NCBI RefSeq assembly: GCF_004343075.1
Contig: NZ_SLXP01000002.1
Coordinates: forward strand, 496,001 to 560,000
Direction: 5' to 3'
DNA: 64,000 nt
Source: Rhodovulum marinum
Lineage (GTDB): Bacteria > Pseudomonadota > Alphaproteobacteria > Rhodobacterales > Rhodobacteraceae
Part shown: piece after piece, positions 1 to 64,000 of the stretch
Layout of the letters: every line of letters begins with the position of its first letter
Position numbering within the stretch: the first letter of the stretch is position 1
Notes under the pieces: generated by a model
Told to the model about the DNA's origin: nothing
Seen by the model: only the letters and a program-made list of their open reading frames with translations
Database searches by the model: none
Made by a program: the position numbers and the translations under genes

Positions 1-901
1 CGGCGATGTTGTCGCGCTGCAGCCTGGCCATCGCGGCCCGCGTCGCATGGGTGGCCGAGCCCTGGTGGGGTTGCAGCAGCACGTTCGACAAGGCATGAAA
101 CCGCGGGTCGATATCGGGTTCGTTGCGGAAAACGTCCAGCGCCGCCCCGCCCAGCCGCCCCGTTTCCAGCGCGTCCAGCAGCGCCGTCTCGTCGACGCAA
201 CTGCCGCGCGCGATGTTGACCAACACGCCCGCCGGGCCCAGCGCCTCGATCACCGCGGCCGAGACATACCCCGCCGTCTCGGGGCCACCGACCAGCGCCA
301 CGACCAGGAAATCCACCCCGCGCGCCAGTTCCACCGGGTCGGCATGAAAGGCCCAGCCCGGCGTCTGTTTCGGGGCACGGGAATGATAGTGGATCTCCAT
401 GCCGAAGGCCGCCAGCCGGGTCGCGATGGCCCGCCCGATCCGGCCCAGCCCCAGGATACCGGCCCGCGCCCCGCCGATCTTGCGCTGCAGCGGCCAGGCC
501 CCGCCCCCGGCCCAACCGCCCGAGCGCACGAACCGGTCGGCCGCGACCAGGCCACGCGCCTGCGTCAGCAACATCGCCACCGCCAGGTCGGCCACGTCAT
601 CGGTCAGCACCCCCGGCGTGTTGGTCACGGCCACGCCGCGGGCCCGCGCCGCGGCCAGGTCGATCGCGTCATACCCGACGCCGTAATTCGCCACGATCCC
701 CAGCCTGGGCAACAGGTCCATCTGGGCCGCGCCGAACCGGGCCTGCCCGCTATAGGCCACGGCGGTGACGGCGGCACGCGTGGCCTGGTCCAGCCCGCCC
801 AGCAGGTCCGGCCCCGCGACATGCGCCGCCCCCAGTTCATCGCGCAGCGCGGCCAGGTCGTCCGCGTCATAGGCCCCGATCGCCAGTGTCGTCCCCGTCA
901 T
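1..901 (-). CDS. D-2-hydroxyacid dehydrogenase, 3' part missing (window edge)
   Basis: NAD(P)-dependent reduction of 2-keto acids such as glyoxylate or hydroxypyruvate is the family role. Reading leftward from the ATG at 901 the frame stays open to base 1, so about 300 residues are visible and the C-terminus is outside the window. The Rossmann motif GILGLGRIGRAI lies near residue 145. The three family catalytic residues are visible: Arg in NIARGS, Glu in NEPDI, His in QPHQGS. The substrate cannot be told from sequence. It is divergent from opgG and has no obvious operon partner here. Confidence 0.85.
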   Translation of the reverse strand, partial: MTGTTLAIGAYDADDLAALRDELGAAHVAGPDLLGGLDQATRAAVTAVAYSGQARFGAAQMDLLPRLGIVANYGVGYDAIDLAAARARGVAVTNTPGVLTDDVADLAVAMLLTQARGLVAADRFVRSGGWAGGGAWPLQRKIGGARAGILGLGRIGRAIATRLAAFGMEIHYHSRAPKQTPGWAFHADPVELARGVDFLVVALVGGPETAGYVSAAVIEALGPAGVLVNIARGSCVDETALLDALETGRLGGAALDVFRNEPDIDPRFHALSNVLLQPHQGSATHATRAAMARLQRDNIA

Positions 902-1302
902 CGCGATGGCTTCCCGTTCCTGCAGGGCCGCCGGCCCCGGTTGCCGCCCCGTTCTGCCCCATGGCGCGGCGCGAGAAAAGGTCGCATCCCCGGCTCGTCG
1001 CCGGCCCGGAAAAACGGCGCAAACCCAAGCCTGTAAGCAGGTTTCCGCCGATCAGCCACAGGTTTAGCGGCCAAACTCCGCACTTCTCCTCAAAGAGAGA
1101 TTGCAGCCGCCGAAAGATACACCAAATTCCGCTCACGGAATGCCGCGGAGCGGCGTGATTCTGCCGTGCAGCATGACGGAATCACGACACACCGGGACAA
1201 ACCGCTTTTCTCGTGGCAACCAATAGATGCGAGCTGCTGCGCAAGGGGCGCCCCATGAAGCCAGGCTTTTCGACTACCGGGCACGGGTCCGGCAGGTCTT
1301 TC
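902..1302. other. Divergent intergenic region upstream of opgG
   Basis: About 400 bases between the dehydrogenase and the preferred opgG start. The opgG frame is open from a GTG at 1213 and an ATG at 1255, so part may be coding. It must hold promoters for both directions, but I see no clear operator. The only structure is a short inverted repeat ATTCCG-CTCA-CGGAAT near 1127-1142. Confidence 0.5.
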
Positions 1303-2871
1303 ATGACACGACGCCAGACGCTGGCCGCGCTGGCCGGCACGGCCGCGGCCGCCGCGCTGTTGCCGCCGATTGCGGCGGCGCAGCAGGCCGAACCGATGGC
1401 GATGCCCCCCGCACCGTTCTCGTTCGACGCGCTCGCCGAGCGGATGCGCGCGCTGGCCGCCACGCCCTACCGCAGCCCGCCCGAACCCGAAGGCGTGATC
1501 GCCGGGCTGGATTACGACGCCTATCGCCGGATCCGCTTTCGCCCCGACCATGCCCGCTGGTCCGGCACCGAGGCGGCGTTCCGGCTGCATGCCTTCCACC
1601 CCGGCTGGCTCTACAAGGCGCCGGTCACGCTGTACGAGGTGGTGGACGGGACCGAACGGCCGATGGCCTTCTCGGCCGAGGATTTCGAATATGACGGCGC
1701 GTTGGCCGACCGCGTGCCCGCGGGGCTGGCCCTGCCCACCGTCGCGGGGTTCCGGCTGCACGCGCCGCTGAACCGGGCCGACATCTTCGACGAGGTGGTG
1801 GTGTTCCTGGGCGCGTCCTATTTCCGGGCACTGGGCCGGGGCAATGTCTATGGCCTCAGCGCGCGGGGTCTTGCGATCAACACCGCGATCGGCAAGGGCG
1901 AGGAATTCCCCCGCTTCAGCGCGTTCTGGATCGAACGCCCCGCCCCGGGCGCCGACCACGTGACCCTGCATGCCGCACTGGAAAGCCCGTCTGCGACGGG
2001 CGCCTTCCGCTTCGTGGTGCGGCCGGGCGAAAACACCGTGATCGACGTCACTGCGCGGCTGTTCCTGCGCGAGGACGTGGCGCAACTGGGCGTCGCGCCG
2101 CTGACCTCGATGTACCTGCTGGGCGACAACGACCACGGCACGTTCGACGATTTCCGCCCCCGCGTGCATGACAGCGAGGTGCTGGTGCTGAACACGCGCG
2201 GCGGTGAAACCTTCGTGCGCCCGCTGAACAACCCGCCGCGCCTGGCCAGTTCCTACCTGGGCACCCGCGACCCGGTATCCTTCGGGCTGGTCCAGCGCGA
2301 CCGTGCCTTCGACAGCTACCTGGACGCGGGCGCCCATTACGAACGCCGCCCCTCGCTGATGGTGGAACCGCTGGGCGACTGGGGCAAGGGCACGGTCCGG
2401 CTGGTGGAAATCCCCTCCGACCTGGAGGGCAACGACAACATCGTGGCGTTCTGGGTGCCCGACGCGCCCGCCCGCAAGGGTGACGCGCTGGAATTCGCCT
2501 ACCGTATGCACTGGGGCGCGACGCCGCCGGGCGCGGCCTGCACCGAACGCGCGCGGATCGTGCGGACGCGTGTCGGCAAGGGCGGCGTCTCGGGCGTCGA
2601 GGGCGGCCATGACCGGCGCAAGTTCGTGGTCGATTTCGCAGGCGGCACGCTGTCGGGCCTGCCCGACGATGCCGAGATCGAACCGCAGGTGCATGCCAGC
2701 GGCGGCGAGATCGTGGAAACCGTGCTGTCGCGCATTTCCGGCACCCAGACCTGGCGGCTGGTGATCGAGGCGCGCGCCGAACCCGGCGCCCTGGTGGAAC
2801 TGCGCGCCGAGCTTGCGGGTTATGGCAGGCCTCTCAGCGAAACCTGGCTTTACCAATGGATCAAGGAATGA
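1303..2871 (+). CDS. opgG: Glucan biosynthesis protein OpgG (MdoG family), Tat-exported
   Basis: Periplasmic protein needed to build the backbone of osmoregulated periplasmic glucans. I start at 1303 (522 residues), which puts the twin arginine of MTRRQTLAAL right at the N-terminus, followed by a hydrophobic alanine-rich stretch and an AAA-type cleavage region; upstream in-frame starts at 1213 (GTG) and 1255 would leave an unusually long n-region. The body matches the MdoG/OpgD family (for example SFDALAERMRALA, FRLHAF, YLLGDNDHGTFDDFRP). It begins an opgG-opgI-opgH-opgC operon of the type described in Rhodobacter sphaeroides; opgI overlaps its 3' end. The Tat signal is more typical of OpgD, so an OpgD-like ancestry is possible. 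Confidence 0.9.
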   Translation: MTRRQTLAALAGTAAAAALLPPIAAAQQAEPMAMPPAPFSFDALAERMRALAATPYRSPPEPEGVIAGLDYDAYRRIRFRPDHARWSGTEAAFRLHAFHPGWLYKAPVTLYEVVDGTERPMAFSAEDFEYDGALADRVPAGLALPTVAGFRLHAPLNRADIFDEVVVFLGASYFRALGRGNVYGLSARGLAINTAIGKGEEFPRFSAFWIERPAPGADHVTLHAALESPSATGAFRFVVRPGENTVIDVTARLFLREDVAQLGVAPLTSMYLLGDNDHGTFDDFRPRVHDSEVLVLNTRGGETFVRPLNNPPRLASSYLGTRDPVSFGLVQRDRAFDSYLDAGAHYERRPSLMVEPLGDWGKGTVRLVEIPSDLEGNDNIVAFWVPDAPARKGDALEFAYRMHWGATPPGAACTERARIVRTRVGKGGVSGVEGGHDRRKFVVDFAGGTLSGLPDDAEIEPQVHASGGEIVETVLSRISGTQTWRLVIEARAEPGALVELRAELAGYGRPLSETWLYQWIKE

Positions 2872-3041
2872 GTGCAGAGCGTATCATCGACCCCGAAACC
2901 GCGCTTGCGATCGAGGCCACCCATTGGGCGCCGCCCGCCGCGCCGCTGGACATGCCGCGCCAGGTGCTGGAGCAGGCACCGCGCCACGAGGGCGTTCTCG
3001 CCTGGCTGATGCGCCTGCTGCGCCCGGTTCAGCACGGCTAG
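2868..3041 (+). CDS. opgI: Small OpgI-like protein between opgG and opgH
   Basis: A 57-residue protein starting with MSAERIIDPETALAIEATHW; its ATG sits inside the ATGA that ends opgG (4-base overlap), and an upstream in-frame ATG exists at 2856. Its position matches opgI of the R. sphaeroides opgGIHC operon, whose function is not established. It has no membrane segment. The Pro-rich stretch PPAAPLDMPRQVL resembles what usually opens the cytoplasmic N-terminus of OpgH, so it may be a detached OpgH N-terminal piece; that is inference. opgH follows 8 bases later. Confidence 0.7.
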   Translation: MSAERIIDPETALAIEATHWAPPAAPLDMPRQVLEQAPRHEGVLAWLMRLLRPVQHG

Positions 3042-3049
3042 GCCCCGCC

Positions 3050-4819
3050 ATGCCCGGCCCCCTTTCCCCCGACATGCCCACCCGCGCGCTGCGGGCGGCG
3101 GCGCTTGCCTTTGCCGCGCTGGCCGCGGGGGCGGCGGCCGCCCTGCTGGCCGAGGCCGCGACCCAGGACGGCCTGCATGGCTGGGACGTGGTGCGCACGG
3201 TGCTGATCTTCGCGACCACCGCGTGGCTCGCCTGGGGGGCCGCGGGCGCGTTCGCCGGGCTGGCGCCGCGCCGCCGCCGCGCCGCCCCGGTGCCCCTGGT
3301 GATGCCGCACCCGCCGACCGTCGTGCTGGTGCCCGTGTGCAACGAGGACCCGGTGGCCACCTTCGCCCGCATCGCGGCGATGGACGGCTCGATCCGCGCG
3401 GCGGGGCTGACTGTCGATATCGCGGTTCTGTCCGACACCCAGGACCCCGCCGCCGCCCAGCGCGAGCGCGACGCCTTTGCGCGCCTTCTGGCCGAAACCG
3501 GGGGCGCGGGGCGGCTGTTCTATCGCCGCCGGACCGACAATCGCGGGCGCAAGGCCGGCAATATCGAGGAGTTCATCAGGACCTCGGGCGGGGCCTATCG
3601 CTTTGCCGTGATCCTGGACGCCGACAGCCTGATGGAGGGCGAGACGATCCGCCAGATGATCGCGCGGATGCAGGCCGACCCGCGGCTGGGGCTGTTGCAG
3701 ACCCTGCCCAAGGTGATCGCAGCGCGGTCGCTGTTCGGCCGGGCGATGCAGTTCTCGGCCGCCTTCCACGCCCCCGTTTTCGCCCGCGGGCTGGCGCGGA
3801 TGCAGGGCGCGACGGGGCCGTTCTGGGGCCATAACGCCATCGTCCGGGTGCGCGCCTTCGCCGAAAGCTGCGGCCTGCCGGCGCTGTCGGGCCCGCCGCC
3901 CTTTGGCGGGCATATCCTCAGCCACGACTATGTCGAGGCGGCACTTCTGGCGCGCGCCGGCTGGAAGGTCGAACTCGACGAGACCATCGAAGGGTCTTAC
4001 GAGGAAGGCCCCGACAACATCCTGGCCCATGCCCGCCGCGACCGGCGCTGGTGCCAGGGCAACCTGCAGCACGCCCGCCTGCTGACCGCGCCCGGCCTGG
4101 CCCCGTGGAGCAGGTTCGTCTTCTTCCAGGGCATCTTCGCCTATCTCGCCTCGCTCTTGTGGGCGGGGTTCCTGGTGGCCTCGATCGCCGCCACCGTGAC
4201 CGCGCCGCCGCCCGACTATTTCCCCGAACCCTACCAGCTGTTCCCGGTCTTCCCCTCCGACCGGACCAAGGAAATCATCACGCTGGCCATCGGCATCGTG
4301 GGGCTTCTGGTGCTGCCCAAGTTCTCGATCCTCGGCAGCGCCGCGCTTTCGGGCCGGGCGCGGGGCTTCGGCGGGCGGGCGCGGGCCGCGGGGTCGGTGA
4401 TGGTGGAAATCCTGCTGTCTTCCGTGCTGGCGCCCCTGATGCTGGCCTACCAGTCGCGCGCGGTCCTGCAGGTGCTGTCGGGCCGCGACGGCGGCTGGCC
4501 CGCGAACCAGCGCGGCGAAGGCCGGCTGAGCCTGCGGGCGAGCCTGGGCGCGGGCTTCTGGATCCTCGCCCTCGGCGCGCTGTCACTGGCCGCGGTCAAG
4601 GCGGTGGCGCCTGCGCTGACCGTGTGGCTGTTGCCGGTCTGCCTGCCGATGCTGGCCGCGCCGCTGCTGATCTGGGCCACGTCGCACCCGCTGGGCGGGG
4701 GGCTGTTCACCACCCCCGACGAGACCGACCCCGCACCGGTGATCCGTGCCTTCCACGCGTGGCACGCGCGATGGACCGCGCCCGCCCAAGAGACGGTAGC
4801 GTTCGATGCGGCGGCCTGA
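3050..4819 (+). CDS. opgH: Glucan glucosyltransferase OpgH (GT2, membrane)
   Basis: Inner-membrane family 2 glycosyltransferase that polymerises glucose from UDP-glucose and exports the chain. 589 residues from the ATG at 3050, 8 bases after opgI; an ATG at 3074 is an alternative. Two hydrophobic segments near the N-terminus (AALAFAALAAG..., TVLIFATTAWLAW) precede the catalytic domain with VVLVPVCNED, the DxD motif in VILDADSLMEG and the processivity motif RRDRRWCQGN. Several membrane helices follow (FFQGIFAYLASLLW onward). The N-terminus is short for the family, consistent with a split into opgI. The 3' end overlaps opgC by 14 bases. Confidence 0.93.
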   Translation: MPGPLSPDMPTRALRAAALAFAALAAGAAAALLAEAATQDGLHGWDVVRTVLIFATTAWLAWGAAGAFAGLAPRRRRAAPVPLVMPHPPTVVLVPVCNEDPVATFARIAAMDGSIRAAGLTVDIAVLSDTQDPAAAQRERDAFARLLAETGGAGRLFYRRRTDNRGRKAGNIEEFIRTSGGAYRFAVILDADSLMEGETIRQMIARMQADPRLGLLQTLPKVIAARSLFGRAMQFSAAFHAPVFARGLARMQGATGPFWGHNAIVRVRAFAESCGLPALSGPPPFGGHILSHDYVEAALLARAGWKVELDETIEGSYEEGPDNILAHARRDRRWCQGNLQHARLLTAPGLAPWSRFVFFQGIFAYLASLLWAGFLVASIAATVTAPPPDYFPEPYQLFPVFPSDRTKEIITLAIGIVGLLVLPKFSILGSAALSGRARGFGGRARAAGSVMVEILLSSVLAPLMLAYQSRAVLQVLSGRDGGWPANQRGEGRLSLRASLGAGFWILALGALSLAAVKAVAPALTVWLLPVCLPMLAAPLLIWATSHPLGGGLFTTPDETDPAPVIRAFHAWHARWTAPAQETVAFDAAA

Positions 4820-6005
4820 TCCCACGGCCCCGGCGAAACGGCCGCGCGATCCCCGGATCGACGCGTTCCGCGGGCTTGCGCTGGTGATGATCTTCGTCGA
4901 CCACGTGCCCGGCAACCCCTACGAACATTTCACCCTGCGCAATTTCGGGTTTTCCGACGCGGCCGAGTCGTTCTTCGTGATGTCGGGCATCGCCGCGGGG
5001 CTGGCCTATTCGGGCCGGTTCCTGCCGGGCGCGCTGGCGCGTGACGGGCTGTGGGCGGCGGTCCGGCCGGTCTGGGGCCGGGCCTGGACGCTATATCTTT
5101 CGCAACTGTTCCTGACCGTCTGGGCGATCGCGATCTTTGCCTGGGGGGCGTCCACCTTCGACCTGCCCGGACTGCTGACCAAGATCAACCTGCGCCAGGT
5201 GTTCGAGAATACCGGCGCGGCACTGGTGGGCATCCCGGCGCTGACGCACCAGCTGGGGTACGTGAACATCCTGCCGGCCTATTCGGTGCTGCTGCTCTGC
5301 ACGCCGCTGGCCCTGGTGATCGGGCTGCGCCGCCCGCTGGCGCTGGCCGCGCTGGCGGCGGGGCTGTGGTTCGCGGCCGGTCTGTGGCGGCTCAACCTGC
5401 CGAACTATCCCAACCCGGGCGGCTGGTTCTTCAACCCGCTGGCCTGGCAGGCGGTGTTCGTCACCGGCCTGTTGATCGGGTTGCGCCTGCGCGAGGGCGC
5501 GCGACTGGTGCCGGTCTCGCGGCGGCTGTTCTGGCTGGCGGTGGGCTACCTGGTGCTGGTCATCGCCTGGATGAAGATCGACCCGCTGGGCCATTGGCTG
5601 AACCACCAGCTGTCCCTGCTGGGCAAGGCCGGGGCGCCGTTCCACCTGATCTCGCATGACAAGACCTTCCTTGCGCTGCCGCGTCTGTTGCACGTGCTGG
5701 CGATGGTCTACGTGATCTCCTGCCTGCCAGCGGTCACCGCCGCGGCGGCCAGCGCGCTGGCCGCGCCGCTGCGGCTGATGGGGCGGCAGGGGTTGCTGGT
5801 GTTCTGCACGGGCACGCTGATCTCGCTGGCCTTCCAGGTGGCCATGGCCGCCCGGCCGGGGGAGGCCTGGCTGGCCTGGGGGCTGCCGCCGCTGGGCATC
5901 GCCGGGATGCTGGCCGCCGCTGCCCTGGGCGATGCGGCCCGGGCGCGCCGTCGCCCGCAGGCCGCCGCTGCCGGGGCCACGCCGCATGGCATCGCGGCGG
6001 AGTAA
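4806..6005 (+). CDS. opgC: OpgC, glucan succinyl-modification membrane protein
   Basis: Multi-spanning membrane protein that adds succinyl groups to periplasmic glucans in R. sphaeroides. 399 residues; after a basic N-terminus comes RIDAFRGLALVMIFVDH and SFFVMSGIAAGLAY, characteristic of the OpgC family, followed by roughly ten hydrophobic segments and a basic, alanine-rich tail. The ATG lies 14 bases inside opgH, so translation is probably coupled. Last gene of the operon; the convergent caspase-like gene ends 9 bases beyond. Confidence 0.9.
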   Translation: MRRPDPTAPAKRPRDPRIDAFRGLALVMIFVDHVPGNPYEHFTLRNFGFSDAAESFFVMSGIAAGLAYSGRFLPGALARDGLWAAVRPVWGRAWTLYLSQLFLTVWAIAIFAWGASTFDLPGLLTKINLRQVFENTGAALVGIPALTHQLGYVNILPAYSVLLLCTPLALVIGLRRPLALAALAAGLWFAAGLWRLNLPNYPNPGGWFFNPLAWQAVFVTGLLIGLRLREGARLVPVSRRLFWLAVGYLVLVIAWMKIDPLGHWLNHQLSLLGKAGAPFHLISHDKTFLALPRLLHVLAMVYVISCLPAVTAAAASALAAPLRLMGRQGLLVFCTGTLISLAFQVAMAARPGEAWLAWGLPPLGIAGMLAAAALGDAARARRRPQAAAAGATPHGIAAE

Positions 6006-6014
6006 TCCGGCAGA

Positions 6015-7835
6015 TCAGGGCGCGTCGCGCACCACGCGCATGCCGACATTGGCCTGGCGCTGGGTCGCCGGGATGCCCACCCGGTAGGTGACGCGCAGGT
6101 TGGCCGGCGGATCGTCCCACGATCCGCCGCGCAGCACCCGCGAGGCACAGCGCCCGTCGGTCCGCGCCCGGCCATCGGCAGGGGCGCCCGCGTGGCTGTC
6201 GTTCCAGCAATCGGCGGTCCATTCCCACAGGTTGCCCGAAAGGTCGAACAGCCCGAAGGCATTGGCCGGGTAGCTGCCGCGCGCCGCGATCTCGGGCGCG
6301 CCATCGGCACAGGCGGTGTTGCGCCAGCGAAAGCGCGACTCCGCATCGGCGGCATTGGCATGGGCACAGGCGGCCTCGGCCCCACCCTCCCACGGGAAGG
6401 GGCCGTCGCCGCCCGCCTTCAGCGCGTATTCGAATTCGCCCTCCGTGGGCAGCCGATAGCCCGCGCCGGGCGCCTGTTCGTTCAGCCAGGCGGTAAGGCG
6501 CACGGCGTCCTCCCAGTTCAGGCAGGCGGCGGGCGAGGCGTCGTTCACCGGATAGCCCGGCGCGCCCCAAAAGGCGGCTGCGTCCTTGCGCATCCGCCCG
6601 TCCGGCGTCCACACGTAACAGCCGCGCGGCACCTGCTGGCCGGTCTCGGCCTCGTAGCGGCGCACCAGCCCGACCGAAACCTCGCGCGCGGCCATCAGGA
6701 ACGGCGCAAGCGTCTGGGGCGTGGCGGGCTTCTCGGCGGCCGGGGCCCCGGCCTCGGTCGCACCCAGAACGGTCTCGCCACCCGGCAGGGCGACGAGTTC
6801 GGGGCAGGCCGCGCAATCGCGCGTGGGACCGGCAGGCGGCGGGGCCGTTTCGACCGGCGGTGCCTCGACCTCGGCGGGTGCCTCGGGCGGCGCGGTGCCG
6901 CGATCAGGCACCAGCGCCGCGGTTTCGAACTGACCCAGCCGGGCGCGGGCCACCTCGGCGAAGATGCCGCGCGGGAAGGCGTCGAGATAGGCGCGATAGC
7001 CCGCCGGCCCCGCCGCCTCGCCCAGCGCCTGCCACAGCGCGATATCGCGCTCGGTATCGTCGGGGGGCGGCGCCTCGGCGGGGGTGAGATACAGTTCCCG
7101 CAACAGCGACGAGGTCGACCAGGGCCGCTGCCGCCCGGCGGTCGTGTCGAACACGTCGGCACGCACCCGCGTCATCATCTGGTTGATTTCCAGCCCCTCG
7201 GTCGCGACATGGTCCAGCACCGCCTCGGTAAAGGGGCTGTGATCGCCCGCGCCGTCATAGGCGACCTTGCCCGGGTCGGTGGCGAACCCCACGAAGATGC
7301 CGCCCACGGTTTCCACCGGGGCCAGCCCCCGCCCCAACAGCGCCGCGGACCGCGCCCGGCCCATCGACCGCGCCAACTGGGTTTCGAACGGGTTGTCCCG
7401 GCAGGCGTCCAGCAGCACCACGTTGGTCTTGGCGCTGCGCTCCATCCCGGCGATCACCAGGTCCAGCGGCATGGCGTAAAGTTCGACATCGCCCTCGCGT
7501 TCCAGTGCCGCGTCGGTCGGGATCAGGTAGTTGCGCCCGGCCATCTGGATGCCGTGCCCGGCATAGAAGAACAGCGCCAGATCCGCCCCCTCGGCCCGGC
7601 GCGAGAAATCGCGGATCGCCGCCCGCAGCCCCGCCCCGTCCAGGTCCAGCCCGGCCGTCACCTCGAACCCGATCTCCTCCAGCGCGGCGGTAATCGCGCG
7701 GGCGTCGTTGGTGGGGTTGGGCAATTCGGGCGCGGCCCGGTAGGCGCCGTTGCCGATCACCAGCGCCACGCGCCGATCGGCCAGCCCCGGCAGGGCCGAC
7801 ATGACCAGAAGGACGATACCGATGATGATCCGCAT
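6015..7835 (-). CDS. Secreted caspase-like peptidase (C14) fused to an FGE-like domain
   Basis: 606 residues. Residues 1-20 form a signal peptide. Residues 21-245 are a caspase-like p20 fold: VALVIGNGAY, catalytic His94 in YAGHGIQ and Cys145 in LLDACRDNPF. A Pro/Glu/Thr-rich linker (about 280-340) leads to a formylglycine-generating-enzyme (SUMF1) domain from about 350: YRLPTEGEFEYA, GNLWEWTADCW, RVLRGGSW, GMRVVRD. The cysteine pair that active aerobic FGE carries just after the GGS(Y/W) motif is absent (SWDDPPANLRVTYR), so this half is probably a binding or structural module. The caspase half keeps its His/Cys dyad. The substrate is unknown. Monocistronic as far as I can see. Confidence 0.85.
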   Translation of the reverse strand: MRIIIGIVLLVMSALPGLADRRVALVIGNGAYRAAPELPNPTNDARAITAALEEIGFEVTAGLDLDGAGLRAAIRDFSRRAEGADLALFFYAGHGIQMAGRNYLIPTDAALEREGDVELYAMPLDLVIAGMERSAKTNVVLLDACRDNPFETQLARSMGRARSAALLGRGLAPVETVGGIFVGFATDPGKVAYDGAGDHSPFTEAVLDHVATEGLEINQMMTRVRADVFDTTAGRQRPWSTSSLLRELYLTPAEAPPPDDTERDIALWQALGEAAGPAGYRAYLDAFPRGIFAEVARARLGQFETAALVPDRGTAPPEAPAEVEAPPVETAPPPAGPTRDCAACPELVALPGGETVLGATEAGAPAAEKPATPQTLAPFLMAAREVSVGLVRRYEAETGQQVPRGCYVWTPDGRMRKDAAAFWGAPGYPVNDASPAACLNWEDAVRLTAWLNEQAPGAGYRLPTEGEFEYALKAGGDGPFPWEGGAEAACAHANAADAESRFRWRNTACADGAPEIAARGSYPANAFGLFDLSGNLWEWTADCWNDSHAGAPADGRARTDGRCASRVLRGGSWDDPPANLRVTYRVGIPATQRQANVGMRVVRDAP

Positions 7836-7933
7836 GGGGTCCCGTTCGCCGCGCTGTTTCCCGCCAACAGGCTAGCGGGATCGGGGCGGGTTCGCCAAGT
7901 GCGCATTCCCCGCCCGCGCCCGGATCGGGGACG

Positions 7934-8893
7934 TTATTCGCCCTCGGGGAAGAAACAGGCGACCTTGTGGCCGTCGCCGTCCAGCGCGGGGCGTTCGGCC
8001 CGGCAGCGGTCCTGCACCTTCCAGCAGCGCGCGGCGAAGGGACAGCCCGGCGGGATGTTCAGCGGCGAGGGCAATTCGCCCGACAGCTTGATCCGCTCTT
8101 TCTGGCTTTTCGGATCCGCCACCGGCGTCGCCGACAACAGCGCGCGGGTATAGGGGTGGCGGGGATTGCCGAACACCGCCTCCTTGGTGCCGGTTTCCAC
8201 CGCGCGGCCCAGGTACATCACCATGATCTCGTCGCAGACATGGCGGACCACCGACAAATCGTGGCTGATGAACAGGTAGGTCAGGCCCAGCCGTTCCTGC
8301 AGATCGAGCAGCAGGTTCAGGATCTGGCTTTGCACCGACAGGTCCAGCGCCGAGACGGGTTCGTCCAGCACCAGCACCTTGGGTTCCAGCATCAGCGCGC
8401 GGGCCACCGCGATGCGCTGGCGCTGCCCGCCCGAGAACATGTGCGGGTAGCGGTCGTAGAACTCGGGCCGCAGGCCCACCAGCCCCATCACCTCGCGCAC
8501 CTTGGCCTCGCGCTCGGCGCGCGACATCTCGGGGCGGTTGATCTTGAGCGGTTCGGACAGGATCGCGCTGATCCGCTGGCGCGGGTTGAGCGACCCGTAA
8601 GGGTCCTGGAACACGATCTGCACCGCGTCGCGATGCGCCTCCCACTGGTCGGGGGTGATCTCGGTGCCCTCGATGGCGAAATGGCCCGCGGTGGGCGGCT
8701 CGATCATGGTGACGACGCGGGCCAGCGTGGATTTCCCGCAGCCCGACTCGCCCACCACGGCCAGCGTCTTGCCGCGCGGGATGGCAAAGCTGACCTCGGA
8801 CAGGGCACGGATTTCGCGCGGCTTGGACAACAGCCCGCCGCCGACCTCGTAGAAACGCGACAGGCCGGTGGCGGTGACGACGGATGCGGTCAT
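7934..8893 (-). CDS. dppF: Oligopeptide/dipeptide ABC transporter ATPase, DppF type
   Basis: Second ATP-binding subunit of a peptide importer, cytoplasmic face. 319 residues from the ATG at 8893, which shares ATGA with the end of dppD. Walker [11 protein letters not shown]-loop [14 protein letters not shown], signature SGGQRQR, Walker B VLVLDEP and the switch His in FISHDLSV are all present. The C-terminal oligopeptide-transporter extension carries the Cys motif [10 protein letters not shown]. Last gene of the seven-gene leftward operon. Confidence 0.93.
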
Positions 8894-9861
8894 CCCCTGC
8901 CCTCCTCGGTCAACGGGTAGTGACAGCGCGCAAGGCCCATCCCGGGCGGCTGCACGGGCGGCGGCGTGGTGCGGCACAGCTCATCGGCATGGGCGCAGCG
9001 CGGCGCGAACAGGCATCCCCTGGGCCGGTCGAACTGGCCCGGCACCACGCCCGGGATCGTCGGCAACACGCGCGAGGTGGCCCGTTCGGGCAGCGCGGCC
9101 AGCAGCGCGGCGGTATAGGGGTGATGCGGGGTTTCGAACAGCGGGCCCACGGGCTGATCCTCGACCTTCTGGCCCGCGTATTGCACGCTGACGCGGCGCG
9201 CGGTTTCGGCGACCACGCCCATGTCATGCGTGATCAGGATCAGCGCCATGCCGGTTTCGGCCTGCAAATCGGTCAACAGGTCCAGGATCTGCGCCTGGAT
9301 CGTCACGTCCAGCGCCGTGGTGGGTTCGTCCGCGATCAACAGGCGCGGGCGGCAGGCGATGGCCATCGCGATCATCACCCGCTGGCTCATGCCCCCCGAC
9401 AGCTGGTGCGGAAAGGCGTTCAGCCGCCGCGCGGGATCGGGAATGCCCACCATCTCCATCAGCTCCAGCGCGCGGGCATGGCGTGCCTTGCGGTCGAGGC
9501 CGAGATGCTTTTTCAGCCCCTCCTTGATCTGGAAGCCGACCGTGAAACACGGGTTCAGCGACGACATCGGCTCCTGGAAGATCATCGCGATGTCCTTGCC
9601 GACGATGCGCCGGCGGGTGCGCGGCGTGATCGCGCGCAAATCCTGCCCGTCGAAGCTCATCTCGTCGGCCGTGACCGTCGCGGTCCAGGGCAGAAGGCCC
9701 ATCAAGGCCAGCATCGCCACCGACTTGCCCGAGCCCGACTCGCCCACGATGGCCAGGATTTCGCCGGGGTCGACGGTCACGTCCATCGCGTCCACCGCCC
9801 GGAACTGGCCCGAGGCGGTGGCGAAATCGACCGAGAGGTTGCGGATACGCAGCAACGTCAT
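8890..9861 (-). CDS. dppD: Oligopeptide/dipeptide ABC transporter ATPase, DppD type
   Basis: First ATP-binding subunit of the peptide importer. 323 residues with Walker [11 protein letters not shown]-loop [12 protein letters not shown], signature LSGGMSQR, Walker [13 protein letters not shown], switch LITHDMGV, and the C-terminal RGCLFAPRC extension typical of Opp/Dpp ATPases. It pairs with DppF, whose start overlaps its stop. Upstream dppC ends 3 bases before its ATG. Confidence 0.93.
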
Positions 9862-9864
9862 GCC

Positions 9865-10767
9865 TCAGCTCCGCTTCAGTTTCGGGTCGAGCCCGTCACG
9901 CAGCCCGTCGCCCATCAGGTTGATCGCCAGCACCGTCACCAGGATCGCCACGCCGGGGAAGGTCACCACCCACCAGGCGCGCAGGATGAACTCCCGCGCC
10001 TCGGCCAGCATGGTGCCCCATTCCGGCGTGGGCGGCTGCGCGCCCATCCCGAGGAACCCGAGCGCCGCGGCATCGAGGATCGCGGTGGAAAACGACAGCG
10101 CCGCCTGAACGATGATCGGTGCCAGGCAATTGGGCAGGACGGTCACGAACATCAGCCGGGGCAGTTTCGCCCCCGCAACGCGCGCCGAGACCACGTAATC
10201 GCGCGTGCGTTCCGACAGCACCGAGGCGCGGGTCAGGCGCACGTAATGGGGTTGCAGCACCAGCGCGATGGCGATCATCGCGTTGGTCAGGGACGGCCCC
10301 AGGATCGCCACCAGAACCAGCGCCAGCAACAGCGACGGGAAGGCCAGGATCACGTCCATCAGCCGCATGATGATGGAATCCAGCCATTTCGGCGCGAAGC
10401 CCGCGATCAGCCCGACCAGGATACCCCCCGAGGCCGCGACCACCACCACCACGATCCCCACGAAGAACGAGAACCGCGCGCCGTGGATCAGCCGCGAAAG
10501 CATGTCCCGGCCCAGGGGATCGGTGCCCAGCGGAAAGGCCCAGTCGCCGCCCTGAACCCAGGCGGGGGGCTTGAGGATGTGGTCGCGGAACTGCTCGGTC
10601 GGGTCATAGGGCGCGAGCAGCGGCGCGAACAGCGCCACGATCACGAAGACCACGAAGACATACAGCCCGATCACCGCGCCGCGGTTCTCGCGGAAGTAAT
10701 ACCAGAACTCGGCCAGCTGGCCCTGGCGCGCGGGCGCCGTTCCTTGTGCGTCGGGTTCCGCCGTCAT
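9865..10767 (-). CDS. dppC: Dipeptide ABC transporter permease, DppC type
   Basis: Inner-membrane permease, 300 residues. The N-terminal OppC_N segment (FRENRGAVIGLYVFVVFVIV) is followed by the binding-protein-dependent permease core with the EAA-like loop ARVAGAKLPRLMFVTVLPN and several membrane helices. The ATG at 10767 overlaps the dppB stop by 4 bases. The frame is open far upstream, but starts there would run into dppB and are not credible. Confidence 0.92.
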   Translation of the reverse strand: MTAEPDAQGTAPARQGQLAEFWYYFRENRGAVIGLYVFVVFVIVALFAPLLAPYDPTEQFRDHILKPPAWVQGGDWAFPLGTDPLGRDMLSRLIHGARFSFFVGIVVVVVAASGGILVGLIAGFAPKWLDSIIMRLMDVILAFPSLLLALVLVAILGPSLTNAMIAIALVLQPHYVRLTRASVLSERTRDYVVSARVAGAKLPRLMFVTVLPNCLAPIIVQAALSFSTAILDAAALGFLGMGAQPPTPEWGTMLAEAREFILRAWWVVTFPGVAILVTVLAINLMGDGLRDGLDPKLKRS

Positions 10768-11774
10768 TTCCGCGCCCTGATCTTGGGGTTGATGAGGCCA
10801 TACAGGATGTCGACCGTCAGGTTCACGATCATCACCATCGACGCGATCAGCAGCAGGCCGCCCTGCACCACCGGGTAGTCGCGCCGATAGATGGAATCGA
10901 CCATCCACTTGCCGATGCCCGGCCAGGAAAAGATCGTCTCGGTCAGGATCGCGCCCGCCAGAAGCGTGCCGACCGACAGGCCGATCACCGTGATGACCGG
11001 GATCATCGCGTTTCTGAGGGCATGCATTCCGTTGATCCGCAGCGGCGACAGGCCCTTGGCCCGCGCGGTGCGGATGTAATCCTCGGACAAGACCTCCAGC
11101 ATGGCCGACCGGGTCTGGCGCGCGATCACCGCCAAGGGGATCGTGCCCAGCACGATCGTCGGCAGGATCAGGTGGCGCACCGCCGAGGTAAAGGCCCCGT
11201 TCTGCCCCGACAAGGCCGAGTCGATCAGCATGAAGCCGGTCACGGAATCGAAGAAATACAAAAGGTCGATGCGCCCCGACACCGGCGTCCACCCGAGGTT
11301 CCCCGAGAAGACGATGATCATCAGCAGCGCCCACCAGAAGATCGGCATCGAATAGCCGACCAGCGCGGTCGACATCAGCGCCCGGTCGAACAGCTTGCCC
11401 CGGTTGACGGCGGCGATCACGCCTGCGGGCAGGCCGATGCCGACGGCGAAGATCATCGCGCAGATCGACAGTTCCAGCGTGGCGGGGAACAGCGAGAAGA
11501 ACTCGTCCCAGACCGGCCGCTTGGTCACGTAAGAGGTGCCCAGATCGCCCTGCAACACGCCGGTCAGGTAATTCCAGAACTGCACCGGCAGCGGCTGGTC
11601 GAACCCGAACTGGCGGACCAGTTCGGCATAGCGCTCCTCGGTCAGCCCGCGTTCGCCCGCCATCACGATGATCGGGTCGCCCGGCAGCACCCGGATGAAG
11701 GCGAACGAGATCAGCGTCACCCCCAGGAAGGTGGGCAGGAAGGTCAGCAGCCGGGCAAGCAGGTAGCGGATCAT
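10764..11774 (-). CDS. dppB: Dipeptide ABC transporter permease, DppB type
   Basis: Inner-membrane permease partner of DppC, 336 residues from MIRYLLARLLTFLPTFLG. It has the typical N-terminal helix, the motif FAFIRVLPGDP, several further helices and the cytoplasmic coupling loop around RAKGLSPLRINGMHALRNA. The chosen ATG shares an ATGA with the stop of the M24 peptidase gene; the longer frame to 11822 would only run back into that gene. Confidence 0.92.
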   Translation of the reverse strand: MIRYLLARLLTFLPTFLGVTLISFAFIRVLPGDPIIVMAGERGLTEERYAELVRQFGFDQPLPVQFWNYLTGVLQGDLGTSYVTKRPVWDEFFSLFPATLELSICAMIFAVGIGLPAGVIAAVNRGKLFDRALMSTALVGYSMPIFWWALLMIIVFSGNLGWTPVSGRIDLLYFFDSVTGFMLIDSALSGQNGAFTSAVRHLILPTIVLGTIPLAVIARQTRSAMLEVLSEDYIRTARAKGLSPLRINGMHALRNAMIPVITVIGLSVGTLLAGAILTETIFSWPGIGKWMVDSIYRRDYPVVQGGLLLIASMVMIVNLTVDILYGLINPKIRARK

Positions 11775-12868
11775 CGGGCCACCACTATCAGTTCGCGGGG
11801 AAAGCCGGTCAATGACCGGCAACCGGTCTCGGTCACCAGAAGGTCGTCCTCGATCCGGACACCGAAACCGCCGACGCGGTATAGACCGGGTTCGTCGGTA
11901 AAGACCATACCCGGTTCCAGAACCTGGGGGTTGCCGCGCATGATATAGGGCGCCTCGTGCACCTCGCGGCCCAGGCCGTGGCCGGTCTTGGTGCGGATGC
12001 GGTCGGCGAAGGGCGAGGCCTCCAGCACCGAGATCACCGCGTCGTCCACGTCATGCGCGGTGACGCCGGGGCGCGTGACCTCCTGGCCGCGCAGGTTGGC
12101 GCGCAGCACCGTGTCATAGACCTGTTCGGCCTCGTCGCTGGCATGGCCCACGAAAACGGTGCGGGTGATATCGGCGCAGAACCCGCCCCAGCGTGCCCCG
12201 AAATCCAAGAGCAGCGCGTCGCCCTTCCGGATCGCGTAATCGGCCCGCGCGCTGGCATGGGGCCGGGCGGAATTGTCGCCGGCGGCCACGATGGGATGGA
12301 ACGACTGGTCCTCGGCCCCCTCGGCGAACAGCGCCTGCACCAGGAATTGTTCGACCTGTTTTTCGGTCTGGCCCGGGCGGACCTGGTCCAGCACGCGGGC
12401 CAGCGCGCGTTCGGAAATCGCGATGGCCCGTTCCAGCGCGGCGATTTCCTCGGGCGTCTTGCGGATGCGCAGGGCGGAAATCTCGCGCTCGGCATCGACG
12501 ATCTTCAGCCCCGGCCAGGCGGCGGCCAGCGCATGGTGGACGAAGACCCGCATCACCTGCCCCTCGACCGCCAGGCTGGACAGCGGCAGATGCCGCGCCA
12601 GCGCGTCGAACGCGGGCTGATAGCCATCCTGGTCGCGCCAGTCGAACACCTCGCCCGGGAACTCGACCAGGTCGAAGGACCGCAGTTCCAGGTTGGGAAC
12701 CACCGCCGCGGGCGGCCCCTCGGCGGGGATCACCACGACCAGCGGGCGTTCGTTGGTGTGAAAGCTGCGCCCGGTCATCCGGGTGAAATTGGGGCCGGGC
12801 ACGATCGCGACCGCATCCACCCCCAGCCGGGCCGCAAGCCCGGCATACTCCGCCAGTCCAGACGCCAT
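11771..12868 (-). CDS. M24 family metallopeptidase (Xaa-Pro peptidase-like)
   Basis: Cytoplasmic two-metal peptidase, 365 residues, expected to cleave peptides brought in by the neighbouring importer. The N-terminal creatinase-like domain (1-130) precedes the pita-bread domain. All five metal-ligand motifs are readable: Asp in LLLDFGA, Asp in CADITRT, His in GHGLGREVHEAP, Glu in TDEPGLY, Glu in RIEDDLLV. It sits between dppA and dppB in the operon, overlapping dppB by 4 bases. Whether it is a true Xaa-Pro dipeptidase or has another specificity cannot be decided. Confidence 0.9.
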   Translation of the reverse strand: MASGLAEYAGLAARLGVDAVAIVPGPNFTRMTGRSFHTNERPLVVVIPAEGPPAAVVPNLELRSFDLVEFPGEVFDWRDQDGYQPAFDALARHLPLSSLAVEGQVMRVFVHHALAAAWPGLKIVDAEREISALRIRKTPEEIAALERAIAISERALARVLDQVRPGQTEKQVEQFLVQALFAEGAEDQSFHPIVAAGDNSARPHASARADYAIRKGDALLLDFGARWGGFCADITRTVFVGHASDEAEQVYDTVLRANLRGQEVTRPGVTAHDVDDAVISVLEASPFADRIRTKTGHGLGREVHEAPYIMRGNPQVLEPGMVFTDEPGLYRVGGFGVRIEDDLLVTETGCRSLTGFPRELIVVAR

Positions 12869-12887
12869 GCGGAATGCCCCCTGATGG

Positions 12888-12916
12888 CGGGCGGGGCCCG
12901 GGAAAGGCCCCGCCCG
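12888..12916 (-). terminator. Strong hairpin between dppA and the M24 gene
   Basis: Perfect 11-bp GC stem (12888-12898 with 12906-12916, 7-base loop) just 3' of dppA and before the next gene of the same operon. No T-run follows, so it is more likely an mRNA-stabilising or partial-termination element that keeps binding-protein mRNA above permease mRNA. Confidence 0.6.
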
Positions 12917-12930
12917 GTTGCGTCAGGCCC

Positions 12931-14526
12931 TTACTCGGCCAGGCCGACCTCGGTGAAGATATGCCCGCCCAGCGGGTGCACCTTGTAGCCCTCGACCTCG
13001 GGGCGCACCGGCATGAACACGACCGAATGCGCGATGGTCGCCCAGGGCGCCTGCTCCTTGAAGACGACCTGCGCCTCTTCGTACAGCTTGGTGCGCTCGG
13101 CCTGGTCGGTGGTCACCTTGGCCTTCTGGATCAGGTCCTCGAACGGCTGGTGGCACCACTGCGCCCGGTTCGAGTTCTCGACCCCGTCACAGCCCAGCAG
13201 GACGGCCAGGAAGTTGTCCGGGTCGCCGTTGTCGCCGGTCCAGCCCAACAGAACCGCACCGTCGCGGTTCAGTTCGCGCGACCGGCTGAGATATTCGCCC
13301 CATTCATAGGACACGATCTCGACGTCGACGCCGACCTTGGCGAAATCCTCCTGCATCAGCTCGGCCATGCGGCGGGCATTGGGGTTATAGGGCCGCTGCA
13401 CCGGCATCGCCCAGATCTTCATCGACAGGTCCGACACGCCCTCTTCGGCCAGCATCGCCTTGGCCGCCTCGGGATCATAGGCGTCATCCTCGACGGCGTC
13501 GTTATAGGACCACATGGTCGGCGGGATCGGGTTCTTGGCGATCTGGCCCGCGCCCTGGAACACCACGTCGATGATCGCCTGCTTGTCGATCGCCATGTTC
13601 AGCGCCTTGCGCACCTTGGCGTTGTCAAAGGGCGGCTGGGTGGTGTTGTAGGCCAGGTAGCCCACGTTCAGCCCTTCCTGCTCCAGCACGTTGATGCCCT
13701 CGTCGTCCTTCATCGCCTGGATGTCGGCGGGGTTCGGATAGGGCATGATGTGGCATTCGCCGGCCTTCAGCTTCTGGTAACGCACCGACGCATCGGGCGT
13801 GATCGCGAAGACCAGGTTGTCGACCTTGGGCAAGCCGTCCTTCCAGTAATCCGCGTTCTTCTGATACCGGATCACCGCGTCCTTCTGGTAGGCGACGAAC
13901 TGGAACGGGCCGGTGCCGATGGGTTTCTGGTTCAGCATCTCGGGGGTGCCGGCGGCCATCATCGCATCGGCATATTCGGCCGACTGGATCGAGGCGAAAT
14001 CCATCGCCATGTTGGCGATGAATGGCGCCTCGGGGCGGTTGAGGACGAATTTCACCGTGTAATCATCGACTTTCTCGATGGACTTGATCAGGTCGGGCAT
14101 CGACATGCCGTCGAAATATTCCCAGGTGCCGCCCGAAACCTTGTTGTAGGGGTGGTCGTCCAGCCGCTGACGTTCGAAGGTGAAGATCACGTCATCGGCG
14201 TTGAAGTCGCGCGTCGGCGTGAAGATGTCGTTCGAGTGGAACTTGACCCCCTGGCGCAGCTTGAAGGTGTATTCCAGCCCGTCTTCCGACGCCTCGACGC
14301 TTTCGGCAAGGCCCGGAACGACGTTGGTGGTGCCGGTCTCGAATTCCATCAGCCGGTTGTAGACCGGGTGCGAGGAGGCGTCGAAGGTGGTGCCGGCGGT
14401 ATACAGCGCCGGGTCGAAGCCCTCGGGCGAGCCTTCCGAGCAATAGACCAGCGTCTGCGCGCTTGCCGCGCCCGCGCCCAGCAGTGCCACAACGCCGGCG
14501 GTGGCCATGAGTGTCCTGAATTTCAT
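12931..14526 (-). CDS. dppA: Periplasmic dipeptide-binding protein, DppA type
   Basis: Substrate-binding component of the peptide importer, SBP family 5, 531 residues. It starts MKFRTLMATAGVVALLGAG with a Sec signal and ASAQT cleavage region, preceded by a good GGGAGAT ribosome site. The mature part begins LVYCSEGSPEGFDP and contains family stretches such as TYKFKLRQGVKF-like EYTFKLRQGVKFHSND and NMAIDKQAIIDVVFQGAGQ. The frame is open to 14931, but that region belongs to the upstream gene. It is flanked on both sides by GC hairpins, a common pattern for highly expressed binding proteins. Confidence 0.94.
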   Translation of the reverse strand: MKFRTLMATAGVVALLGAGAASAQTLVYCSEGSPEGFDPALYTAGTTFDASSHPVYNRLMEFETGTTNVVPGLAESVEASEDGLEYTFKLRQGVKFHSNDIFTPTRDFNADDVIFTFERQRLDDHPYNKVSGGTWEYFDGMSMPDLIKSIEKVDDYTVKFVLNRPEAPFIANMAMDFASIQSAEYADAMMAAGTPEMLNQKPIGTGPFQFVAYQKDAVIRYQKNADYWKDGLPKVDNLVFAITPDASVRYQKLKAGECHIMPYPNPADIQAMKDDEGINVLEQEGLNVGYLAYNTTQPPFDNAKVRKALNMAIDKQAIIDVVFQGAGQIAKNPIPPTMWSYNDAVEDDAYDPEAAKAMLAEEGVSDLSMKIWAMPVQRPYNPNARRMAELMQEDFAKVGVDVEIVSYEWGEYLSRSRELNRDGAVLLGWTGDNGDPDNFLAVLLGCDGVENSNRAQWCHQPFEDLIQKAKVTTDQAERTKLYEEAQVVFKEQAPWATIAHSVVFMPVRPEVEGYKVHPLGGHIFTEVGLAE

Positions 14527-14601
14527 CGTGATCTCCCTTTGGATCTTGATGGTGTACCTGTTTTGGCCGCTCGCGGCCTCGGTCGCGTCTTGTCGTTCTG
14601 G

Positions 14602-14640
14602 GCCGGGCGATGCCCGGCAACGGCCCCGACGCGTGGGGCC
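14602..14640 (-). terminator. Two adjacent hairpins between the aminotransferase and dppA
   Basis: GCCGGGC-GAT-GCCCGGC (14602-14618) and GGCCCC-N7-GGGGCC (14622-14640) lie in the 131-base gap upstream of dppA. No T-tract. They may attenuate read-through from the aminotransferase or stabilise the 5' end of dppA mRNA. Confidence 0.5.
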
Positions 14641-14657
14641 GGAAAACGGGGGGTGGC

Positions 14658-15581
14658 TCATGCGGTGTTCTCCTGCACGAGCGCGCGGTAATGGCGGGCG
14701 ATGCGGTCCATCACGGGGCCCCGGCCGCCGTTGGTGCCGATCGCCTTGCCGTCGATATGCGAGACCGGCGTCTGGGCGCCGAACGTGCCGGTCAGGAACG
14801 CCTCGTCCGCGGCGTAAGCCTCGACCAGGGAATAGTTTTTCTCGAACACGGGGATACCCTCGCGGCGGCAGATCTCGATCACCTTGGCCCGCGTCACCCC
14901 GTTCATGCAATAGTCGCCGGTCGAGGTCCACACCTCGCCCCGGCGAACGATGAAGAAGTTGCAGGCATTGGTGGTGTTCACGAACCCGAACGGGTCCAGC
15001 ATCAGCGCCTCGTCGGCACCGGCCTGTTCGGCCTGCAGGCAGGCGATCACGCAGTTCAGCTTGGAATGGCTGTTGTATTTCGCGTCCTGACTCATCGGCA
15101 GTCCGCGCACCTGGGGCACGGTGGCCAGCCGAATTCCCTTTTTTGTCAGGGTGTTGGCGGGTTTGGAATGTTCCATGATGATGACGACGGTCGGCCCCGA
15201 ACGCGACAGCGAGGGGTGCTGGAACGGGCGCAGCTTGACGCCGCGCGTCACCATCAGGCGGCAGTGGACGTCATCGGTCATTCCGTTGGCCTCGGCGGTC
15301 AGGGTCAGCGCGTCGAGGATACCCTGACGGTCCATCCCGATATCAAGGCTGACCGCGCGGCAACTGTCGAAAAGACGGTCCATGTGTTCGTCGAAAAACG
15401 CCCATTTTCCGTTATATAGCCGCATTCCTTCCCACATGCCGTCGCCCAGCATGAAGCCGGAATCGTAGACCGAAACCATGGCCTGATCCCGCGGCAGAAG
15501 GGTGCCGTTCACGTAGATCAGGAGATCCCGGTTGCGCGGGTCGTCCTCGGCGTCATGGGTGGTGGTGCGGGTGTCGGTCAT
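14658..15581 (-). CDS. Class IV PLP aminotransferase (D-amino-acid/branched-chain type)
   Basis: 307 residues, fold-type IV PLP enzyme. Visible features: INGTLLPRDQA-like VNGTLLPRDQAMVSVYDSGF, the PLP lysine in YNSHSKLNCVIA, the Glu/cofactor region VFEKNYSLVEAYAADEAFLTGT. The family holds D-alanine aminotransferases, branched-chain aminotransferases and ADC lyases; the pattern fits an amino-acid transaminase. Its place as first gene ahead of dppA, an M24 peptidase and dppBCDF suggests use of imported peptides. Four 11-bp repeats lie 69-112 bases upstream of its ATG. Confidence 0.85.
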   Translation of the reverse strand: MTDTRTTTHDAEDDPRNRDLLIYVNGTLLPRDQAMVSVYDSGFMLGDGMWEGMRLYNGKWAFFDEHMDRLFDSCRAVSLDIGMDRQGILDALTLTAEANGMTDDVHCRLMVTRGVKLRPFQHPSLSRSGPTVVIIMEHSKPANTLTKKGIRLATVPQVRGLPMSQDAKYNSHSKLNCVIACLQAEQAGADEALMLDPFGFVNTTNACNFFIVRRGEVWTSTGDYCMNGVTRAKVIEICRREGIPVFEKNYSLVEAYAADEAFLTGTFGAQTPVSHIDGKAIGTNGGRGPVMDRIARHYRALVQENTA

Positions 15582-15649
15582 CGGGCCTTTGGCGGGTGTG
15601 TGCCGAGTCGCAGGGTATGGTTAACGGGGCGGATCGGCGGCGTCCGGGC

Positions 15650-15693
15650 GATATGAATCGCATATGAATTCCATATGACTCTCATATGAGCTT
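15650..15693. repeat. Four tandem 11-bp repeats with NATATG core
   Basis: Four consecutive 11-base units start at 15650, 15661, 15672 and 15683: GATATGAATCG, CATATGAATTC, CATATGACTCT, CATATGAGCTT. The core ATATGA is kept in all four and three have the palindrome CATATG. An 11-base step puts the sites on nearly the same helix face, as expected for cooperative regulator binding. They lie in the promoter region of the aminotransferase-dpp operon and downstream of ugpC. Confidence 0.85.
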
Positions 15694-15769
15694 TTCCCCG
15701 CCGGGGCGGGATTAACGCAGGGTGCGCCGGGCAACGGGGGGATGCAAGCGATAAGGGCCGGGGCGGCGG

Positions 15770-16770
<1,001 letters not shown>

Positions 16771-16771
<1 letters not shown>

Positions 16772-17649
16772 TACTTCTCGCTTTCCACAAGGCCGCGGAT
16801 GAACAGCCGCTGCATGCCGATGACCACCACCACGGGCGGCAGCATGGCGAGGATCGAGGTCGCCATGATGACCGGCCAGTCGGCGATGTCGTCGCCCGAC
16901 GGGAACATCTGCTTGATGCCCATCACGATGGTGTTCATCGACGGGTCGGTGGTGATGAGGAGCGGCCAGAGATACTGGTTCCAGCCATAGATGAACAGGA
17001 TCACGAAGAGCGCGGCGATATTCGTGCGGCTCATCGGCAGGAGGATATCCCGGAAGAACTGCATCGGGCGGGCGCCGTCGACGCGGGCGGCCTCGGCCAG
17101 TTCGTCGGGAACGGTCATGAAGAATTGCCGGAACAGGAAGGTGGCGGTGGCCGACGCGATCAGCGGCAGGATGAGGCCCGAATAGCTGTTCAGCATGCCG
17201 AAGCCCGCGACGACCTCATATGTCGGGACGATGCGCACCTCGACCGGCAGCATGAGCGTCAGGAAGATCAGCCAGAAGAACACCCGCCGGAACGGGAAGC
17301 GGAAATAGACGATGGCGAAGGCCGACAGGAGCGAGATGATGATCTTGCCCACCGCGATGCCGATCGCCATGACGCCGGAATTCAGCAGCATCAGCGCCAC
17401 AGGGGCGTTGATGCCCGAGACCAGCGCCTTGCGGTAATTCTCGAAGAACTGGTCGCCGGGGAGAAGCGGCATGGGCGGGCGGACGATTTCGGGCTGGCTG
17501 ACGGTCGAGGCGACGAAGGCCAGCCAGATCGGGAAGAAGATGAAGGCGACGCCGAGGATCAGCCCGGCATGGGTCAGCCACAGCCCCGCGCCGCGGCGTT
17601 CGACCATGCCGGGCGGCGGGGCTTTGCGGGTGCGGGCGGGGGCGGTCAA
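16771..17649 (-). CDS. ugpE: Glycerol-3-phosphate ABC transporter permease UgpE
   Basis: Inner-membrane permease, 292 residues, with about six helices and the EAA loop [21 protein letters not shown] keep the TTG start at 17649: it overlaps the ugpA stop (TTGA) and has GGAGGG eight bases upstream. The ATG at 17607 ([19 protein letters not shown]) aligns better with E. coli UgpE but lacks a ribosome site, so the 14 extra residues are uncertain. Confidence 0.87.
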
Positions 17650-18527
17650 TAATGCACCCTCCGCTCGATATACTTGAACTGGATGATGGTCAGGATCGAG
17701 ACCACGACCAGCAGGATCACGGATTGGGCCGCCGAAGACCCGAGGTCCTGGCCCACGAAGCCGTCGGAATAGACCTTGTAGACGAGGATGGTGGTGGCCT
17801 GTTGGGGGCCGCCGGAGGTGATGGTGTGGATCACGCCGAAGGTTTCGAAGAACGCGTAGACGATGTTGACCACCAGCAGGAAGAAGGTGGTGGGTGAGAG
17901 CAGCGGGAAGACGATGGTGCGGAACCGGGTCCAGAAGCGGGCGCCGTCGATGGCGGCGGCCTCGATCACCGATTTCGGGATCGCTTGCAGGCCCGCGAGG
18001 AAGAACAGGAAATTGTAGCTGATCCGCCCCCAGGCCGAGGCCACGACGACAAGGCCCATCGCCTCGCCCTCGTTCAACACGTGGTTCCAGTCATAGCCCA
18101 GAAGGCCCAGGTACCACGTCACAACGCCCACGCGGGTGTTGAACATGAAAAGCCACAGCACGCCCGCGACGGCGGGGGCGACGGCATAGGGCCAGATCAG
18201 AAGGGTGCGGTAGGTGCCGGACCCCTTGATCAGCCGGTCGGCGAGGACGGCGAGGTAGAGGGCGACTCCCATCGAGACCAGCGTGACGAGGGTGGAGAAG
18301 ATCGCCGTGGTGACGAAGGACGCGCGGTAATAGGGGTCGGACAGCAGGTAGTCGAAATTGCCCAGCCCCACGAAGCGCGAGGACAGCCCGAACGGGTCGG
18401 GGATGAACAGCGACTGCCAGATCGCCTGCCCTGCCGGGTAGAAGAAAAAGACCGCCGTGATGACGATCTGCGGCAGGATCAGCAGCAGGGGCAGCCAGAT
18501 GCCCTTGAAGAGAACGCGTTTTTCCAT
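17646..18527 (-). CDS. ugpA: Glycerol-3-phosphate ABC transporter permease UgpA
   Basis: Inner-membrane permease, 293 residues, starting [20 protein letters not shown]. Six hydrophobic segments and the coupling loop [20 protein letters not shown] match the UgpA/MalF permease family. Its 3' end carries the ribosome site and overlaps the ugpE start. Confidence 0.88.
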
Positions 18528-18539
18528 TTGCGGGCGATG

Positions 18540-18571
18540 CGCGCGCCCCGGCGCGGGGGCCGGGGCGCGCG
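18540..18571 (-). terminator. 13-bp stem between ugpB and ugpA
   Basis: Perfect stem of 13 bp (18540-18552 with 18559-18571) and a 6-base loop fill almost the whole gap between ugpB and ugpA. Without a T-tract it probably acts as a 3' stabiliser or partial terminator for ugpB mRNA, as at dppA. Confidence 0.6.
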
Positions 18572-18577
18572 GCGGGT

Positions 18578-19888
18578 TTAGCGGTTGGCCTGTTCGAAGC
18601 GGCGCAGCAACTGGTTGCCACGTTCGACGGCGGTGTTCAGCGCGGTCTGCGCGTCCTTGTCACCGGCCCAGACGGCCTCAAGCTCTTCGTCGATGATGCC
18701 GCGGATCTGGTCGAAGGAGCCAAGGCGCAGGCCCTTGGAATTCGCGGTCGGTTCCTTGGCGGTCATCTGGGTCACCGCGATATCGGTGCCGGGGTTCGCG
18801 TCATAGAAGCCCTGTTCGCGGGTCAGGTCCCCGGCGGCCTTGGTGATCGGCAGGTAGCCCGTGTCCTGGTGCCACTTGGCCTGGATTTCGGGCGAGGACA
18901 GGAAGTTGAGGAAGGCCGCGACGCCCTTGTATTCCTCGTCCGTTTGCCCCGCCATCACCCAGAGCGAGGCGCCGCCGATGATGGTGTTCCGGGGGGCCCC
19001 CTCGACGCCTTCCCAATAGGGCAGCGGGCGGACCTCGAAATCGAACTGGGCCTCGGACTTGATGCCCGCGTAGCCGGCCGAGCTTTCGGTGAACAGGGCG
19101 CATTCCCCCGCGCGGAAATTCGCGCCGCCCTCGTTGCGGCGGCCGGCGTAGATGAACTTGCCGTCCCGCGCCCAGTCGCCCATCGCCTGGATGTGCTGGA
19201 CCTGGACCGGGCCGTTGAAGGCCAGTTCCGTATCCAGCCCGGCAAAGCCGTTATCCTGCGTGGCAAACGGCACGTCGTGATAGGCGGACAGGTTTTCGAG
19301 GTGAATCCAGCTTTGCCAGGCGGTGGTCATCGGGCAGTCGCTGCCCGCCTCTTTCAGCTGGTCCAGCACCGCGCCCACCTGCTGCCAGGTCGAAAGATCG
19401 GTGTCGGGGTCGATTCCCGCCGCACTCAGCGCGTCGCGGTTGACCCAGAGGACGGGGGTGGAGGAGTTGAACGGCATCGACAGCATCTGGCCGTCGGTGG
19501 TGGTGTAATAGCCCTTGACCGAGCCGATGAAGGCGTCGGGGTCGAAGTCGGCGCCCGCGTCCTGCATCAGTTGATAGACCGGCACGATGGCGCCCTGGGC
19601 GGCCATCATGGTGGCGGTGCCGACCTCGAACACCATCAGGATGTCGGGCTGTTCGCCCGCGCGAAAGGCGGCGATGCCGGCGTTCAGCGTTTCGGAATAG
19701 TTGCCCTTGTGGGTGGCGGTCACGACATAGTCGGACTGGCTGGCGTTGAAGCTGTCGACCTGTTCGGCCACCAGTTCGCCCAGCCGCCCGGTGAAGGCGT
19801 GCCAGAACTCGATTTCCGTCTGCGCGGCCACGGGGGTGGCGGCGGCAAGGGCGCAAAGGAACGCGATCGGCGAAATGCCCGCTTTCAT
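18578..19888 (-). CDS. ugpB: Periplasmic glycerol-3-phosphate-binding protein UgpB
   Basis: SBP family 1 binding protein, 436 residues, Sec signal [23 protein letters not shown]. The mature start [25 protein letters not shown] and the segment [15 protein letters not shown] fit UgpB. First gene of ugpBAEC, with a GGAGGACTT-type ribosome site. A perfect palindrome lies about 80 bases upstream of the ATG. Confidence 0.9.
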
Positions 19889-20239
19889 GGTAAGTCCTCC
19901 CGAATGTTGTTGGACCGTTTCCGTGTCGCCGGAACACTAGCGCCCAGCGGCTTGACGGATCAATCGCTTAAGCGCCTGACGTGACGTTTTCACGACGCCC
20001 CGGGCCGGGGCGGGTCCACGGGCGCACGGGTCGAATCGCGGGGGTTGGGGGCATGTCCGGGGGCTGCATTTATTTCCGTTTCATATCATGTGCTTGCGGG
20101 AATTCCGGGGCTGAAAAAAACCTTTGATTCCGCGATTGAAATTCGCACGGTTTGACCGCATGTTTCATCGCGTCGGATCCAGCGACAGCATCGACGATTG
20201 GCGCGCGACGGCTGGCCCGACACCGGGACAAACCTCTCG
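19889..20239. other. Divergent ugpB / kamA intergenic region
   Basis: About 350 bases holding both promoters. CGCTTAAGCG at 19965-19974 is a perfect 10-bp palindrome and a plausible operator for ugp. The stretch 20060-20165 is clearly AT-richer than its surroundings and is the likely kamA promoter area. The kamA frame is open from a TTG at 20198. Confidence 0.5.
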
Positions 20240-21544
20240 ATGGAAGAGATCCTCGCTCCCGATGCGGAGCCTTCGCGAAGCGGCCTGACCGTTTCCACCG
20301 CCCTTCCCTTGCCCGATCATCCCCCCGCCCCGCAGATGCGCGCCCCGCGCCCGCCGGCCCCCCGCCGCGCGGCGTTCCCGCGCGGCCCCGTGGCACGGGC
20401 GTTCCAGCGGCGGTTCTTTCCCGCGGCCAGCGCCGAGGACTGGTCGGACTGGCGCTGGCAGATGCGCGCGCGCATCCGCTCGCTGGCCGAGCTGGAGCGT
20501 GTCTTTGCCCTGAGCGCGGACGAGCGCGCGGCGGTCGCGCGCCATACCGGCGGGCTGCCGGTGGGGATCACGCCCTATTACGCCAGCACGATGGGCCTGG
20601 ACGACCCGTCCGAGCCGCTGCGGCGCACGCATATCCCGGTGGGCGCGGAATACCTGCGCACCCCCGGAGAGGCCGACGACCCGCTGGGCGAGGACCATGA
20701 CAGCGCGGCGCCGGGGCTGGTGCATCGTTATCCCGACCGGGTGCTGTTCCTGACCACGGGCACCTGTTCGACCTATTGCCGCTATTGCACGCGGTCGCGC
20801 ATGGTGGGCCAGGCGGGCGGCGAATACCAGCTCTCGACCCGGCAATGGGAGCAGGCGCTGGCCTATATCGCCGCGCATCCCGGGATTCGCGACGTGCTGC
20901 TCTCGGGTGGCGATCCGCTGACGCTTTCGGATGAAAAGCTGGATTACCTGTTGGGCCGGTTGCGGGCGATTCCCCATGTGGAATTCATCCGCATCGGGAC
21001 CAAGGTGCCGACCGTGTTGCCGATGCGGATCACGCGCGAGCTGACGCGGGTGCTGAAGAAGCACCATCCGCTGTGGATGTCGATCCATGTCACCCACCCG
21101 CACGAGCTGACCCCCGAGGCGAGCGAGGCCTACGGGCGGCTGGCCGATGCGGGGATTCCGCTGGGCTCTCAGACCGTGCTGCTGAAGGGCATCAACGACG
21201 ATGTCGAGGTGATGAAGACGCTGTATCACGGCCTGCTGAAGCGCCGGGTGAAGCCCTATTACCTGTATCAATGCGACCCCATCACCGGGTCCGCGCATTT
21301 CCGCACGCCGGTGGCCAGGGGCCTGGAGATCATCGAGGGGCTGAGGGGCCACACGACGGGCTACGCGGTGCCGCATTACGTGATCGACGCGCCGGGCGGC
21401 GGGGGCAAGATCCCGCTGTTGCCCGATTACGTGGCGGGGCGGGATGGCGACGACCTGATCGTGCGGAATTTCGAGGGCGGGCTGTATCGCTACCCGGACC
21501 CGGGCGAGAGTTTCGGGGCCGACCGGGGGGCGGGGCCATGCTGA
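20240..21544 (+). CDS. kamA: Lysine 2,3-aminomutase (KamA), radical SAM/PLP
   Basis: Converts L-lysine to beta-lysine with a [4Fe-4S] cluster, SAM and PLP. 434 residues from the ATG at 20240; a TTG at 20198 would add 14. The radical-SAM cysteines are C176, C180 and C183 (CSTYCRYC). The PLP lysine is K390 in DAPGGGGK. The two aspartates that hold the lysine side-chain amine in clostridial LAM (7 and 44 residues before the PLP lysine) are both kept, at 383 and 346 (YQCDP). This argues for lysine, against glutamate 2,3-aminomutase, and the 60-residue N-terminal arm and length argue against EpmB. It overlaps the next gene by 7 bases in a four-gene coupled operon. Confidence 0.88.
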   Translation: MEEILAPDAEPSRSGLTVSTALPLPDHPPAPQMRAPRPPAPRRAAFPRGPVARAFQRRFFPAASAEDWSDWRWQMRARIRSLAELERVFALSADERAAVARHTGGLPVGITPYYASTMGLDDPSEPLRRTHIPVGAEYLRTPGEADDPLGEDHDSAAPGLVHRYPDRVLFLTTGTCSTYCRYCTRSRMVGQAGGEYQLSTRQWEQALAYIAAHPGIRDVLLSGGDPLTLSDEKLDYLLGRLRAIPHVEFIRIGTKVPTVLPMRITRELTRVLKKHHPLWMSIHVTHPHELTPEASEAYGRLADAGIPLGSQTVLLKGINDDVEVMKTLYHGLLKRRVKPYYLYQCDPITGSAHFRTPVARGLEIIEGLRGHTTGYAVPHYVIDAPGGGGKIPLLPDYVAGRDGDDLIVRNFEGGLYRYPDPGESFGADRGAGPC

Positions 21545-22539
21545 TCGGGCTGACCTACGACCTGCGCGAGGATTACGCGGGGATGGGGCTGAGCGAGGAA
21601 GCGCTGGCCGAGTTCGACAGCCCCGAGACGGTGGCCGCGATCGAGGCGGCGCTGGGCGCGCTGGGCCACCGGGTCGACCGCATCGGCCATGTGCGCGCGC
21701 TGGCCGCGCGGCTGGTCGCCGGCGACCGCTGGGATCTGGTGTTCAACATCGCCGAGGGGCTGGCGGGCCGGTCGCGCGAGGCGCAGGTGCCCGCCCTGCT
21801 GGAGGCGTTCGGGGTGCCGTACACGTTTTCCGACCCGCTGACCCAGGCGGTGGGGCTGGACAAGGCGGTGGCGAAACGGCTGGTGCGCGAGGCGGGCGTG
21901 CCGACCGCGCCCTTCGCGGTGCTGGACGATGCGGCGGCGGACGCGGCCTGTGACCTGCCCTGCCCGCTGTTCCTGAAACCGCTGGCCGAGGGCACCGGCA
22001 AGGGCTGTGAACGCGCGTCCAAGGTGACGGACCGCGCCGCGCTGGCGCCCACGGCGGCGGCGCTGCGGGCGCGCTTCGGCCAGCCAGTGCTGGCCGAGGG
22101 GTTCCTGCCGGGGCGGGAATTCACGGTGGGCATCCTGGGCAACGGCGCGGGCGCGGCGGTGATCGCGGTGATGGAGATCGAGTTGCCGCGCACCGCCGAG
22201 GCCGAGATCTACAGCTTCGAGAACAAGGAGCTGTGCGCGACGCGGGTGGCCTATCGGCTGGCCGAGGACGCCGAGGCGCAGGAGGCGGGGCGCGTCGCGC
22301 TGGCGGCCTATCGCGCGCTGGGCTGCCGGGATGCGGCGCGCGTCGATATCCGGTCGGATGGCGCGGGGCGGCCGCAGTTCCTGGAGGTGAACACGCTGGC
22401 GGGGCTGCATCCCACCCATTCCGACCTGCCGATCCTGTCGGGGCTGGCGGGGCTGTCCCATGACCGGCTGATCGCGGGGATCGTGGCGGCGGCCCGTGCC
22501 CGGCTGGGGCTGGGCGAAGAGGTGCGGGAACGGGCATGA
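21538..22539 (+). CDS. ATP-grasp ligase, D-Ala-D-Ala-ligase-like (first of two)
   Basis: 333 residues. The N-terminal preATP-grasp part has LVFNIAEGLAGRSREAQVP and PYTFSDPLT; the ATP-grasp core has CPLFLKPLAEGTGKG and the metal-binding FLEVNTLAGLHP. These enzymes join a carboxylate to an amine through an acyl phosphate. It starts 7 bases inside kamA and overlaps the next ligase by 4 bases. Context points to a beta-lysine-containing substrate rather than cell-wall D-Ala-D-Ala; that is inference. Confidence 0.85.
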   Translation: MLIGLTYDLREDYAGMGLSEEALAEFDSPETVAAIEAALGALGHRVDRIGHVRALAARLVAGDRWDLVFNIAEGLAGRSREAQVPALLEAFGVPYTFSDPLTQAVGLDKAVAKRLVREAGVPTAPFAVLDDAAADAACDLPCPLFLKPLAEGTGKGCERASKVTDRAALAPTAAALRARFGQPVLAEGFLPGREFTVGILGNGAGAAVIAVMEIELPRTAEAEIYSFENKELCATRVAYRLAEDAEAQEAGRVALAAYRALGCRDAARVDIRSDGAGRPQFLEVNTLAGLHPTHSDLPILSGLAGLSHDRLIAGIVAAARARLGLGEEVRERA

Positions 22540-23516
22540 GCGGGCTGTCCATCGCCGTGCTGCACGGGGCGAGCGGCGACCGCCCGGACGAGATCGACAC
22601 GCTGCGCACCGCCGAAACGGTCGCGGCGGCGTTGACCCGGCTGGGCCATGCGCCCACGCTTGTCCACCTGGCGCCCGACATGGCCGCGCTGGACCGGCTG
22701 GCCGCCGCGCCGCCCGACCTGGTGTTCAACCTGGTCGAGGCGGTGGGCGGGGTGGCGGCCCCGGCCGCGGCGATCCCCGCGCGGCTGGCCCGGCGGGGCC
22801 TGGCCTTTACCGGCTGCGGGGCGCGGGCCAGCCGGCTGTGCGCCGAAAAGCCGGCGATGAAACGGGTGCTGGTCCGGGCCGGGCTGCCGACGCCCGCGTG
22901 GTCGATGACCCGGCGGGGCCTGCCCGCGGGGGCGCCGGTGATCGTGAAATCGACAAGCGAACATGCCTCGGTCGGGATCGATGCGGGGTCGGTCGTGGCG
23001 GCCGAGGAGGCGGGCGCCGAGATCGTGCGCCGGCAGGCGCGGTTCGGCGGGCGGTTCTTTGCCGAAGCCTATGTCGAGGGGCGCGAGTTCAACCTGTCGC
23101 TGGTCGAGGGACCGGCGGGGCCCGAGCTGTTGCCGCCCGCGGAAATCCTGTTCGAGGGGTTCGGCGCGGCGCGGCCCCGCATCGTCGATTACGAGGCGAA
23201 GTGGATCGAGGGATCGCACGGGTTCGAAAACACCCCGCGCCGGTTCGACTTTGCGCCCGCGGAGGACGCGTTGCTGGACCGGCTGCGCGCGCTGGCGCTG
23301 GCGGCGTGGCGGGCGTTCGACCTGGATGGATATGCGCGGGTCGATTTCCGGGTCGGCGAAGACGGCCAGCCCTGGATCCTGGAGGTCAACACCAACCCCT
23401 GCCTGGCCCCCGACGCGGGCCTTGCCGCCGCCGCCGCCCGGGCCGGTCTCGGCCATGACGCGCTGGTGGGCCGGATCGTCGCTGCCGCCCGCGCCACCCC
23501 CCGGAAAGCCGCCTGA
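22536..23516 (+). CDS. ATP-grasp ligase (second of two)
   Basis: 326 residues and the same fold as the preceding gene but only moderately similar. Visible motifs: LVFNLVEAVGG, FTGCGARASRLCAEKPAMKRVL, VIVKSTSEHASVGID, FFAEAYVEGREFNLS and ILEVNTNPCLAPDAG with the Mg-binding Glu and Asn. It shares an ATGA with the upstream ligase, and the GNAT-deacetylase gene starts 1 base after its stop. Two consecutive ligases suggest two condensations, or a heteromeric pair. Confidence 0.83.
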   Translation: MSGLSIAVLHGASGDRPDEIDTLRTAETVAAALTRLGHAPTLVHLAPDMAALDRLAAAPPDLVFNLVEAVGGVAAPAAAIPARLARRGLAFTGCGARASRLCAEKPAMKRVLVRAGLPTPAWSMTRRGLPAGAPVIVKSTSEHASVGIDAGSVVAAEEAGAEIVRRQARFGGRFFAEAYVEGREFNLSLVEGPAGPELLPPAEILFEGFGAARPRIVDYEAKWIEGSHGFENTPRRFDFAPAEDALLDRLRALALAAWRAFDLDGYARVDFRVGEDGQPWILEVNTNPCLAPDAGLAAAAARAGLGHDALVGRIVAAARATPRKAA

Positions 23517-23517
23517 G

Positions 23518-25809
23518 ATGTTCCGCATCCGCAAGATCGCCGATGCCCACGCGCCCGCCAACCGGGCCGCCATCGCCGAGGCGCAGGCGATCCTGCGCGC
23601 GCAGTTCCCCGGCATGGACCCGGCCGATATCGACGCCCTGCCCGACCGGCTGGACAACCCGTTCGCCCAGCGGTTCGTGGCGGACCTGTTCGTGGCGCAG
23701 GACGCGCGCGCGCGGGTGCGGGCGGCGGCGGTGCTGTTGCATGACCCCGAGCTGAATTTCGCCTTTCTCGACGTGATCGCCGCCGATCCGGGCGCACGGG
23801 CCGGATCGGGCGCGGGCGGCGCGCTGTATGAACGGTTGCGCCAGGCCGCCGCCGAGCGGGGCGCCGAGGGGCTGTATTTCGAGTGCCTGCCCGACGACCC
23901 GGACCTGAGCCCCGACCCCGAGACGCGGCGCCAGAACGCCGACCGGCTGCGGTTCTATGAACGGTTCGGCGCGCGGCCGATCGCGGGCACCGCCTATGAA
24001 ACGCCGATCAAGCCGGGCGAGACCGACGCGCCCTACCTGGTGTTCGACGGGCTGGGGGGGCATGCCCTGCCCGGGGCCGAGCGGCTGCGCGCCATCGTGG
24101 CGGCGATCCTGGAGCGGAAATACCCCACGCTGTGCCCGCCGGATTACGTGGCAAGCGTGCTGGGGTCTATCGCACCGGGGGGCTATGACCTGCGGCCCGC
24201 GCGGTATCGCAACCGCGCGGCCCCCGCCCCCCGGACCGACCGGCGGGCGCCGATCCCGCTGATCGTGAACGACCGGCACGACATCCACCACGTGCGCGAG
24301 CGCGGCTATGTCGAAAGCCCGGTGCGCATCCCCGCGATATTGGCGGAGCTGGACAAGTCGGGCCTGTTCGAGCGGCGCCCGGCGCGCCGCTTTCCGGATC
24401 GCTGGATCCGCGAGGTGCATGACGCGCGGCTGATCGACTATCTGCGCCGGGCCTGCGCCGAGGCACCGGAAAAGACCGCGCTTTACCCCTATGTCTTTCC
24501 GATCCGCAACGCGGCGCGGCCGCCCAAGGAACGGTCGGTGCTGGCGGGGTATTGGTGCATCGACACGTTCACCCCGATCCACCGCAACGCCTGGCCCGCC
24601 GCGCGCGGCGCGGTCGATTGCGCGCTGGGCGCGGCCGAGGCGGTGCTGGACGGGGCGCCCGCGGCCTATGCGCTGGTGCGCCCGCCGGGCCACCATGCCG
24701 AGCACCGCAGTTTCGGCGGGTTCTGCTACCTGTGCAACGGGGCGATCGCGGCGAATTTCCTGTCGCATCACGGGCGGGTGGCGATCCTGGATATCGACTA
24801 TCACCACGGCAACGGCCAGCAGGACATCTTTTACGACCGCGCCGACGTTCTGACCGTGTCGATCCATGGCGACCCCAGTTTCGCCTATCCCTATTTCACC
24901 GGGTTCAAGGACGAAACCGGCCGGGGCGCGGGGGCGGGGTTCAACCTGAACCTTGCCCTGCCCGAACAGGTGAGCCCCGAGACCTATCGCGCGGCGCTCG
25001 ACCGCGCGCTGGCGCGGATCGAGGCGTTCGCCCCGGCCTTCCTGGTGCTGTCGCTGGGGTTCGACACGGCGCGGGGCGATCCGACGGGGACCTGGTCGAA
25101 CGGGGCCGAGGATTTCCGCCGGATCGGCGCGCGGATCGGGGCGGCGGGCTATCCCACGGTGATCGTGCAGGAGGGCGGTTATCGGGTGCGCACGCTGGGC
25201 ACGAACGCGCGGCGGTTCTTCGAGGGGCTGGCCGAGGGGCTGGCGGCGCCGCGCCGGGCGGCGGGGGGCCGCGCGCCGCGCCGCCCGGCCAAGGCGCCCG
25301 GGGCCGCGTTCCGCGCCACGCTGCGCGCCGAGGACCCCGCGCGCATCCGCGCGCTGGTGGCGGCGACGGGGCGGTTCTCGGCCGAGGAGATCGGCATCGC
25401 CGAAGACCTGGCGCTGGAGCGGATCGCGAAGGGGGCGGCCTCGGGCTATGAGTTCCTGCTGGCCGAGGGCGCGGGGGGGCTGGCGGGCTATGCCTGTTTC
25501 GGGCCGATCCCCGGGTCGGAGATCGGCTGGGATCTCTACTGGATCGCGGTTGCGCCCGGACTGCAGGGCCAGGGGCTGGGCGCGCGGCTGATCGCGGCGG
25601 CGGAGGACGCGATCCGGGCGGCGGGGGGGCGGTTCGTGCATGCCGACACCTCGACCAGCGCGGGGTACGCGGCGACGCGGGCCTTCTATGCCGCGCGCGG
25701 CTATCGCGTGGCGGCCGAGTTCCCCGATTTCTACCGCGCGGGCGACGGCAAGGCGGTGTTCGAAAAGGTGCTGGCCCCGCGCGGGGATGCCGGGGGGACG
25801 GCGCCCTAG
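23518..25809 (+). CDS. GNAT - histone-deacetylase-like - GNAT fusion protein
   Basis: 763 residues with three parts. Residues 1-190: GNAT-like acetyltransferase (FLDVIAADPGAR, RLRFYERFGARPI). About 240-580: arginase/deacetylase fold of the acetylpolyamine amidohydrolase/HDAC class with intact active site: His392-His393 (PPGHHAE), Asp427/His429 (DIDYHHGNGQ), Asp516 (GFDTARGD) and Tyr555 (GGYRV). About 590-755: a second GNAT (WIAVAPGLQGQGLGARLI, ATRAFYAARGYR). A protein with both acetyl-adding and acetyl-removing modules suggests temporary N-acetyl protection of an amine. Last gene of the kamA operon, followed by a strong hairpin. Confidence 0.85.
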   Translation: MFRIRKIADAHAPANRAAIAEAQAILRAQFPGMDPADIDALPDRLDNPFAQRFVADLFVAQDARARVRAAAVLLHDPELNFAFLDVIAADPGARAGSGAGGALYERLRQAAAERGAEGLYFECLPDDPDLSPDPETRRQNADRLRFYERFGARPIAGTAYETPIKPGETDAPYLVFDGLGGHALPGAERLRAIVAAILERKYPTLCPPDYVASVLGSIAPGGYDLRPARYRNRAAPAPRTDRRAPIPLIVNDRHDIHHVRERGYVESPVRIPAILAELDKSGLFERRPARRFPDRWIREVHDARLIDYLRRACAEAPEKTALYPYVFPIRNAARPPKERSVLAGYWCIDTFTPIHRNAWPAARGAVDCALGAAEAVLDGAPAAYALVRPPGHHAEHRSFGGFCYLCNGAIAANFLSHHGRVAILDIDYHHGNGQQDIFYDRADVLTVSIHGDPSFAYPYFTGFKDETGRGAGAGFNLNLALPEQVSPETYRAALDRALARIEAFAPAFLVLSLGFDTARGDPTGTWSNGAEDFRRIGARIGAAGYPTVIVQEGGYRVRTLGTNARRFFEGLAEGLAAPRRAAGGRAPRRPAKAPGAAFRATLRAEDPARIRALVAATGRFSAEEIGIAEDLALERIAKGAASGYEFLLAEGAGGLAGYACFGPIPGSEIGWDLYWIAVAPGLQGQGLGARLIAAAEDAIRAAGGRFVHADTSTSAGYAATRAFYAARGYRVAAEFPDFYRAGDGKAVFEKVLAPRGDAGGTAP

Positions 25810-25834
25810 ACCCCGGGCGGCGCGAGGGTAAGGG

Positions 25835-25890
25835 GTTTCGCCTTGGCTGCGCCAAGGCGACCGGGGGCCGGGGGCTGACGCCCCCGGCCC
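25835..25890 (+). terminator. Two hairpins after the kamA operon (dispersed intergenic repeat, variant)
   Basis: First hairpin CGCCTTGGC-TGC-GCCAAGGCG (part of a 28-base unit at 25835-25862), second hairpin an 11-bp stem with TGAC loop at 25865-25890. The first unit is a variant of the repeats at 31592-31620 and 50616-50644. It probably ends or stabilises the kamA operon transcript. Confidence 0.7.
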
Positions 25891-26004
25891 ATGCCTGGCA
25901 TCGCGGGCGGCGGGGGGTGTGCCCATGTCAAGACCGCCTTTGGTCTTGCAGCCTTGGGGCGGGTTCCGGCCTAGACTTGGGCCCGGCCGGGGAGCGGCAA
26001 GGGC

Positions 26005-27663
26005 GTGGACGGCATGGGCGACAAGGCGGGGACGGCAGCGGCGGCGGGGTCGAACGCCCGCGCCCGGCTGCGCCCGCTGGGCCCGTTTGCCACGCTGAAG
26101 GGCCAGCTGACGCTGGGGGCGGGGCTGATCGGCTGCGTCGCGATCCTGTCGGGCGCGCTGACCCTGCATGGCATGGCGCAGGTGTCGGACCGGCTGGAGG
26201 ATTCGCTGAACGCGGAACGGCGGATCGCGCGCTATTCGGTGCTGTCGACGCAGATCTCGGCCTTTATCGTGGTGGCGGCCGAGGCGATCCAGGTGGGGTT
26301 GTCGCCCGAGGACCGCGCCGCGCGGCTGGAGCCTGCGACGCGCGGGCTGCGGGGGACCTTTGCGTTGATGCGCCGCGACCTGGAGGGGGCGGTGGAGGAG
26401 GCGCGCGCGCAGGGGCTGGACGAGCAATCGCGCCGCGCCACGCAAAGCATCGCGATCGCCCGGATGGAGGCTCTGTTCACCGCGGCGCATGACGGGCTGA
26501 TGGCGGGAACCACGGGCAAGGACCGGGCGCAGGCCTACCTGGCGGGGTTCTCGCAGACGGTGGACCCGCTGTTGAACGCCGCGGTGGCCGACGAGATGCG
26601 GATCCGCGACGCGATCCTTTCGGGCATCGGCGAGTTGCGGCGGCGGCTGACGCTGATGGCGCTGGGGCTGGCGGGGCTGGTGGCGGCGATGTTCGGGGCG
26701 TTCTACCTGGGCCTCGTGCGCCCGCAGCTGGCGCGGCTGGACCTGGCGCGCCAGGCCGCCCAGCGGATCGGGCGCGAGGAATTCGACGTGGCCCTGCCCG
26801 AGGACCGCGAAGACGAGATCGGGCGGCTGTTCGCCGAGACCAACCGCGCGGCCCGCGCGCTGGCCAGCCGCCGCGCCGCGGTGGAACGGGAATGGGCGGC
26901 GCTGAACGAGACCATCGCCGCGCGCACCGAGGAATTGCGCGCCGCCAACGCCGCGCTGGAACGCACCGACGAGGACCGGCGCCGGTTCTTTGCCGATATC
27001 GGGCACGAGCTGCGCACGCCGCTGACAGTGATCCTGCTGGAATCGGAACTGGGCGCCAAGGGCGCGGGCGAGCCGCGCGAAGGATTCGAGACGATCCGGG
27101 CGCGGGCGCAGCGGTTGCAGCGGCGGATCGACGACCTGCTGCGCGTGGCGCGGTCGGAAAGCGGGCGGATCGAGCTGGCCGCCGAGCCGGTGGACCTGGT
27201 CCGCGCGGTGGCCGAGGCGGTGGCCGACACCCGCCCCAAGATCGCAAGCGCGGGCATGTCGGTCGAGGTCGCGGCCCGGCCCGGCGTGAGCGTGCGGGGC
27301 GATGCGGACTGGCTGCGCCAGCTGGTCGCCGGGCTGATCGAGAACGCGGTGCGCCATGGGCGTGCGGGCGGCGCGCTGGCGATCCGGGTGGCGGCCGAGG
27401 GGGGCGAGGGGCTGGTGCGGGTGATCGACGCCGGCCCCGGCGTGCCCGAGGACGAACTGGAGCGGGTGTTCACCCGGTTCCACCGCGGCGCGGACGGCCC
27501 GCGCCCCGAGGGGTTCGGGATCGGGCTTGCCCTGGCGCGGTGGCTGGTGGAACAGATGGGCGGGCGGATCGCGATGGAAAGCCCCGTGCCCGAGCATGCG
27601 CGGATCGGCGCGGGGCCGGGCGCGATGGTGACGCTGCGCCTGCCGCTGGCCGAAGAGGGATGA
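26005..27663 (+). CDS. Membrane sensor histidine kinase
   Basis: 552 residues from the GTG at 26005 (an ATG at 26014 is equally possible). A first membrane helix at about 33-55, a periplasmic helical sensor of about 160 residues, a second helix near 215-240, HAMP region, then the HisKA phospho-acceptor His in FADIGHELRTPL and an HATPase with N-box LIENAVRHG, DAGPGVP and GFGIGLALAR. It shares its stop with the start of the response regulator and lies just upstream of pqqA, so control of PQQ or of a PQQ-dependent dehydrogenase is plausible. Confidence 0.88.
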   Translation: MDGMGDKAGTAAAAGSNARARLRPLGPFATLKGQLTLGAGLIGCVAILSGALTLHGMAQVSDRLEDSLNAERRIARYSVLSTQISAFIVVAAEAIQVGLSPEDRAARLEPATRGLRGTFALMRRDLEGAVEEARAQGLDEQSRRATQSIAIARMEALFTAAHDGLMAGTTGKDRAQAYLAGFSQTVDPLLNAAVADEMRIRDAILSGIGELRRRLTLMALGLAGLVAAMFGAFYLGLVRPQLARLDLARQAAQRIGREEFDVALPEDREDEIGRLFAETNRAARALASRRAAVEREWAALNETIAARTEELRAANAALERTDEDRRRFFADIGHELRTPLTVILLESELGAKGAGEPREGFETIRARAQRLQRRIDDLLRVARSESGRIELAAEPVDLVRAVAEAVADTRPKIASAGMSVEVAARPGVSVRGDADWLRQLVAGLIENAVRHGRAGGALAIRVAAEGGEGLVRVIDAGPGVPEDELERVFTRFHRGADGPRPEGFGIGLALARWLVEQMGGRIAMESPVPEHARIGAGPGAMVTLRLPLAEEG

Positions 27664-28349
27664 TGACCGAGAGCGAGAACCTCATCCTGATCGTCGACGA
27701 CGACCCCGAGATCACCGCGGCGCTGGCACGCGGTCTGGCGCTGCACGGGTACGGCACGGTTTGCGCGCACCGGGTGGACGAGGCCCGCGCGCGGTTCGGC
27801 GAGGGGGGCTTCAGCGCGGCCATCGTCGACGTGATGATCGGCCCGGAAAGCGGGATCGAGCTGGTGCGGGACCTGCGCGCCGAGGGCGACCGCACGCCGA
27901 TCCTGATGCTGAGCGCGCTGAGCGAGGTGGAGGACCGCGCCGGGGGCCTGGATGCGGGCGCGGACGATTACATCGCCAAGCCCTTTGCCTTTGACGAGCT
28001 GGTCACGCGGCTGAAGGTGCAGGAGCGCCGGGCGAAACGCGCCGCCCCTGCCCTGCGGCTGGAACCCGCGACGCGGACGGTGCACGGGGCCGCGGGCCAC
28101 GTGACCCTGACCGAGCGCGAATTCGCCCTGTTCGCGACGCTGTGGACCCATCGCGGCGAGGTGATGTCGCGCGCCGACCTGTTCGACCGGCTTTGGGCGC
28201 GGGAGGGGACCAGTTCGGAAAACGTGGTCGACGTCTATATCGGCTATCTGCGGCGCAAGCTGGCGCCCACGCGGGAATATGGATTCGAACTGCGCACCCT
28301 GCGCAACCGCGGCTTCGTGCTGGAATCCCTTGCGGACGACGAAAACTAA
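27663..28349 (+). CDS. OmpR-family response regulator
   Basis: 228 residues. The receiver has the acidic pair in IVDDDPE, the phospho-acceptor Asp in AAIVDVMIG and Lys in YIAKPF. The C-terminal winged helix has TLTEREFALF and VDVYIGYLRRKL. A second ATG lies one codon upstream (27660). It is the partner of the kinase upstream and is followed after 111 bases by pqqA. Confidence 0.9.
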   Translation: MTESENLILIVDDDPEITAALARGLALHGYGTVCAHRVDEARARFGEGGFSAAIVDVMIGPESGIELVRDLRAEGDRTPILMLSALSEVEDRAGGLDAGADDYIAKPFAFDELVTRLKVQERRAKRAAPALRLEPATRTVHGAAGHVTLTEREFALFATLWTHRGEVMSRADLFDRLWAREGTSSENVVDVYIGYLRRKLAPTREYGFELRTLRNRGFVLESLADDEN

Positions 28350-28460
28350 GCCTTTGGTCGCGATTGCCTTTTAAAATTTCTTAGAACAATTCTTTTGACG
28401 GGAGGGGGCGCGATGGCGATCCTCTGTCCATCCTACGGGAACCTTAAGGGAGAGAACATC
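28350..28460 (+). promoter_or_regulatory. pqqA leader and promoter region
   Basis: A distinctly AT-rich stretch at about 28366-28397 (TTTTAAAATTTCTTAGAACA) in otherwise GC-rich DNA marks the likely pqq promoter and a candidate binding region for the adjacent response regulator. Ribosome site AAGGGAGAG ends about 7 bases before the pqqA ATG. No sigma-54 pattern found. Confidence 0.5.
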
Positions 28461-28556
28461 ATGGCTTGGAAGAAACCGATCGTCCGCGAAATCGAGTGCG
28501 GCATGGAAATCAACATGTACGGCCCCGACAGCGACGATCACGGCGTCCTGTTCTGA
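28461..28556 (+). CDS. pqqA: PQQ precursor peptide PqqA
   Basis: 31-residue ribosomal precursor of pyrroloquinoline quinone. Starts MAWKKPIVREIECGMEINMY; Glu16 and Tyr20 in the E-x3-Y motif are the two residues joined by PqqE and built into the cofactor. Strong ribosome site and 22 bases before pqqB. Too short for ordinary gene calling but unmistakable. Confidence 0.96.
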   Translation: MAWKKPIVREIECGMEINMYGPDSDDHGVLF

Positions 28557-28578
28557 TCGCCGGCGCGCGGAGGCCGGA

Positions 28579-29475
28579 ATGGGATTCCGCGCGCACATCC
28601 TTGGGGCGGCCGCCGGCGGCGGGTTGCCCCAGTGGAACTGCGGCTGCGCGCAGTGCAACATGGCACGCGCCGGCACGATCCCCCCGCAGACCCAGTCGTC
28701 GCTCGCGGTGACCGCCAACGGGCGCGACTGGGCAATCCTGAACGCGTCCCCCGACATTCGCCAGCAACTGACCGCCTGCGCCGCGCTGCACCCCACGGGG
28801 CTGCGCGAGGTGCCGTTGGCCTCGGTTCTGGTGACCAATGGCGATATCGACCATGTGGCGGGTCTGTTGACGCTGCGCGAGATGCAGGCGTTCACCCTGT
28901 TCGCGACGGCGGGCATCCACGAGGTTCTGGCCGCCAACCCGATCTTCGCCGCGCTGAACGAAAGCGTGGTGGCGCGGGAAACGGTGGCGCTGGGCCAGCC
29001 CTTCGACCTGGCGCCGGGGCTGCGGGCCGAACTGTTCGCCGTGCCGGGCAAGGTGCCGCTCTACCTGGAGGGCGAGACGGTCGAGACGGACCTGGTGGGC
29101 GAACAGACCGTGGGCGTGCATCTGCAGGGGGGCGGCGGCGAGGCGCTGTATATCCCCGGCTGTGCGGTGCTGAACGCCGATCTTCGCGCGCGGCTGCGGG
29201 GCGCGCCGCTGGTGTTCTTCGACGGCACGCTGTGGCGCGACGACGAGATGGTGCGCGCGGGGCTGGGCGCCAAGACCGGCAAGCGGATGGGCCATATCTC
29301 GATGAGCGGGCCGGACGGGTCGATCGCCGGGTTCGCCGATCTGGGCGTGGCCAGGAAGGTTTTCGTGCACATGAACAACACCAACCCGGTGCTGGACCCC
29401 GGATCGGCCGAACGCGCCGAGGCCGAGGCCGCCGGGTGGATCATCGGACAGGACGGAATGGAGGTGTCCCCATGA
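28579..29475 (+). CDS. pqqB: PQQ biosynthesis protein PqqB
   Basis: 298 residues, metallo-beta-lactamase fold, acting late in PQQ formation. Starts GFRAHILGAAAGGGLPQWNC, the PqqB hallmark with the CGCAQCNMAR cysteines, and has VTNGDIDHVAGLLTLRE in place of the classical HxHxDH. Shares ATGA with pqqC. Confidence 0.95.
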   Translation: MGFRAHILGAAAGGGLPQWNCGCAQCNMARAGTIPPQTQSSLAVTANGRDWAILNASPDIRQQLTACAALHPTGLREVPLASVLVTNGDIDHVAGLLTLREMQAFTLFATAGIHEVLAANPIFAALNESVVARETVALGQPFDLAPGLRAELFAVPGKVPLYLEGETVETDLVGEQTVGVHLQGGGGEALYIPGCAVLNADLRARLRGAPLVFFDGTLWRDDEMVRAGLGAKTGKRMGHISMSGPDGSIAGFADLGVARKVFVHMNNTNPVLDPGSAERAEAEAAGWIIGQDGMEVSP

Positions 29476-30221
29476 CTCAGACGCGGGAGGAGTTCGAGGC
29501 CCGGCTGCGCCGGATCGGCGAAGAGCGCTATCACGACAAGCACCCGTTCCACCACCTGCTGCATGGCGGGCGCTGCACGCCGGACCAGGTGCGGGCCTGG
29601 GTGATCAACCGCTATTACTACCAGTCGCGCATCCCGATGAAGGACGCGGCCTTCATGAGCCGGGTCGAGGACCCGAAACTGCGCCGCGCCTGGCGGTCGC
29701 GGATCGAGGATCACGACGGCACCGCCGAGAACGAGGGCGGCATCGCGCGCTGGCTGAAACTGGCGGAAGCCGTGGGGCTGGACCCCGATTACGTGGCCTC
29801 GGGGGTGGGCATCCTGCCGGCGACGAAATTCGCGGTGGATGCCTATGTGCGCTTTGTCCGTGACAAGACCCTGCTGGAGGCGGTGGCGTCCTCGCTGACG
29901 GAACTGTTCGCGCCCAAGATCCACGCCGAACGGATCGAGGGGCTGCTGGCGAATTACGATTTCGCCGATGATGTCAGCATGTCCTATTTCCGCAAGCGCC
30001 TGAGCGAGGCGCCCAAGGACGTGGCGTTCGGCCTGGCCTGGGTGCTGGACCATGCAGATACGCGGGAAAAACAGGACGCCGCGGCCGCCGCACTGACCTT
30101 CAAGACCGACGTGCTGTGGGCGCAGCTGGATGCGCTGTATTCGGCCTATGTGGAACCGGCCCGCATCCCGCCGGGCGGCTGGGTGCCGGGCGAAGGCATG
30201 GCACTGGCCAGGGCGTCATGA
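29472..30221 (+). CDS. pqqC: PQQ synthase PqqC
   Basis: 249 residues; cofactor-free oxidase that performs the final ring closure and oxidation to PQQ. Family stretches: YHDKHPFHHLLHGG, WVINRYYYQSRIPMKDA, RIEDHDG and TELFAPKIHAERI. Overlaps pqqB and pqqD by 4 bases each. Confidence 0.95.
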   Translation: MTQTREEFEARLRRIGEERYHDKHPFHHLLHGGRCTPDQVRAWVINRYYYQSRIPMKDAAFMSRVEDPKLRRAWRSRIEDHDGTAENEGGIARWLKLAEAVGLDPDYVASGVGILPATKFAVDAYVRFVRDKTLLEAVASSLTELFAPKIHAERIEGLLANYDFADDVSMSYFRKRLSEAPKDVAFGLAWVLDHADTREKQDAAAAALTFKTDVLWAQLDALYSAYVEPARIPPGGWVPGEGMALARAS

Positions 30222-30496
30222 TCGGGGCCGACGACATCCCCGTGATCCCGCGCGGCGTGCGGATGCAGTTCGACCGCGTGCGCGAGCGCTGGGTCCTCTT
30301 GGCGCCCGAGCGCACCGTGGCGCTGGACGAGATCGGCCGGGCGATCCTGTCGGAAATCGACGGGGAACGCAGTTTCGGCCAGATCACCGCGGGGCTGGCG
30401 GCGAAATATGCCGCCCCGCAAGAGGAAATCGCCGAGGACAGCCGCGGATTCCTCGGCGCGCTGATCGACCGCCGCTTCGTGGAGGTCCGCAGATGA
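30218..30496 (+). CDS. pqqD: PQQ peptide chaperone PqqD
   Basis: 92 residues; small RRE-fold protein that presents PqqA to the radical-SAM enzyme PqqE. Visible: IPRGVRMQFDRVRERWVLL, PERTVALDEIGRAIL. Overlaps pqqC and pqqE by 4 bases each. Confidence 0.93.
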   Translation: MIGADDIPVIPRGVRMQFDRVRERWVLLAPERTVALDEIGRAILSEIDGERSFGQITAGLAAKYAAPQEEIAEDSRGFLGALIDRRFVEVRR

Positions 30497-31575
30497 GTAT
30501 CAACCCGCCCATCGCGATGCTGGCGGAACTGACCCACCGCTGCCCGCTGTCCTGCCCCTATTGCTCGAACCCGGTGGAGCTGACCCGGCGCGACGCGGAA
30601 CTGGACACCGCGACCTGGGCCGACGTGTTCCGGCAGGCCGCCGACCTGGGCGTGCTGCAACTGCACCTGTCGGGGGGCGAACCGGTGAGCCGGCGCGACC
30701 TGGTCGACCTGGTCGTGGCGGCGCGCGAGGCGGGGCTTTACACCAACCTCATCACCTCGGGGATCGGGCTGACGGAAAAGCGGCTGACGGAGCTGGACGC
30801 GGCGGGGCTGGACCATATCCAGCTGAGCTTGCAGGGCACCGATGCCGAGATGGCCGACCGGATCGGCGGCTATCGCGGCGGCTTCGCGCGCAAGATGGAC
30901 GTGGCCCGCTGGATCGGCGAGATCGGTTTTCCGCTGACGCTGAACGCGGTGCTGCACCGGCAGAACCTGCACCAGTTGCCGCGGGCCATCGAGATGGCGG
31001 TGGAAATGGGCGCGCGCCGGATCGAGGTGGCGACCGTGCAGTTCCACGGCTGGGCGCTCTTGAGCCGCGACGCGCTGATGCCGACGCGCGAGCAGGCCCG
31101 CGAGGCCGACGCCATCGTCGCCGAGGCGCGGGCGCGGCTGAAGGGCACGCTGGTGATCGACTACGTGCCCGCCGATTACCACTCGGACTACCCCAAGCGC
31201 TGCATGGGCGGCTGGGGCACGACCGGGCTGAACGTGGCACCCGACGGGCTGGTCCTGCCCTGCCACGCGGCGCAGACGATCCCGACGCTTCACTTCGACA
31301 ACGTGCGCGAGAAACGCCTGCGCGAGATCTGGTACGAGGGGGCGGCCTTCAACGCGTTCCGCGGCACCGAGTGGATGCAGGAGCCCTGCCGAAGCTGCGA
31401 ACGCAGAGAGGTGGATTTCGGCGGCTGCCGCTGCCAGGCGATGGCGCTGGTGGGGGACGCGGCAGCCACCGACCCGGTCTGCATCAAGTCGCCCCACCAC
31501 GGCGAACTGCAGGAGCGCGCTGATGCCTTCGCGGCCGGCGAGGCCGGGTTCACTGCCCGCGCGGCAGCGGGCTGA
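30493..31575 (+). CDS. pqqE: PqqA peptide cyclase PqqE (radical SAM)
   Basis: 360 residues. Forms the C-C bond between Glu and Tyr of PqqA. The radical-SAM cysteines are CPLSCPYC near residue 17; the C-terminal SPASM region has the cysteine set around RCMGGWG, LPCHAAQ, CRSCERREVDFGGCRCQA and DPVC. Last gene of pqqABCDE; three hairpins follow. Confidence 0.95.
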   Translation: MSINPPIAMLAELTHRCPLSCPYCSNPVELTRRDAELDTATWADVFRQAADLGVLQLHLSGGEPVSRRDLVDLVVAAREAGLYTNLITSGIGLTEKRLTELDAAGLDHIQLSLQGTDAEMADRIGGYRGGFARKMDVARWIGEIGFPLTLNAVLHRQNLHQLPRAIEMAVEMGARRIEVATVQFHGWALLSRDALMPTREQAREADAIVAEARARLKGTLVIDYVPADYHSDYPKRCMGGWGTTGLNVAPDGLVLPCHAAQTIPTLHFDNVREKRLREIWYEGAAFNAFRGTEWMQEPCRSCERREVDFGGCRCQAMALVGDAAATDPVCIKSPHHGELQERADAFAAGEAGFTARAAAG

Positions 31576-31591
31576 GGGGCGGCCATACAGG

Positions 31592-31620
31592 GTTTCGCCC
31601 CGGCTGTCGCCGGGGCGACC
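31592..31620 (+). repeat. 29-base dispersed hairpin repeat, copy 1
   Basis: Hairpin CGCCCCGGC-TGTC-GCCGGGGCG (31596-31617) inside a 29-base unit that occurs identically, in the other orientation, at 50616-50644, and as a variant at 25835-25862. Located just after pqqE. Confidence 0.8.
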
Positions 31621-31645
31621 CGCGCGGGGGGCGCCGCCCCCCGCA

Positions 31646-31712
31646 CCCCCCGGGATATTTCCAGCCAGAAGAAGGGATCGGGTCTTCTTCTGGCTGGAAA
31701 TATCCCGGGGGG
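31646..31712. repeat. Perfect 29-bp inverted repeat between pqqE and modD
   Basis: Arms 31646-31674 and 31684-31712 are exact reverse complements (29 bp) with a 9-base loop. The arms contain GGGATATTTCCAGCCAGAAG. It lies between the convergent pqqE and modD genes and could act as a bidirectional terminator; a 7-bp stem GGGGGGC-AGA-GCCCCCC (31725-31741) follows. Confidence 0.85.
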
Positions 31713-31774
31713 AGTCCGAAGGACGGGGGGCAGAGCCCCCCTCTTCCCGGCCGGCCCGTTGGCGCGCGGCCAGG

Positions 31775-32614
31775 TCAGCCCGGTTCGATCGCCACCGCGA
31801 CATCGGCGGGCGGGGCGTAATAGGGGGCGGAGGTCACGAGGACCGCGGCGCCGCTGGCCGCGTAAGCGGCGGCGTTGGTTTGCGTGATGCCGCCTGCGGC
31901 GGCGAGGCAGCCGGGCCAGGCGGGGGCGAGCGCGGCGGCGGTGGCGGCGACCGCGTCGGGGGGGAATTTTTCCAGCTGGATCACGTCGGCCCCGGCCTCG
32001 GCCGCCGCCAGCGCCGCGTCGACATCGCCGACCTCGACCACGATGCGCCGTTCGGGGCAGGTCTGGCGCAGTCGCGCGATCTGGCCCGCAACGCCCGCTG
32101 ACCCGGCAAAGCGCGCGTGTTCGGGGAAGACCAGCACCGTGTCGGACAGCCCCGTCCGGTGTATCGTGGCGCCGCCCGCGGTCACCGCCTTGAGCGACAG
32201 CGCGCGGGTGCCCGGGATCGCCTTGCGGGTGCAGGCGACGATGATATCCGGGCGCGCGGTTTCGGCCGCGGCCACGATGCCCGCCGCCGCGCCCGCCACG
32301 CCCGAGGCCCATTCGACCAGCGTTTGCGCCACCTTCCAGGCGGCGAAGATCGCCTCGGCCCGGCCGCGCGCGGCGAGCAGCAGGTCGCCCGGCGCGGCGG
32401 GCGTGCCGCTGGCGCACGCGATGTCGGCCTGCGCGCCCGCCAGTTCGAAGATCCGCGCGGCCTCTTCGGTTCCGCAGGCGGTCATTGCGCCCCGCGCACG
32501 CATGGTCAGCGCGGCGTTGGCGGCCCCGATGCCGAGGCTGCGGGTGGTCAGGTCGCCAAGGGGGACGTCTTCCTTCAGCAGGCAGCGCAGCGCCTGGTCG
32601 TCGAGGAGAAACAT
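31775..32614 (-). CDS. modD: ModD, NadC-like protein of the molybdenum transport operon
   Basis: 279 residues of the quinolinate-phosphoribosyltransferase fold (DDQALRCLLKEDVPLGDLTT, TRKAIPGTRALSLKAV, QLEKFPPD, AAAGGI). Placed in modABC order it matches ModD of R. capsulatus modABCD rather than NadC for NAD synthesis. Its biochemical role in Mo metabolism is not established. It overlaps modC by 40 bases. Confidence 0.85.
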   Translation of the reverse strand: MFLLDDQALRCLLKEDVPLGDLTTRSLGIGAANAALTMRARGAMTACGTEEAARIFELAGAQADIACASGTPAAPGDLLLAARGRAEAIFAAWKVAQTLVEWASGVAGAAAGIVAAAETARPDIIVACTRKAIPGTRALSLKAVTAGGATIHRTGLSDTVLVFPEHARFAGSAGVAGQIARLRQTCPERRIVVEVGDVDAALAAAEAGADVIQLEKFPPDAVAATAAALAPAWPGCLAAAGGITQTNAAAYAASGAAVLVTSAPYYAPPADVAVAIEPG

Positions 32615-33255
32615 GGGGGTGTGGTCCTTTCTTCGTGCAATTCACCCGCGCGGAGCGTCACGGTGCGGTCGGCGAGCGCGGCGGCCTCTTCCGGGTCGTG
32701 GGTGACGATCAGCGCGGTCATGCCCGCGGCGCGGCGCAGCGTGTCGAACTCGCGCCAGAGGGTGCGGCGGGTCGTGGGGTCGAGGCTGGAGAACGGTTCG
32801 TCCAGGAGCAGCAGGCGGGGACCGCGCACCAGCGCGCGCGCGAGCGCGGCGCGCTGGCGTTCGCCGCCCGACAGGTGCGCGGGGCGGCGGGTGGCGCGGT
32901 GGGCGATGGCGCAGGTCTTCAGCGTCTGGGCGACGCGGGCGGTGCGTTCGGCGCGGCTGAGGCCCGTGAAGAGCAGCGGCAGGTGCAGGTTGCCCGCCAC
33001 GCTGAGATGGGGGAACAGGTGCAGATCCTGGCTCATGTAGCCGATGGGGCGGCGGTGGGGGGCGCGGCCGGTCATGGGTTCGTTGCCGAGAAAGACCCGG
33101 CCGCGATGGGGCAAGAGCCCCGCGACGATCCTGAGAAGCGTGCTTTTGCCCGCGCCGGAGGGGCCGAGGACGGCGACCGCCTCGCCCGGGGCAAGGGTCA
33201 GGTCGAGCGGGGCCAGGACCGCGTTGCCCACCGATTCAAGCCGCAAGCCGGGCAT
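32575..33255 (-). CDS. modC: Molybdate ABC transporter ATPase ModC (short)
   Basis: 226 residues. Walker A GPSGAGKST, Q-loop YMSQDLHLFPHL, signature LSGGERQR, Walker B LLLLDEPFSSLD, switch IVTHDPEEA. It ends after the ATPase domain, so the C-terminal MOP regulatory domain of standard ModC (about 350 residues) is absent. Overlaps modB by 20 and modD by 40 bases. Confidence 0.88.
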   Translation of the reverse strand: MPGLRLESVGNAVLAPLDLTLAPGEAVAVLGPSGAGKSTLLRIVAGLLPHRGRVFLGNEPMTGRAPHRRPIGYMSQDLHLFPHLSVAGNLHLPLLFTGLSRAERTARVAQTLKTCAIAHRATRRPAHLSGGERQRAALARALVRGPRLLLLDEPFSSLDPTTRRTLWREFDTLRRAAGMTALIVTHDPEEAAALADRTVTLRAGELHEERTTPPCFSSTTRRCAAC

Positions 33256-34042
33256 CGGGGGCCTCCGTCATGGGGTCGGCACGCTCGCCCGCCAGAAGGC
33301 GGATCGCGAGCAGCAGCGCGAAGGCCAGCCCCAGCAGCACCAGCGCGCAGGCGATGGCGACATCGGTGCGGCCGCTGGCGATGTTGAGGAAGATCGCCAT
33401 GGGCAGGGTTTCGGTGTGAAACCGCGTGGCGCCCGCGACCATCAGGGTGGCGCCGAATTCGCCCAGCGCCCGCGCCCAGCCGAGGATCGCGGCGCTGAGG
33501 AGTGCACGGCCCGCCATGGGCACCTCGACCAGCAGGAAGGCCCAGAAAGGCGGCAGGCCCAGCGTGCCGGCATTGGCGGCGAAACCGGGGTCGATGGCGC
33601 CGAAGGCCGCCCGCGCGCTGCGGGTGACGACCGAGGTCGCGACATAGGCCTGGGCGAGGACGACGCCCGCAGGCGCGAACAGCATCTCGCGGCCCAGCGC
33701 GGGGATGGGGCCGTCGCGGCCCAGCAGGAACAGAAGGCCGATGCCCGCGACCAGCGGCGGGGTGACCATGGGCAAATCGAGGATGGTTTCGACCACCGCC
33801 TTGCCGGGGAAGCGGCGGCGGGCCAGCAGGTAGGCCGAGGGCACGCCGAGGGCGAGCGCGATCAGAAGGGCGGCGAGCGAGGTGCGCAGCGACAGCGCCA
33901 GCGCGAAATGGGTTTCGGGGTCGGCCAGCGCGGCGGTCAGCGTCGCCAGCGGCAGGTGCAGGGCCAAGGCGGCGAGCGCGCCCAGGATCGTCGCGACGAT
34001 CAGGGCGAGCGGTGCCCAGGCCAGCAGCGAGAGGGCGCGCAC
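33236..34042 (-). CDS. modB: Molybdate ABC transporter permease ModB
   Basis: 268 residues, GTG start, about six membrane helices and the coupling loop ANAGTLGLPPFWAFLLVEVP. ALGEFGATLMVAGATRFHTETLP is a strong ModB/CysT-type marker. The start lies 5 bases after the modA stop. Confidence 0.9.
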   Translation of the reverse strand: MRALSLLAWAPLALIVATILGALAALALHLPLATLTAALADPETHFALALSLRTSLAALLIALALGVPSAYLLARRRFPGKAVVETILDLPMVTPPLVAGIGLLFLLGRDGPIPALGREMLFAPAGVVLAQAYVATSVVTRSARAAFGAIDPGFAANAGTLGLPPFWAFLLVEVPMAGRALLSAAILGWARALGEFGATLMVAGATRFHTETLPMAIFLNIASGRTDVAIACALVLLGLAFALLLAIRLLAGERADPMTEAPDARLAA

Positions 34043-34047
34043 GGCGC

Positions 34048-34794
34048 TTACTCCGCCGCGGGGCCGAAGCCCGCCGCGGCGAACGCCGCCTGCCCGGTTT
34101 CCGAGGCGAGGAAGGCGAGGAAGGCGCGGGCCGCCTCGGGCGCGGTGGCGGTGTCCAGCAGGCCCGCGGTGATCCGTTCGGGGGTGTAGCAGCGGGGCGG
34201 GACCGGCACGGTGACGATGGCCGCGCCCTGCGGGCGGGCGGCGGAGGTGGTGAGGATCGTAGCGTCGACATCCCCCTGCCCCACGTAAAGCGCCAGTTGT
34301 TGCAGGGTGGTGGCGCGGACGACGGTGTTGGCGTGGACGGCGGGGGCATCGGCGCAGGCCGCCAGGATCGCCTCGGCGGTGCGGCCGAGTGCCATGGCCT
34401 GCGGATCGCCCAGCGCGACGCGCAGGCCCGGTTGGGCGAGGTCGTCGAGGCCCCGCACCCGGTCGGCGGCGGCGGCGGAAACGCCGATGGCCACGCTGTG
34501 CACGGCGAGCGTCTGCACCTCGGCGATGCGGCCTTCCGCGGTCAGCTGGTCGGTGAAGAAGGCGCTGCCCGAGACGAAGACATCGCCCCGCCCGGTGGTG
34601 CGGAAGCGGGCCAGGATCTGCCCCGTGCCGCCATATTCGACGAGGACCTTCGTACCGGTTTCGGCCTCGAATTGCTCGGCCAGCGGTTGCAGCGCGGGGC
34701 GCAAGCCTGCACCGGCATAGGCGAAGAGCGGCTCGGCGCGGGCGGGGGCGGCCAGCGCGAGGACGGCGAGGGCAAGGGCGATGAGGCGGCGCAT
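34048..34794 (-). CDS. modA: Periplasmic molybdate-binding protein ModA
   Basis: 248 residues with signal peptide MRRLIALALAVLALAAPARA. The mature N-terminus EPLFAYAGAGLRPALQPLAEQFE and GDVFVSGSAFF are typical of the ModA/PBP2 family. Cognate of ModBC. Starts 28 bases after modE in the same direction. Confidence 0.87.
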   Translation of the reverse strand: MRRLIALALAVLALAAPARAEPLFAYAGAGLRPALQPLAEQFEAETGTKVLVEYGGTGQILARFRTTGRGDVFVSGSAFFTDQLTAEGRIAEVQTLAVHSVAIGVSAAAADRVRGLDDLAQPGLRVALGDPQAMALGRTAEAILAACADAPAVHANTVVRATTLQQLALYVGQGDVDATILTTSAARPQGAAIVTVPVPPRCYTPERITAGLLDTATAPEAARAFLAFLASETGQAAFAAAGFGPAAE

Positions 34795-34822
34795 GGTCGG
34801 GGTCCTTGGGTGTACGGGGGTG

Positions 34823-35623
34823 TCAGGGAAGGGCGAGGATGACGTGGCTGGCCTTGACCAGCGCGGTGGCGCGGCTGCCGGGGGTCAGGCCCAGCGCCTG
34901 GGCCGAGGCTTGGGTGACGACGGCGGTCAGGCTTTTGCCGGCGCCGAGATCGAGCACGATTTCGCTGTTCACGGGGCCGTCTTCGCGCGCGACGACGGTG
35001 CCGGGCAGGCTGTTGCAGGCCGAGACGGAGAGCGGGGCGTCGCCGGCGGCGAGGATCACGAAGCTGGCCTTGACCAGCGCGAAGACCTCGCGGCCCGGGG
35101 CAAGGCCCATTTCGGCGGCGCTGCGTTCGGTGATGACGGCGGTGAGGCGCTGGCCGTCGCCGAAGGCCAGGCCGATCTCGGCGCTGACGGTGCCCTGCGT
35201 GACGGTTTCGACGGTGCAGCGGAAGGTGTTGCGGGTGCTGGTCTGCATGGCGAGGCTCCAGATAAGGTCGGACACGGTCTGGCCCGGCTCGGCGATGTCG
35301 GCGTCGAGCGCGGACAGCGCGCGGGCAAGGCCCGCCTCGATCCGGGAAAACCGGTCGAGCACGGCGCGGCCGGCCGGCGTCAGTTGCGCGCCGCCGCCCG
35401 CGCGCCCGCCCGGGGCGGCATCGACCAGCGGGCGGGCGAAAAGGTTGTTCATGGCGGTGACCGCGTCCCACGCGCCCTTGTAGGACAGGCCCGCGGCGCG
35501 CGCGGCGCCTGCGATGGAACCTTCGGCGGCGATCGCCTCGAGCAGGCGGATGCGGGCGCCGCCGATGCGGGGGCGGCCCTCGCGGGCGAGGGTCAGGCTG
35601 GCCTGAAGGGTGGGGTCGGGCAT
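34823..35623 (-). CDS. modE: Mo-responsive regulator ModE/Mop (winged helix plus two MOP domains)
   Basis: 266 residues. Residues 20-110 are a LysR-type winged helix (LLEAIAAEGSIAGAARAAGLSYKGAWDAV). Residues 125-195 and 198-265 are two molbindin repeats, each ending in the RATALVKASHVILAL-type motif that binds molybdate. This is the MopA/MopB architecture of R. capsulatus, which represses mod and alternative nitrogenase genes when Mo is present. A Mo-box lies 21-45 bases upstream of its own ATG, implying autorepression. Confidence 0.92.
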   Translation of the reverse strand: MPDPTLQASLTLAREGRPRIGGARIRLLEAIAAEGSIAGAARAAGLSYKGAWDAVTAMNNLFARPLVDAAPGGRAGGGAQLTPAGRAVLDRFSRIEAGLARALSALDADIAEPGQTVSDLIWSLAMQTSTRNTFRCTVETVTQGTVSAEIGLAFGDGQRLTAVITERSAAEMGLAPGREVFALVKASFVILAAGDAPLSVSACNSLPGTVVAREDGPVNSEIVLDLGAGKSLTAVVTQASAQALGLTPGSRATALVKASHVILALP

Positions 35624-35643
35624 GGTGCTGGCCTGTGCTGGGG

Positions 35644-35668
35644 CGCTATGAAGCGCGGCTTCATAACG
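35644..35668. promoter_or_regulatory. Mo-box (ModE/Mop operator) at the modE-modABCD promoter
   Basis: Near-perfect inverted repeat CGCTATGAAG-N5-CTTCATAACG (one mismatch between arms), the shape of a ModE/Mop binding site. It overlaps the start point expected for the sigma-54 promoter at 35674-35689, a good position for repression. Confidence 0.8.
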
Positions 35669-35673
35669 GTCCT

Positions 35674-35689
35674 AGCAAGGAGCGGGCCA
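35674..35689 (-). promoter_or_regulatory. Sigma-54 promoter for modE-modABCD
   Basis: On the minus strand TGGCCCGCTCCTTGCT, with GG-N10-GC spacing and only one change from TGGCAC-N5-TTGCW. It lies 51 bases before the modE ATG, with the Mo-box just downstream and a TGT-N10-ACA site upstream. Confidence 0.7.
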
Positions 35690-35752
35690 AGCGGCGCCAG
35701 CCGTGGGAAATCAGGGGGTTGGCGGGGGCGTTGACGGAAAGCCGACAGGCGG

Positions 35753-35768
35753 TGTCGGGTTTGTCACA
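35753..35768. promoter_or_regulatory. NifA-type upstream activator site near mod
   Basis: TGTCGGGTTTGTCACA fits TGT-N10-ACA, centred about 79 bases upstream of the sigma-54 promoter centre. It lies 5 bases after the rpoN stop codon. Its right half is weaker than the other three sites. Confidence 0.6.
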
Positions 35769-35772
35769 ACGC

Positions 35773-37077
35773 TCAGGCCGGTTCGGGGGCCTTGCGCTTG
35801 CGGTCGTAGGAGGACGGGATGCCCAGCATGTCGCGGTATTTCGCGACGGTGCGGCGGGCGAGTTTCGCGCCCTCGGCCTGGGCCCGGCGGACGATGTCGG
35901 CATCCGACAGCGGGCGCGTGGGTTCCTCGGCGGCGACGATGCGGGCGACCAGCGCGATCAGCGCGTCCTGCGAGGGGCCGTCGGCGCCGGATCCGGGGGT
36001 GAAGGCGCGGCTGAAGAAGGCGCGCAAGGGCAGCGTGCCGCGCGGGGTTTCGATGGTGCGGTGGGCGACGGCGCGGCTGACGGTCGAGGGGTGGATGCCC
36101 AGTTCGGCGGCGGCCTCTTCGGTGGACAGCGGGCGCAGCGCCTCGGGGCCCGCGTCGAGGAAGGCGGCCTGGTGGCGGACGAGGAACCCCGCGGTCAGCA
36201 GAAGCGTCGCCTGGCGGCGTTCGACCGCACGCACCAGCCAGCGCGCGCGCGAGCGCGCCGCCGACAGCCAGGCCCGCGCGGCGGCGTCGCCCGCGCTGTC
36301 GGGGCCGTCGGTCACCCGCAGCCCCGGCAGGACCGAGCGGTTCAGTTCCACCTGCCAGCCATCCGCACCGCGGGTCAGGTGCAGGTCGGGCGGCAGCACC
36401 GGCATGTCGGGGGCGGAAAAGGCCATGCCCGGTTTCGGGTCCAGCCCGCGGATGGTGGCGAGTGCGGCGCGCACGTCGTCGGGGGTGCCGTCGCACATCT
36501 GGGCCAGCTCGTCGATCCGGCCCTCGGCCAGCAGGGCGAGGTTGTCGAGGATCACCGACAGTTCCCAGGTCAGAAGGCCCTTGTCGGCGGCCTGAAGGCG
36601 CAGGCATTCGGAAAGGTTTCGGGCGAAGAGGCCGGCCGGTTCGAAATCCTGCAGGCGGGCGAGGATGCCCTCGGCCACGGGCCGCGGCACGCCGGCGATG
36701 CGGGCGATCTGGTCGACCGGGGCGCCCAGCCAGCCGGTGGGTTCCAGCGCCTCGGCAAAGGCCATCGCGACGCGCTGGGTCACGGGGTGGGTAAAGGCGC
36801 GCGCGATCTGCCGGCCGACATGTTCGTAAAGGCTGGGCTTGGCCTCGGCCAGCGCCGCGACCGGGTCGAAATCGGGGTTGGGCGTGCCGCGCGCGCCGGT
36901 GGGCAGCGGCGGGGCCACCTCGGGCATGCGGATGTCGAGACAGGGGTTTTCCAGCGCCTGTTCGGCCAGATGCGCGGTCAGGTCGAGTTGGCTCATCTGC
37001 AGGATCTTGAGCGAGGCCTGCATCTTGGCCGTCATTGCCAGGCCCTGGGTCTGGCGCTGGACGAAATTCATCTCCAT
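35773..37077 (-). CDS. rpoN: RNA polymerase sigma-54 factor RpoN
   Basis: 434 residues from the ATG at 37077; GTG at 37083 and ATG at 37071 are alternatives. Region I is Gln/Leu-rich (FVQRQTQGLAMTAKMQASLKILQMSQ) and contacts the activator; the C-terminal HTH (ELGIHPSTVSRAVAHR) and the RpoN box ARRTVAKYR that reads the -24 element are intact. Its place at the end of iscA-nifU-nifV-nifW matches the nif-dedicated rpoN of Rhodobacter. Confidence 0.95.
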   Translation of the reverse strand: MEMNFVQRQTQGLAMTAKMQASLKILQMSQLDLTAHLAEQALENPCLDIRMPEVAPPLPTGARGTPNPDFDPVAALAEAKPSLYEHVGRQIARAFTHPVTQRVAMAFAEALEPTGWLGAPVDQIARIAGVPRPVAEGILARLQDFEPAGLFARNLSECLRLQAADKGLLTWELSVILDNLALLAEGRIDELAQMCDGTPDDVRAALATIRGLDPKPGMAFSAPDMPVLPPDLHLTRGADGWQVELNRSVLPGLRVTDGPDSAGDAAARAWLSAARSRARWLVRAVERRQATLLLTAGFLVRHQAAFLDAGPEALRPLSTEEAAAELGIHPSTVSRAVAHRTIETPRGTLPLRAFFSRAFTPGSGADGPSQDALIALVARIVAAEEPTRPLSDADIVRRAQAEGAKLARRTVAKYRDMLGIPSSYDRKRKAPEPA

Positions 37078-37109
37078 GGGCACAGCCTAGCACGATTCCC
37101 GCGGAGGGG

Positions 37110-37128
37110 GCCCGGCAATGTGCCGGGC
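37110..37128 (-). terminator. Hairpin between nifW and rpoN
   Basis: GCCCGGCA-ATG-TGCCGGGC, a perfect 8-bp stem in the 58-base gap ahead of rpoN. No T-tract; it may reduce read-through so that rpoN is expressed below the nif genes. Confidence 0.5.
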
Positions 37129-37135
37129 GCCCGCG

Positions 37136-37468
37136 TCACTTGCCCGCCAGTTGCAGCCCGGCGATGGGCACGATGTTGCCGCGCGGCTGGGTGTAGATCT
37201 TCAACGCCTTCTGCGCACGGGGGGTGGAGTCGACGAAATCGGCATGGGCCTGTTTCAGGGCCTTGCGCGCCTCGAGATAGACGCCGTCATCGTCCAGCGC
37301 GGTCAGGTCGACCTTGGAGAGATAATCGCCCATGCGTTTCATCACGTGCAGCCGCGCGCGGTTCAGCACCGCCTGGTCATAGGGCAGCAGCAGGAAGGTG
37401 AAGATCTCCTCGGCCGAGGACAGCGCGTGCATCTGATCCAGGACGCTTTGGGTCTGGGGGCGGGTCAT
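37136..37468 (-). CDS. nifW: Nitrogenase-stabilising protein NifW
   Basis: 110 residues, the usual NifW length, associated with protection of the MoFe protein. Key stretch: [36 protein letters not shown] overlap with the nifV stop. The frame stays open upstream inside nifV but the ATG at 37468 follows an AAGGACC-type ribosome site. Confidence 0.93.
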
Positions 37469-38667
37469 GGCAGGGTCCTTTCGGTTGGGTCGGAGAGGAC
37501 GGGCGCGTGGCAGAGCGCCTCGGCCCGGGCGGTGAGAATGGCAAGGTCGGCAGGGGTGGCCGCGCGTTTCTCGGCATTGGCCCAGTCGCGCAACAGGGGC
37601 AGGACGGCGCGCGCGGTGGCCGGGTCGGCGGGCAGGCCCGCGGCGGCGAGCGCGGCGGTAAGCGCGGCAAGGCCCGAATGCTTGCCCAGCACGATTTCGC
37701 GGGCGCGGCCGAACCGGGCGGGGGCAAGGTCGGGCGCCTCGTAGGTGGCGGGGTCCTTCATCAGGCCGTCCACGTGGATGCCGGATTCGTGGCTGAACAC
37801 GTTGGCGCCGACGATGGGGCGCGCGGGGGGCACGGGGCGGTTGGCGGCGGCGGCCACCAGATCGGAGAGCGCACACAGCCGGTCGAGCGCGACGGCGGTC
37901 GCCCGGCCCTGCACCGCAAGCGCGGCGGCGACCTGTTCCAGCGCGGCATTGCCCGCGCGTTCGCCCAGCCCCCCCACGGTGACCGACAGGTGCGTGGCGC
38001 CCGCGCGCGCGGCGGCCAGCGTGTTGGCGGTGGCCAGCCCAAGGTCGTCATGGGCGTGGAATTCCAGCGGCAAGGGTCCGGCGGCCACCAGCGAAACCAG
38101 GCGGTGCGCGGCGAAGGGGTCCATCAGGCCCAGCGTGTCGGCCAGCCGCAGGCGGATCGCGCCCGCGGCGGCGGCGGTCTGCGACAACTGCAACAGGAAA
38201 TCGGGATCGGCGCGCGAGGCATCCTCGGCCCCGACGGACACGGCGAATCCCGCGTCCGTGGCCAGCCGCACCAGCCGGTCGAGTTCCGCCAGCGCCCAGG
38301 CGCGGGTTTGGCCCAGCTTGCCCGCCAGTTGCCGGTCGGAGGCGGGCACCGTCAGGTGCAGGCGGGTCAGGCCGGTGAGCGCGGCAAGTTCCAGGTCGCC
38401 CTCGCGCAGGCGGCACCAGGCGACGCCCTGCGCGCGGGTCAGCCCCGCCCCCGCCTCGCGCATGGCGGCGATTTCGGCCATGCCCATGGCGGGCACGCCC
38501 AGCTCGATCTCGGCCACGCCCGCGGCATCCAGCGCGGCGGCGATGGCGACCTTTTCGGCCGCCGAAAAGGCCACGCCGGGGGCCTGTTCGCCGTCGCGCA
38601 GCGTGGTGTCGCAGATCAGCGGCGCGGGGCCGGGGCGCAGGCTGTCGGGGGCGATGGGCCGGGTCAT
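37465..38667 (-). CDS. nifV: Homocitrate synthase NifV
   Basis: 400 residues. Condenses acetyl-CoA and 2-oxoglutarate to homocitrate for FeMo-co. DRE-TIM motifs: [28 protein letters not shown] (metal His-x-His), [24 protein letters not shown]. The frame extends upstream to 38784 inside the NifU-like gene, but the ATG at 38667 is the natural start, 11 bases after that gene. Confidence 0.94.
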
Positions 38668-38678
38668 GCGCGTTTCCC

Positions 38679-39371
38679 TCAGCGGGCCGGGGCGGGCACG
38701 ACGAGGACGGCACGGCCCAGCGCCTCGGCCAGGCGTTTCTGCAGCCCGCCAAGGGTCAGGCCCGCCAGCTGGCAGCCCGAGCAATTGCCCTTGAGCGCGA
38801 CGCGGACGCGGGGGCCGGCGATATCGACCAGTTCCACGTCGCCGCCATCGGCGCGGAAGGTGGGGCGCATCTCTTCCAGCACCTTCTGAACCGCGGCGGT
38901 TTCGTCGGCGGGGGTCACGGCGCCCGGTTTCGGCAGGCTGGGTTTCAGCGGCGCGATGGAAAGCGGCTGGCTGGGCCGGGCGGTTTTCGCGGCGCGAAAG
39001 GCGGGCGGCTGGGCATAGTCGCGCAGCGCCGCGGCCAGCGCCTCGGCGGCGACATGGGCGGCGGAGCGGTCTTCGTCGGGCAGGCCGCCGAGGACGGTTT
39101 CGATATAGTCGGCGGTGATCGCGCGGGCCTCGGCCAGCGGCTTGCCGGTCAGGAGTTCGGTGAGCGCCGATCCGGCGGCCACTTCGGGACCGCCGCCGGT
39201 GGTTTCGAACCGCGCCGCGGCGATGGCGCCGCCCTCGATCCGCAGCATCAGGCGCATCGCGTCGCCGGTGCGCAGCGACCCCGCCTCGCCCAGGGCGTTG
39301 GCGTCGTCCAGCGCGCCGCGGTTGCGGGGGTTCAGGAAATGGTCGGTCAGGGTCGGGGAATAGTCCAACAT
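38679..39371 (-). CDS. nifU: NifU-like protein with degenerate scaffold domain and Nfu C-terminus
   Basis: 230 residues. The first 120 align with the IscU/NifU scaffold ([20 protein letters not shown]), but all three cluster cysteines are gone: the ACGD position reads RTGDA, the FGCG position reads TTGGG, and the HCS region reads DRSAAH. The central ferredoxin domain of Azotobacter NifU is missing. The C-terminal Nfu domain ([20 protein letters not shown]) keeps its Cys pair in GNCSGCQ. It may thus act only through the Nfu part. Coupled between iscA and nifV in the NifA-driven operon. Confidence 0.88.
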
Positions 39372-39384
39372 CGCGCGCCCTCCC

Positions 39385-39705
39385 CTAGCAGAACGACTTG
39401 CCGCAGCCGCAGCCGGCCGAGGCGTTGGGGTTGTCGAAGACGAAGCCCGACCCTTCGAGCCCGGTGACGAAGTCGATGGTGGTGCCGACGAGATAGCCCT
39501 GGCTGTCGGGGTCGATCAGGACGGTGACGCCCTCGGCCTCGACCACGGCATCGGTGTCCTCGCGGGTCAGTTCGAGGGCCATGGCGTATTGCAGACCGGC
39601 ACAGCCGCCCGACTGCACCATCAGGCGCAGCCCGGCGATCGGCTGGCCTGCGCCCTGGATGGCGGTGGCCATGGCATCACGTGCGGCTTCGGTGATCTGG
39701 ATCAT
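39385..39705 (-). CDS. iscA: A-type Fe-S carrier (nif-linked IscA/HesB)
   Basis: 106 residues starting MIQITEAARDAMATAI. The three A-type cysteines are in QSGGCAGLQY and GCGCGKSFC. First gene of the operon; supplies or relays Fe-S clusters to nif proteins. A longer frame to 39750 runs into the sigma-54 promoter and is rejected. Confidence 0.92.
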   Translation of the reverse strand: MIQITEAARDAMATAIQGAGQPIAGLRLMVQSGGCAGLQYAMALELTREDTDAVVEAEGVTVLIDPDSQGYLVGTTIDFVTGLEGSGFVFDNPNASAGCGCGKSFC

Positions 39706-39743
39706 GGGTGTCTCCTGTCGGTCGCGGGTCCTGCAGGAGAGGA

Positions 39744-39759
39744 AGCACAAAGCGTGCCA
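39744..39759 (-). promoter_or_regulatory. Sigma-54 promoter of iscA-nifUVW-rpoN
   Basis: Minus strand TGGCACGCTTTGTGCT: full TGGCACG -24 element and GC at -12 with GG-N10-GC spacing, 39 bases before the iscA ATG. Confidence 0.85.
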
Positions 39760-39853
39760 AGTTTTCCGGGCGTTGGAAAATCAGGGGCTTGGGTGGCGGT
39801 GTCGGGAATGTCGGGGGGGGCGATTGGCGGGTTTGCGACAGCGGCGCGCGGCC

Positions 39854-39869
39854 TGTCGGGGGTGCGACA
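39854..39869. promoter_or_regulatory. NifA upstream activator sequence for iscA operon
   Basis: TGTCGGGGGTGCGACA, a TGT-N10-ACA site in the extended form TGTCG-N6-CGACA, about 110 bases upstream of the sigma-54 promoter. Extra half-sites (TGTCGGG at 39800-39817, GCGACA at 39835-39840) lie between. Confidence 0.85.
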
Positions 39870-39883
39870 TTCCGTCCCGCAAG

Positions 39884-39913
39884 GCGGGCGGGGCAGCCCC
39901 CTGCCCCGCCCGC
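39884..39913 (-). terminator. Terminator-like hairpin after the rnf operon
   Basis: Perfect 13-bp GC stem with a CCCC loop, 21 bases after the stop of the FAD protein gene and before the NifA site of the next operon. No T-tract, but position and strength suit an operon end. Confidence 0.65.
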
Positions 39914-39934
39914 ATGGCGCCGTATCGGATGGGT

Positions 39935-40924
39935 TCAGGCGCGGGCCGCGTCGCGGGCGGAGGCGAGCGCCGCGGCCACCTGCCGGGTCGCGCCCTTGCG
40001 CGCGTCGCCCAGGATCAGGGTTTCGGACCGGTGCAGCGAACGGCCCGCCGCATCGACCGGGCACCAGCCGCTGGCATCCGCCAGCCCGGCCACGCGCGCG
40101 ATGGCGCCCGCGCCCTGAAGCCCGACGAAATTCACCACGTCGGCGCGAAGCCGCCCGGCCCCGGTTTCCAGCGTGCCGGCGGGGGCGTCGACCGAGAGGA
40201 CCGCGCCGCCCTCGGGGCCGGTCAGCCAGGTCATGCCGGGTGCGGCCACGGCGCGGAAGCGGTCGGCCAGGCCCGGGGTGGCCCCGGCCTCGAGCACCGT
40301 CAGGCGCGCCGCGGGCCGCGTGCGGGTGAGCAGCGCGGCGAGGCGCAGGGCGCGGTCGAGCGCGGCCTGGGGGTGGCTGAGGGGACTGGGCAGGCGCAGG
40401 ACAACATGGGCCTTCTCGGGCAGGGCCGCGAGTTGGGCGGCGAGCCGCTGGCCCTCGCGCGCGCTGCCCCAGGCGGCGGGCCAGCGGTGGCGGGCGACGG
40501 CGTCGAGGCCGGGGATCGGTTCGTCGAGGGGGGCGGTGCCGGGGGCCAGCATCAGGGCGTCGAAGGCCAGCCTGCGCCCGCTGAACAGCTCAAGCCGCGC
40601 GGCGCGCCAGTCGAGGCCCACCACGTCGTCGAGCACCACCTGAACGCCCGCGCGGCGGAGCGCGGCGAGGTCGGGCCCGGCGGCGGGCCGGTCGAAGGCG
40701 CCCGCGCTGCGGCCCAGGCGGCGAGGGTCGCGTTCGATCAGCAGGACGGGGGCGTCGGGGCGCATGTCGCGCAGGGCAAGGGCCGCCGCAGCCCCCGCCG
40801 GGCCGCCGCCGACCACCACGGCCTGCGGCGCGGCCAGCGCGCGGGTGGCAAGGCCCGCGCCGCCCGCGAGCGCGGCCCCGGCGGCGAGGGTTCCCAGGAA
40901 ACGTCTGCGGTTGGGGTTTTGCAT
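39935..40924 (-). CDS. Tat-exported FAD protein, FccB-like but lacking the redox Cys pair
   Basis: 329 residues. N-terminal twin-arginine signal NRRRFLGTLAAGAALAGGAG, then the FAD-binding AVVVGGGPAGAAAALAL. It resembles flavocytochrome c sulfide dehydrogenase flavoprotein (GWCPVDAAGRSLHRSE), but only that one cysteine remains: the partner position in the active disulfide reads LPSPLSHP, and the protein is about 70 residues short of FccB. So sulfide oxidation is unlikely. Last gene of the rnf operon, 33 bases after rnfH, which hints at periplasmic electron transfer linked to Rnf; that is inference. Confidence 0.75.
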   Translation of the reverse strand: MQNPNRRRFLGTLAAGAALAGGAGLATRALAAPQAVVVGGGPAGAAAALALRDMRPDAPVLLIERDPRRLGRSAGAFDRPAAGPDLAALRRAGVQVVLDDVVGLDWRAARLELFSGRRLAFDALMLAPGTAPLDEPIPGLDAVARHRWPAAWGSAREGQRLAAQLAALPEKAHVVLRLPSPLSHPQAALDRALRLAALLTRTRPAARLTVLEAGATPGLADRFRAVAAPGMTWLTGPEGGAVLSVDAPAGTLETGAGRLRADVVNFVGLQGAGAIARVAGLADASGWCPVDAAGRSLHRSETLILGDARKGATRQVAAALASARDAARA

Positions 40925-40957
40925 GGGTCTGTCTCCTTGCGCGGGGCGCGTGGGGGC

Positions 40958-41218
40958 CTAGCGCTTTTCCAGAAGCTCGGCATCGGGGTGGATGGGGCGA
41001 TAGATCTCGACCCGGTCGCCCTCTTTCACCGGCTTGTCGAGTTTCGCGAGCGCGCCGAAGATGCCGACCTTGTTCTCGTTCAGGTCGATTTCGGGGAACT
41101 GGTCCAGAAGGCCCGACGCCTCGATCACGTCGCGCACGGTGGCGCCTTCGGGGACGTCGAGATTCTTCCACACCTGGGTGGTGGCCTTGGCGAAGGTGGC
41201 GCTGACGATCATGGTCAT
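40958..41218 (-). CDS. rnfH: RnfH, ubiquitin-fold protein of the rnf operon
   Basis: 86 residues of the RnfH/YfjF family (SATFAKATTQVWKNLDVPEG, RVEIYRPI). Role unknown, but regularly linked to rnf in nitrogen-fixing Rhodobacter. Overlaps rnfE by 4 bases; a second ATG lies two codons in. Confidence 0.92.
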   Translation of the reverse strand: MTMIVSATFAKATTQVWKNLDVPEGATVRDVIEASGLLDQFPEIDLNENKVGIFGALAKLDKPVKEGDRVEIYRPIHPDAELLEKR

Positions 41219-41940
41219 TCTCCGGGCTGGCGGTCGCGGGACAGCACGCCCGCGGCGGTGAATACCTTTTCGACTTGCGGGTTGGCGGGCGTGGCGGTGC
41301 CCGCGCGGCTGCGGCTGTCGACCAGCGCCTTGAGCGCGAGGAGGAAGCCCAGCACGATGAAGCCGCCGGGGGGCAGGATCATCAGCAGGAAGCCCTGGTA
41401 GTCGGGGAACACCGTCAGTTCGAGGAAGCCGAAGCGCGGCCCCAGGAGCAGCGAGGCATTGGCGAACAGCGTGCCCGAGCCGAGGATTTCGCGCACCGCG
41501 CCGAGGAGCACCAGCGCCAGCGTGAAGCCGATGCCCATCATCAGCCCGTCGAAGGCCGAGGCCAGCGGCGACTGGCGCGAGGCGAAGGCCTCGGCCCGGC
41601 CGAGGATGGCGCAGTTGGTGACGATCAGCGGGATGAACAGGCCCAGCATCTTGTGCAGGTCGTGCAGCCAGGCGTTCATCGCCAGGTCGACGACGGTCAC
41701 CAGCGTCGCGATCAGCAGGACGAAGGCTGGGATGCGGATTTCGGGCGTGATGACCTTGCGCAAGAGCGACACGGCCAGGCCCGACCCCACCATCACAGCG
41801 GTGGAGGCCAGCCCCATGCCCAGCCCGTTGGTCGCGGTGCCGGTGACCGCCAGCAGCGGGCAGAGCGCCAGCAACTGGCCGAAGACCACGTTGTTGTCCC
41901 AGATGCCGTTGCGGGCGATCGTGGCGTAATTGGTGGACAT
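41215..41940 (-). CDS. rnfE: Rnf complex membrane subunit RnfE
   Basis: 241 residues, six membrane helices, homologous to RnfA/NqrD. Motif cysteines in LLALCPLLAVT and LIVTNCAILGRAEAFA, which in RnfA/E hold an intramembrane Fe-S cluster. I use the ATG at 41940, directly at the end of rnfG, over a GTG at 41943. Confidence 0.93.
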   Translation of the reverse strand: MSTNYATIARNGIWDNNVVFGQLLALCPLLAVTGTATNGLGMGLASTAVMVGSGLAVSLLRKVITPEIRIPAFVLLIATLVTVVDLAMNAWLHDLHKMLGLFIPLIVTNCAILGRAEAFASRQSPLASAFDGLMMGIGFTLALVLLGAVREILGSGTLFANASLLLGPRFGFLELTVFPDYQGFLLMILPPGGFIVLGFLLALKALVDSRSRAGTATPANPQVEKVFTAAGVLSRDRQPGE

Positions 41941-42581
41941 CACTGGGCCTCCGTCGGGGGGATCAGGGCGGCGCGGTGGCGGCCGAACAGCGACAGGCCG
42001 CGATGCACGGTGCCGACCACGGCGCGCGGCGTGATCGAGGCGCCCGAGAACTGGTCGAACACGCCGCCGTCTTTCTTGACCTTCCAGCCGTCGGGGGTGG
42101 GGTCGGTCAGCGAACGGCCGGTGAAATCGGTGACCCAGTCGTCCTTGGCGATCTCGATCTTGTCGCCGAGGCCGGGGGTTTCGGTGTGCGACAGCACCCG
42201 CACGCCCAACAGCCGCCCATCGGGGGCGATGCCCATCAGCACGCGGATCGCGCCGGAATAGCCGTAACCCGTCAGCACGAAGGCCACGCCCGTCACCGCG
42301 CCGTTTTCCGTGGCGACATAGACGGGCACGGTGCCCTCTTCGGTGTCGGTCACGCTGCGCATGCCGGCGACAAGGTCGTTGTCATGCAGGTCAGCGGGGA
42401 TCACCTGGGCGAGAGAGGCCAAGAGGTCCTCGGCCGCGCGGTCGGCGATGGGGCCGCGCGTCAGGTCATTCGACGCGGACAGGATCAGCGCGGTGACCAG
42501 CGCGAACAGGCCCAGGAGAAGCCCGTGCCAGAGCGGCGAGTTGCGCAGACCGGCGGCGCGGGGGGCGGGCGTATCGGTCAT
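41940..42581 (-). CDS. rnfG: Rnf complex FMN-binding subunit RnfG
   Basis: 213 residues with one N-terminal membrane helix ([17 protein letters not shown]) and a periplasmic FMN-binding domain ([12 protein letters not shown]). FMN is attached covalently by RnfF/ApbE at the last residue of SGA(T); here the site reads [11 protein letters not shown] with Ser. Overlaps rnfD by 4 bases. Confidence 0.93.
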
Positions 42582-43654
42582 GGCGTTTCCCTCAACTCGA
42601 TCGGCTTGCCCGCGCGGGTGCGGCCGAAGATGCGCGGGCGGACGTAGTCGTCGATCAGCGGCGTGCAGGCGTTCATCAGCAGCACCGCGAAGGCCACGCC
42701 CTCGGGGAAGGCGCCCCAGCTGCGGATGACGAAGATCAGCGACCCGATGCCGATGCCGTAGATCATCTTGCCCAGCCCCGTGACCGGCGAGGTGACGTAA
42801 TCGGTGGCGATGAAGAAGGCGCAGAACATCAGCGAGCCCGACACAAGGTGGAATTGCGGCGGCGGGAACTGGTCAGGCGCGATCAGCCACGCGGCGCCCG
42901 ACAGCACCGCGACCGAGCCCAGCACGCTGAGCGGGATGACCACGGTGATGACCCGCAGAAGGATCAGCCCGACACCGCCGAGCAGGAGGAGGAAGGCGCT
43001 GATCTCGCCCAGGCTGCCGGGAACGAAGCCGAAGAACTGGTCATGCAGGCTGCCCATGTCGGCGAGGATCGCCTGCATCGGCTGGCCGGCGTCCAGCTGG
43101 CTTTTGACATGGCTGAGGGTGGAGGCGCTGCTGACCGCGTCGATGCCGGTTTCGCCGCCGAAGGTGATGGCCAGCGCCTGGCGGAAATCGGTGCCGACGG
43201 GGCCGCCGATGATGGGCGTGACCCAGGTGGTCATCTGCACGGGCAGCGCCACCAAGAGCATGGCGCGGGCCACCATGGCGGGGTTGAACAGGTTCTGGCC
43301 CAGCCCGCCGAAGACATGCTTGCCGATCACGATGGCGATGCCCGCGCCGGTGACGCCCACCCACCAGGGCGCCCAGGGCGGCAGGGTCAGCGCCACGATC
43401 CAGCCGGTCAGCACCGCCGAACCGTCGGTGGCGAACCGCAGGATCGGCTTGCCCGCCAGCGCGAGGCACAGCACCTCGAACACAAGCGCGGCGGCGATGG
43501 TGACGAGGAACAGGAACACCGCGGGCCAGCCGAAATGCAGCAGGCCGAAGCCCGTGGCGGGCGACAGGCACATCATCACCGCCATCATCGTGCGCGAGAC
43601 GTTGAAGCGCGAATGGGTGTGCGGGCCGCTGACGAGGGTCGGTATCGCGGTCAT
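42578..43654 (-). CDS. rnfD: Rnf complex membrane subunit RnfD
   Basis: 358 residues, about ten membrane helices, NqrB-like. The covalent FMN site normally reading SGAT is AVSSASTLS here, with Ser at the acceptor position and Thr next to it. Other markers: [34 protein letters not shown]. Overlaps rnfC by 4 bases; the longer frame into rnfC is not real. Confidence 0.93.
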
Positions 43655-45204
43655 TTCGCGGCCTCCTTGCGCGATGTCGCCTCGACCGCCTCGGCCACCA
43701 CCTGCGCGGCCTCGGCCTCGCGCTTTTTCTTGGCGGCCATCTCGGCCTTGCGCTTGGCCATCGCGGCGCGCTTGGCCTCGGCGATGGCCTCCAGCCGGGC
43801 GGTGCGGGCCTCGGCCAGGCGCTTGGCCTGGTCCTGCTGGTGCTTGCGGCTGTCGCGTTCGGCGAGCTTGCCCTTGGCATACTGGATGGTCTGCACCAGC
43901 GGGCGGTTCGACGGGCAGGTGAAGGAACAGCAGCCGCAATTGATGCAGTCCAGAAGGCCCACCTTGGCCGCGCCGTCCAGGTCGCCCGCCTCGACCCGGG
44001 TGTTCAACTCGAAGGGCGTGAGGCCCATCGGGCAGACCTGCACGCACAGCCCGCAGCGGATGCAGGGCATGACGTCCTTTTCGCGGGTTTCCTCGGCCGT
44101 CAGGGCGAGGATGCCGCCCGAGCCCTTGACGATGGGCACGCGGGGGTTGCGGATCGGCTGGCCCATCATCGGCCCGCCCATCAGCAGGCGGTCGGGTTCC
44201 TCGACCAGCCCGCCGCAATGGGCGATCAGGTCGGCGACCGGCGTGCCGATCAGCGCGCGCACGTTGGCGGGCCGGGCGACGCCGCGCCCCGAGACCGTGA
44301 CCACGCGGGAAATCGAGGGTTCGCCGTAGCGCACCGCCAGGTGCACCGCGTGCGCGGTGGCGGCGTTATGCACCACGATGCCCAGTTCCGCGGTCAGGGC
44401 GCGGGCGGGGGTTTCGCGGCCCGTCAGCGTCTTGACCAGGTGCTTTTCCGAACCCATCGGGTATTGCGTGGGCACGGTCTTGATCCGCATCTTGTAGCCC
44501 AGCGCGATCTTGTGGCGCTGCATGGCCTGGATCGCCTGGGGCTTGTTCGCCTCGATGGCGACGATGATGTCCTTGACGCCCAGCGCACGCGCCATGATCC
44601 CGGCGCCGTCGGCGATTTCCTCGGCGCGCTCGCGCATCAGCCGGTCGTCGCAGGTGAGGTAGGGTTCGCATTCGGCGGCGTTGATGACCAGCGTGTGCAG
44701 GTCGTATTTCGCGCGCAGGTTCAGCTTGACCGAGGCGGGGAAGGTGGCGCCCCCCATGCCGACGATGCCGGCCTCGGCGACCTGGGCGGCGATCTGTTCG
44801 GGCGCGGCGCTTTCGGGGTGCAGGCGCGGCAGGCGGGGGCCCCATTCGTCGCGGCCATCGGGGCGGATGGTGATCGTGGGCACCGGCAGGCCCGAGGGGT
44901 GCGGCGCGGTGAAATGGCCCACCGCGATCACCTGGCCCGAGGTCGGCGCGTGGATATTGGCCGACACGGGGCCGCGCGCCTTGCCGATCAGCTGGCCTTT
45001 CAGAACGGTGTCGCCGCGTTCGACGATGGCCTCGGCCTCGACGCCGATATGCTGTTGCAGGGGCACCCGGATCAGGGCGGGGATCGGCATGTCCTCGATC
45101 TCGCACTCGGCGGACAGGAACTTGCGCGTCTCGGGGTGCACGCCGCCCTTGAAGGCGAACAGGCGGGCCGGGTCGAAGCGGCCGGCGAAGGGAAGGATGC
45201 TCAT
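43651..45204 (-). CDS. rnfC: Rnf complex subunit RnfC (NADH/FMN and 2x[4Fe-4S])
   Basis: 517 residues. N-terminal RnfC barrel (FKGGVHPETRKF), the NADH/FMN domain with GMGGATFPASVKL and INAAECEPYLTCDDRLM, then two [4Fe-4S] motifs CIRCGLCVQVCPMGL and CINCGCCSFTCPSNRP. The last 70 residues are a Lys/Glu/Ala-rich likely coiled coil. Peripheral subunit that exchanges electrons with NADH. Overlaps rnfB and rnfD by 4 bases. Confidence 0.94.
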   Translation of the reverse strand: MSILPFAGRFDPARLFAFKGGVHPETRKFLSAECEIEDMPIPALIRVPLQQHIGVEAEAIVERGDTVLKGQLIGKARGPVSANIHAPTSGQVIAVGHFTAPHPSGLPVPTITIRPDGRDEWGPRLPRLHPESAAPEQIAAQVAEAGIVGMGGATFPASVKLNLRAKYDLHTLVINAAECEPYLTCDDRLMRERAEEIADGAGIMARALGVKDIIVAIEANKPQAIQAMQRHKIALGYKMRIKTVPTQYPMGSEKHLVKTLTGRETPARALTAELGIVVHNAATAHAVHLAVRYGEPSISRVVTVSGRGVARPANVRALIGTPVADLIAHCGGLVEEPDRLLMGGPMMGQPIRNPRVPIVKGSGGILALTAEETREKDVMPCIRCGLCVQVCPMGLTPFELNTRVEAGDLDGAAKVGLLDCINCGCCSFTCPSNRPLVQTIQYAKGKLAERDSRKHQQDQAKRLAEARTARLEAIAEAKRAAMAKRKAEMAAKKKREAEAAQVVAEAVEATSRKEAAK

Positions 45205-45770
45205 GCGGATAGCCTCGTGTCGGCATGGCCCGTTTCGGGGTCGGGCTTGTCCCAGTACCAGTTGCGCAGGGTGCGGGGTTTGGGGCGATGGATGATCGCC
45301 TCGGTCGGGCAGACCTCGATGCAGGCATCGCAGCCGATGCAGGCATCGGTGATGACGGTGTGGATCTGCCGGTTGGCGCCGACGATGGCGTCGGTCGGGC
45401 AGCGCTTGAAACACTTGGTGCAGCCGGTGCAGTGATCCTCGAAGATGAAGGCGACCATCTGCGGGGCCTCTTCCATCCCGTCGAGGTCGGCGCCCTCGGC
45501 CGGATCGACGCCCAGGATGTCGGCGATCTGGAGCGCCACATCGCGCCCGCCGGGGGGGCAGAGCGTGACCGGCGCCTCGCCCGCGGCCAGCGCCTCGGCG
45601 CCCGCGCGGCAGCCCGGATAGCCGCATTGCCCGCAATTCGTGCCCGGCAGCAGCGCGTCGATCTCGTCCACGACGGGGGGCACCTCGACATGGAAGCGGC
45701 GCGCGGCGAGGCCCAGCGCAAGGCCCAGGCCCAGGCCCATGGCGGTCATCGATGCGACGGCGGAAAGCAT
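45201..45770 (-). CDS. rnfB: Rnf complex ferredoxin-like subunit RnfB
   Basis: 189 residues. One N-terminal membrane helix, the domain with LLPGTNCGQCGYPGC (the Cys-rich Fe4S4 motif) and two ferredoxin clusters CTGCTKCFKRCPTD and CIGCDACIEVCPTE. Passes electrons between Rnf and soluble ferredoxin. The ATG at 45770 lies 19 bases after rnfA. Confidence 0.94.
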   Translation of the reverse strand: MLSAVASMTAMGLGLGLALGLAARRFHVEVPPVVDEIDALLPGTNCGQCGYPGCRAGAEALAAGEAPVTLCPPGGRDVALQIADILGVDPAEGADLDGMEEAPQMVAFIFEDHCTGCTKCFKRCPTDAIVGANRQIHTVITDACIGCDACIEVCPTEAIIHRPKPRTLRNWYWDKPDPETGHADTRLSA

Positions 45771-45789
45771 GGGGTCGCTGTCCTTTCGC

Positions 45790-46371
45790 TCAGTTCGGGA
45801 CGAGGCCGGCAAAGCCCATGAACGCCATGGACAACAGGCCGGCCGAGATGAAGGCGATGGGCGCGCCCGCGAAGGCGGCCGGAACGGAAAGCTGCGCCAG
45901 CTTTTCCCGCATGCCCGCGAAGATCGCGAGGACAAGGGTAAAGCCCAGCGCCGAGCCGAAGCCGTAAAGCAGGCTTTGCGCGAAATCGTGCTGTTCCTGG
46001 ATGTTCAGCAGCGCGACACCCAGCACCGCGCAATTGGTGGTGATCAGCGGCAGGTAGATGCCCAGCGCGCGGTAGAGGCCCGGCGAGACCTTGCGCAGCA
46101 CGGTTTCGGTGAACTGCACGATGGCCGCGATCACCAGGATGAAGGACAGGATGCGCAGGAATTCGAGGCCGAGGGGCACCAGAACGGCGGTTTCGATCAC
46201 CCAGCTGGCCGCGGCGGCCAGCGTGAGGACAAAGGTCGTGGCCAGCCCCATGCCGATCGCCGCATCGGTGTTGCGCGACACGCCCATGAAGGGGCACAGC
46301 CCGAGGAACTTGACCAGCACCACGTTGTTCACCAGCGCCGTGCCGAGCAGGATCATGAAGAATTCCGGCAT
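45790..46371 (-). CDS. rnfA: Rnf complex membrane subunit RnfA
   Basis: 193 residues, six helices, NqrE-like. Contains [11 protein letters not shown] and [16 protein letters not shown] with the two conserved cysteines. First gene of rnfABCDGEH. The frame is open to 46560, but the ATG at 46371 follows the sigma-54 promoter and a GGAG-type ribosome site. Confidence 0.94.
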
Positions 46372-46439
46372 GTCTGGGCTCCTTGGTCGGGCGTCCGCCC
46401 GGGGCCGTCGGGGCCGCCTGCGGGCGCTGTCCTGACGGA

Positions 46440-46455
46440 AGCAGGAACCGTGCCA
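46440..46455 (-). promoter_or_regulatory. Sigma-54 promoter of the rnf operon
   Basis: Minus strand TGGCACGGTTCCTGCT, full TGGCACG element and GG-N10-GC spacing, 69 bases before rnfA. Confidence 0.85.
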
Positions 46456-46508
46456 AGCCCGGCAACCCCGCGAAAGGCCGGGTTCGCCGCGCCGCGGGGG
46501 CGCCGCGT

Positions 46509-46524
46509 TGTCGTTAAGCCGACA
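46509..46524. promoter_or_regulatory. NifA upstream activator site shared by rnfA and fprA
   Basis: TGTCGTTAAGCCGACA, extended TGTCG-N6-CGACA palindrome, sits between two divergent sigma-54 promoters, about 69 bases from the rnf promoter centre and about 80 from the fprA promoter centre. A wrongly spaced look-alike (N8) is at 46527-46544. Confidence 0.85.
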
Positions 46525-46588
46525 TTTGTCGCACGGCCCCGACACAGGGCGCGACAGCACCCCCGCGCCGGGCGTGGCAAACAGGACT

Positions 46589-46604
46589 TGGCACGCTTGT
46601 TGCT
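46589..46604 (+). promoter_or_regulatory. Sigma-54 promoter of fprA-fdxC-fdxN-rseC-rnfF
   Basis: TGGCACGCTTGTTGCT is a perfect match to TGGCACG-N4-TTGCW, 17 bases upstream of the fprA ATG. Confidence 0.92.
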
Positions 46605-46621
46605 TATCCTTTCACCGAGAT

Positions 46622-48239
<1,618 letters not shown>

Positions 48240-48290
48240 CCCCGGCGCGCACCCGCAACCCTTTGAAACCCCGAAAGAAAGGATAGAACC

Positions 48291-48488
48291 ATGGCCATGA
48301 TGATCGACAGCATGATGTGCACCGCCTGCGGCGATTGCGAATCCGTCTGCCCCACCGGGGCGATCATCCCGCACAAGGGCGTCTACATGATCCAGGCCGA
48401 CAAGTGCACCGAGTGCGAGCCCGATCACGATATGCCGCAATGCCTGAACGCCTGCATGGAAGACGGCTGCATCAGCCCGGCCGAATAG
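48291..48488 (+). CDS. fdxN: 2[4Fe-4S] ferredoxin FdxN (ferredoxin I)
   Basis: 65 residues. Cluster cysteines 10, 13, 16, 20 and 39, 42, 51, 55 with the long loop (C-x8-C) typical of FdxN. It closely resembles R. capsulatus ferredoxin I, the main electron donor to nitrogenase reductase, reduced through Rnf. Ribosome site AAAGGA upstream. Confidence 0.95.
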   Translation: MAMMIDSMMCTACGDCESVCPTGAIIPHKGVYMIQADKCTECEPDHDMPQCLNACMEDGCISPAE

Positions 48489-48490
48489 CC

Positions 48491-48955
48491 ATGACCGCCC
48501 CGCACGAGGCGCGCGCCCTGCGCCAGACCCTTCGGGTCGTGGGCGTCGAGGGCGCGCGGGTCCGGCTGGCGGGCGACCGGCTGTCGGGCTGCGCGGCCTG
48601 CGCGGCGCGCGCGGGCTGCGGGGCGGGTGCGCTGGCCGAGATGCTGGACGCCGGGCCGCTGGAAATCACCCTGCCGCGCGGCGCGCCCGTGGCGCCGGGC
48701 GACCGGGTGGTCGTTGCGATGGAGGGCGGGGCTTTCCTGGGGGCGGCGGGGCTGGCCTATCTGCTGCCGCCCGCCGCCCTGGTGGCCGCGGCCGCCGGGT
48801 TCGCGGCGCTGGGGCTGTCCGACCTGTGGGTGGCGGCGCTTTGCGCGCCGGTGCTGGCGCTGGCGCTGCTGCCCGCGTGGCGGGCGGACCGGCGGGGCCG
48901 GATCGCCGCGGCACTCCGGATCGAAGAGGTGATCCCGGCCGGGGCGCGGCCATGA
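48491..48955 (+). CDS. RseC/MucC-family membrane protein
   Basis: 154 residues; starts 2 bases after fdxN and overlaps rnfF by 4. The cytoplasmic part has a Cys motif CAACAARAGCG near residue 34, followed by two hydrophobic helices (FLGAAGLAYLLPPAALVAAAAG, LWVAALCAPVLALALL). RseC proteins are linked to the Rsx/Rnf reducing system in enterobacteria, which suits the location. Confidence 0.85.
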   Translation: MTAPHEARALRQTLRVVGVEGARVRLAGDRLSGCAACAARAGCGAGALAEMLDAGPLEITLPRGAPVAPGDRVVVAMEGGAFLGAAGLAYLLPPAALVAAAAGFAALGLSDLWVAALCAPVLALALLPAWRADRRGRIAAALRIEEVIPAGARP

Positions 48956-50031
48956 AACGCGCGCTGGCGATCGTGGCGACCTGCGCGGCGCTGGCGCTGG
49001 GCGCGGCGCAGGCCGCGCGCCCCACGCCCGACCACCGCGAAACGCTGTATGTCTTCGGCACCCTGGTCGAGATCGAGATCCGCGGCGAAGACCGCGCCGC
49101 GGCCCGCGCCGCCAGTGCCGAGATCGGCCGCCTGCTGCAAAGCCTGCACGACGACTGGCACGCCTGGCGGCCCGGCGCGCTGGGCGACCTGAACGCCGCC
49201 ATCGCGCGGGGCGAGACCGCGGGCGTCGATGCGCGGCTTGCGCAGGTGCTGGAGACCGGGCGGCAGCTGTCGTGCCAAAGCGGCGGGTTGTTCGAACCGG
49301 CGATCGGCGCGCTGATCGGGCTGTGGGGCTTTCACGCCGATACCGCGCCCAGCGGCGCGCCGCCCGCGCCCGCGGCCATCGCCGCGCTGGTCGACGCGCA
49401 CCCGCGCATGACCGACCTGCAGATCGACGCCACGCGCGTCACCTCGGCCAACCGGGCCGTGCAGCTCGACCTGGGCGGGTTCGCCAAGGGCGCGGCGCTG
49501 GACCTGGCGGCGGCGCGCCTGCGCGCGCTGGGCATCGAGAACGCGGTGCTGAACGCGGGCGGCGATGTCAACGTGATCGGCACCCATGGCGACCGGCCCT
49601 GGCGCGTGGCGATCCGCGACCCGTTCGTCTGGGGCGCGGTCGCGGCGGTGTCGCTGGCCCCCGGAGAGGTGCTCTATACCTCGGGCAATTACGAACGCTA
49701 CTTCGACCATGACGGCCAGCGCTTTGCCCATATCCTCGACCCGCGCACGGGCTATCCGGTGCAGGACATCGTGTCGGTCTCGGTGCTGGACACGGACGGG
49801 GCGCGCGCCGATGCCGCGGCCACCGCGCTGTCCGTCGCGGGACCCGCGGACTGGCCGCAGGTCGCCGCCGACATGGGGGTGGGCGCGGTGCTGGTCATCA
49901 CCGGCGAAGGCCGGATGCAGGCCACGCCCGACATGGCGGCCCGGCTGGACCCGGCCGGGCCGGGGCTGCCGGGGCCGGTCGAGACCGTGCCCCTGCCCGC
50001 CCCGGCGCCAAGGCCCGCCTGCGCGGGCTAG
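48952..50031 (+). CDS. rnfF: RnfF, FAD:protein FMN transferase (ApbE family)
   Basis: 359 residues with signal peptide MKRALAIVATCAALALGAAQA. Periplasmic ApbE-type enzyme that attaches FMN covalently to RnfG and RnfD. Motifs: FGTLVEIEI, VQLDLGGFAKGAALD, NAGGDVNVIG, YTSGNYERYF, HILDPRTGYPV and TDGARADAAATAL. Last gene of the fprA operon; its TAG overlaps the stop of the convergent ferredoxin gene (CTAG). Confidence 0.92.
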   Translation: MKRALAIVATCAALALGAAQAARPTPDHRETLYVFGTLVEIEIRGEDRAAARAASAEIGRLLQSLHDDWHAWRPGALGDLNAAIARGETAGVDARLAQVLETGRQLSCQSGGLFEPAIGALIGLWGFHADTAPSGAPPAPAAIAALVDAHPRMTDLQIDATRVTSANRAVQLDLGGFAKGAALDLAAARLRALGIENAVLNAGGDVNVIGTHGDRPWRVAIRDPFVWGAVAAVSLAPGEVLYTSGNYERYFDHDGQRFAHILDPRTGYPVQDIVSVSVLDTDGARADAAATALSVAGPADWPQVAADMGVGAVLVITGEGRMQATPDMAARLDPAGPGLPGPVETVPLPAPAPRPACAG

Positions 50032-50399
50032 TCCGCCCCGCCCGGCACGCCGGAAAAGGCCACCGTCACGTCCTCGTCGCGGGCGATGAACTGGCAGGCC
50101 AGCCGGTAGCGCGGCGGCATGTCGTTGACCTCGGCATTCTCGATCTCTTCCTCGGTGATCTTGCCCAACTCCTTGAGCTTGCTCTTTTCCTTGTCGGTCA
50201 GCATGATCCCCTTCTTCTGCGTCGGGTCGTCATAGCTGACCTCGATCAGGCAGGACCCGCAATTGCCGTCGCGGCAGTCGAACGGGATCGGGATGTTGTA
50301 CTGGTCGGCAAGGGCGAGGATCGTCTTGGTATCGCCCGCGACGGCGTAAACCGCCTTGTCCTTGTGCATCATCGGCGAGGTAAAGGTCACGATGGCCAT
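50028..50399 (-). CDS. fdxD: [2Fe-2S] ferredoxin, FeSII/Shethna-like (FdxD type)
   Basis: 123 residues with Cys42, Cys47, Cys50 (CRDGNCGSC) and Cys102. An internal stretch (LTDKEKSKLKELGKITEEE) and PPRYRLACQ match the Azotobacter Shethna protein II, which locks nitrogenase in an O2-protected complex; R. capsulatus FdxD (ferredoxin V) is a close relative. It has its own sigma-54 promoter 77 bases upstream. Confidence 0.85.
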   Translation of the reverse strand: MAIVTFTSPMMHKDKAVYAVAGDTKTILALADQYNIPIPFDCRDGNCGSCLIEVSYDDPTQKKGIMLTDKEKSKLKELGKITEEEIENAEVNDMPPRYRLACQFIARDEDVTVAFSGVPGGAD

Positions 50400-50475
50400 C
50401 TGACTCTGTCCTTTGCTGGCCGCCCCGCGGGCGGCGGTGTCGGTGAAACGCACCGGGGCGCGTCGGCCCAGACCA

Positions 50476-50491
50476 AGCACGAACCATGCCA
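50476..50491 (-). promoter_or_regulatory. Sigma-54 promoter of the FeSII-type ferredoxin gene
   Basis: Minus strand TGGCATGGTTCGTGCT with GG-N10-GC spacing; one change in the -24 box (TGGCAT). Confidence 0.78.
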
Positions 50492-50532
50492 GCCCGCGCC
50501 CCCGTGAAATCCCGCGCCCCCGCCCGGCATCG

Positions 50533-50548
50533 CGTCGCAAACCCGACA
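50533..50548. promoter_or_regulatory. Imperfect NifA site upstream of fdxD
   Basis: CGTCGCAAACCCGACA differs by one base from TGTCG-N6-CGACA and lies about 57 bases upstream of the sigma-54 promoter. Plausible but weaker than the others. Confidence 0.55.
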
Positions 50549-50570
50549 GGAACGCGCCACACACCCCTTT

Positions 50571-50644
50571 TTCTTGGTGAAATACTCCGGGGGTCTGGGG
50601 GCAGAGCCCCCAGCCGGTCGCCCCGGCGACAGCCGGGGCGAAAC
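50571..50644 (-). repeat. Dispersed hairpin repeat, copy 2, with second hairpin
   Basis: The 29-base unit at 50616-50644 is the exact reverse complement of 31592-31620. Next to it lies CTGGGGGC-AGA-GCCCCCAG (50596-50614) and then GAAATACTCC (50579-50588), so the whole module matches the arrangement after pqqE. It follows fdxB and probably ends the nifE operon. Confidence 0.75.
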
Positions 50645-50652
50645 CCAACACA

Positions 50653-50955
50653 TCACGCCGCTTCGGCGGGTTCGTGCGTCTGGCAGGCCGAGGGACAAAC
50701 CCGCGCGCAGGCGCCGCAGCCGATGCAATCGCCGGCATCGGCCACCACCATGATCTTGCGCTCGATCTCGTCCTCGTATTCCTCGTCGTCCACGTCGACG
50801 ATCTCGTCCTCGTCGGTGACACCCTTCAGGTCCAGCACGTTGCGCGCACAAACCTTGTAGCAGCGGCCGCAGCCGATGCATTTCTCCATGTCGATGGCGA
50901 CAAGGAATTCCGGCACGTATTCCGTGCCGCCGCGGGTCAGGGCGGTGATCGGCAT
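50653..50955 (-). CDS. fdxB: Nif-specific 4Fe-4S ferredoxin III FdxB
   Basis: 100 residues with two clusters, CIGCGRCYKVC and CIGCGACARVC, separated by a strongly acidic insert (DEDEIVDVDDEEYEDEIE). This architecture is FdxB, found downstream of nifX in Rhodobacter. Last gene of the nifE operon. Confidence 0.92.
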   Translation of the reverse strand: MPITALTRGGTEYVPEFLVAIDMEKCIGCGRCYKVCARNVLDLKGVTDEDEIVDVDDEEYEDEIERKIMVVADAGDCIGCGACARVCPSACQTHEPAEAA

Positions 50956-50958
50956 GGC

Positions 50959-51168
50959 TCAGGCCTCCTCGGCGGCTTTCTTCGCCGCTTTCAGTTCCTT
51001 GCGCGCGGCGCTCAACTCCTTGAACACCTCGAATGTCTCGGCCGCCACCTCGGGGATCTTCTCCCAGTCGGTGGGCAGTTCCTCGGCCAGGTCGTGCAGG
51101 TTCATCTTGGCGTTGGTGGACCGCATCGAGAGTTTCTTCACGCGGGTTTCAAGCTCTTCCAGGCTCAT
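50959..51168 (-). CDS. Small helical nif-linked protein (CCE_0567-like)
   Basis: 69 residues, nearly all helix: MSLEELETRVKKLSMRSTNAKMNLHDLAEELP then a Lys/Ala/Glu-rich end. This matches the small protein usually found after nifX and the DUF269 gene, a proposed metal-binding helical hairpin. Function unknown. fdxB starts 3 bases after its stop. Confidence 0.82.
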   Translation of the reverse strand: MSLEELETRVKKLSMRSTNAKMNLHDLAEELPTDWEKIPEVAAETFEVFKELSAARKELKAAKKAAEEA

Positions 51169-51307
51169 GCCGGGCTCCTTTGGTCGGGTTTCGCGGCACC
51201 GGAGCGGATCCGGCGAGAGAACGGGGTGCGCCCGGCCGAGGGTTTCAGCGACAAGGGCGGCGCGGGTGTCTTCGGCGCGGGCAGCGGGCGGATCCGGATC
51301 ATGCGGC

Positions 51308-51781
51308 TCAGGCCCCCGCGGCCTCGGGGAAGCGGGCGACCATCTCGGCCGCGCCGGCGGTGGCCTTCTCGCCCGCCTCGGCCAGCTTGGCGTAGGTTTC
51401 GAAGCCGAAGCGGTGGATGTCGCGCACATGTTTCGACAGCACCACCAGGCGGCCCGAGATCAGCACGATCCGCCCGAAGCCCTCGTGGTGGATCTTGGAC
51501 ATCTGCGAGGCCATGGCCCCGGTGCGTTTCTCCAGCAAGAGCGCCACGGCGTCATGGAATTTCTCGACCCGCCACAACAGGTCGGGGTCGGGGTCGCACA
51601 TGATCGGCATGTCGCGCAGCTCTTCGCGGGTCACGATGAAATCGGCCAGCAGCTCGGCATCGGACTTGTCGTCCCAGCTGCCATAGCCGTCCTCGGCGCG
51701 GATCACCGCGACCAGCTGGGTCAGGAACTCGCTTGCGGGCATGTCGCCGCCGCGCGGCAGGGTTTCGGTTTCGGCACTCAT
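51308..51781 (-). CDS. NifX-associated protein (DUF269)
   Basis: 157 residues of the NifX-associated family (FLTQLVAVIRAEDGYGSWD, SKIHHEGFGRIVLISGRLVVLSK). It is regularly next to nifX and presumed to help FeMo-co assembly. Overlaps nifX by 4 bases. A 139-base gap to the next gene shows nothing special. Confidence 0.9.
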   Translation of the reverse strand: MSAETETLPRGGDMPASEFLTQLVAVIRAEDGYGSWDDKSDAELLADFIVTREELRDMPIMCDPDPDLLWRVEKFHDAVALLLEKRTGAMASQMSKIHHEGFGRIVLISGRLVVLSKHVRDIHRFGFETYAKLAEAGEKATAGAAEMVARFPEAAGA

Positions 51782-52218
51782 TCGCTGACATCCTCGGCGT
51801 AATCGGCGGCGAAATCGGTTTTCGGGCGGCCCAGCACCTTGCGCAGGAAGGGCGGCGGGCTGCCCTTGAGCATGGTCTGGGTCTGGGCCAGCACCTCGGC
51901 GATGGGTTCGGGCGCCTTGCGCTTGATCGGGTGGATGCCGGCGCGCACCACCTTGGCCGCCGAGGGCCCGCCGATGGCCAGCACGAACAACAGCGCACAG
52001 CCCGCCAGCGCCTCGACCTTGGGGGTGATGCGGTCGTCGATATCGTTGTGCTGGCCGCTTTGGGCGGTGACATCGTCGAATTCCAGCACCTCGACCACCC
52101 GGGCCGAGGTGGTCGTCACCTCGTAGATCGCGAATTTTCTGGCCGAGCCGAAATGCGCGTCCAGGTGTTCCATGTCATTGGTCGCGATGGCGATTTTCAG
52201 GGGTGTTTCGCTGGTCAT
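51778..52218 (-). CDS. nifX: Nitrogenase cofactor carrier NifX
   Basis: 146 residues, dinitrogenase-FeMo-cofactor-binding family: LKIAIATNDMEHLDAHFGSA, FVLAIGGPSAAKVVRAGIHP. Binds FeMo-co precursors handed over by NifEN. The ATG at 52218 lies 13 bases after nifN; the frame extends into nifN but no better start exists. Confidence 0.93.
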   Translation of the reverse strand: MTSETPLKIAIATNDMEHLDAHFGSARKFAIYEVTTTSARVVEVLEFDDVTAQSGQHNDIDDRITPKVEALAGCALLFVLAIGGPSAAKVVRAGIHPIKRKAPEPIAEVLAQTQTMLKGSPPPFLRKVLGRPKTDFAADYAEDVSE

Positions 52219-52231
52219 GGTGGTCTCCGGC

Positions 52232-53626
52232 TCAATGAGGCGCAGTCTGCGGGCGGTCATGCTCGAACTCCGGGTCTATGGGGGCGGCGCCGAAATCCTC
52301 GGGGCGCGGGGCGTGGGGATGGGCCAGCATGGCGTTGGCCACCTCGAAGAGGAACGCGCGGGTGCCGCGATAGCCGACGCGGCAGGCATCCTGCGCGCCC
52401 AGCCGGTCGTTGATCGGAAAGCCCGCGCGGATCAGCGGCAGGCCGGTCGCGGCGGCGGCGTGGCGGGCATGGGCATGGCTGATCAGCAGCTGCGCCCCGC
52501 CGGCGCGCGCGCCGTCCTCCAGGTCGCCCAGATCGCCCAGGATCGCGGTTTCGCAGGGGATCGCCTCGACGATCGGATTGGCGGCCGAGGTGGTCACGCA
52601 GCAGACCGCCTGGGCGCCCATCCCGGCCAGCGCCGAGGACAGCCCGTAGGCCAGGTCGGGATCGGCGGCGATGGCGTATTTCAGCCCGCCGGTCTGGAAA
52701 TGCGCGTCCAGCATCGCGTCCTGCAGCCGCGCGCGGTCGCGCCGGATCGCCGGCGGCGCATCGGCGGTGCCCGCGATGCGCATCAGCGCGGCCACGAAGG
52801 CATCGACCGCCTTGAGCCCGGTCAGCGACGGGAAGACCTGCACCGGCATGTGCCCGCGTTCGGCCAGCAGCGTCGCCGCCCCGCGCATGCTTTCGCCGAT
52901 GGCGATGGTGACGGCGGATTTCGCCATGGCGGGGATGTCGTCCAGCCGCGTGCCGCCCAGCGACTTGCCCGCCCAGTCCTCGGCCAGGTGCCCGTCCAGC
53001 GACGCGGACAGGTCCGGCAGGATGATCGGTTTCAGCCCGAAGGCGCGGATCATCCGGGTGATTTCCTCGACCTCGGCGGGGGTCAGATGGGCGGCGGGCA
53101 ACAGGTTGACCTGGCGCAGGTCGGCATCGCGCCACATCGGGTCGATCTCGGGCACCAGCGCGTCGATGATCGCGGTCACCGCCCTGGCCCAGCCATCCTC
53201 CAGCGCGCCGTCGAAATCAGGGGTGGAGGCATAGACCACGCGAATGTCGGCCAGGTCGGGGCGGCGGGCCATGATCTCGGCCAGCTCGCCGCGGACATCG
53301 TCGCCCTGGGTTTCGGTCAGCGCGGTGGACGCGATGCCGATGAACCGCGGATCGGCCTTTTTCCGCAGGTTGGCGATGGCCTCCTCGATCTGCTCGGCCC
53401 CGCCCAGGATCGTGCTGACCTCGTTCATCGCGGTGGTCTGCAGCGGGATCGCCTCGCGGAAATGGCGCACCATGTGGACCATGGCAAAGGCGGTGCAGCC
53501 CTGCGCGCCGTGGAACAGCGGCACCGCGCCCTCGACGCCCAGATAGGCCATCGCGGCGCCCAGCGGCGCGCTGGTCTTCAGCGGGTTGGTGGACAGCGCG
53601 CGGCGCGGTCGGGTCAGGCGGGCCAT
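52232..53626 (-). CDS. nifN: FeMo-cofactor scaffold subunit NifN
   Basis: 464 residues, NifK-like half of the NifEN scaffold. Markers: NPLKTSAPLGAAMAYLGVEG, FHGAQGCTAFAMVHMVRHF, IASTALTETQGDDV, HARHAAAATGLPLIRAGFPI. The ATG at 53626 is 4 bases after the nifE stop. Confidence 0.95.
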   Translation of the reverse strand: MARLTRPRRALSTNPLKTSAPLGAAMAYLGVEGAVPLFHGAQGCTAFAMVHMVRHFREAIPLQTTAMNEVSTILGGAEQIEEAIANLRKKADPRFIGIASTALTETQGDDVRGELAEIMARRPDLADIRVVYASTPDFDGALEDGWARAVTAIIDALVPEIDPMWRDADLRQVNLLPAAHLTPAEVEEITRMIRAFGLKPIILPDLSASLDGHLAEDWAGKSLGGTRLDDIPAMAKSAVTIAIGESMRGAATLLAERGHMPVQVFPSLTGLKAVDAFVAALMRIAGTADAPPAIRRDRARLQDAMLDAHFQTGGLKYAIAADPDLAYGLSSALAGMGAQAVCCVTTSAANPIVEAIPCETAILGDLGDLEDGARAGGAQLLISHAHARHAAAATGLPLIRAGFPINDRLGAQDACRVGYRGTRAFLFEVANAMLAHPHAPRPEDFGAAPIDPEFEHDRPQTAPH

Positions 53627-53630
53627 GGCA

Positions 53631-55106
53631 TCAGTCCTCGAAATCGGTGGGGTCGTTGGAAATGCCCGAGACCGGGCAGCGATCCTTGATCCGCGGGCGG
53701 GCGCCGGCAAAGGCGCGGGATTCGTCCCAGGGCGCGGGGCGGCGGACATCTTCCCAGACGGGATTGTTCAGCGACCGGTCGATGGCGCGCACCAGGTCGA
53801 CCATGCCCATGTAACCGGCATAGGGTTCGTGCTTTTCCTGGTTCACGTCGATCCAGGGCACCCGCGCCTTGAGCGCCACGAACTGGCTGCGCGCCCCCGA
53901 CATCAGGACATCCGCCCCCGAGGCGCGCAGCGTGGCATACATCTCTTTCGGGGCCATGTTCTCATACATGTGCGCCTCGGTGCCCATGATCTCGACCACG
54001 CGGGCCTTGTCGTTCTCGGTGGCCTTGCGCACGCTGGTCCCGACAACCTCCATCCCCAGCTCCTGGAGCGCCGAGACCACCGACCAGCTTTTGTGCCCGC
54101 CGGTGTAAAGCAGCACGCGGCGCCCGGCGACGCGGGGCTTGAGGGCTTCAAGCTCGGCCCGCACCCTCGCCTCTTCCTCGGCGATCAGCGCCTCGCAGCG
54201 GTCGATGAGATCCGCATCGGCGCCGCGCTCGACCAGCATCCGGCACATGGTGCGCAACGCCTCGGAGGTGTCGGAAATGCCGTAGAACGAGCCCTCGAAA
54301 TAGGGGATGCCGTATTTTTCCTCCATCTTCCGGGCCAGGCCCAGAAGCGCGTGGGAACAGACCAGCATGGTCACGCGCGCGCGGTGCATCTGCGCGACCT
54401 GGCGGTAACGGGCGTCCGCCGACAGCGAACCGAGGATGCGGATGCCCAGCCGGTCGAGCAGCGGCTTGACCTGCCACAGCTCGCCCGACAGGTTGTAATC
54501 GCCCATGATGTTGATGTCATAGGCGGTGGTGCGCGCGGGCTCCTGCGTGCCGATCACGTGGCGGAACATCATCTCGCCGCCCAGCTTGCAGCCCAGGTTC
54601 TTGGACCCGGCATAGCCCGGCACGTCGACCGGGATCGCGGGGGTGCCGAAGGCCTCGGTCGCGGCCTTGCAGACGGCGGCGATGTCATCGCCGATCATCG
54701 CGGTCACGCAGGTGGCATAGACGAAGACGGCGGGGGGATCATGCTTCTCCACGATCTCGCGGATCGCGCGGTACAGCTTCTTCTCGCCATGGCCCATGAC
54801 GATGTCGAGTTCGGTCAGGTCGGTGGTGAAGCCGGTCTTGTAAAGCATCGACCCCGAGGAGGCCGAGCCGCGGTTGTCCCAGGAATTGCCGCTGCAGGCG
54901 AGCGGCGCATGCACCAGGTGGGCCACGTCGACGATGGGCTGAAGCGTGATCATCGCCCCGTCGAAGGCACAGCCCCCCGCCGCCGCGCCGGGCGTCAGCG
55001 GCTTGGCGCAGCCCTTCTTGCGCTCCGCGGCGGACTTGGCGCGGTTGGTGGCGCAGGCGGGTTCCTGGAAGGCGTCCTCTCGGGTCTGCTTCAAGGCGTC
55101 GGACAT
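53631..55106 (-). CDS. nifE: FeMo-cofactor scaffold subunit NifE
   Basis: 491 residues, NifD-like half of the scaffold. Cysteine-rich N-terminus (EPACATNRAKSAAERKKGCA), PLACSGNSWDNRGS, VYATCVTAMIGDD and KSWSVVSALQELGMEV. First gene of nifE-nifN-nifX-DUF269-CCE_0567-fdxB. The start at 55106 lies 30 bases after the sigma-54 promoter. Confidence 0.96.
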   Translation of the reverse strand: MSDALKQTREDAFQEPACATNRAKSAAERKKGCAKPLTPGAAAGGCAFDGAMITLQPIVDVAHLVHAPLACSGNSWDNRGSASSGSMLYKTGFTTDLTELDIVMGHGEKKLYRAIREIVEKHDPPAVFVYATCVTAMIGDDIAAVCKAATEAFGTPAIPVDVPGYAGSKNLGCKLGGEMMFRHVIGTQEPARTTAYDINIMGDYNLSGELWQVKPLLDRLGIRILGSLSADARYRQVAQMHRARVTMLVCSHALLGLARKMEEKYGIPYFEGSFYGISDTSEALRTMCRMLVERGADADLIDRCEALIAEEEARVRAELEALKPRVAGRRVLLYTGGHKSWSVVSALQELGMEVVGTSVRKATENDKARVVEIMGTEAHMYENMAPKEMYATLRASGADVLMSGARSQFVALKARVPWIDVNQEKHEPYAGYMGMVDLVRAIDRSLNNPVWEDVRRPAPWDESRAFAGARPRIKDRCPVSGISNDPTDFED

Positions 55107-55135
55107 CGGGCACTCCGGGTTGCTGCCCCAAGGCA

Positions 55136-55151
55136 AGCAGAAAGCATGCCA
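55136..55151 (-). promoter_or_regulatory. Sigma-54 promoter of the nifE operon
   Basis: Minus strand TGGCATGCTTTCTGCT with correct GG-N10-GC spacing. Confidence 0.85.
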
Positions 55152-55237
55152 AGCCTCACAGGTTCGCCGGATCGCCCGCGATGTCAGGACCTTGGCCGAC
55201 CGCGGCGGGTCGCGCGATGGCGCCTTTGTCGGGTCTT

Positions 55238-55253
55238 TGTCGGGGACGCGACA
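55238..55253. promoter_or_regulatory. NifA upstream activator site of nifE
   Basis: TGTCGGGGACGCGACA, extended TGTCG-N6-CGACA palindrome, about 102 bases upstream of the promoter. Only about 48 bases separate it from the prophage edge. Confidence 0.88.
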
Positions 55254-55322
55254 CGCCTGTTGCCCCTGGCCCCGCGGCGCCTTGCAGGTTTCGCCTTGGC
55301 TGTGTAGTTACACGAGGTTCTG

Positions 55323-55342
55323 ACAGGGGTTTACAGGGGTTT
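55323..55342. repeat. Two tandem 10-bp repeats near the prophage right end
   Basis: ACAGGGGTTT occurs twice in direct tandem about 22 bases inside the inferred phage end; a candidate transposase-binding repeat. Confidence 0.6.
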
Positions 55343-55354
55343 TGATACCGGAAG

Positions 55355-55374
55355 AGCCCGGTAGACCTCGGGCT
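55355..55374 (-). terminator. Small hairpin after the last prophage gene
   Basis: AGCCCG-N8-CGGGCT, 16 bases beyond the stop of the 143-residue gene. A weak terminator candidate that could limit phage transcription into the nifE regulatory region. Confidence 0.45.
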
Positions 55375-55389
55375 ATCTCGGATGGGTTT

Positions 55390-55821
55390 TTAGGGCTTGC
55401 GTTTCCCGTGGCGGTGCCACCAGGAGCAAATGCCGCTGTGACCGATACGCCGCTCGGGCGGGAATGCCTTGGCGACCTCGGCGGCGAGCGCATGATAGGT
55501 CATCCGGTCGATCCTGGCGAGGATGAAGGCGCGCAGTTCGGGGTCGGTGTTGATCCTAGATGGGCGGCCGGGGCGGTGGTCGCGGACGTGATCATTCGGT
55601 TCGGGCAAGTCTTCGAGGGGCGTTCGAAGGGGTGTTGGAAGACCCTCTTCAAGCTCCGCTCGAAGGGTACCCTGAAGGCCGTCGATCTTGGCCGAGGCGT
55701 TGTCGAGGAGCTTGCGGGCCTCGGCCAGGGCGATGCGCACGGCCACGATCTGCGACAGGGCGCGGCTCATGCGTCCCTCCAGGACGCGGGCGCGCTGCGA
55801 TAGGGGTTGTTCGCGAGACAT
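55390..55821 (-). CDS. Prophage protein of unknown function with HTH-like C-terminus
   Basis: 143 residues, not recognised. The first half is helical and Ala/Glu/Arg-rich; the second half (GRPSRINTDPELRAFILARIDRM, GHSGICSWWHRHGK) looks like a DNA-binding domain. Overlaps the upstream gene by 55 bases. Lies closest to the phage right end. Confidence 0.6.
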   Translation of the reverse strand: MSREQPLSQRARVLEGRMSRALSQIVAVRIALAEARKLLDNASAKIDGLQGTLRAELEEGLPTPLRTPLEDLPEPNDHVRDHRPGRPSRINTDPELRAFILARIDRMTYHALAAEVAKAFPPERRIGHSGICSWWHRHGKRKP

Positions 55822-56129
55822 TTGCGAACAGCCGTGTCGCTCATGTGGAGCGTTCGCGCGATATCGGCGACGGTCTGGCCCTCATACGCCAGGCAGGCGG
55901 CCAGCCAGGGCTTGGCGAGCGGCACACGGCGCGGAAGGTCCGCCGCGCCAAGGGCGCGGGCCAGGTCCACGCCCACGAGTTGCACCACGCGCGAGCGTTC
56001 GGTCGGTCGCTCGGCCATGTAGAGTTCGGCCCCGCCGAAGGTCAGAAGAAAGCGCACCGCCAGCGCCGAGCCGAGGATATCGACATAGGGCGCGGCATGG
56101 GCCGGGGGTTTCGGGTAGCTGTCCGTCAC
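55767..56129 (-). CDS. Prophage HTH protein, possibly Mor-like
   Basis: 120 residues if started at the GTG at 56129, which follows AGGTGA; the frame is open to 56258, but the added part is Pro/Ala-rich and looks non-coding. It contains YVDILGSALAVRFLLTFGGAELYM, like the dimerisation region of Mor/C activators, and an HTH GQTVADIARTLHMSDTAVRKCL. In Mu the activator gene precedes the late genes; here it lies after the tape-measure gene, so order has been changed or it is a different regulator. Confidence 0.6.
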   Translation of the reverse strand: MTDSYPKPPAHAAPYVDILGSALAVRFLLTFGGAELYMAERPTERSRVVQLVGVDLARALGAADLPRRVPLAKPWLAACLAYEGQTVADIARTLHMSDTAVRKCLANNPYRSAPASWRDA

Positions 56130-56344
56130 GTCTGTCACCTCGTCGGGCGGCGGGGTGGATGGAAGGCGGACCGGCCGCCGAGATGGAGCCGGCCGGTCCG
56201 CCGCGCCCGCGTTTGGCGCCGCGGGCGGGATGGGCCGGTCACCCGCTGAGAAAGGCAACCGACCCGAGACCGCCGTGAACTGAACAAACCGGCGGCCAAT
56301 GCGCGGGGCCAGAACCTCCCGCGCAATCTCTGTTCACCAGCGCT

Positions 56345-58228
56345 TCATCCGATCCTCTCGGGCTGGTCGTTGATCTCGCGGACGCGCAGCGGCAGGCGCT
56401 CGGCGTCGTATTGGGCGAAGGCCGCCTCGATTGCGCGCGAGGTGCCCGCATAGGCCCGCTCTTCGAGCTCGCGGTCGCCCGTCGCGCCGTTGACGTTCAC
56501 GGTGATGGAGAACTGCGCCGTGCCCCCGCTGCCCTGCTGGCGCAGCGCGCTGTTCGGCAGGATCGTACCGGGGACCGAGGGGATGAAGGGTTCAGGGCCG
56601 CGCTCGCCCACGATGTAGGCGCGGCCGGGCTGCACCGATCCGCCCGAGGCGCGGAAGCCACCGAACCCGCCCACCATCATTCCGAAGAGGCCACCCAGGC
56701 CGCTTGCGTTCTGACCGCCGAACAGACCGCCCAGCGGTCCGCTGCCCAGAAACGCGCCTTCCCGAAGCGACCGCAGCAGCATGTTCATGGCCGCGTCCAT
56801 GTCGTCCAGTGCGGTCAGGGCCGTCTGTCCGAGGGATTGCCACATTTGCTTCTGGGTTTGGCCAAGGTTGATCTCGCGTTCCTTGGCGCGAATGAGATCT
56901 TCGATCTTCGCCCGCTCGGCGTCGGTCGCGTCCACCATCTGTTCGCGCAACCGGATGAGCTCCTGCTTGACCGGGTCCGCCTCGCGGAGAATGTCCACCT
57001 CGCCTTGCAGCGACAGGATCAGCTCGGCGACGGCGTCACGTTCCTCGCGCGCCGCGGCGGCACCGCCCTGCCGGGTTCGCACGGCCGGGCCGTAGATCGC
57101 GTCTTCCGACGCGGCGAAGCCCATGCGTTCCGGGCGGCTGCGCGCGCGCGATCCCGGCCCGAACGGGGTCGGATTGCCCGCCGCGTCGGTGGTGGCCTCG
57201 GCCGTCGCCGCCGCGCGGGCCTTGGCCGCGTCCCAGAGCGCGCTGGCGAGCGACTTGGCCTCGCCGATGACCGCGGACAGCCACCCGGCCTGCGGGGCCT
57301 GCGCGGCGAGCTGGCGCATCGCGCTTTCGGCGTCTAGGAGCTTGCCGTAGAGTTCCCCGGTCTTGAGCGTGGTGGCGTCGAGGATGCCCCGGACCTTGGC
57401 CAGGGCGGCGGCCTGGCTATCAAAGGTGGTCGCCTGCGATGCCTCGTCCAGGGCGGCGCGCAGTTGCTGCGCCTGCCCGATGGTAAGGCCGAATTCCCGC
57501 TTGAACCAGGCAAGGCGGCGCTCGTCCACGAAGTCGGTGCGGCCGAGTTCGAGGAACACGTCGCGGAATTCTTCCTTTAGCGCGCTGGCCGCATCGGCAG
57601 CCGATTGCACCGCGTCGGTGACCGCGAACTGACGTTGGGCTTCGACCAGGGCGAGAACCTGGTCGGTGACCTCGCCATACTTCTCCTTGAGGTCGACCAG
57701 GCCAGAGCCGGAATAGATCGCCGTGATATCCTGAAGCGCGTTCATCGCGGTCACGAGGTCATCCACCGACGTGGCAAAGTCTTCGGTGGCGTCCTCGCCT
57801 TGGGCGGCCGCCATGGCCCACTGGCCCAGGGCGGCGGTGCCCGCGACAATGCCGATGGTCGCCAGGCTGACCGGGTTGATCATCGCCTTGAACGCGTCGC
57901 CCAAGGCTGTCACCGCACCCTGCGCGCCCATCGGGCCGAGCACCTGGCTGATCTGGGTGCCCTGCTGGATGGCCAGCGTCAGCGGCGACTGGCCCGCAGC
58001 CATCATCACGCCGATATCGTTGAACTGATACCCGAGGTTCTGGACCGCCCCGGCCGAGACCCTGGCGTTCCGGCCGAGGTTCTTCATCAGCTCGTCGGTG
58101 CCATACAGGCCCTTGCTGACGTTGACGCCCGCCGTCTTGAGCTTCTCGAATTCCGTCTTCGCCACGCGCACGCTTTTGATAGCGCCGTCGGCGTCGAATT
58201 CCATCAAGCCCTGGACAACGAAAACCAC
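56345..58228 (-). CDS. Phage tail tape-measure protein
   Basis: About 627 residues (GTG start; an ATG at 58204 after CAGGG is also possible). N-terminal LGYQFNDIGVMMAAGQSPLTLAIQQGTQISQVLG is typical of tail length tape-measure proteins; hydrophobic segment around GIVAGTAALGQWAMA, long coiled-coil stretches (READPVKQELIRLREQ) and a glycine-rich C-terminal part (GGSVQPGRAYIVGERGPE). It lies only 26 bases after the head protein gene, which is unusual. Confidence 0.82.
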   Translation of the reverse strand: MVFVVQGLMEFDADGAIKSVRVAKTEFEKLKTAGVNVSKGLYGTDELMKNLGRNARVSAGAVQNLGYQFNDIGVMMAAGQSPLTLAIQQGTQISQVLGPMGAQGAVTALGDAFKAMINPVSLATIGIVAGTAALGQWAMAAAQGEDATEDFATSVDDLVTAMNALQDITAIYSGSGLVDLKEKYGEVTDQVLALVEAQRQFAVTDAVQSAADAASALKEEFRDVFLELGRTDFVDERRLAWFKREFGLTIGQAQQLRAALDEASQATTFDSQAAALAKVRGILDATTLKTGELYGKLLDAESAMRQLAAQAPQAGWLSAVIGEAKSLASALWDAAKARAAATAEATTDAAGNPTPFGPGSRARSRPERMGFAASEDAIYGPAVRTRQGGAAAAREERDAVAELILSLQGEVDILREADPVKQELIRLREQMVDATDAERAKIEDLIRAKEREINLGQTQKQMWQSLGQTALTALDDMDAAMNMLLRSLREGAFLGSGPLGGLFGGQNASGLGGLFGMMVGGFGGFRASGGSVQPGRAYIVGERGPEPFIPSVPGTILPNSALRQQGSGGTAQFSITVNVNGATGDRELEERAYAGTSRAIEAAFAQYDAERLPLRVREINDQPERIG

Positions 58229-58254
58229 GGTTCAGCCCCCTGCGGCGCGCCCCG

Positions 58255-59151
58255 TCACGCGGACAGGAACGGCGAGACGATCAGCTTGGCGGTGTTCGCC
58301 CAGACGTTGGAGGCGCCCGACGCGTTCTGCTGCGCGTTCAGGAGCTGAAGCGCCTTCTCTTCGAGCTCGGGCGGCACCAGGAGCGTCGTGGGCTTCACGC
58401 CGATCCGGCGGCCTTCGGGCGACTTGAAGTTCATCATGGCGGCGCGGGCGGCGGCATAAGCGGCCGTATCCAGGTCCACCTTGCAGCCATAGGCGAGCTG
58501 CCACAGGCCGAAGCCCACGTTGGCGCGGGCGCGCACCCCGTAGAGGAACTCGTTGTTCATGAACACGTTGTCGTCGCTGAGGTCGGTCTTGCTTTCGAAC
58601 GTGTAGGGCTCGCGCTCCTGGAAGATCAGGGGGCGCACCGCGCGCGACGTGTCGAGCAGATACCAGGCCGGGCCGGACCCGTCCGCCATGTTCGAGACCA
58701 GCTCGGTCGTGCCGTCCGCCTTGGTGACGGGGTGCTCGGTGTCGAAGAACGGCTGGCCGTCATAGCACTCGGCCGTGAAGCCGTCCGCGAGCAGGCCCAT
58801 CACCAGCTCTTCGGGGTGCAGCCGGGCGTTGTAGCCCATTTCTTCGAAGACCGGCTTGAACACCCCGTAGCGGTCGTCGAGGATATCGTTGCGATGCACG
58901 GCGACCGTCGCCTCGAAGTCGCGGTTGGTGATGGTGAAGCTGTGCGCCGACAGGCTGTTGACGTGGCGCGGCCCGATCCATTCGCGGATCACGCCGAAGC
59001 TGCCCATCCATCCATACACCTCTTCGCGCGTCGAGCTGGGCACCTTCATGGCGATCTCGGGCCAGTGGACCTCGGCGGCCTGGAAGGCCCCTTTGAACGC
59101 GGCGTTGAAGCCGGTGTAGAGGGAGCTGAGGTTGCTTTTGTTGATGATCAC
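58255..59151 (-). CDS. Mu-like major head protein GpT
   Basis: 298 residues from a GTG at 59151 with GGAGA nine bases upstream. NKSNLSSLYTGFNAAFKGAF, TREEVYGWMGSFGVIREWIGPR and DGQPFFDTEHPV are GpT hallmarks. In Mu-like phages it follows protease/scaffold genes, none of which are present here. Confidence 0.88.
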   Translation of the reverse strand: MIINKSNLSSLYTGFNAAFKGAFQAAEVHWPEIAMKVPSSTREEVYGWMGSFGVIREWIGPRHVNSLSAHSFTITNRDFEATVAVHRNDILDDRYGVFKPVFEEMGYNARLHPEELVMGLLADGFTAECYDGQPFFDTEHPVTKADGTTELVSNMADGSGPAWYLLDTSRAVRPLIFQEREPYTFESKTDLSDDNVFMNNEFLYGVRARANVGFGLWQLAYGCKVDLDTAAYAAARAAMMNFKSPEGRRIGVKPTTLLVPPELEEKALQLLNAQQNASGASNVWANTAKLIVSPFLSA

Positions 59152-59346
59152 GGCGGGGTCTCCTGAAGGCGTTGGCGGTGTTCGCGTAGATGTCAGGAGA
59201 ATGGGTAGCTTTTGCCGGATGGACCCGGCCACCCGCAGGGGCTTGTGGGTCGCCCGGCGGGGGCGTGATGGCCGCGGAAAGGGAGAGGGGGTGCCAGCTT
59301 CGCCGATTAAACGGTTTTCCGGCGTTTTTGAATAGGGTCTTTGGGT

Positions 59347-59372
59347 GTTCCGGGGGTGGATGCCCCCGGAAC
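59347..59372 (-). terminator. Hairpin after gp16
   Basis: GTTCCGGGGG-N6-CCCCCGGAAC, a perfect 10-bp stem 23 bases after the gp16 stop. The rest of the 244-base gap to gpT shows nothing else. May end early transcription. Confidence 0.6.
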
Positions 59373-59395
59373 GAGGAAGGCCCTCAGAGGGCCGC

Positions 59396-59812
59396 TCAGG
59401 CGGCCCTCGCCTTCATGTGCTTCAGGGCGGTGATTGCCTTCTGCGCGTCGGCCTTGGTCAGGAACCGCAGCGAAGACACCTTGAAGGTGCGAAGCAGCCA
59501 CTTCCCGAGCTCGTCGTCGCCCGAGTAGACATGCCCGGTGAACTCGGCCCAAAGAGCGCGGATCAGTTCCAACTGCGCGAAGCTCGCCATGCCGGGCCGC
59601 TGGCCATAGTCCTGGCCGCGCGGGCTGCCCGGCTCGAAGCCGAGCCACTGGAACCAGCCCATCATCGCGGCGAAGCCTTCCTGGTCAAGCTCGTTCGAGC
59701 TGGTCACGCCCGCGATCTCCACCAGGGCCGCGCGATAGGCCGCGTCCGGGATCTTCAGCTTGCGCTGCGCCACCTTCATCAGGACGCGCTGATTGCGGGA
59801 AATCGTCGTCAT
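59396..59812 (-). CDS. Mu gp16-family (GemA-like) regulatory protein
   Basis: 138 residues: ISRNQRVLMKVAQRKLKIPDAAYRAAL, GWFQWLGFEPG, MASFAQLELIRALWAEF. Early-region protein of Mu-like phages that modulates host and phage expression. Overlaps the preceding gene by 4 bases. Confidence 0.85.
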   Translation of the reverse strand: MTTISRNQRVLMKVAQRKLKIPDAAYRAALVEIAGVTSSNELDQEGFAAMMGWFQWLGFEPGSPRGQDYGQRPGMASFAQLELIRALWAEFTGHVYSGDDELGKWLLRTFKVSSLRFLTKADAQKAITALKHMKARAA

Positions 59813-60216
59813 TCGATCTCCCCCCGCGACCGCATGGCGGCCAGGCGTACCGCCGTCGCGAACTCCTGAAACCGTTTGTCGGCCGCTTCCGCCATCTCTT
59901 CCAGTCCCTTTGCGGCAAGCTCGGCCACCGCCCAGCCCGTCGCGCCCAGGGCGTCGTCGTCGCTTTGGGCGAGGTGCTCCAGGGTCGCAACGGCTTTGTG
60001 AAGTGCCTTCTGAGAGGCGTAGAATGCGCTGTAATAGTGTTCCAGGTCCCGTTCCGTGACGGTGAAAGTGACGGGCGTGTCTTTCGGGTCGGTCATGGTC
60101 TCGGCCTTCAGTTCTGCCTTCACCTGTTCGTCGGTCTTGCCAGGCACGTAGATGGCCTTGCCCTCGCGCGCCATCTTCAGCTTCCATTCATGGTCTGTCA
60201 GGTGTGCATCGCTCAT
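59809..60216 (-). CDS. Prophage early protein, unknown
   Basis: 135 residues, not recognised. Charged helical protein (DHEWKLKMAREGKAIYVPGK, ERDLEHYYSAFYASQKALHKAVATLEHL). Coupled by 4-base overlaps on both sides to the other early genes, so it is a real gene. Confidence 0.7.
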   Translation of the reverse strand: MSDAHLTDHEWKLKMAREGKAIYVPGKTDEQVKAELKAETMTDPKDTPVTFTVTERDLEHYYSAFYASQKALHKAVATLEHLAQSDDDALGATGWAVAELAAKGLEEMAEAADKRFQEFATAVRLAAMRSRGEIE

Positions 60217-60512
60217 TGGCCGTCTTCCTTGTGCTGGGTGGGGTTCTCGAGGTCGGCAAGTTGGGAAAGGATCAGCCGGACCAGGGTAATGTGGCGGCGG
60301 TGCAGATCGCCGCGTTCGATGAACTTCGTCAGAACCTCGTGGGACGCGGCATCCAGCCCGCCCTTGCTTTCGAGGTATTGACGCACGGTCGAGATGTCGC
60401 GCCGAAGGTCTGCAAGGAAGGCCTCCGTCCGTTCGATGCCCTCGCCCATTGCGAGAAGCTCTTCGTCCGAAACCATCACGGACAGCTTGCGGCGGTCGGG
60501 TTGGTCGGTCAT
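60213..60512 (-). CDS. Prophage early protein, unknown
   Basis: 99 residues, not recognised. Helical, with KLSVMVSDEELLAMGEGIERTEAFLADL. 4-base overlaps with both neighbours. Confidence 0.7.
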   Translation of the reverse strand: MTDQPDRRKLSVMVSDEELLAMGEGIERTEAFLADLRRDISTVRQYLESKGGLDAASHEVLTKFIERGDLHRRHITLVRLILSQLADLENPTQHKEDGQ

Positions 60513-60826
60513 TGTACGCGCCCCCCTTGCTGTCCGTTCTGGTCCGTGAACGTCCCGGCCATCGCCAGGGGTTGCAGGAGCACCGCCGCCGCCTTCGCGA
60601 GTGCGGCGTTGGCCTTCATGGCGTTCAGCCCTTCGCCCAGTTGCTTGCCCACCTCTTCAGGCGGAATGTCATCGCGCATGAGCGTTTCGGCGAGGTGATC
60701 GGCCCCGGCTTCAATAATGGACGGGAACTCGGCCAGGGCGCGCCCGGCCTGGCGGGCAGCTTCGACCTGCGATGCCTTCATGGGCACCCAGAGCAACACG
60801 TCGCGGTCTTCGGTAGTGTCGGTCAT
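60509..60826 (-). CDS. Prophage early protein, unknown
   Basis: 105 residues from the ATG at 60826, preceded by AGGAGG; a GTG lies one codon earlier. Helical, no motif recognised (MTDTTEDRDVLLWVPMKASQ). It lies directly after muB. Confidence 0.7.
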   Translation of the reverse strand: MTDTTEDRDVLLWVPMKASQVEAARQAGRALAEFPSIIEAGADHLAETLMRDDIPPEEVGKQLGEGLNAMKANAALAKAAAVLLQPLAMAGTFTDQNGQQGGRVQ

Positions 60827-61593
60827 CACTTCGTCCTCCTGGTGGTGAACTCGAGGTATTCAAGCGCGGCCAGGATGTCTTCGACGGTCGGAACTGCGGT
60901 CCTGCCCAGGTCGCGCGCTGTCGCGAAGATGTCCTCCACGTCGCCCAGCCCGCCATTGCGCCGCGCGACATTGGCCAGCTTACGGATGATGTCGTCGTCG
61001 TGCAGTCCGCGCGCCCGGCAATACAGGTCCACATCCGCTTCGCTGGCATGGCTGATGGTCACGCGCGGATGGGTGCGGCGCTTGAGCTGGGGCAGCTCGT
61101 TGATCGCCTTGTCGAGACGCAGATCGCCCACCAGCGCCAGGGCGAAGAACCCCTCCTCTGCCAATTGGCGCGCCCATTCCAGGGCGTCCCGGTCATCGGG
61201 GCCGCGCGGGTTCCGCTTGATCAGGTATTGCGCCTCGTCGATCACCAGGAAGCCATCCGGCCCGATCCTGTCGGCGATGTCGGCCCGCGCGGCGGCCAGG
61301 TCGCGGCCGTTCGGGGGTTCGAGGCCCAGCAGATTGCAGAGGCCGCACGCGAGGTTCCAGACGCCGCCTTCGCCCGATTTCGCCGTGAACACCAGCGTTT
61401 CCGGCGCGTCCTGCTTGAGATGGAAGACGGTCGCGGTCTTGCCGACGCCGGAGGCCGCGGAAATCGCGACGATCTTCCCCTTCGCCCGGGCGCGGCGCAG
61501 CGCCAGGGTCATCGCCTGGGCGCTCCTGGTCTCGACAAAGCCCAGATGCACCGGCGGCGCCTCGGGCTTGATCACATGGACATTTGCTGTCAT
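60826..61593 (-). CDS. muB: Transposition ATPase MuB
   Basis: 255 residues, AAA+ ATPase that picks target DNA and activates the transposase. Walker A SAASGVGKTAT (residues 45-55), Walker B FLVIDEAQ (115-122). It lacks the N-terminal HTH of Mu B. Ribosome site AGGAGAAACCC. Confidence 0.9.
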   Translation of the reverse strand: MTANVHVIKPEAPPVHLGFVETRSAQAMTLALRRARAKGKIVAISAASGVGKTATVFHLKQDAPETLVFTAKSGEGGVWNLACGLCNLLGLEPPNGRDLAAARADIADRIGPDGFLVIDEAQYLIKRNPRGPDDRDALEWARQLAEEGFFALALVGDLRLDKAINELPQLKRRTHPRVTISHASEADVDLYCRARGLHDDDIIRKLANVARRNGGLGDVEDIFATARDLGRTAVPTVEDILAALEYLEFTTRRTK

Positions 61594-61665
61594 GGGTTTC
61601 TCCTGGTTGTGGGCTTTCGCCCGCTGCGTTCGGCCGGGACGGTGCGGCTACACCGCCCGGCCGCT

Positions 61666-63594
61666 TCATCTCGAAGCCAACTGGCTTTCCGTGGCCTCAA
61701 TGAAGTTCCTCAATCGTTCCTCGGTCAGGTAAGACACCTCGGCGGCGCCCTCGCCGGGCTCAGCGGCCTTGAAGCCGCTATCGGTGTGAAGCTCGACAAC
61801 CCCGGTTTCAGGCCGCCGGATCGCATCGGTCGCACCGATGGCGTCCAGCGCCGCTTCGCGCAGCTTGGCCACGTCCGCCTCGGGGTGCGCTGCACGGAAC
61901 TTGCGGACAAGCTGGCGCACCCGCTGCTTTTCGGTGGCGGCGGCGCGGCGGCCTTCGGTGCTGCCGTGCCGGGTGGGCGCGACGGCCGGCAGCTCTTCGA
62001 GGAAGAGGCTCCCGCGCCGGGTCTCGTCCTCCCAATGGCACACCATCGCGGGGGCGTCGAAGTCCTTGGGGTTGAAGCCGACCAGAACCTTCTTGCCCAC
62101 GTGACGCAGCATCTCGCGCTGCGTCGTGTGGTCGCCGAACAGCCCGCCGTCGAAGGCGATCCGGCCATCTTCGCGCACCGTCTTGAGCTTCCAGGTCATG
62201 GCGAGGCGGCGGCGGTGGAAGTCGGCCAGAACACGCCTTCTATTACCTTTCAACAGCCGTTCGAACGCCTCTGCGCGGCTCTCGCCCTTCAACAGCCCCT
62301 TCACCCGGTTGTCGGTCGCGGTGTTCAGGTCATGGATGGCTTCGGCCAGAACGGCTTCGAAGACTTCGAGCGGGACCGGCTCGCCATTGGGTGGGGTCGG
62401 ATCGTTCGGCCCCGGCCGCTGCGCCCCGTGAAAGCGCGGGTCGTTGTCCACGTGGCGCAGATGCGACCAGACGTTCTCCTGAAGGTTGCTGGTCTTCGCG
62501 CCGACGCCCTTGTTCCGAAGCTCGGCCCCGATGATCTTCAGCACACCGGGCACGGCCCAGTCCGGCTTGCGCGTCTGTTTCGTGCGGTAGGCCGGGGTCA
62601 GCCCGCCCGCGATCCTCTGGCTGTTGAACGCGCTGCCATTGTCGAAACCGACCTTCTGCGGGCGGCCATGCGTCTCGCACATGTGCAGGATCGCCGCCTC
62701 GGTCACATCGGAGTTCTCCGATTTGCCCACGGCCCAGCCCACGGTCTTGCGCGTGCGGCGATCCGCGAAGGCGACAACCCACGGGCAGCCGACCGTGCCA
62801 TCCGGCCAACGCACTCGCACCTTGAATTCGCGCCCGTCGCCGTCCACCATGTCCATTGCGGCCATGCCCTCGGCCGTCTGCGGCAGGCGAAGCGTCAGGA
62901 GCGCGGTCGCCCGCTCTTCCCCCACCTCGGCCACGAGCCGCGCGATGGGGTCCATATCGTTCCAGCGCCGCCGGATCGTGTGATAGGGGGGCCAGGTCCA
63001 ACCCTTGGCCGCGGCTTCCTTCGCGACCTGCTTATGGGCGTGCTTCAGCGGGAAGCCTGTCCCGTTCTTGCCCGACAGGTTCATGCGGTTGACCAGGGAG
63101 GCCCAGGCTTCCGGTGTCGGCTCGTCGCGCTCCCCGCCCTTCCAGGCAGGGGCCAGTGCGGGTGCCCAGTTCGCCGGCGCCACCCCGTCCGTCTTGTCCT
63201 TCCAGCCCTTGACCGTGTTCCGCGACGGGAAGCGGCCGAACTTGGCCTTCCCTTCCTTCTCGATCTCCGGCCAGGTCGCGCCCACCGCCTCCATCTTCGC
63301 CACGAACATCAGCTTCAGGGCATTGTCATGCGCCCGCTCGCGCACCGAAACCGGTGCACGCTCAAGCGCGACATGCGCCGCGTCATCGTGCTCGCCGGGG
63401 TCGAGATGATGCTCTTCGCACATCCGCCGACGCCATTCGTTCTGCACGTCCTCGGGAAGGTCCGCGAGTTCGAATTCGAACCTCTTACCAACTTGGCGAA
63501 CAGGGACGCCCAACCGTTTCAGCATCTTGCGGACGCCCATCGGGGTTTTGGGACGGCCGGGAAGCCCTGTTATGTCGGCAATGCAAAGGCTCAT
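61666..63594 (-). CDS. muA: Mu-type DDE transposase MuA
   Basis: 642 residues from the ATG at 63594, which overlaps the Ner-like stop by 4 bases. N-terminal HTH (GVRKMLKRLGVPVRQVGKRFEF). The DDE triad is Asp253 (DGDG), Asp318 (FDNGS) and Glu373 (QEN), with spacings 65 and 55 close to those of MuA (67 and 56). The C-terminal part (ERLRNFIEATESQ) suits MuB contact. Appears intact. Confidence 0.92.
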   Translation of the reverse strand: MSLCIADITGLPGRPKTPMGVRKMLKRLGVPVRQVGKRFEFELADLPEDVQNEWRRRMCEEHHLDPGEHDDAAHVALERAPVSVRERAHDNALKLMFVAKMEAVGATWPEIEKEGKAKFGRFPSRNTVKGWKDKTDGVAPANWAPALAPAWKGGERDEPTPEAWASLVNRMNLSGKNGTGFPLKHAHKQVAKEAAAKGWTWPPYHTIRRRWNDMDPIARLVAEVGEERATALLTLRLPQTAEGMAAMDMVDGDGREFKVRVRWPDGTVGCPWVVAFADRRTRKTVGWAVGKSENSDVTEAAILHMCETHGRPQKVGFDNGSAFNSQRIAGGLTPAYRTKQTRKPDWAVPGVLKIIGAELRNKGVGAKTSNLQENVWSHLRHVDNDPRFHGAQRPGPNDPTPPNGEPVPLEVFEAVLAEAIHDLNTATDNRVKGLLKGESRAEAFERLLKGNRRRVLADFHRRRLAMTWKLKTVREDGRIAFDGGLFGDHTTQREMLRHVGKKVLVGFNPKDFDAPAMVCHWEDETRRGSLFLEELPAVAPTRHGSTEGRRAAATEKQRVRQLVRKFRAAHPEADVAKLREAALDAIGATDAIRRPETGVVELHTDSGFKAAEPGEGAAEVSYLTEERLRNFIEATESQLASR

Positions 63595-63854
63595 CGACGG
63601 GTCCCGGCGGCTTCGTTTACACGATCCAGCAAGGCCCGCGCTTTCGGACCCTTCCAGTTCCCGAAGAAGGCATCCCGCACGTTCTGGATGCGCGTCCCGT
63701 TCTCTGAGCACCAAGCATTCAAGGTCGTGCCTTGAGCCACGAACGCGGCGCGAACACGCCTGTAACGGGCTTTCTCGGCATCCTCTGGTATGTTAGAACC
63801 TGACATAGGAACGTAGTCCAAACGAAATCGTCTCCTATAGGGGACATTATGCAT
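63591..63854 (-). CDS. Ner-like prophage DNA-binding protein
   Basis: Up to 87 residues; the internal Met at 63806 (MSGSNIPEDAEKARYRRV) may be the true start, giving 71. The core RYRRVRAAFVAQGTTLNAWCSENG looks like a small HTH of the Ner type, which shuts down early transcription. Divergent from the repressor. Confidence 0.65.
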   Translation of the reverse strand: MHNVPYRRRFRLDYVPMSGSNIPEDAEKARYRRVRAAFVAQGTTLNAWCSENGTRIQNVRDAFFGNWKGPKARALLDRVNEAAGTRR

Positions 63855-63862
63855 CCTTTAGG
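63833..63862. promoter_or_regulatory. Candidate operators in the repressor/ner divergent region
   Basis: TCCTATAGG (63833-63841) and TCCTTTAGG (63854-63862) are two palindrome-like repeats exactly 21 bases apart; ACATAGGA lies at 63803-63810. The region is AT-rich and sits between divergent regulators. Confidence 0.45.
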
Positions 63863-63871
63863 AAGTTGTCA

Positions 63872-64000
63872 ATGACTGACACTGACGAGCCCGATGTTCT
63901 TGTGGGACGCTTGGCACATCTGGCCTTCACGCGCGGGCTGAGTATTAGGGAAATGGCCGAGCGGTGCGGCATCCCGAAGAGCTCTATGGAAGGCTACATG
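63872..64000 (+). CDS. Phage repressor-like HTH protein, 5' end only
   Basis: 43 residues to the window end, starting MTDTDEPDVLVGRLAHLAF with an HTH (LSIREMAERCGIPKSSMEGYM). Ribosome site AGGAAG. Its position and orientation fit the lysogeny repressor of a Mu-like phage. Confidence 0.75.
   Translation, partial: MTDTDEPDVLVGRLAHLAFTRGLSIREMAERCGIPKSSMEGYM

Follow-up and report, generated by a model that had tools for sequence, protein, structure and literature searches.

Several described systems join lysine rearrangement to acylation or ligation, and the operon analysed here resembles each of them in part. With AblA/AblB, which makes Nepsilon-acetyl-beta-lysine, it shares a lysine 2,3-aminomutase found together with a GNAT acetyltransferase, but here two ATP-grasp ligases are added and the aminomutase, KamA, falls under the AblA cut-off. 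With EpmB/EpmA, which is responsible for the beta-lysylation of EF-P, it would share a KamA-family enzyme feeding beta-lysine to a ligating enzyme; however, EpmA is LysRS-like whereas the ligases here are of the ATP-grasp type, and KamA is also under the EpmB cut-off. In pyrrolysine biosynthesis, the radical SAM enzyme PylB rearranges lysine and the ATP-grasp ligase PylC couples the product to another amino acid. The same logic may apply here, although the radical SAM family differs. N-acetylglutaminylglutamine (NAGGN) synthetase makes an acetylated dipeptide by means of a GNAT and an ATP-grasp ligase, a combination echoed here in two genomes in which the second ligase and the C-terminal acetyltransferase are fused. 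The domain order of NAGGN synthetase is the reverse of that fusion, and NAGGN is not known to contain beta-lysine; moreover, one of the two fusions (L318) reaches only 19 bits with the NAGGN model TIGR03103 (cut-off 569), which is not among the NCBIfam matches listed for the window proteins. Finally, the solved structures closest to the deacetylase domain are acetylpolyamine amidohydrolases, ahead of histone-type enzymes. The catalytic residues are kept, but the domain differs in being fused to an acetyltransferase and tied to a biosynthetic operon.

The window, a stretch of 64,000 nucleotides from Rhodovulum marinum, contains the following features.

20240..21544, forward strand: KamA, 434 aa, lysine 2,3-aminomutase-type radical SAM/PLP enzyme
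21538..22539, forward strand: ligase 1 (lig1), 333 aa, ATP-grasp, D-Ala-D-Ala ligase family
22536..23516, forward strand: ligase 2 (lig2), 326 aa, second ATP-grasp, D-Ala-D-Ala ligase family
23518..25809, forward strand: GNAT-deacetylase-GNAT fusion (Hist_deacetyl and C-terminal GNAT by Pfam)
23518..24072, forward strand: GNAT1, N-terminal acetyltransferase domain of the fusion, residues 1-185
24250..25242, forward strand: deacetylase domain of the fusion, residues 245-575, acetylpolyamine-amidohydrolase-like, HDAC superfamily
25291..25773, forward strand: GNAT2, C-terminal acetyltransferase domain of the fusion, residues 592-752

The sequence and its translations confirm what the first-pass annotation had read at 20240-25809, namely KamA, two ATP-grasp ligases and a GNAT-deacetylase-GNAT fusion. 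They also bear out its view of a translationally coupled, single operon: KamA and lig1 overlap by 7 bases, lig1 and lig2 by 4 (ATGA), and 1 base separates lig2 from the fusion gene. (The Pfam and NCBIfam query for lig1 began at 21541, one codon short of 21538.) The partners it had declared absent, AblB and EpmA, are not among the NCBIfam matches of the four operon proteins, nor does the AblB model turn up at E 0.001 when the window fusion or any of five GNAT2 orthologues is the query.

The assignment of KamA as a lysine-type enzyme is supported by its sequence. Pfam recognizes Radical_SAM and LAM_C, and at E 0.001 the PDB offers a single sequence relative, 2A5H (E 2.9e-131). In the alignment D346, D383 and K390 of KamA pair with D293, D330 and K337 of 2A5H, which we take, numbering included, to be the two lysine-binding aspartates and the PLP lysine; C176/C180/C183 are presumably the radical SAM cysteines. 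These residues and R185 are invariant in all 50 aligned sequences (the window and 49 of 54 rows, short, duplicate or awkward rows being dropped), so KamA appears to possess the full set of cysteines, PLP lysine and lysine-binding aspartates, and the earlier claim that both lysine-selecting aspartates are kept stands. KamA scores above the cut-off of the general KamA-family model TIGR00238 (354.5 bits against 199.2) and below those of the NCBIfam AblA equivalog (474.5 against 525.4) and EpmB (249.9 against 369.3).

On similar grounds, both ligases are members of the Ddl family that keep the ATP-grasp residues. Dala_Dala_lig_C is the sole Pfam match of each up to E 0.001, a threshold at which neither matches a glutathione synthetase family, and both miss the curated NCBIfam Ddl cut-off of 243 (best scores 154.8 for lig1 and 126.3 for lig2). 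The fold is seen in the AlphaFold2 model of lig1 (pLDDT 93.6), for which Foldseek returned Ddl/VanA-type structures throughout the 50 matches listed. Invariant residues, which we presume to have ATP-grasp catalytic roles, are E25, D27, K109, K147, E187, R268, D270, E283, N285 and S295 in 57/57 lig1 sequences (56 of 61 rows plus the window) and K105, K138, E177, R268, D270, N285 and N287 in 61/61 lig2 sequences (60 of 66 rows plus the window), after short, duplicate or awkward rows had been dropped. In most loci with both genes lig2 lies directly 3′ of lig1; in L187-L190 KamA stands between them.

The three domains of the fusion differ in how readily they are recognized. GNAT1 of the window protein has no Pfam match at E 0.001. 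Nevertheless, all 10 shorter orthologues without GNAT2 give a weak Pfam GNAT match spanning roughly residues 20-152, with best E values between 2.4e-3 and 8e-7 for the individual proteins, the order of strands and helices in the AlphaFold2 model of this region is GNAT-like, and G98 and G100 are invariant in the 70 aligned sequences (69 of 80 loci plus the window, selected as above). The deacetylase domain matches Hist_deacetyl at E 3.7e-72 and has the HDAC fold; H392, H393, D425, D427, H429, D516 and Y555, among which we recognize the presumed zinc ligands and catalytic His/Tyr, are likewise invariant in 70/70. GNAT2 matches Acetyltransf_1 at E 1.9e-14 and PDB 2r7h at E 9.8e-37. It is encoded by a stand-alone gene in other lineages and is joined to lig2 as one protein in L311 and L318, each from a different genome.

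Since all six domains are present in 51 of 80 related loci, in five gene orders, the cluster is far above chance. The first-pass annotation had asked whether the neighbourhood recurs elsewhere; it is widely conserved, and therefore the objection that it is not conserved fails. Versions of the system occur in several bacterial phyla.

Sampling via lig1 rather than via the fusion alters this reading, in that the system proves to be nested. Its smallest form is KamA with lig1, without lig2 or GNATs, as seen in all three regions read from one genus; lig2 was absent at E 1e-50 from 9/9 genomes of that genus. The next layer consists of lig2 and GNAT2, while GNAT1-deacetylase is optional: among 20 wide Desulfobacterota loci chosen by best lig1 scores, KamA, lig1 and lig2 occur together in 18, GNAT2 in 16 and GNAT1-deacetylase in 7. 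When five candidates per genome were scored, GNAT1-deacetylase was found in 14/42 Desulfobacterota genomes with strong lig1 (over 420 bits), 3/28 with weak lig1 and 1/128 with none (strong versus none, Fisher 5.9e-9, a value that overstates independence because the genomes are related). Conversely, 17 of 18 GNAT1-deacetylase genomes contain lig1, the exception being G718, which has no lig1 match, and in 12 of 14 genomes with a lig1-less fusion locus lig1 lies elsewhere in the genome at 228 bits or more.

This distribution bears on the acetyl-on/acetyl-off protecting-group cycle that had been suggested earlier, in which GNAT1 would block one amine of beta-lysine, the ligases would act, the deacetylase would unblock and GNAT2 would cap. 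The co-occurrence with lig1 just described is in its favour, and so is the finding that 79 of the 80 loci encode GNAT1 and the deacetylase as a single protein (the remaining locus being cut at the fusion start), a count favoured by the retrieval of these loci with the fusion itself. However, GNAT1-deacetylase was not found in 28/42 Desulfobacterota genomes with strong lig1 or in 25/28 with weak lig1 (53/70 together, five candidates scored per genome), nor in 19/19 lig1 genomes of the window's phylum, its own genome apart. The core product is therefore unlikely to depend on GNAT1-deacetylase, and we regard the protecting-group cycle as improbable. Alternatively, GNAT1-deacetylase might reversibly acetylate lysines of KamA or the ligases, by analogy with AcuA/AcuC, which act in this way on acetyl-CoA synthetase. 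An acetyltransferase joined to a deacetylase, its accessory distribution and the presence of lig1 in nearly all carrier genomes would agree with such regulation; yet the deacetylase is nearest to small-molecule (acetylpolyamine) enzymes, histone-type ones being further away, and this explanation, too, seems to us distinctly unlikely.

These comparisons establish which genes make up the set, that they occur in nested form, that genes and domains are fused, and that the catalytic residues are intact. They are best explained, with what we judge an even chance of being right, by a small-molecule operon whose product is an amide conjugate of beta-lysine and most likely a short peptide. In the scheme that we infer, for substrates, step order and product alike, KamA would convert L-lysine to beta-lysine; the Ddl-type lig1 would couple beta-lysine to a second amino acid after activating one carboxylate as an acyl phosphate; lig2 would add a further residue or amine; and GNAT2 would N-acetylate the substrate or product of lig2. 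The optional GNAT1-deacetylase might then set the acetylation state of a cationic acetylated amine, so as to edit, recycle or degrade the product. The invariant lysine-site residues of KamA (50/50), the Ddl-family membership and conserved ATP-grasp residues of both ligases, the nested occurrence, the association of GNAT1-deacetylase with lig1, the lig2-GNAT2 fusions of L311 and L318, and the closeness of the deacetylase to enzymes acting on acetylated polyamines all speak for the conjugate. Against it, beta-lysine may have nothing to do with the substrates of the ligases, and GNAT1-deacetylase might target proteins rather than a metabolite. Furthermore, KamA is missing around some lig1 relatives, within the 10-18 kb read for L191-L193 and L201 and within 1.5 kb flanks for L150 and L154, and L319 has strong lig1 and lig2 without KamA in 13 kb.

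As to the role of such a conjugate in the cell, a compatible solute is our leading guess, albeit a doubtful one. On this view cells at high salt would accumulate large amounts of a net-neutral acetylated beta-lysine dipeptide, and after down-shock the deacetylase would shrink the pool; we consider this possible but rather unlikely. Several of the titled isolates are marine, and in L052, L097 and L108 an MscS-type family gene (by BLAST grouping) adjoins the fusion or deacetylase, while in L109 it lies two ORFs off. Pfam finds MscS in the L097 family member as well as in three unlisted A1 members. The background is about one MscS match per Mb (133 across 30 genomes); the count near the fusion is, however, post hoc. 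Nepsilon-acetyl-beta-lysine is a known osmoprotectant and a lysine 2,3-aminomutase gene of Dehalobacter lies behind Na+ and c-di-AMP riboswitches (PMC9337991), which favours the solute; by contrast, no riboswitch accompanies the module in the 37 loci scanned, where none of the four gathering-level RNA matches (two tRNAs, a TPP riboswitch and a group II intron) precedes it, and window 16000-30500 gave no match. Three proxies for a salt role, of low power and with phylogeny uncontrolled, gave no positive association. Protein acidity did not differ between 36 and 48 genomes with strong and no lig1 (p 0.14), positives being slightly more acidic; one stretch per genome was used, and these were the genomes with enough sequence among 40/42 and 60/128 taken. 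BCCT transporters occur in 2/70 lig1 genomes versus 10/128 without (p 0.22). For Na+-NQR, clear NqrA matches number 0/70 versus 6/128 (p 0.09; the six, at E 4e-19 or better, were picked afterwards), and the curated cut-off yields 22 genomes, 8/70 with lig1 versus 14/128 without.

PADLOC reported no defence-system match, and no family was common to the loci among the 204 of 259 listed neighbours scanned (MscS 3/115, MarC 3/115, MgtE 3/89, CBS 5/89). The fusion matches 165 plasmid records, none over more than 80% of its length. Among the matches listed, the open-licence literature showed no description of the pathway, nor any paper that combines an aminomutase and ATP-grasp with either a deacetylase or a compatible solute; the survey of ATP-grasp gene neighbourhoods by Iyer et al. 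2009 may mention part of the system.

We tentatively propose, at somewhat less than even confidence, that the operon represents an undescribed class of beta-lysine peptide metabolite, whose ATP-grasp assembly line is modular and nested (KamA-lig1 first, lig2-GNAT2 next, GNAT1-deacetylase last), is spread over several bacterial phyla and is frequent in Desulfobacterota. The pathway is conserved, compact and patchy; because its enzymes are few, its first intermediate is predicted and lineages differ in completeness, it is directly testable. It also offers a case of an HDAC-type deacetylase joined to apparent small-molecule biosynthesis. Should the product prove to be a bulk solute, compatible solutes would gain a further class; otherwise the operon points to a beta-amino-acid metabolite of a new kind.

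The first-pass annotation had read the four genes as one coupled unit. The sequence confirms their arrangement, coordinates and coupling, all on the + strand of the window: genes 1 and 2 overlap by 7 bases, genes 2 and 3 overlap by 4, and a single base separates genes 3 and 4.

Genes of the operon
20240-21544, +, gene 1: KamA-type radical SAM enzyme (Pfam)
21538-22539, +, gene 2: ligase 1, ATP-grasp enzyme of the D-Ala-D-Ala ligase (Ddl) family (Pfam)
22536-23516, +, gene 3: ligase 2, ATP-grasp enzyme of the same family (Pfam)
23518-25809, +, gene 4: deacetylase domain flanked by two GNAT domains, GNAT1 and GNAT2, in a single protein (Pfam and orthologues)

Pfam did not match the N-terminal GNAT of the window fusion; it matched this domain weakly in all 10 of 10 shorter orthologues, and the predicted model displays a GNAT-like topology at the N-terminus (mean pLDDT 87). 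According to its structural and sequence relatives, the deacetylase domain is nearest in fold to acetylpolyamine amidohydrolases. Downstream of the operon on the + strand lie a histidine kinase (26005-27663, Pfam) and, by eye, a response regulator, the pair spanning 26005-28349; two-component genes sit between ligase 1 and KamA in the related loci L187 and L188. Further on, pqqB (TIGR02108) and a pqqC-like gene identified by eye (28579-30221, +) probably belong to an unrelated PQQ operon.

The sole PDB sequence relative of the window KamA is the lysine 2,3-aminomutase 2A5H, with whose D293, D330 and K337 KamA residues D346, D383 and K390 align. These three residues, R185 and the three radical SAM cysteines are unchanged in 50 of 50 aligned sequences. 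KamA scores above the general NCBIfam cut-off for its family and below the curated cut-offs for AblA, EpmB, glutamate aminomutase and arginine aminomutase; on sequence grounds, lysine is its likely substrate.

Both ligases, though members of the Ddl family, fall under every listed NCBIfam cut-off for Ddl, and Ddl structures are the best matches to the predicted structure of ligase 1 (pLDDT 93.6). No variation was seen at the ATP-grasp residues checked across 57 sequences of ligase 1 and 61 of ligase 2, barring a single E-to-D change at position 283 of ligase 2. Ligase 1 retains E25 and S295, which, as mapped by eye, correspond to positions where Ddl binds its amino-acid substrates. Ligase 2 differs at the equivalent positions, with E19 in 42/61 sequences and G295 in 61/61. 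The two ligases are distinct enzymes, and their substrates probably differ.

Is the neighbourhood conserved elsewhere? When the fusion was searched against genome contigs, 575 of 590 stretches among the matches listed encode a relative, and 51 of the best 80 loci, which were retained, contain all six domains (KamA, both ligases, GNAT1, deacetylase and GNAT2), in five gene orders. Among the remaining 29 loci are several that consist of short contigs.

Gene orders of the 51 complete loci
33/51: KamA, ligase 1, ligase 2, fusion
6/51: same order, GNAT2 as a separate gene after GNAT1-deacetylase
6/51: same order, GNAT2 as a separate gene before GNAT1-deacetylase
4/51: KamA, GNAT1-deacetylase, ligases, GNAT2
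2/51: GNAT1-deacetylase, ligases, GNAT2, KamA

Among the 47 loci with KamA, both ligases and deacetylase in window order, spacing is at most 60 bases between the ligases in 46, between KamA and ligase 1 in 35, and between ligase 2 and the deacetylase gene in 37. For 14 loci with no ligase 1 nearby, the same genome encodes it at 228 bits or more in 12 cases; of the other two, one has a 169-bit match beside a ligase 2 and a GNAT2, and the other an ambiguous 122-bit match. By record titles, which are imperfect phylum labels (Micavibrio, for example, is filed under Bdellovibrionota), the fusions in a tree built from the window and 79 loci come from nine phyla, and the complete loci represent seven. 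The closest fusions to that of the window are from Pseudaestuariivita, Ruegeria and Leisingera. None of 195 other genomes of the window's order gave a fusion-like best match (five candidates scored per genome), the best (E 1.4e-80) covering the deacetylase part alone; ligase 1 was absent at E 1e-40 from all 15 genomes of the window's own genus, and in G222, a genome from the search of that genus, the match is limited to the deacetylase domain. Patchy gain or loss is the likely history of the cluster near the window.

Sampling by ligase 1 avoids picking genomes by the fusion, and it reveals that the system is nested. Within the window's phylum, 20 of 398 genomes encode ligase 1 (five candidates scored per genome), a count that includes the genome of the window; in the phylum to which L054 belongs, named Desulfobacterota in record titles, 70 of 198 genomes do (ten candidates per genome), with scores above 420 bits (strong) in 42. 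GNAT1-deacetylase was found in 18 of these 198 (five scored; misses possible): 14/42 with strong, 3/28 with weak and 1/128 with no ligase 1 (Fisher p 5.9e-9, strong versus none). It was not detected at E 1e-60 in the 19 other ligase 1 genomes of the window's phylum (all candidates scored), a set with few independent cases, since 7 and 9 come from single genera. In the nine-genome genus, KamA and ligase 1 stand without ligase 2 or GNATs in 3/3 regions examined, and ligase 2 is absent at E 1e-50 from 9/9 genomes; within short flanks, KamA adjoins ligase 1 in six by profile and a seventh by BLAST, and was not seen in L150 and L154. Among 20 wide Desulfobacterota loci with the best ligase 1 scores, 18 contain KamA and both ligases, 16 GNAT2 and 7 GNAT1-deacetylase; the L305 genome has ligase 2 on a separate contig, and L319 has no KamA within 13 kb. 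Weak ligase 1 relatives are mixed: L196 and L200 lie in KamA loci, and L191-L193 and L201 have no KamA within the stretch examined.

We infer the substrates and product. KamA would provide beta-lysine. A first amide would be formed by ligase 1, which accompanies KamA more constantly than any other component, and a second by ligase 2, and GNAT2, fused to ligase 2 in L311 and L318, would acetylate the substrate or product of ligase 2. GNAT1-deacetylase is most likely an outer layer, which may edit, recycle or degrade; an acetylated cationic small molecule would fit as its substrate, given the fold nearest to acetylpolyamine amidohydrolases. The proposal that beta-lysine is joined by ligases is plausible, and the protecting acetyl group proposed with it is doubtful as a requirement for the core product, because most sampled ligase 1 genomes lack GNAT1-deacetylase.

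An osmolyte, also proposed, may be the product; the idea is chemically natural and unproven. Work on Na+ riboswitches names beta-lysine as an osmoprotectant and mentions a gene for lysine 2,3-aminomutase (PMC9337991); other papers give predicted ablA/ablB in Pelobacter (PMC3543383) and a kamA in a list for salt tolerance (PMC9720073). Genes of a single MscS-type family, as grouped by BLAST, are direct neighbours of the fusion or deacetylase in three loci (L052, L097 and L108) and are two ORFs distant in L109, a post hoc count; Pfam assigns MscS to the L097 member and to three unlisted neighbours, against a background of 133 matches in 30 genomes (~134 Mb, summed rounded sizes). Against an osmolyte role, the search for riboswitches gave none at the module, and protein acidity had no positive link with ligase 1 (p 0.14). 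Nor, comparing Desulfobacterota genomes with and without ligase 1, had BCCT transporters (2/70 versus 10/128) or NqrA (0/70 versus 6/128 for clear matches; 8/70 versus 14/128 at the curated cut-off).

Several neighbours deserve mention. A small cysteine-cluster protein family accompanies the module in nine loci (for instance L062, 5258-6019), between KamA and ligase 1 where the locus contains both; of the 115 neighbours scanned with Pfam, three unlisted ones match CxxCxxCC. In L041, L052, L084 and L099 the module has close to it members of one family that by eye resemble ATP-grasp genes, and a single left neighbour, unlisted, matches RimK in Pfam; an extra ligase may join the pathway in some lineages. 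Thioflavicoccus mobilis plasmid pTHIMO01 (L116, 3467-8948) may carry a relative of the pathway that handles diamino acids: its KamA-family gene stands next to genes for an ATP-grasp enzyme, SbnA, an ornithine cyclodeaminase-like protein and a diaminobutyrate transaminase. Sinorhizobium fredii plasmid pNGR234a (L115, 5773-6783) carries a ligase 1-like ATP-grasp gene and, close by, a CapA-family gene; the 12.8 kb examined there contain no annotated KamA.

No description of the cluster was found in the literature searched, of which coverage was partial. The operon represents a real and conserved pathway, apparently undescribed, that is assembled from known enzyme families.
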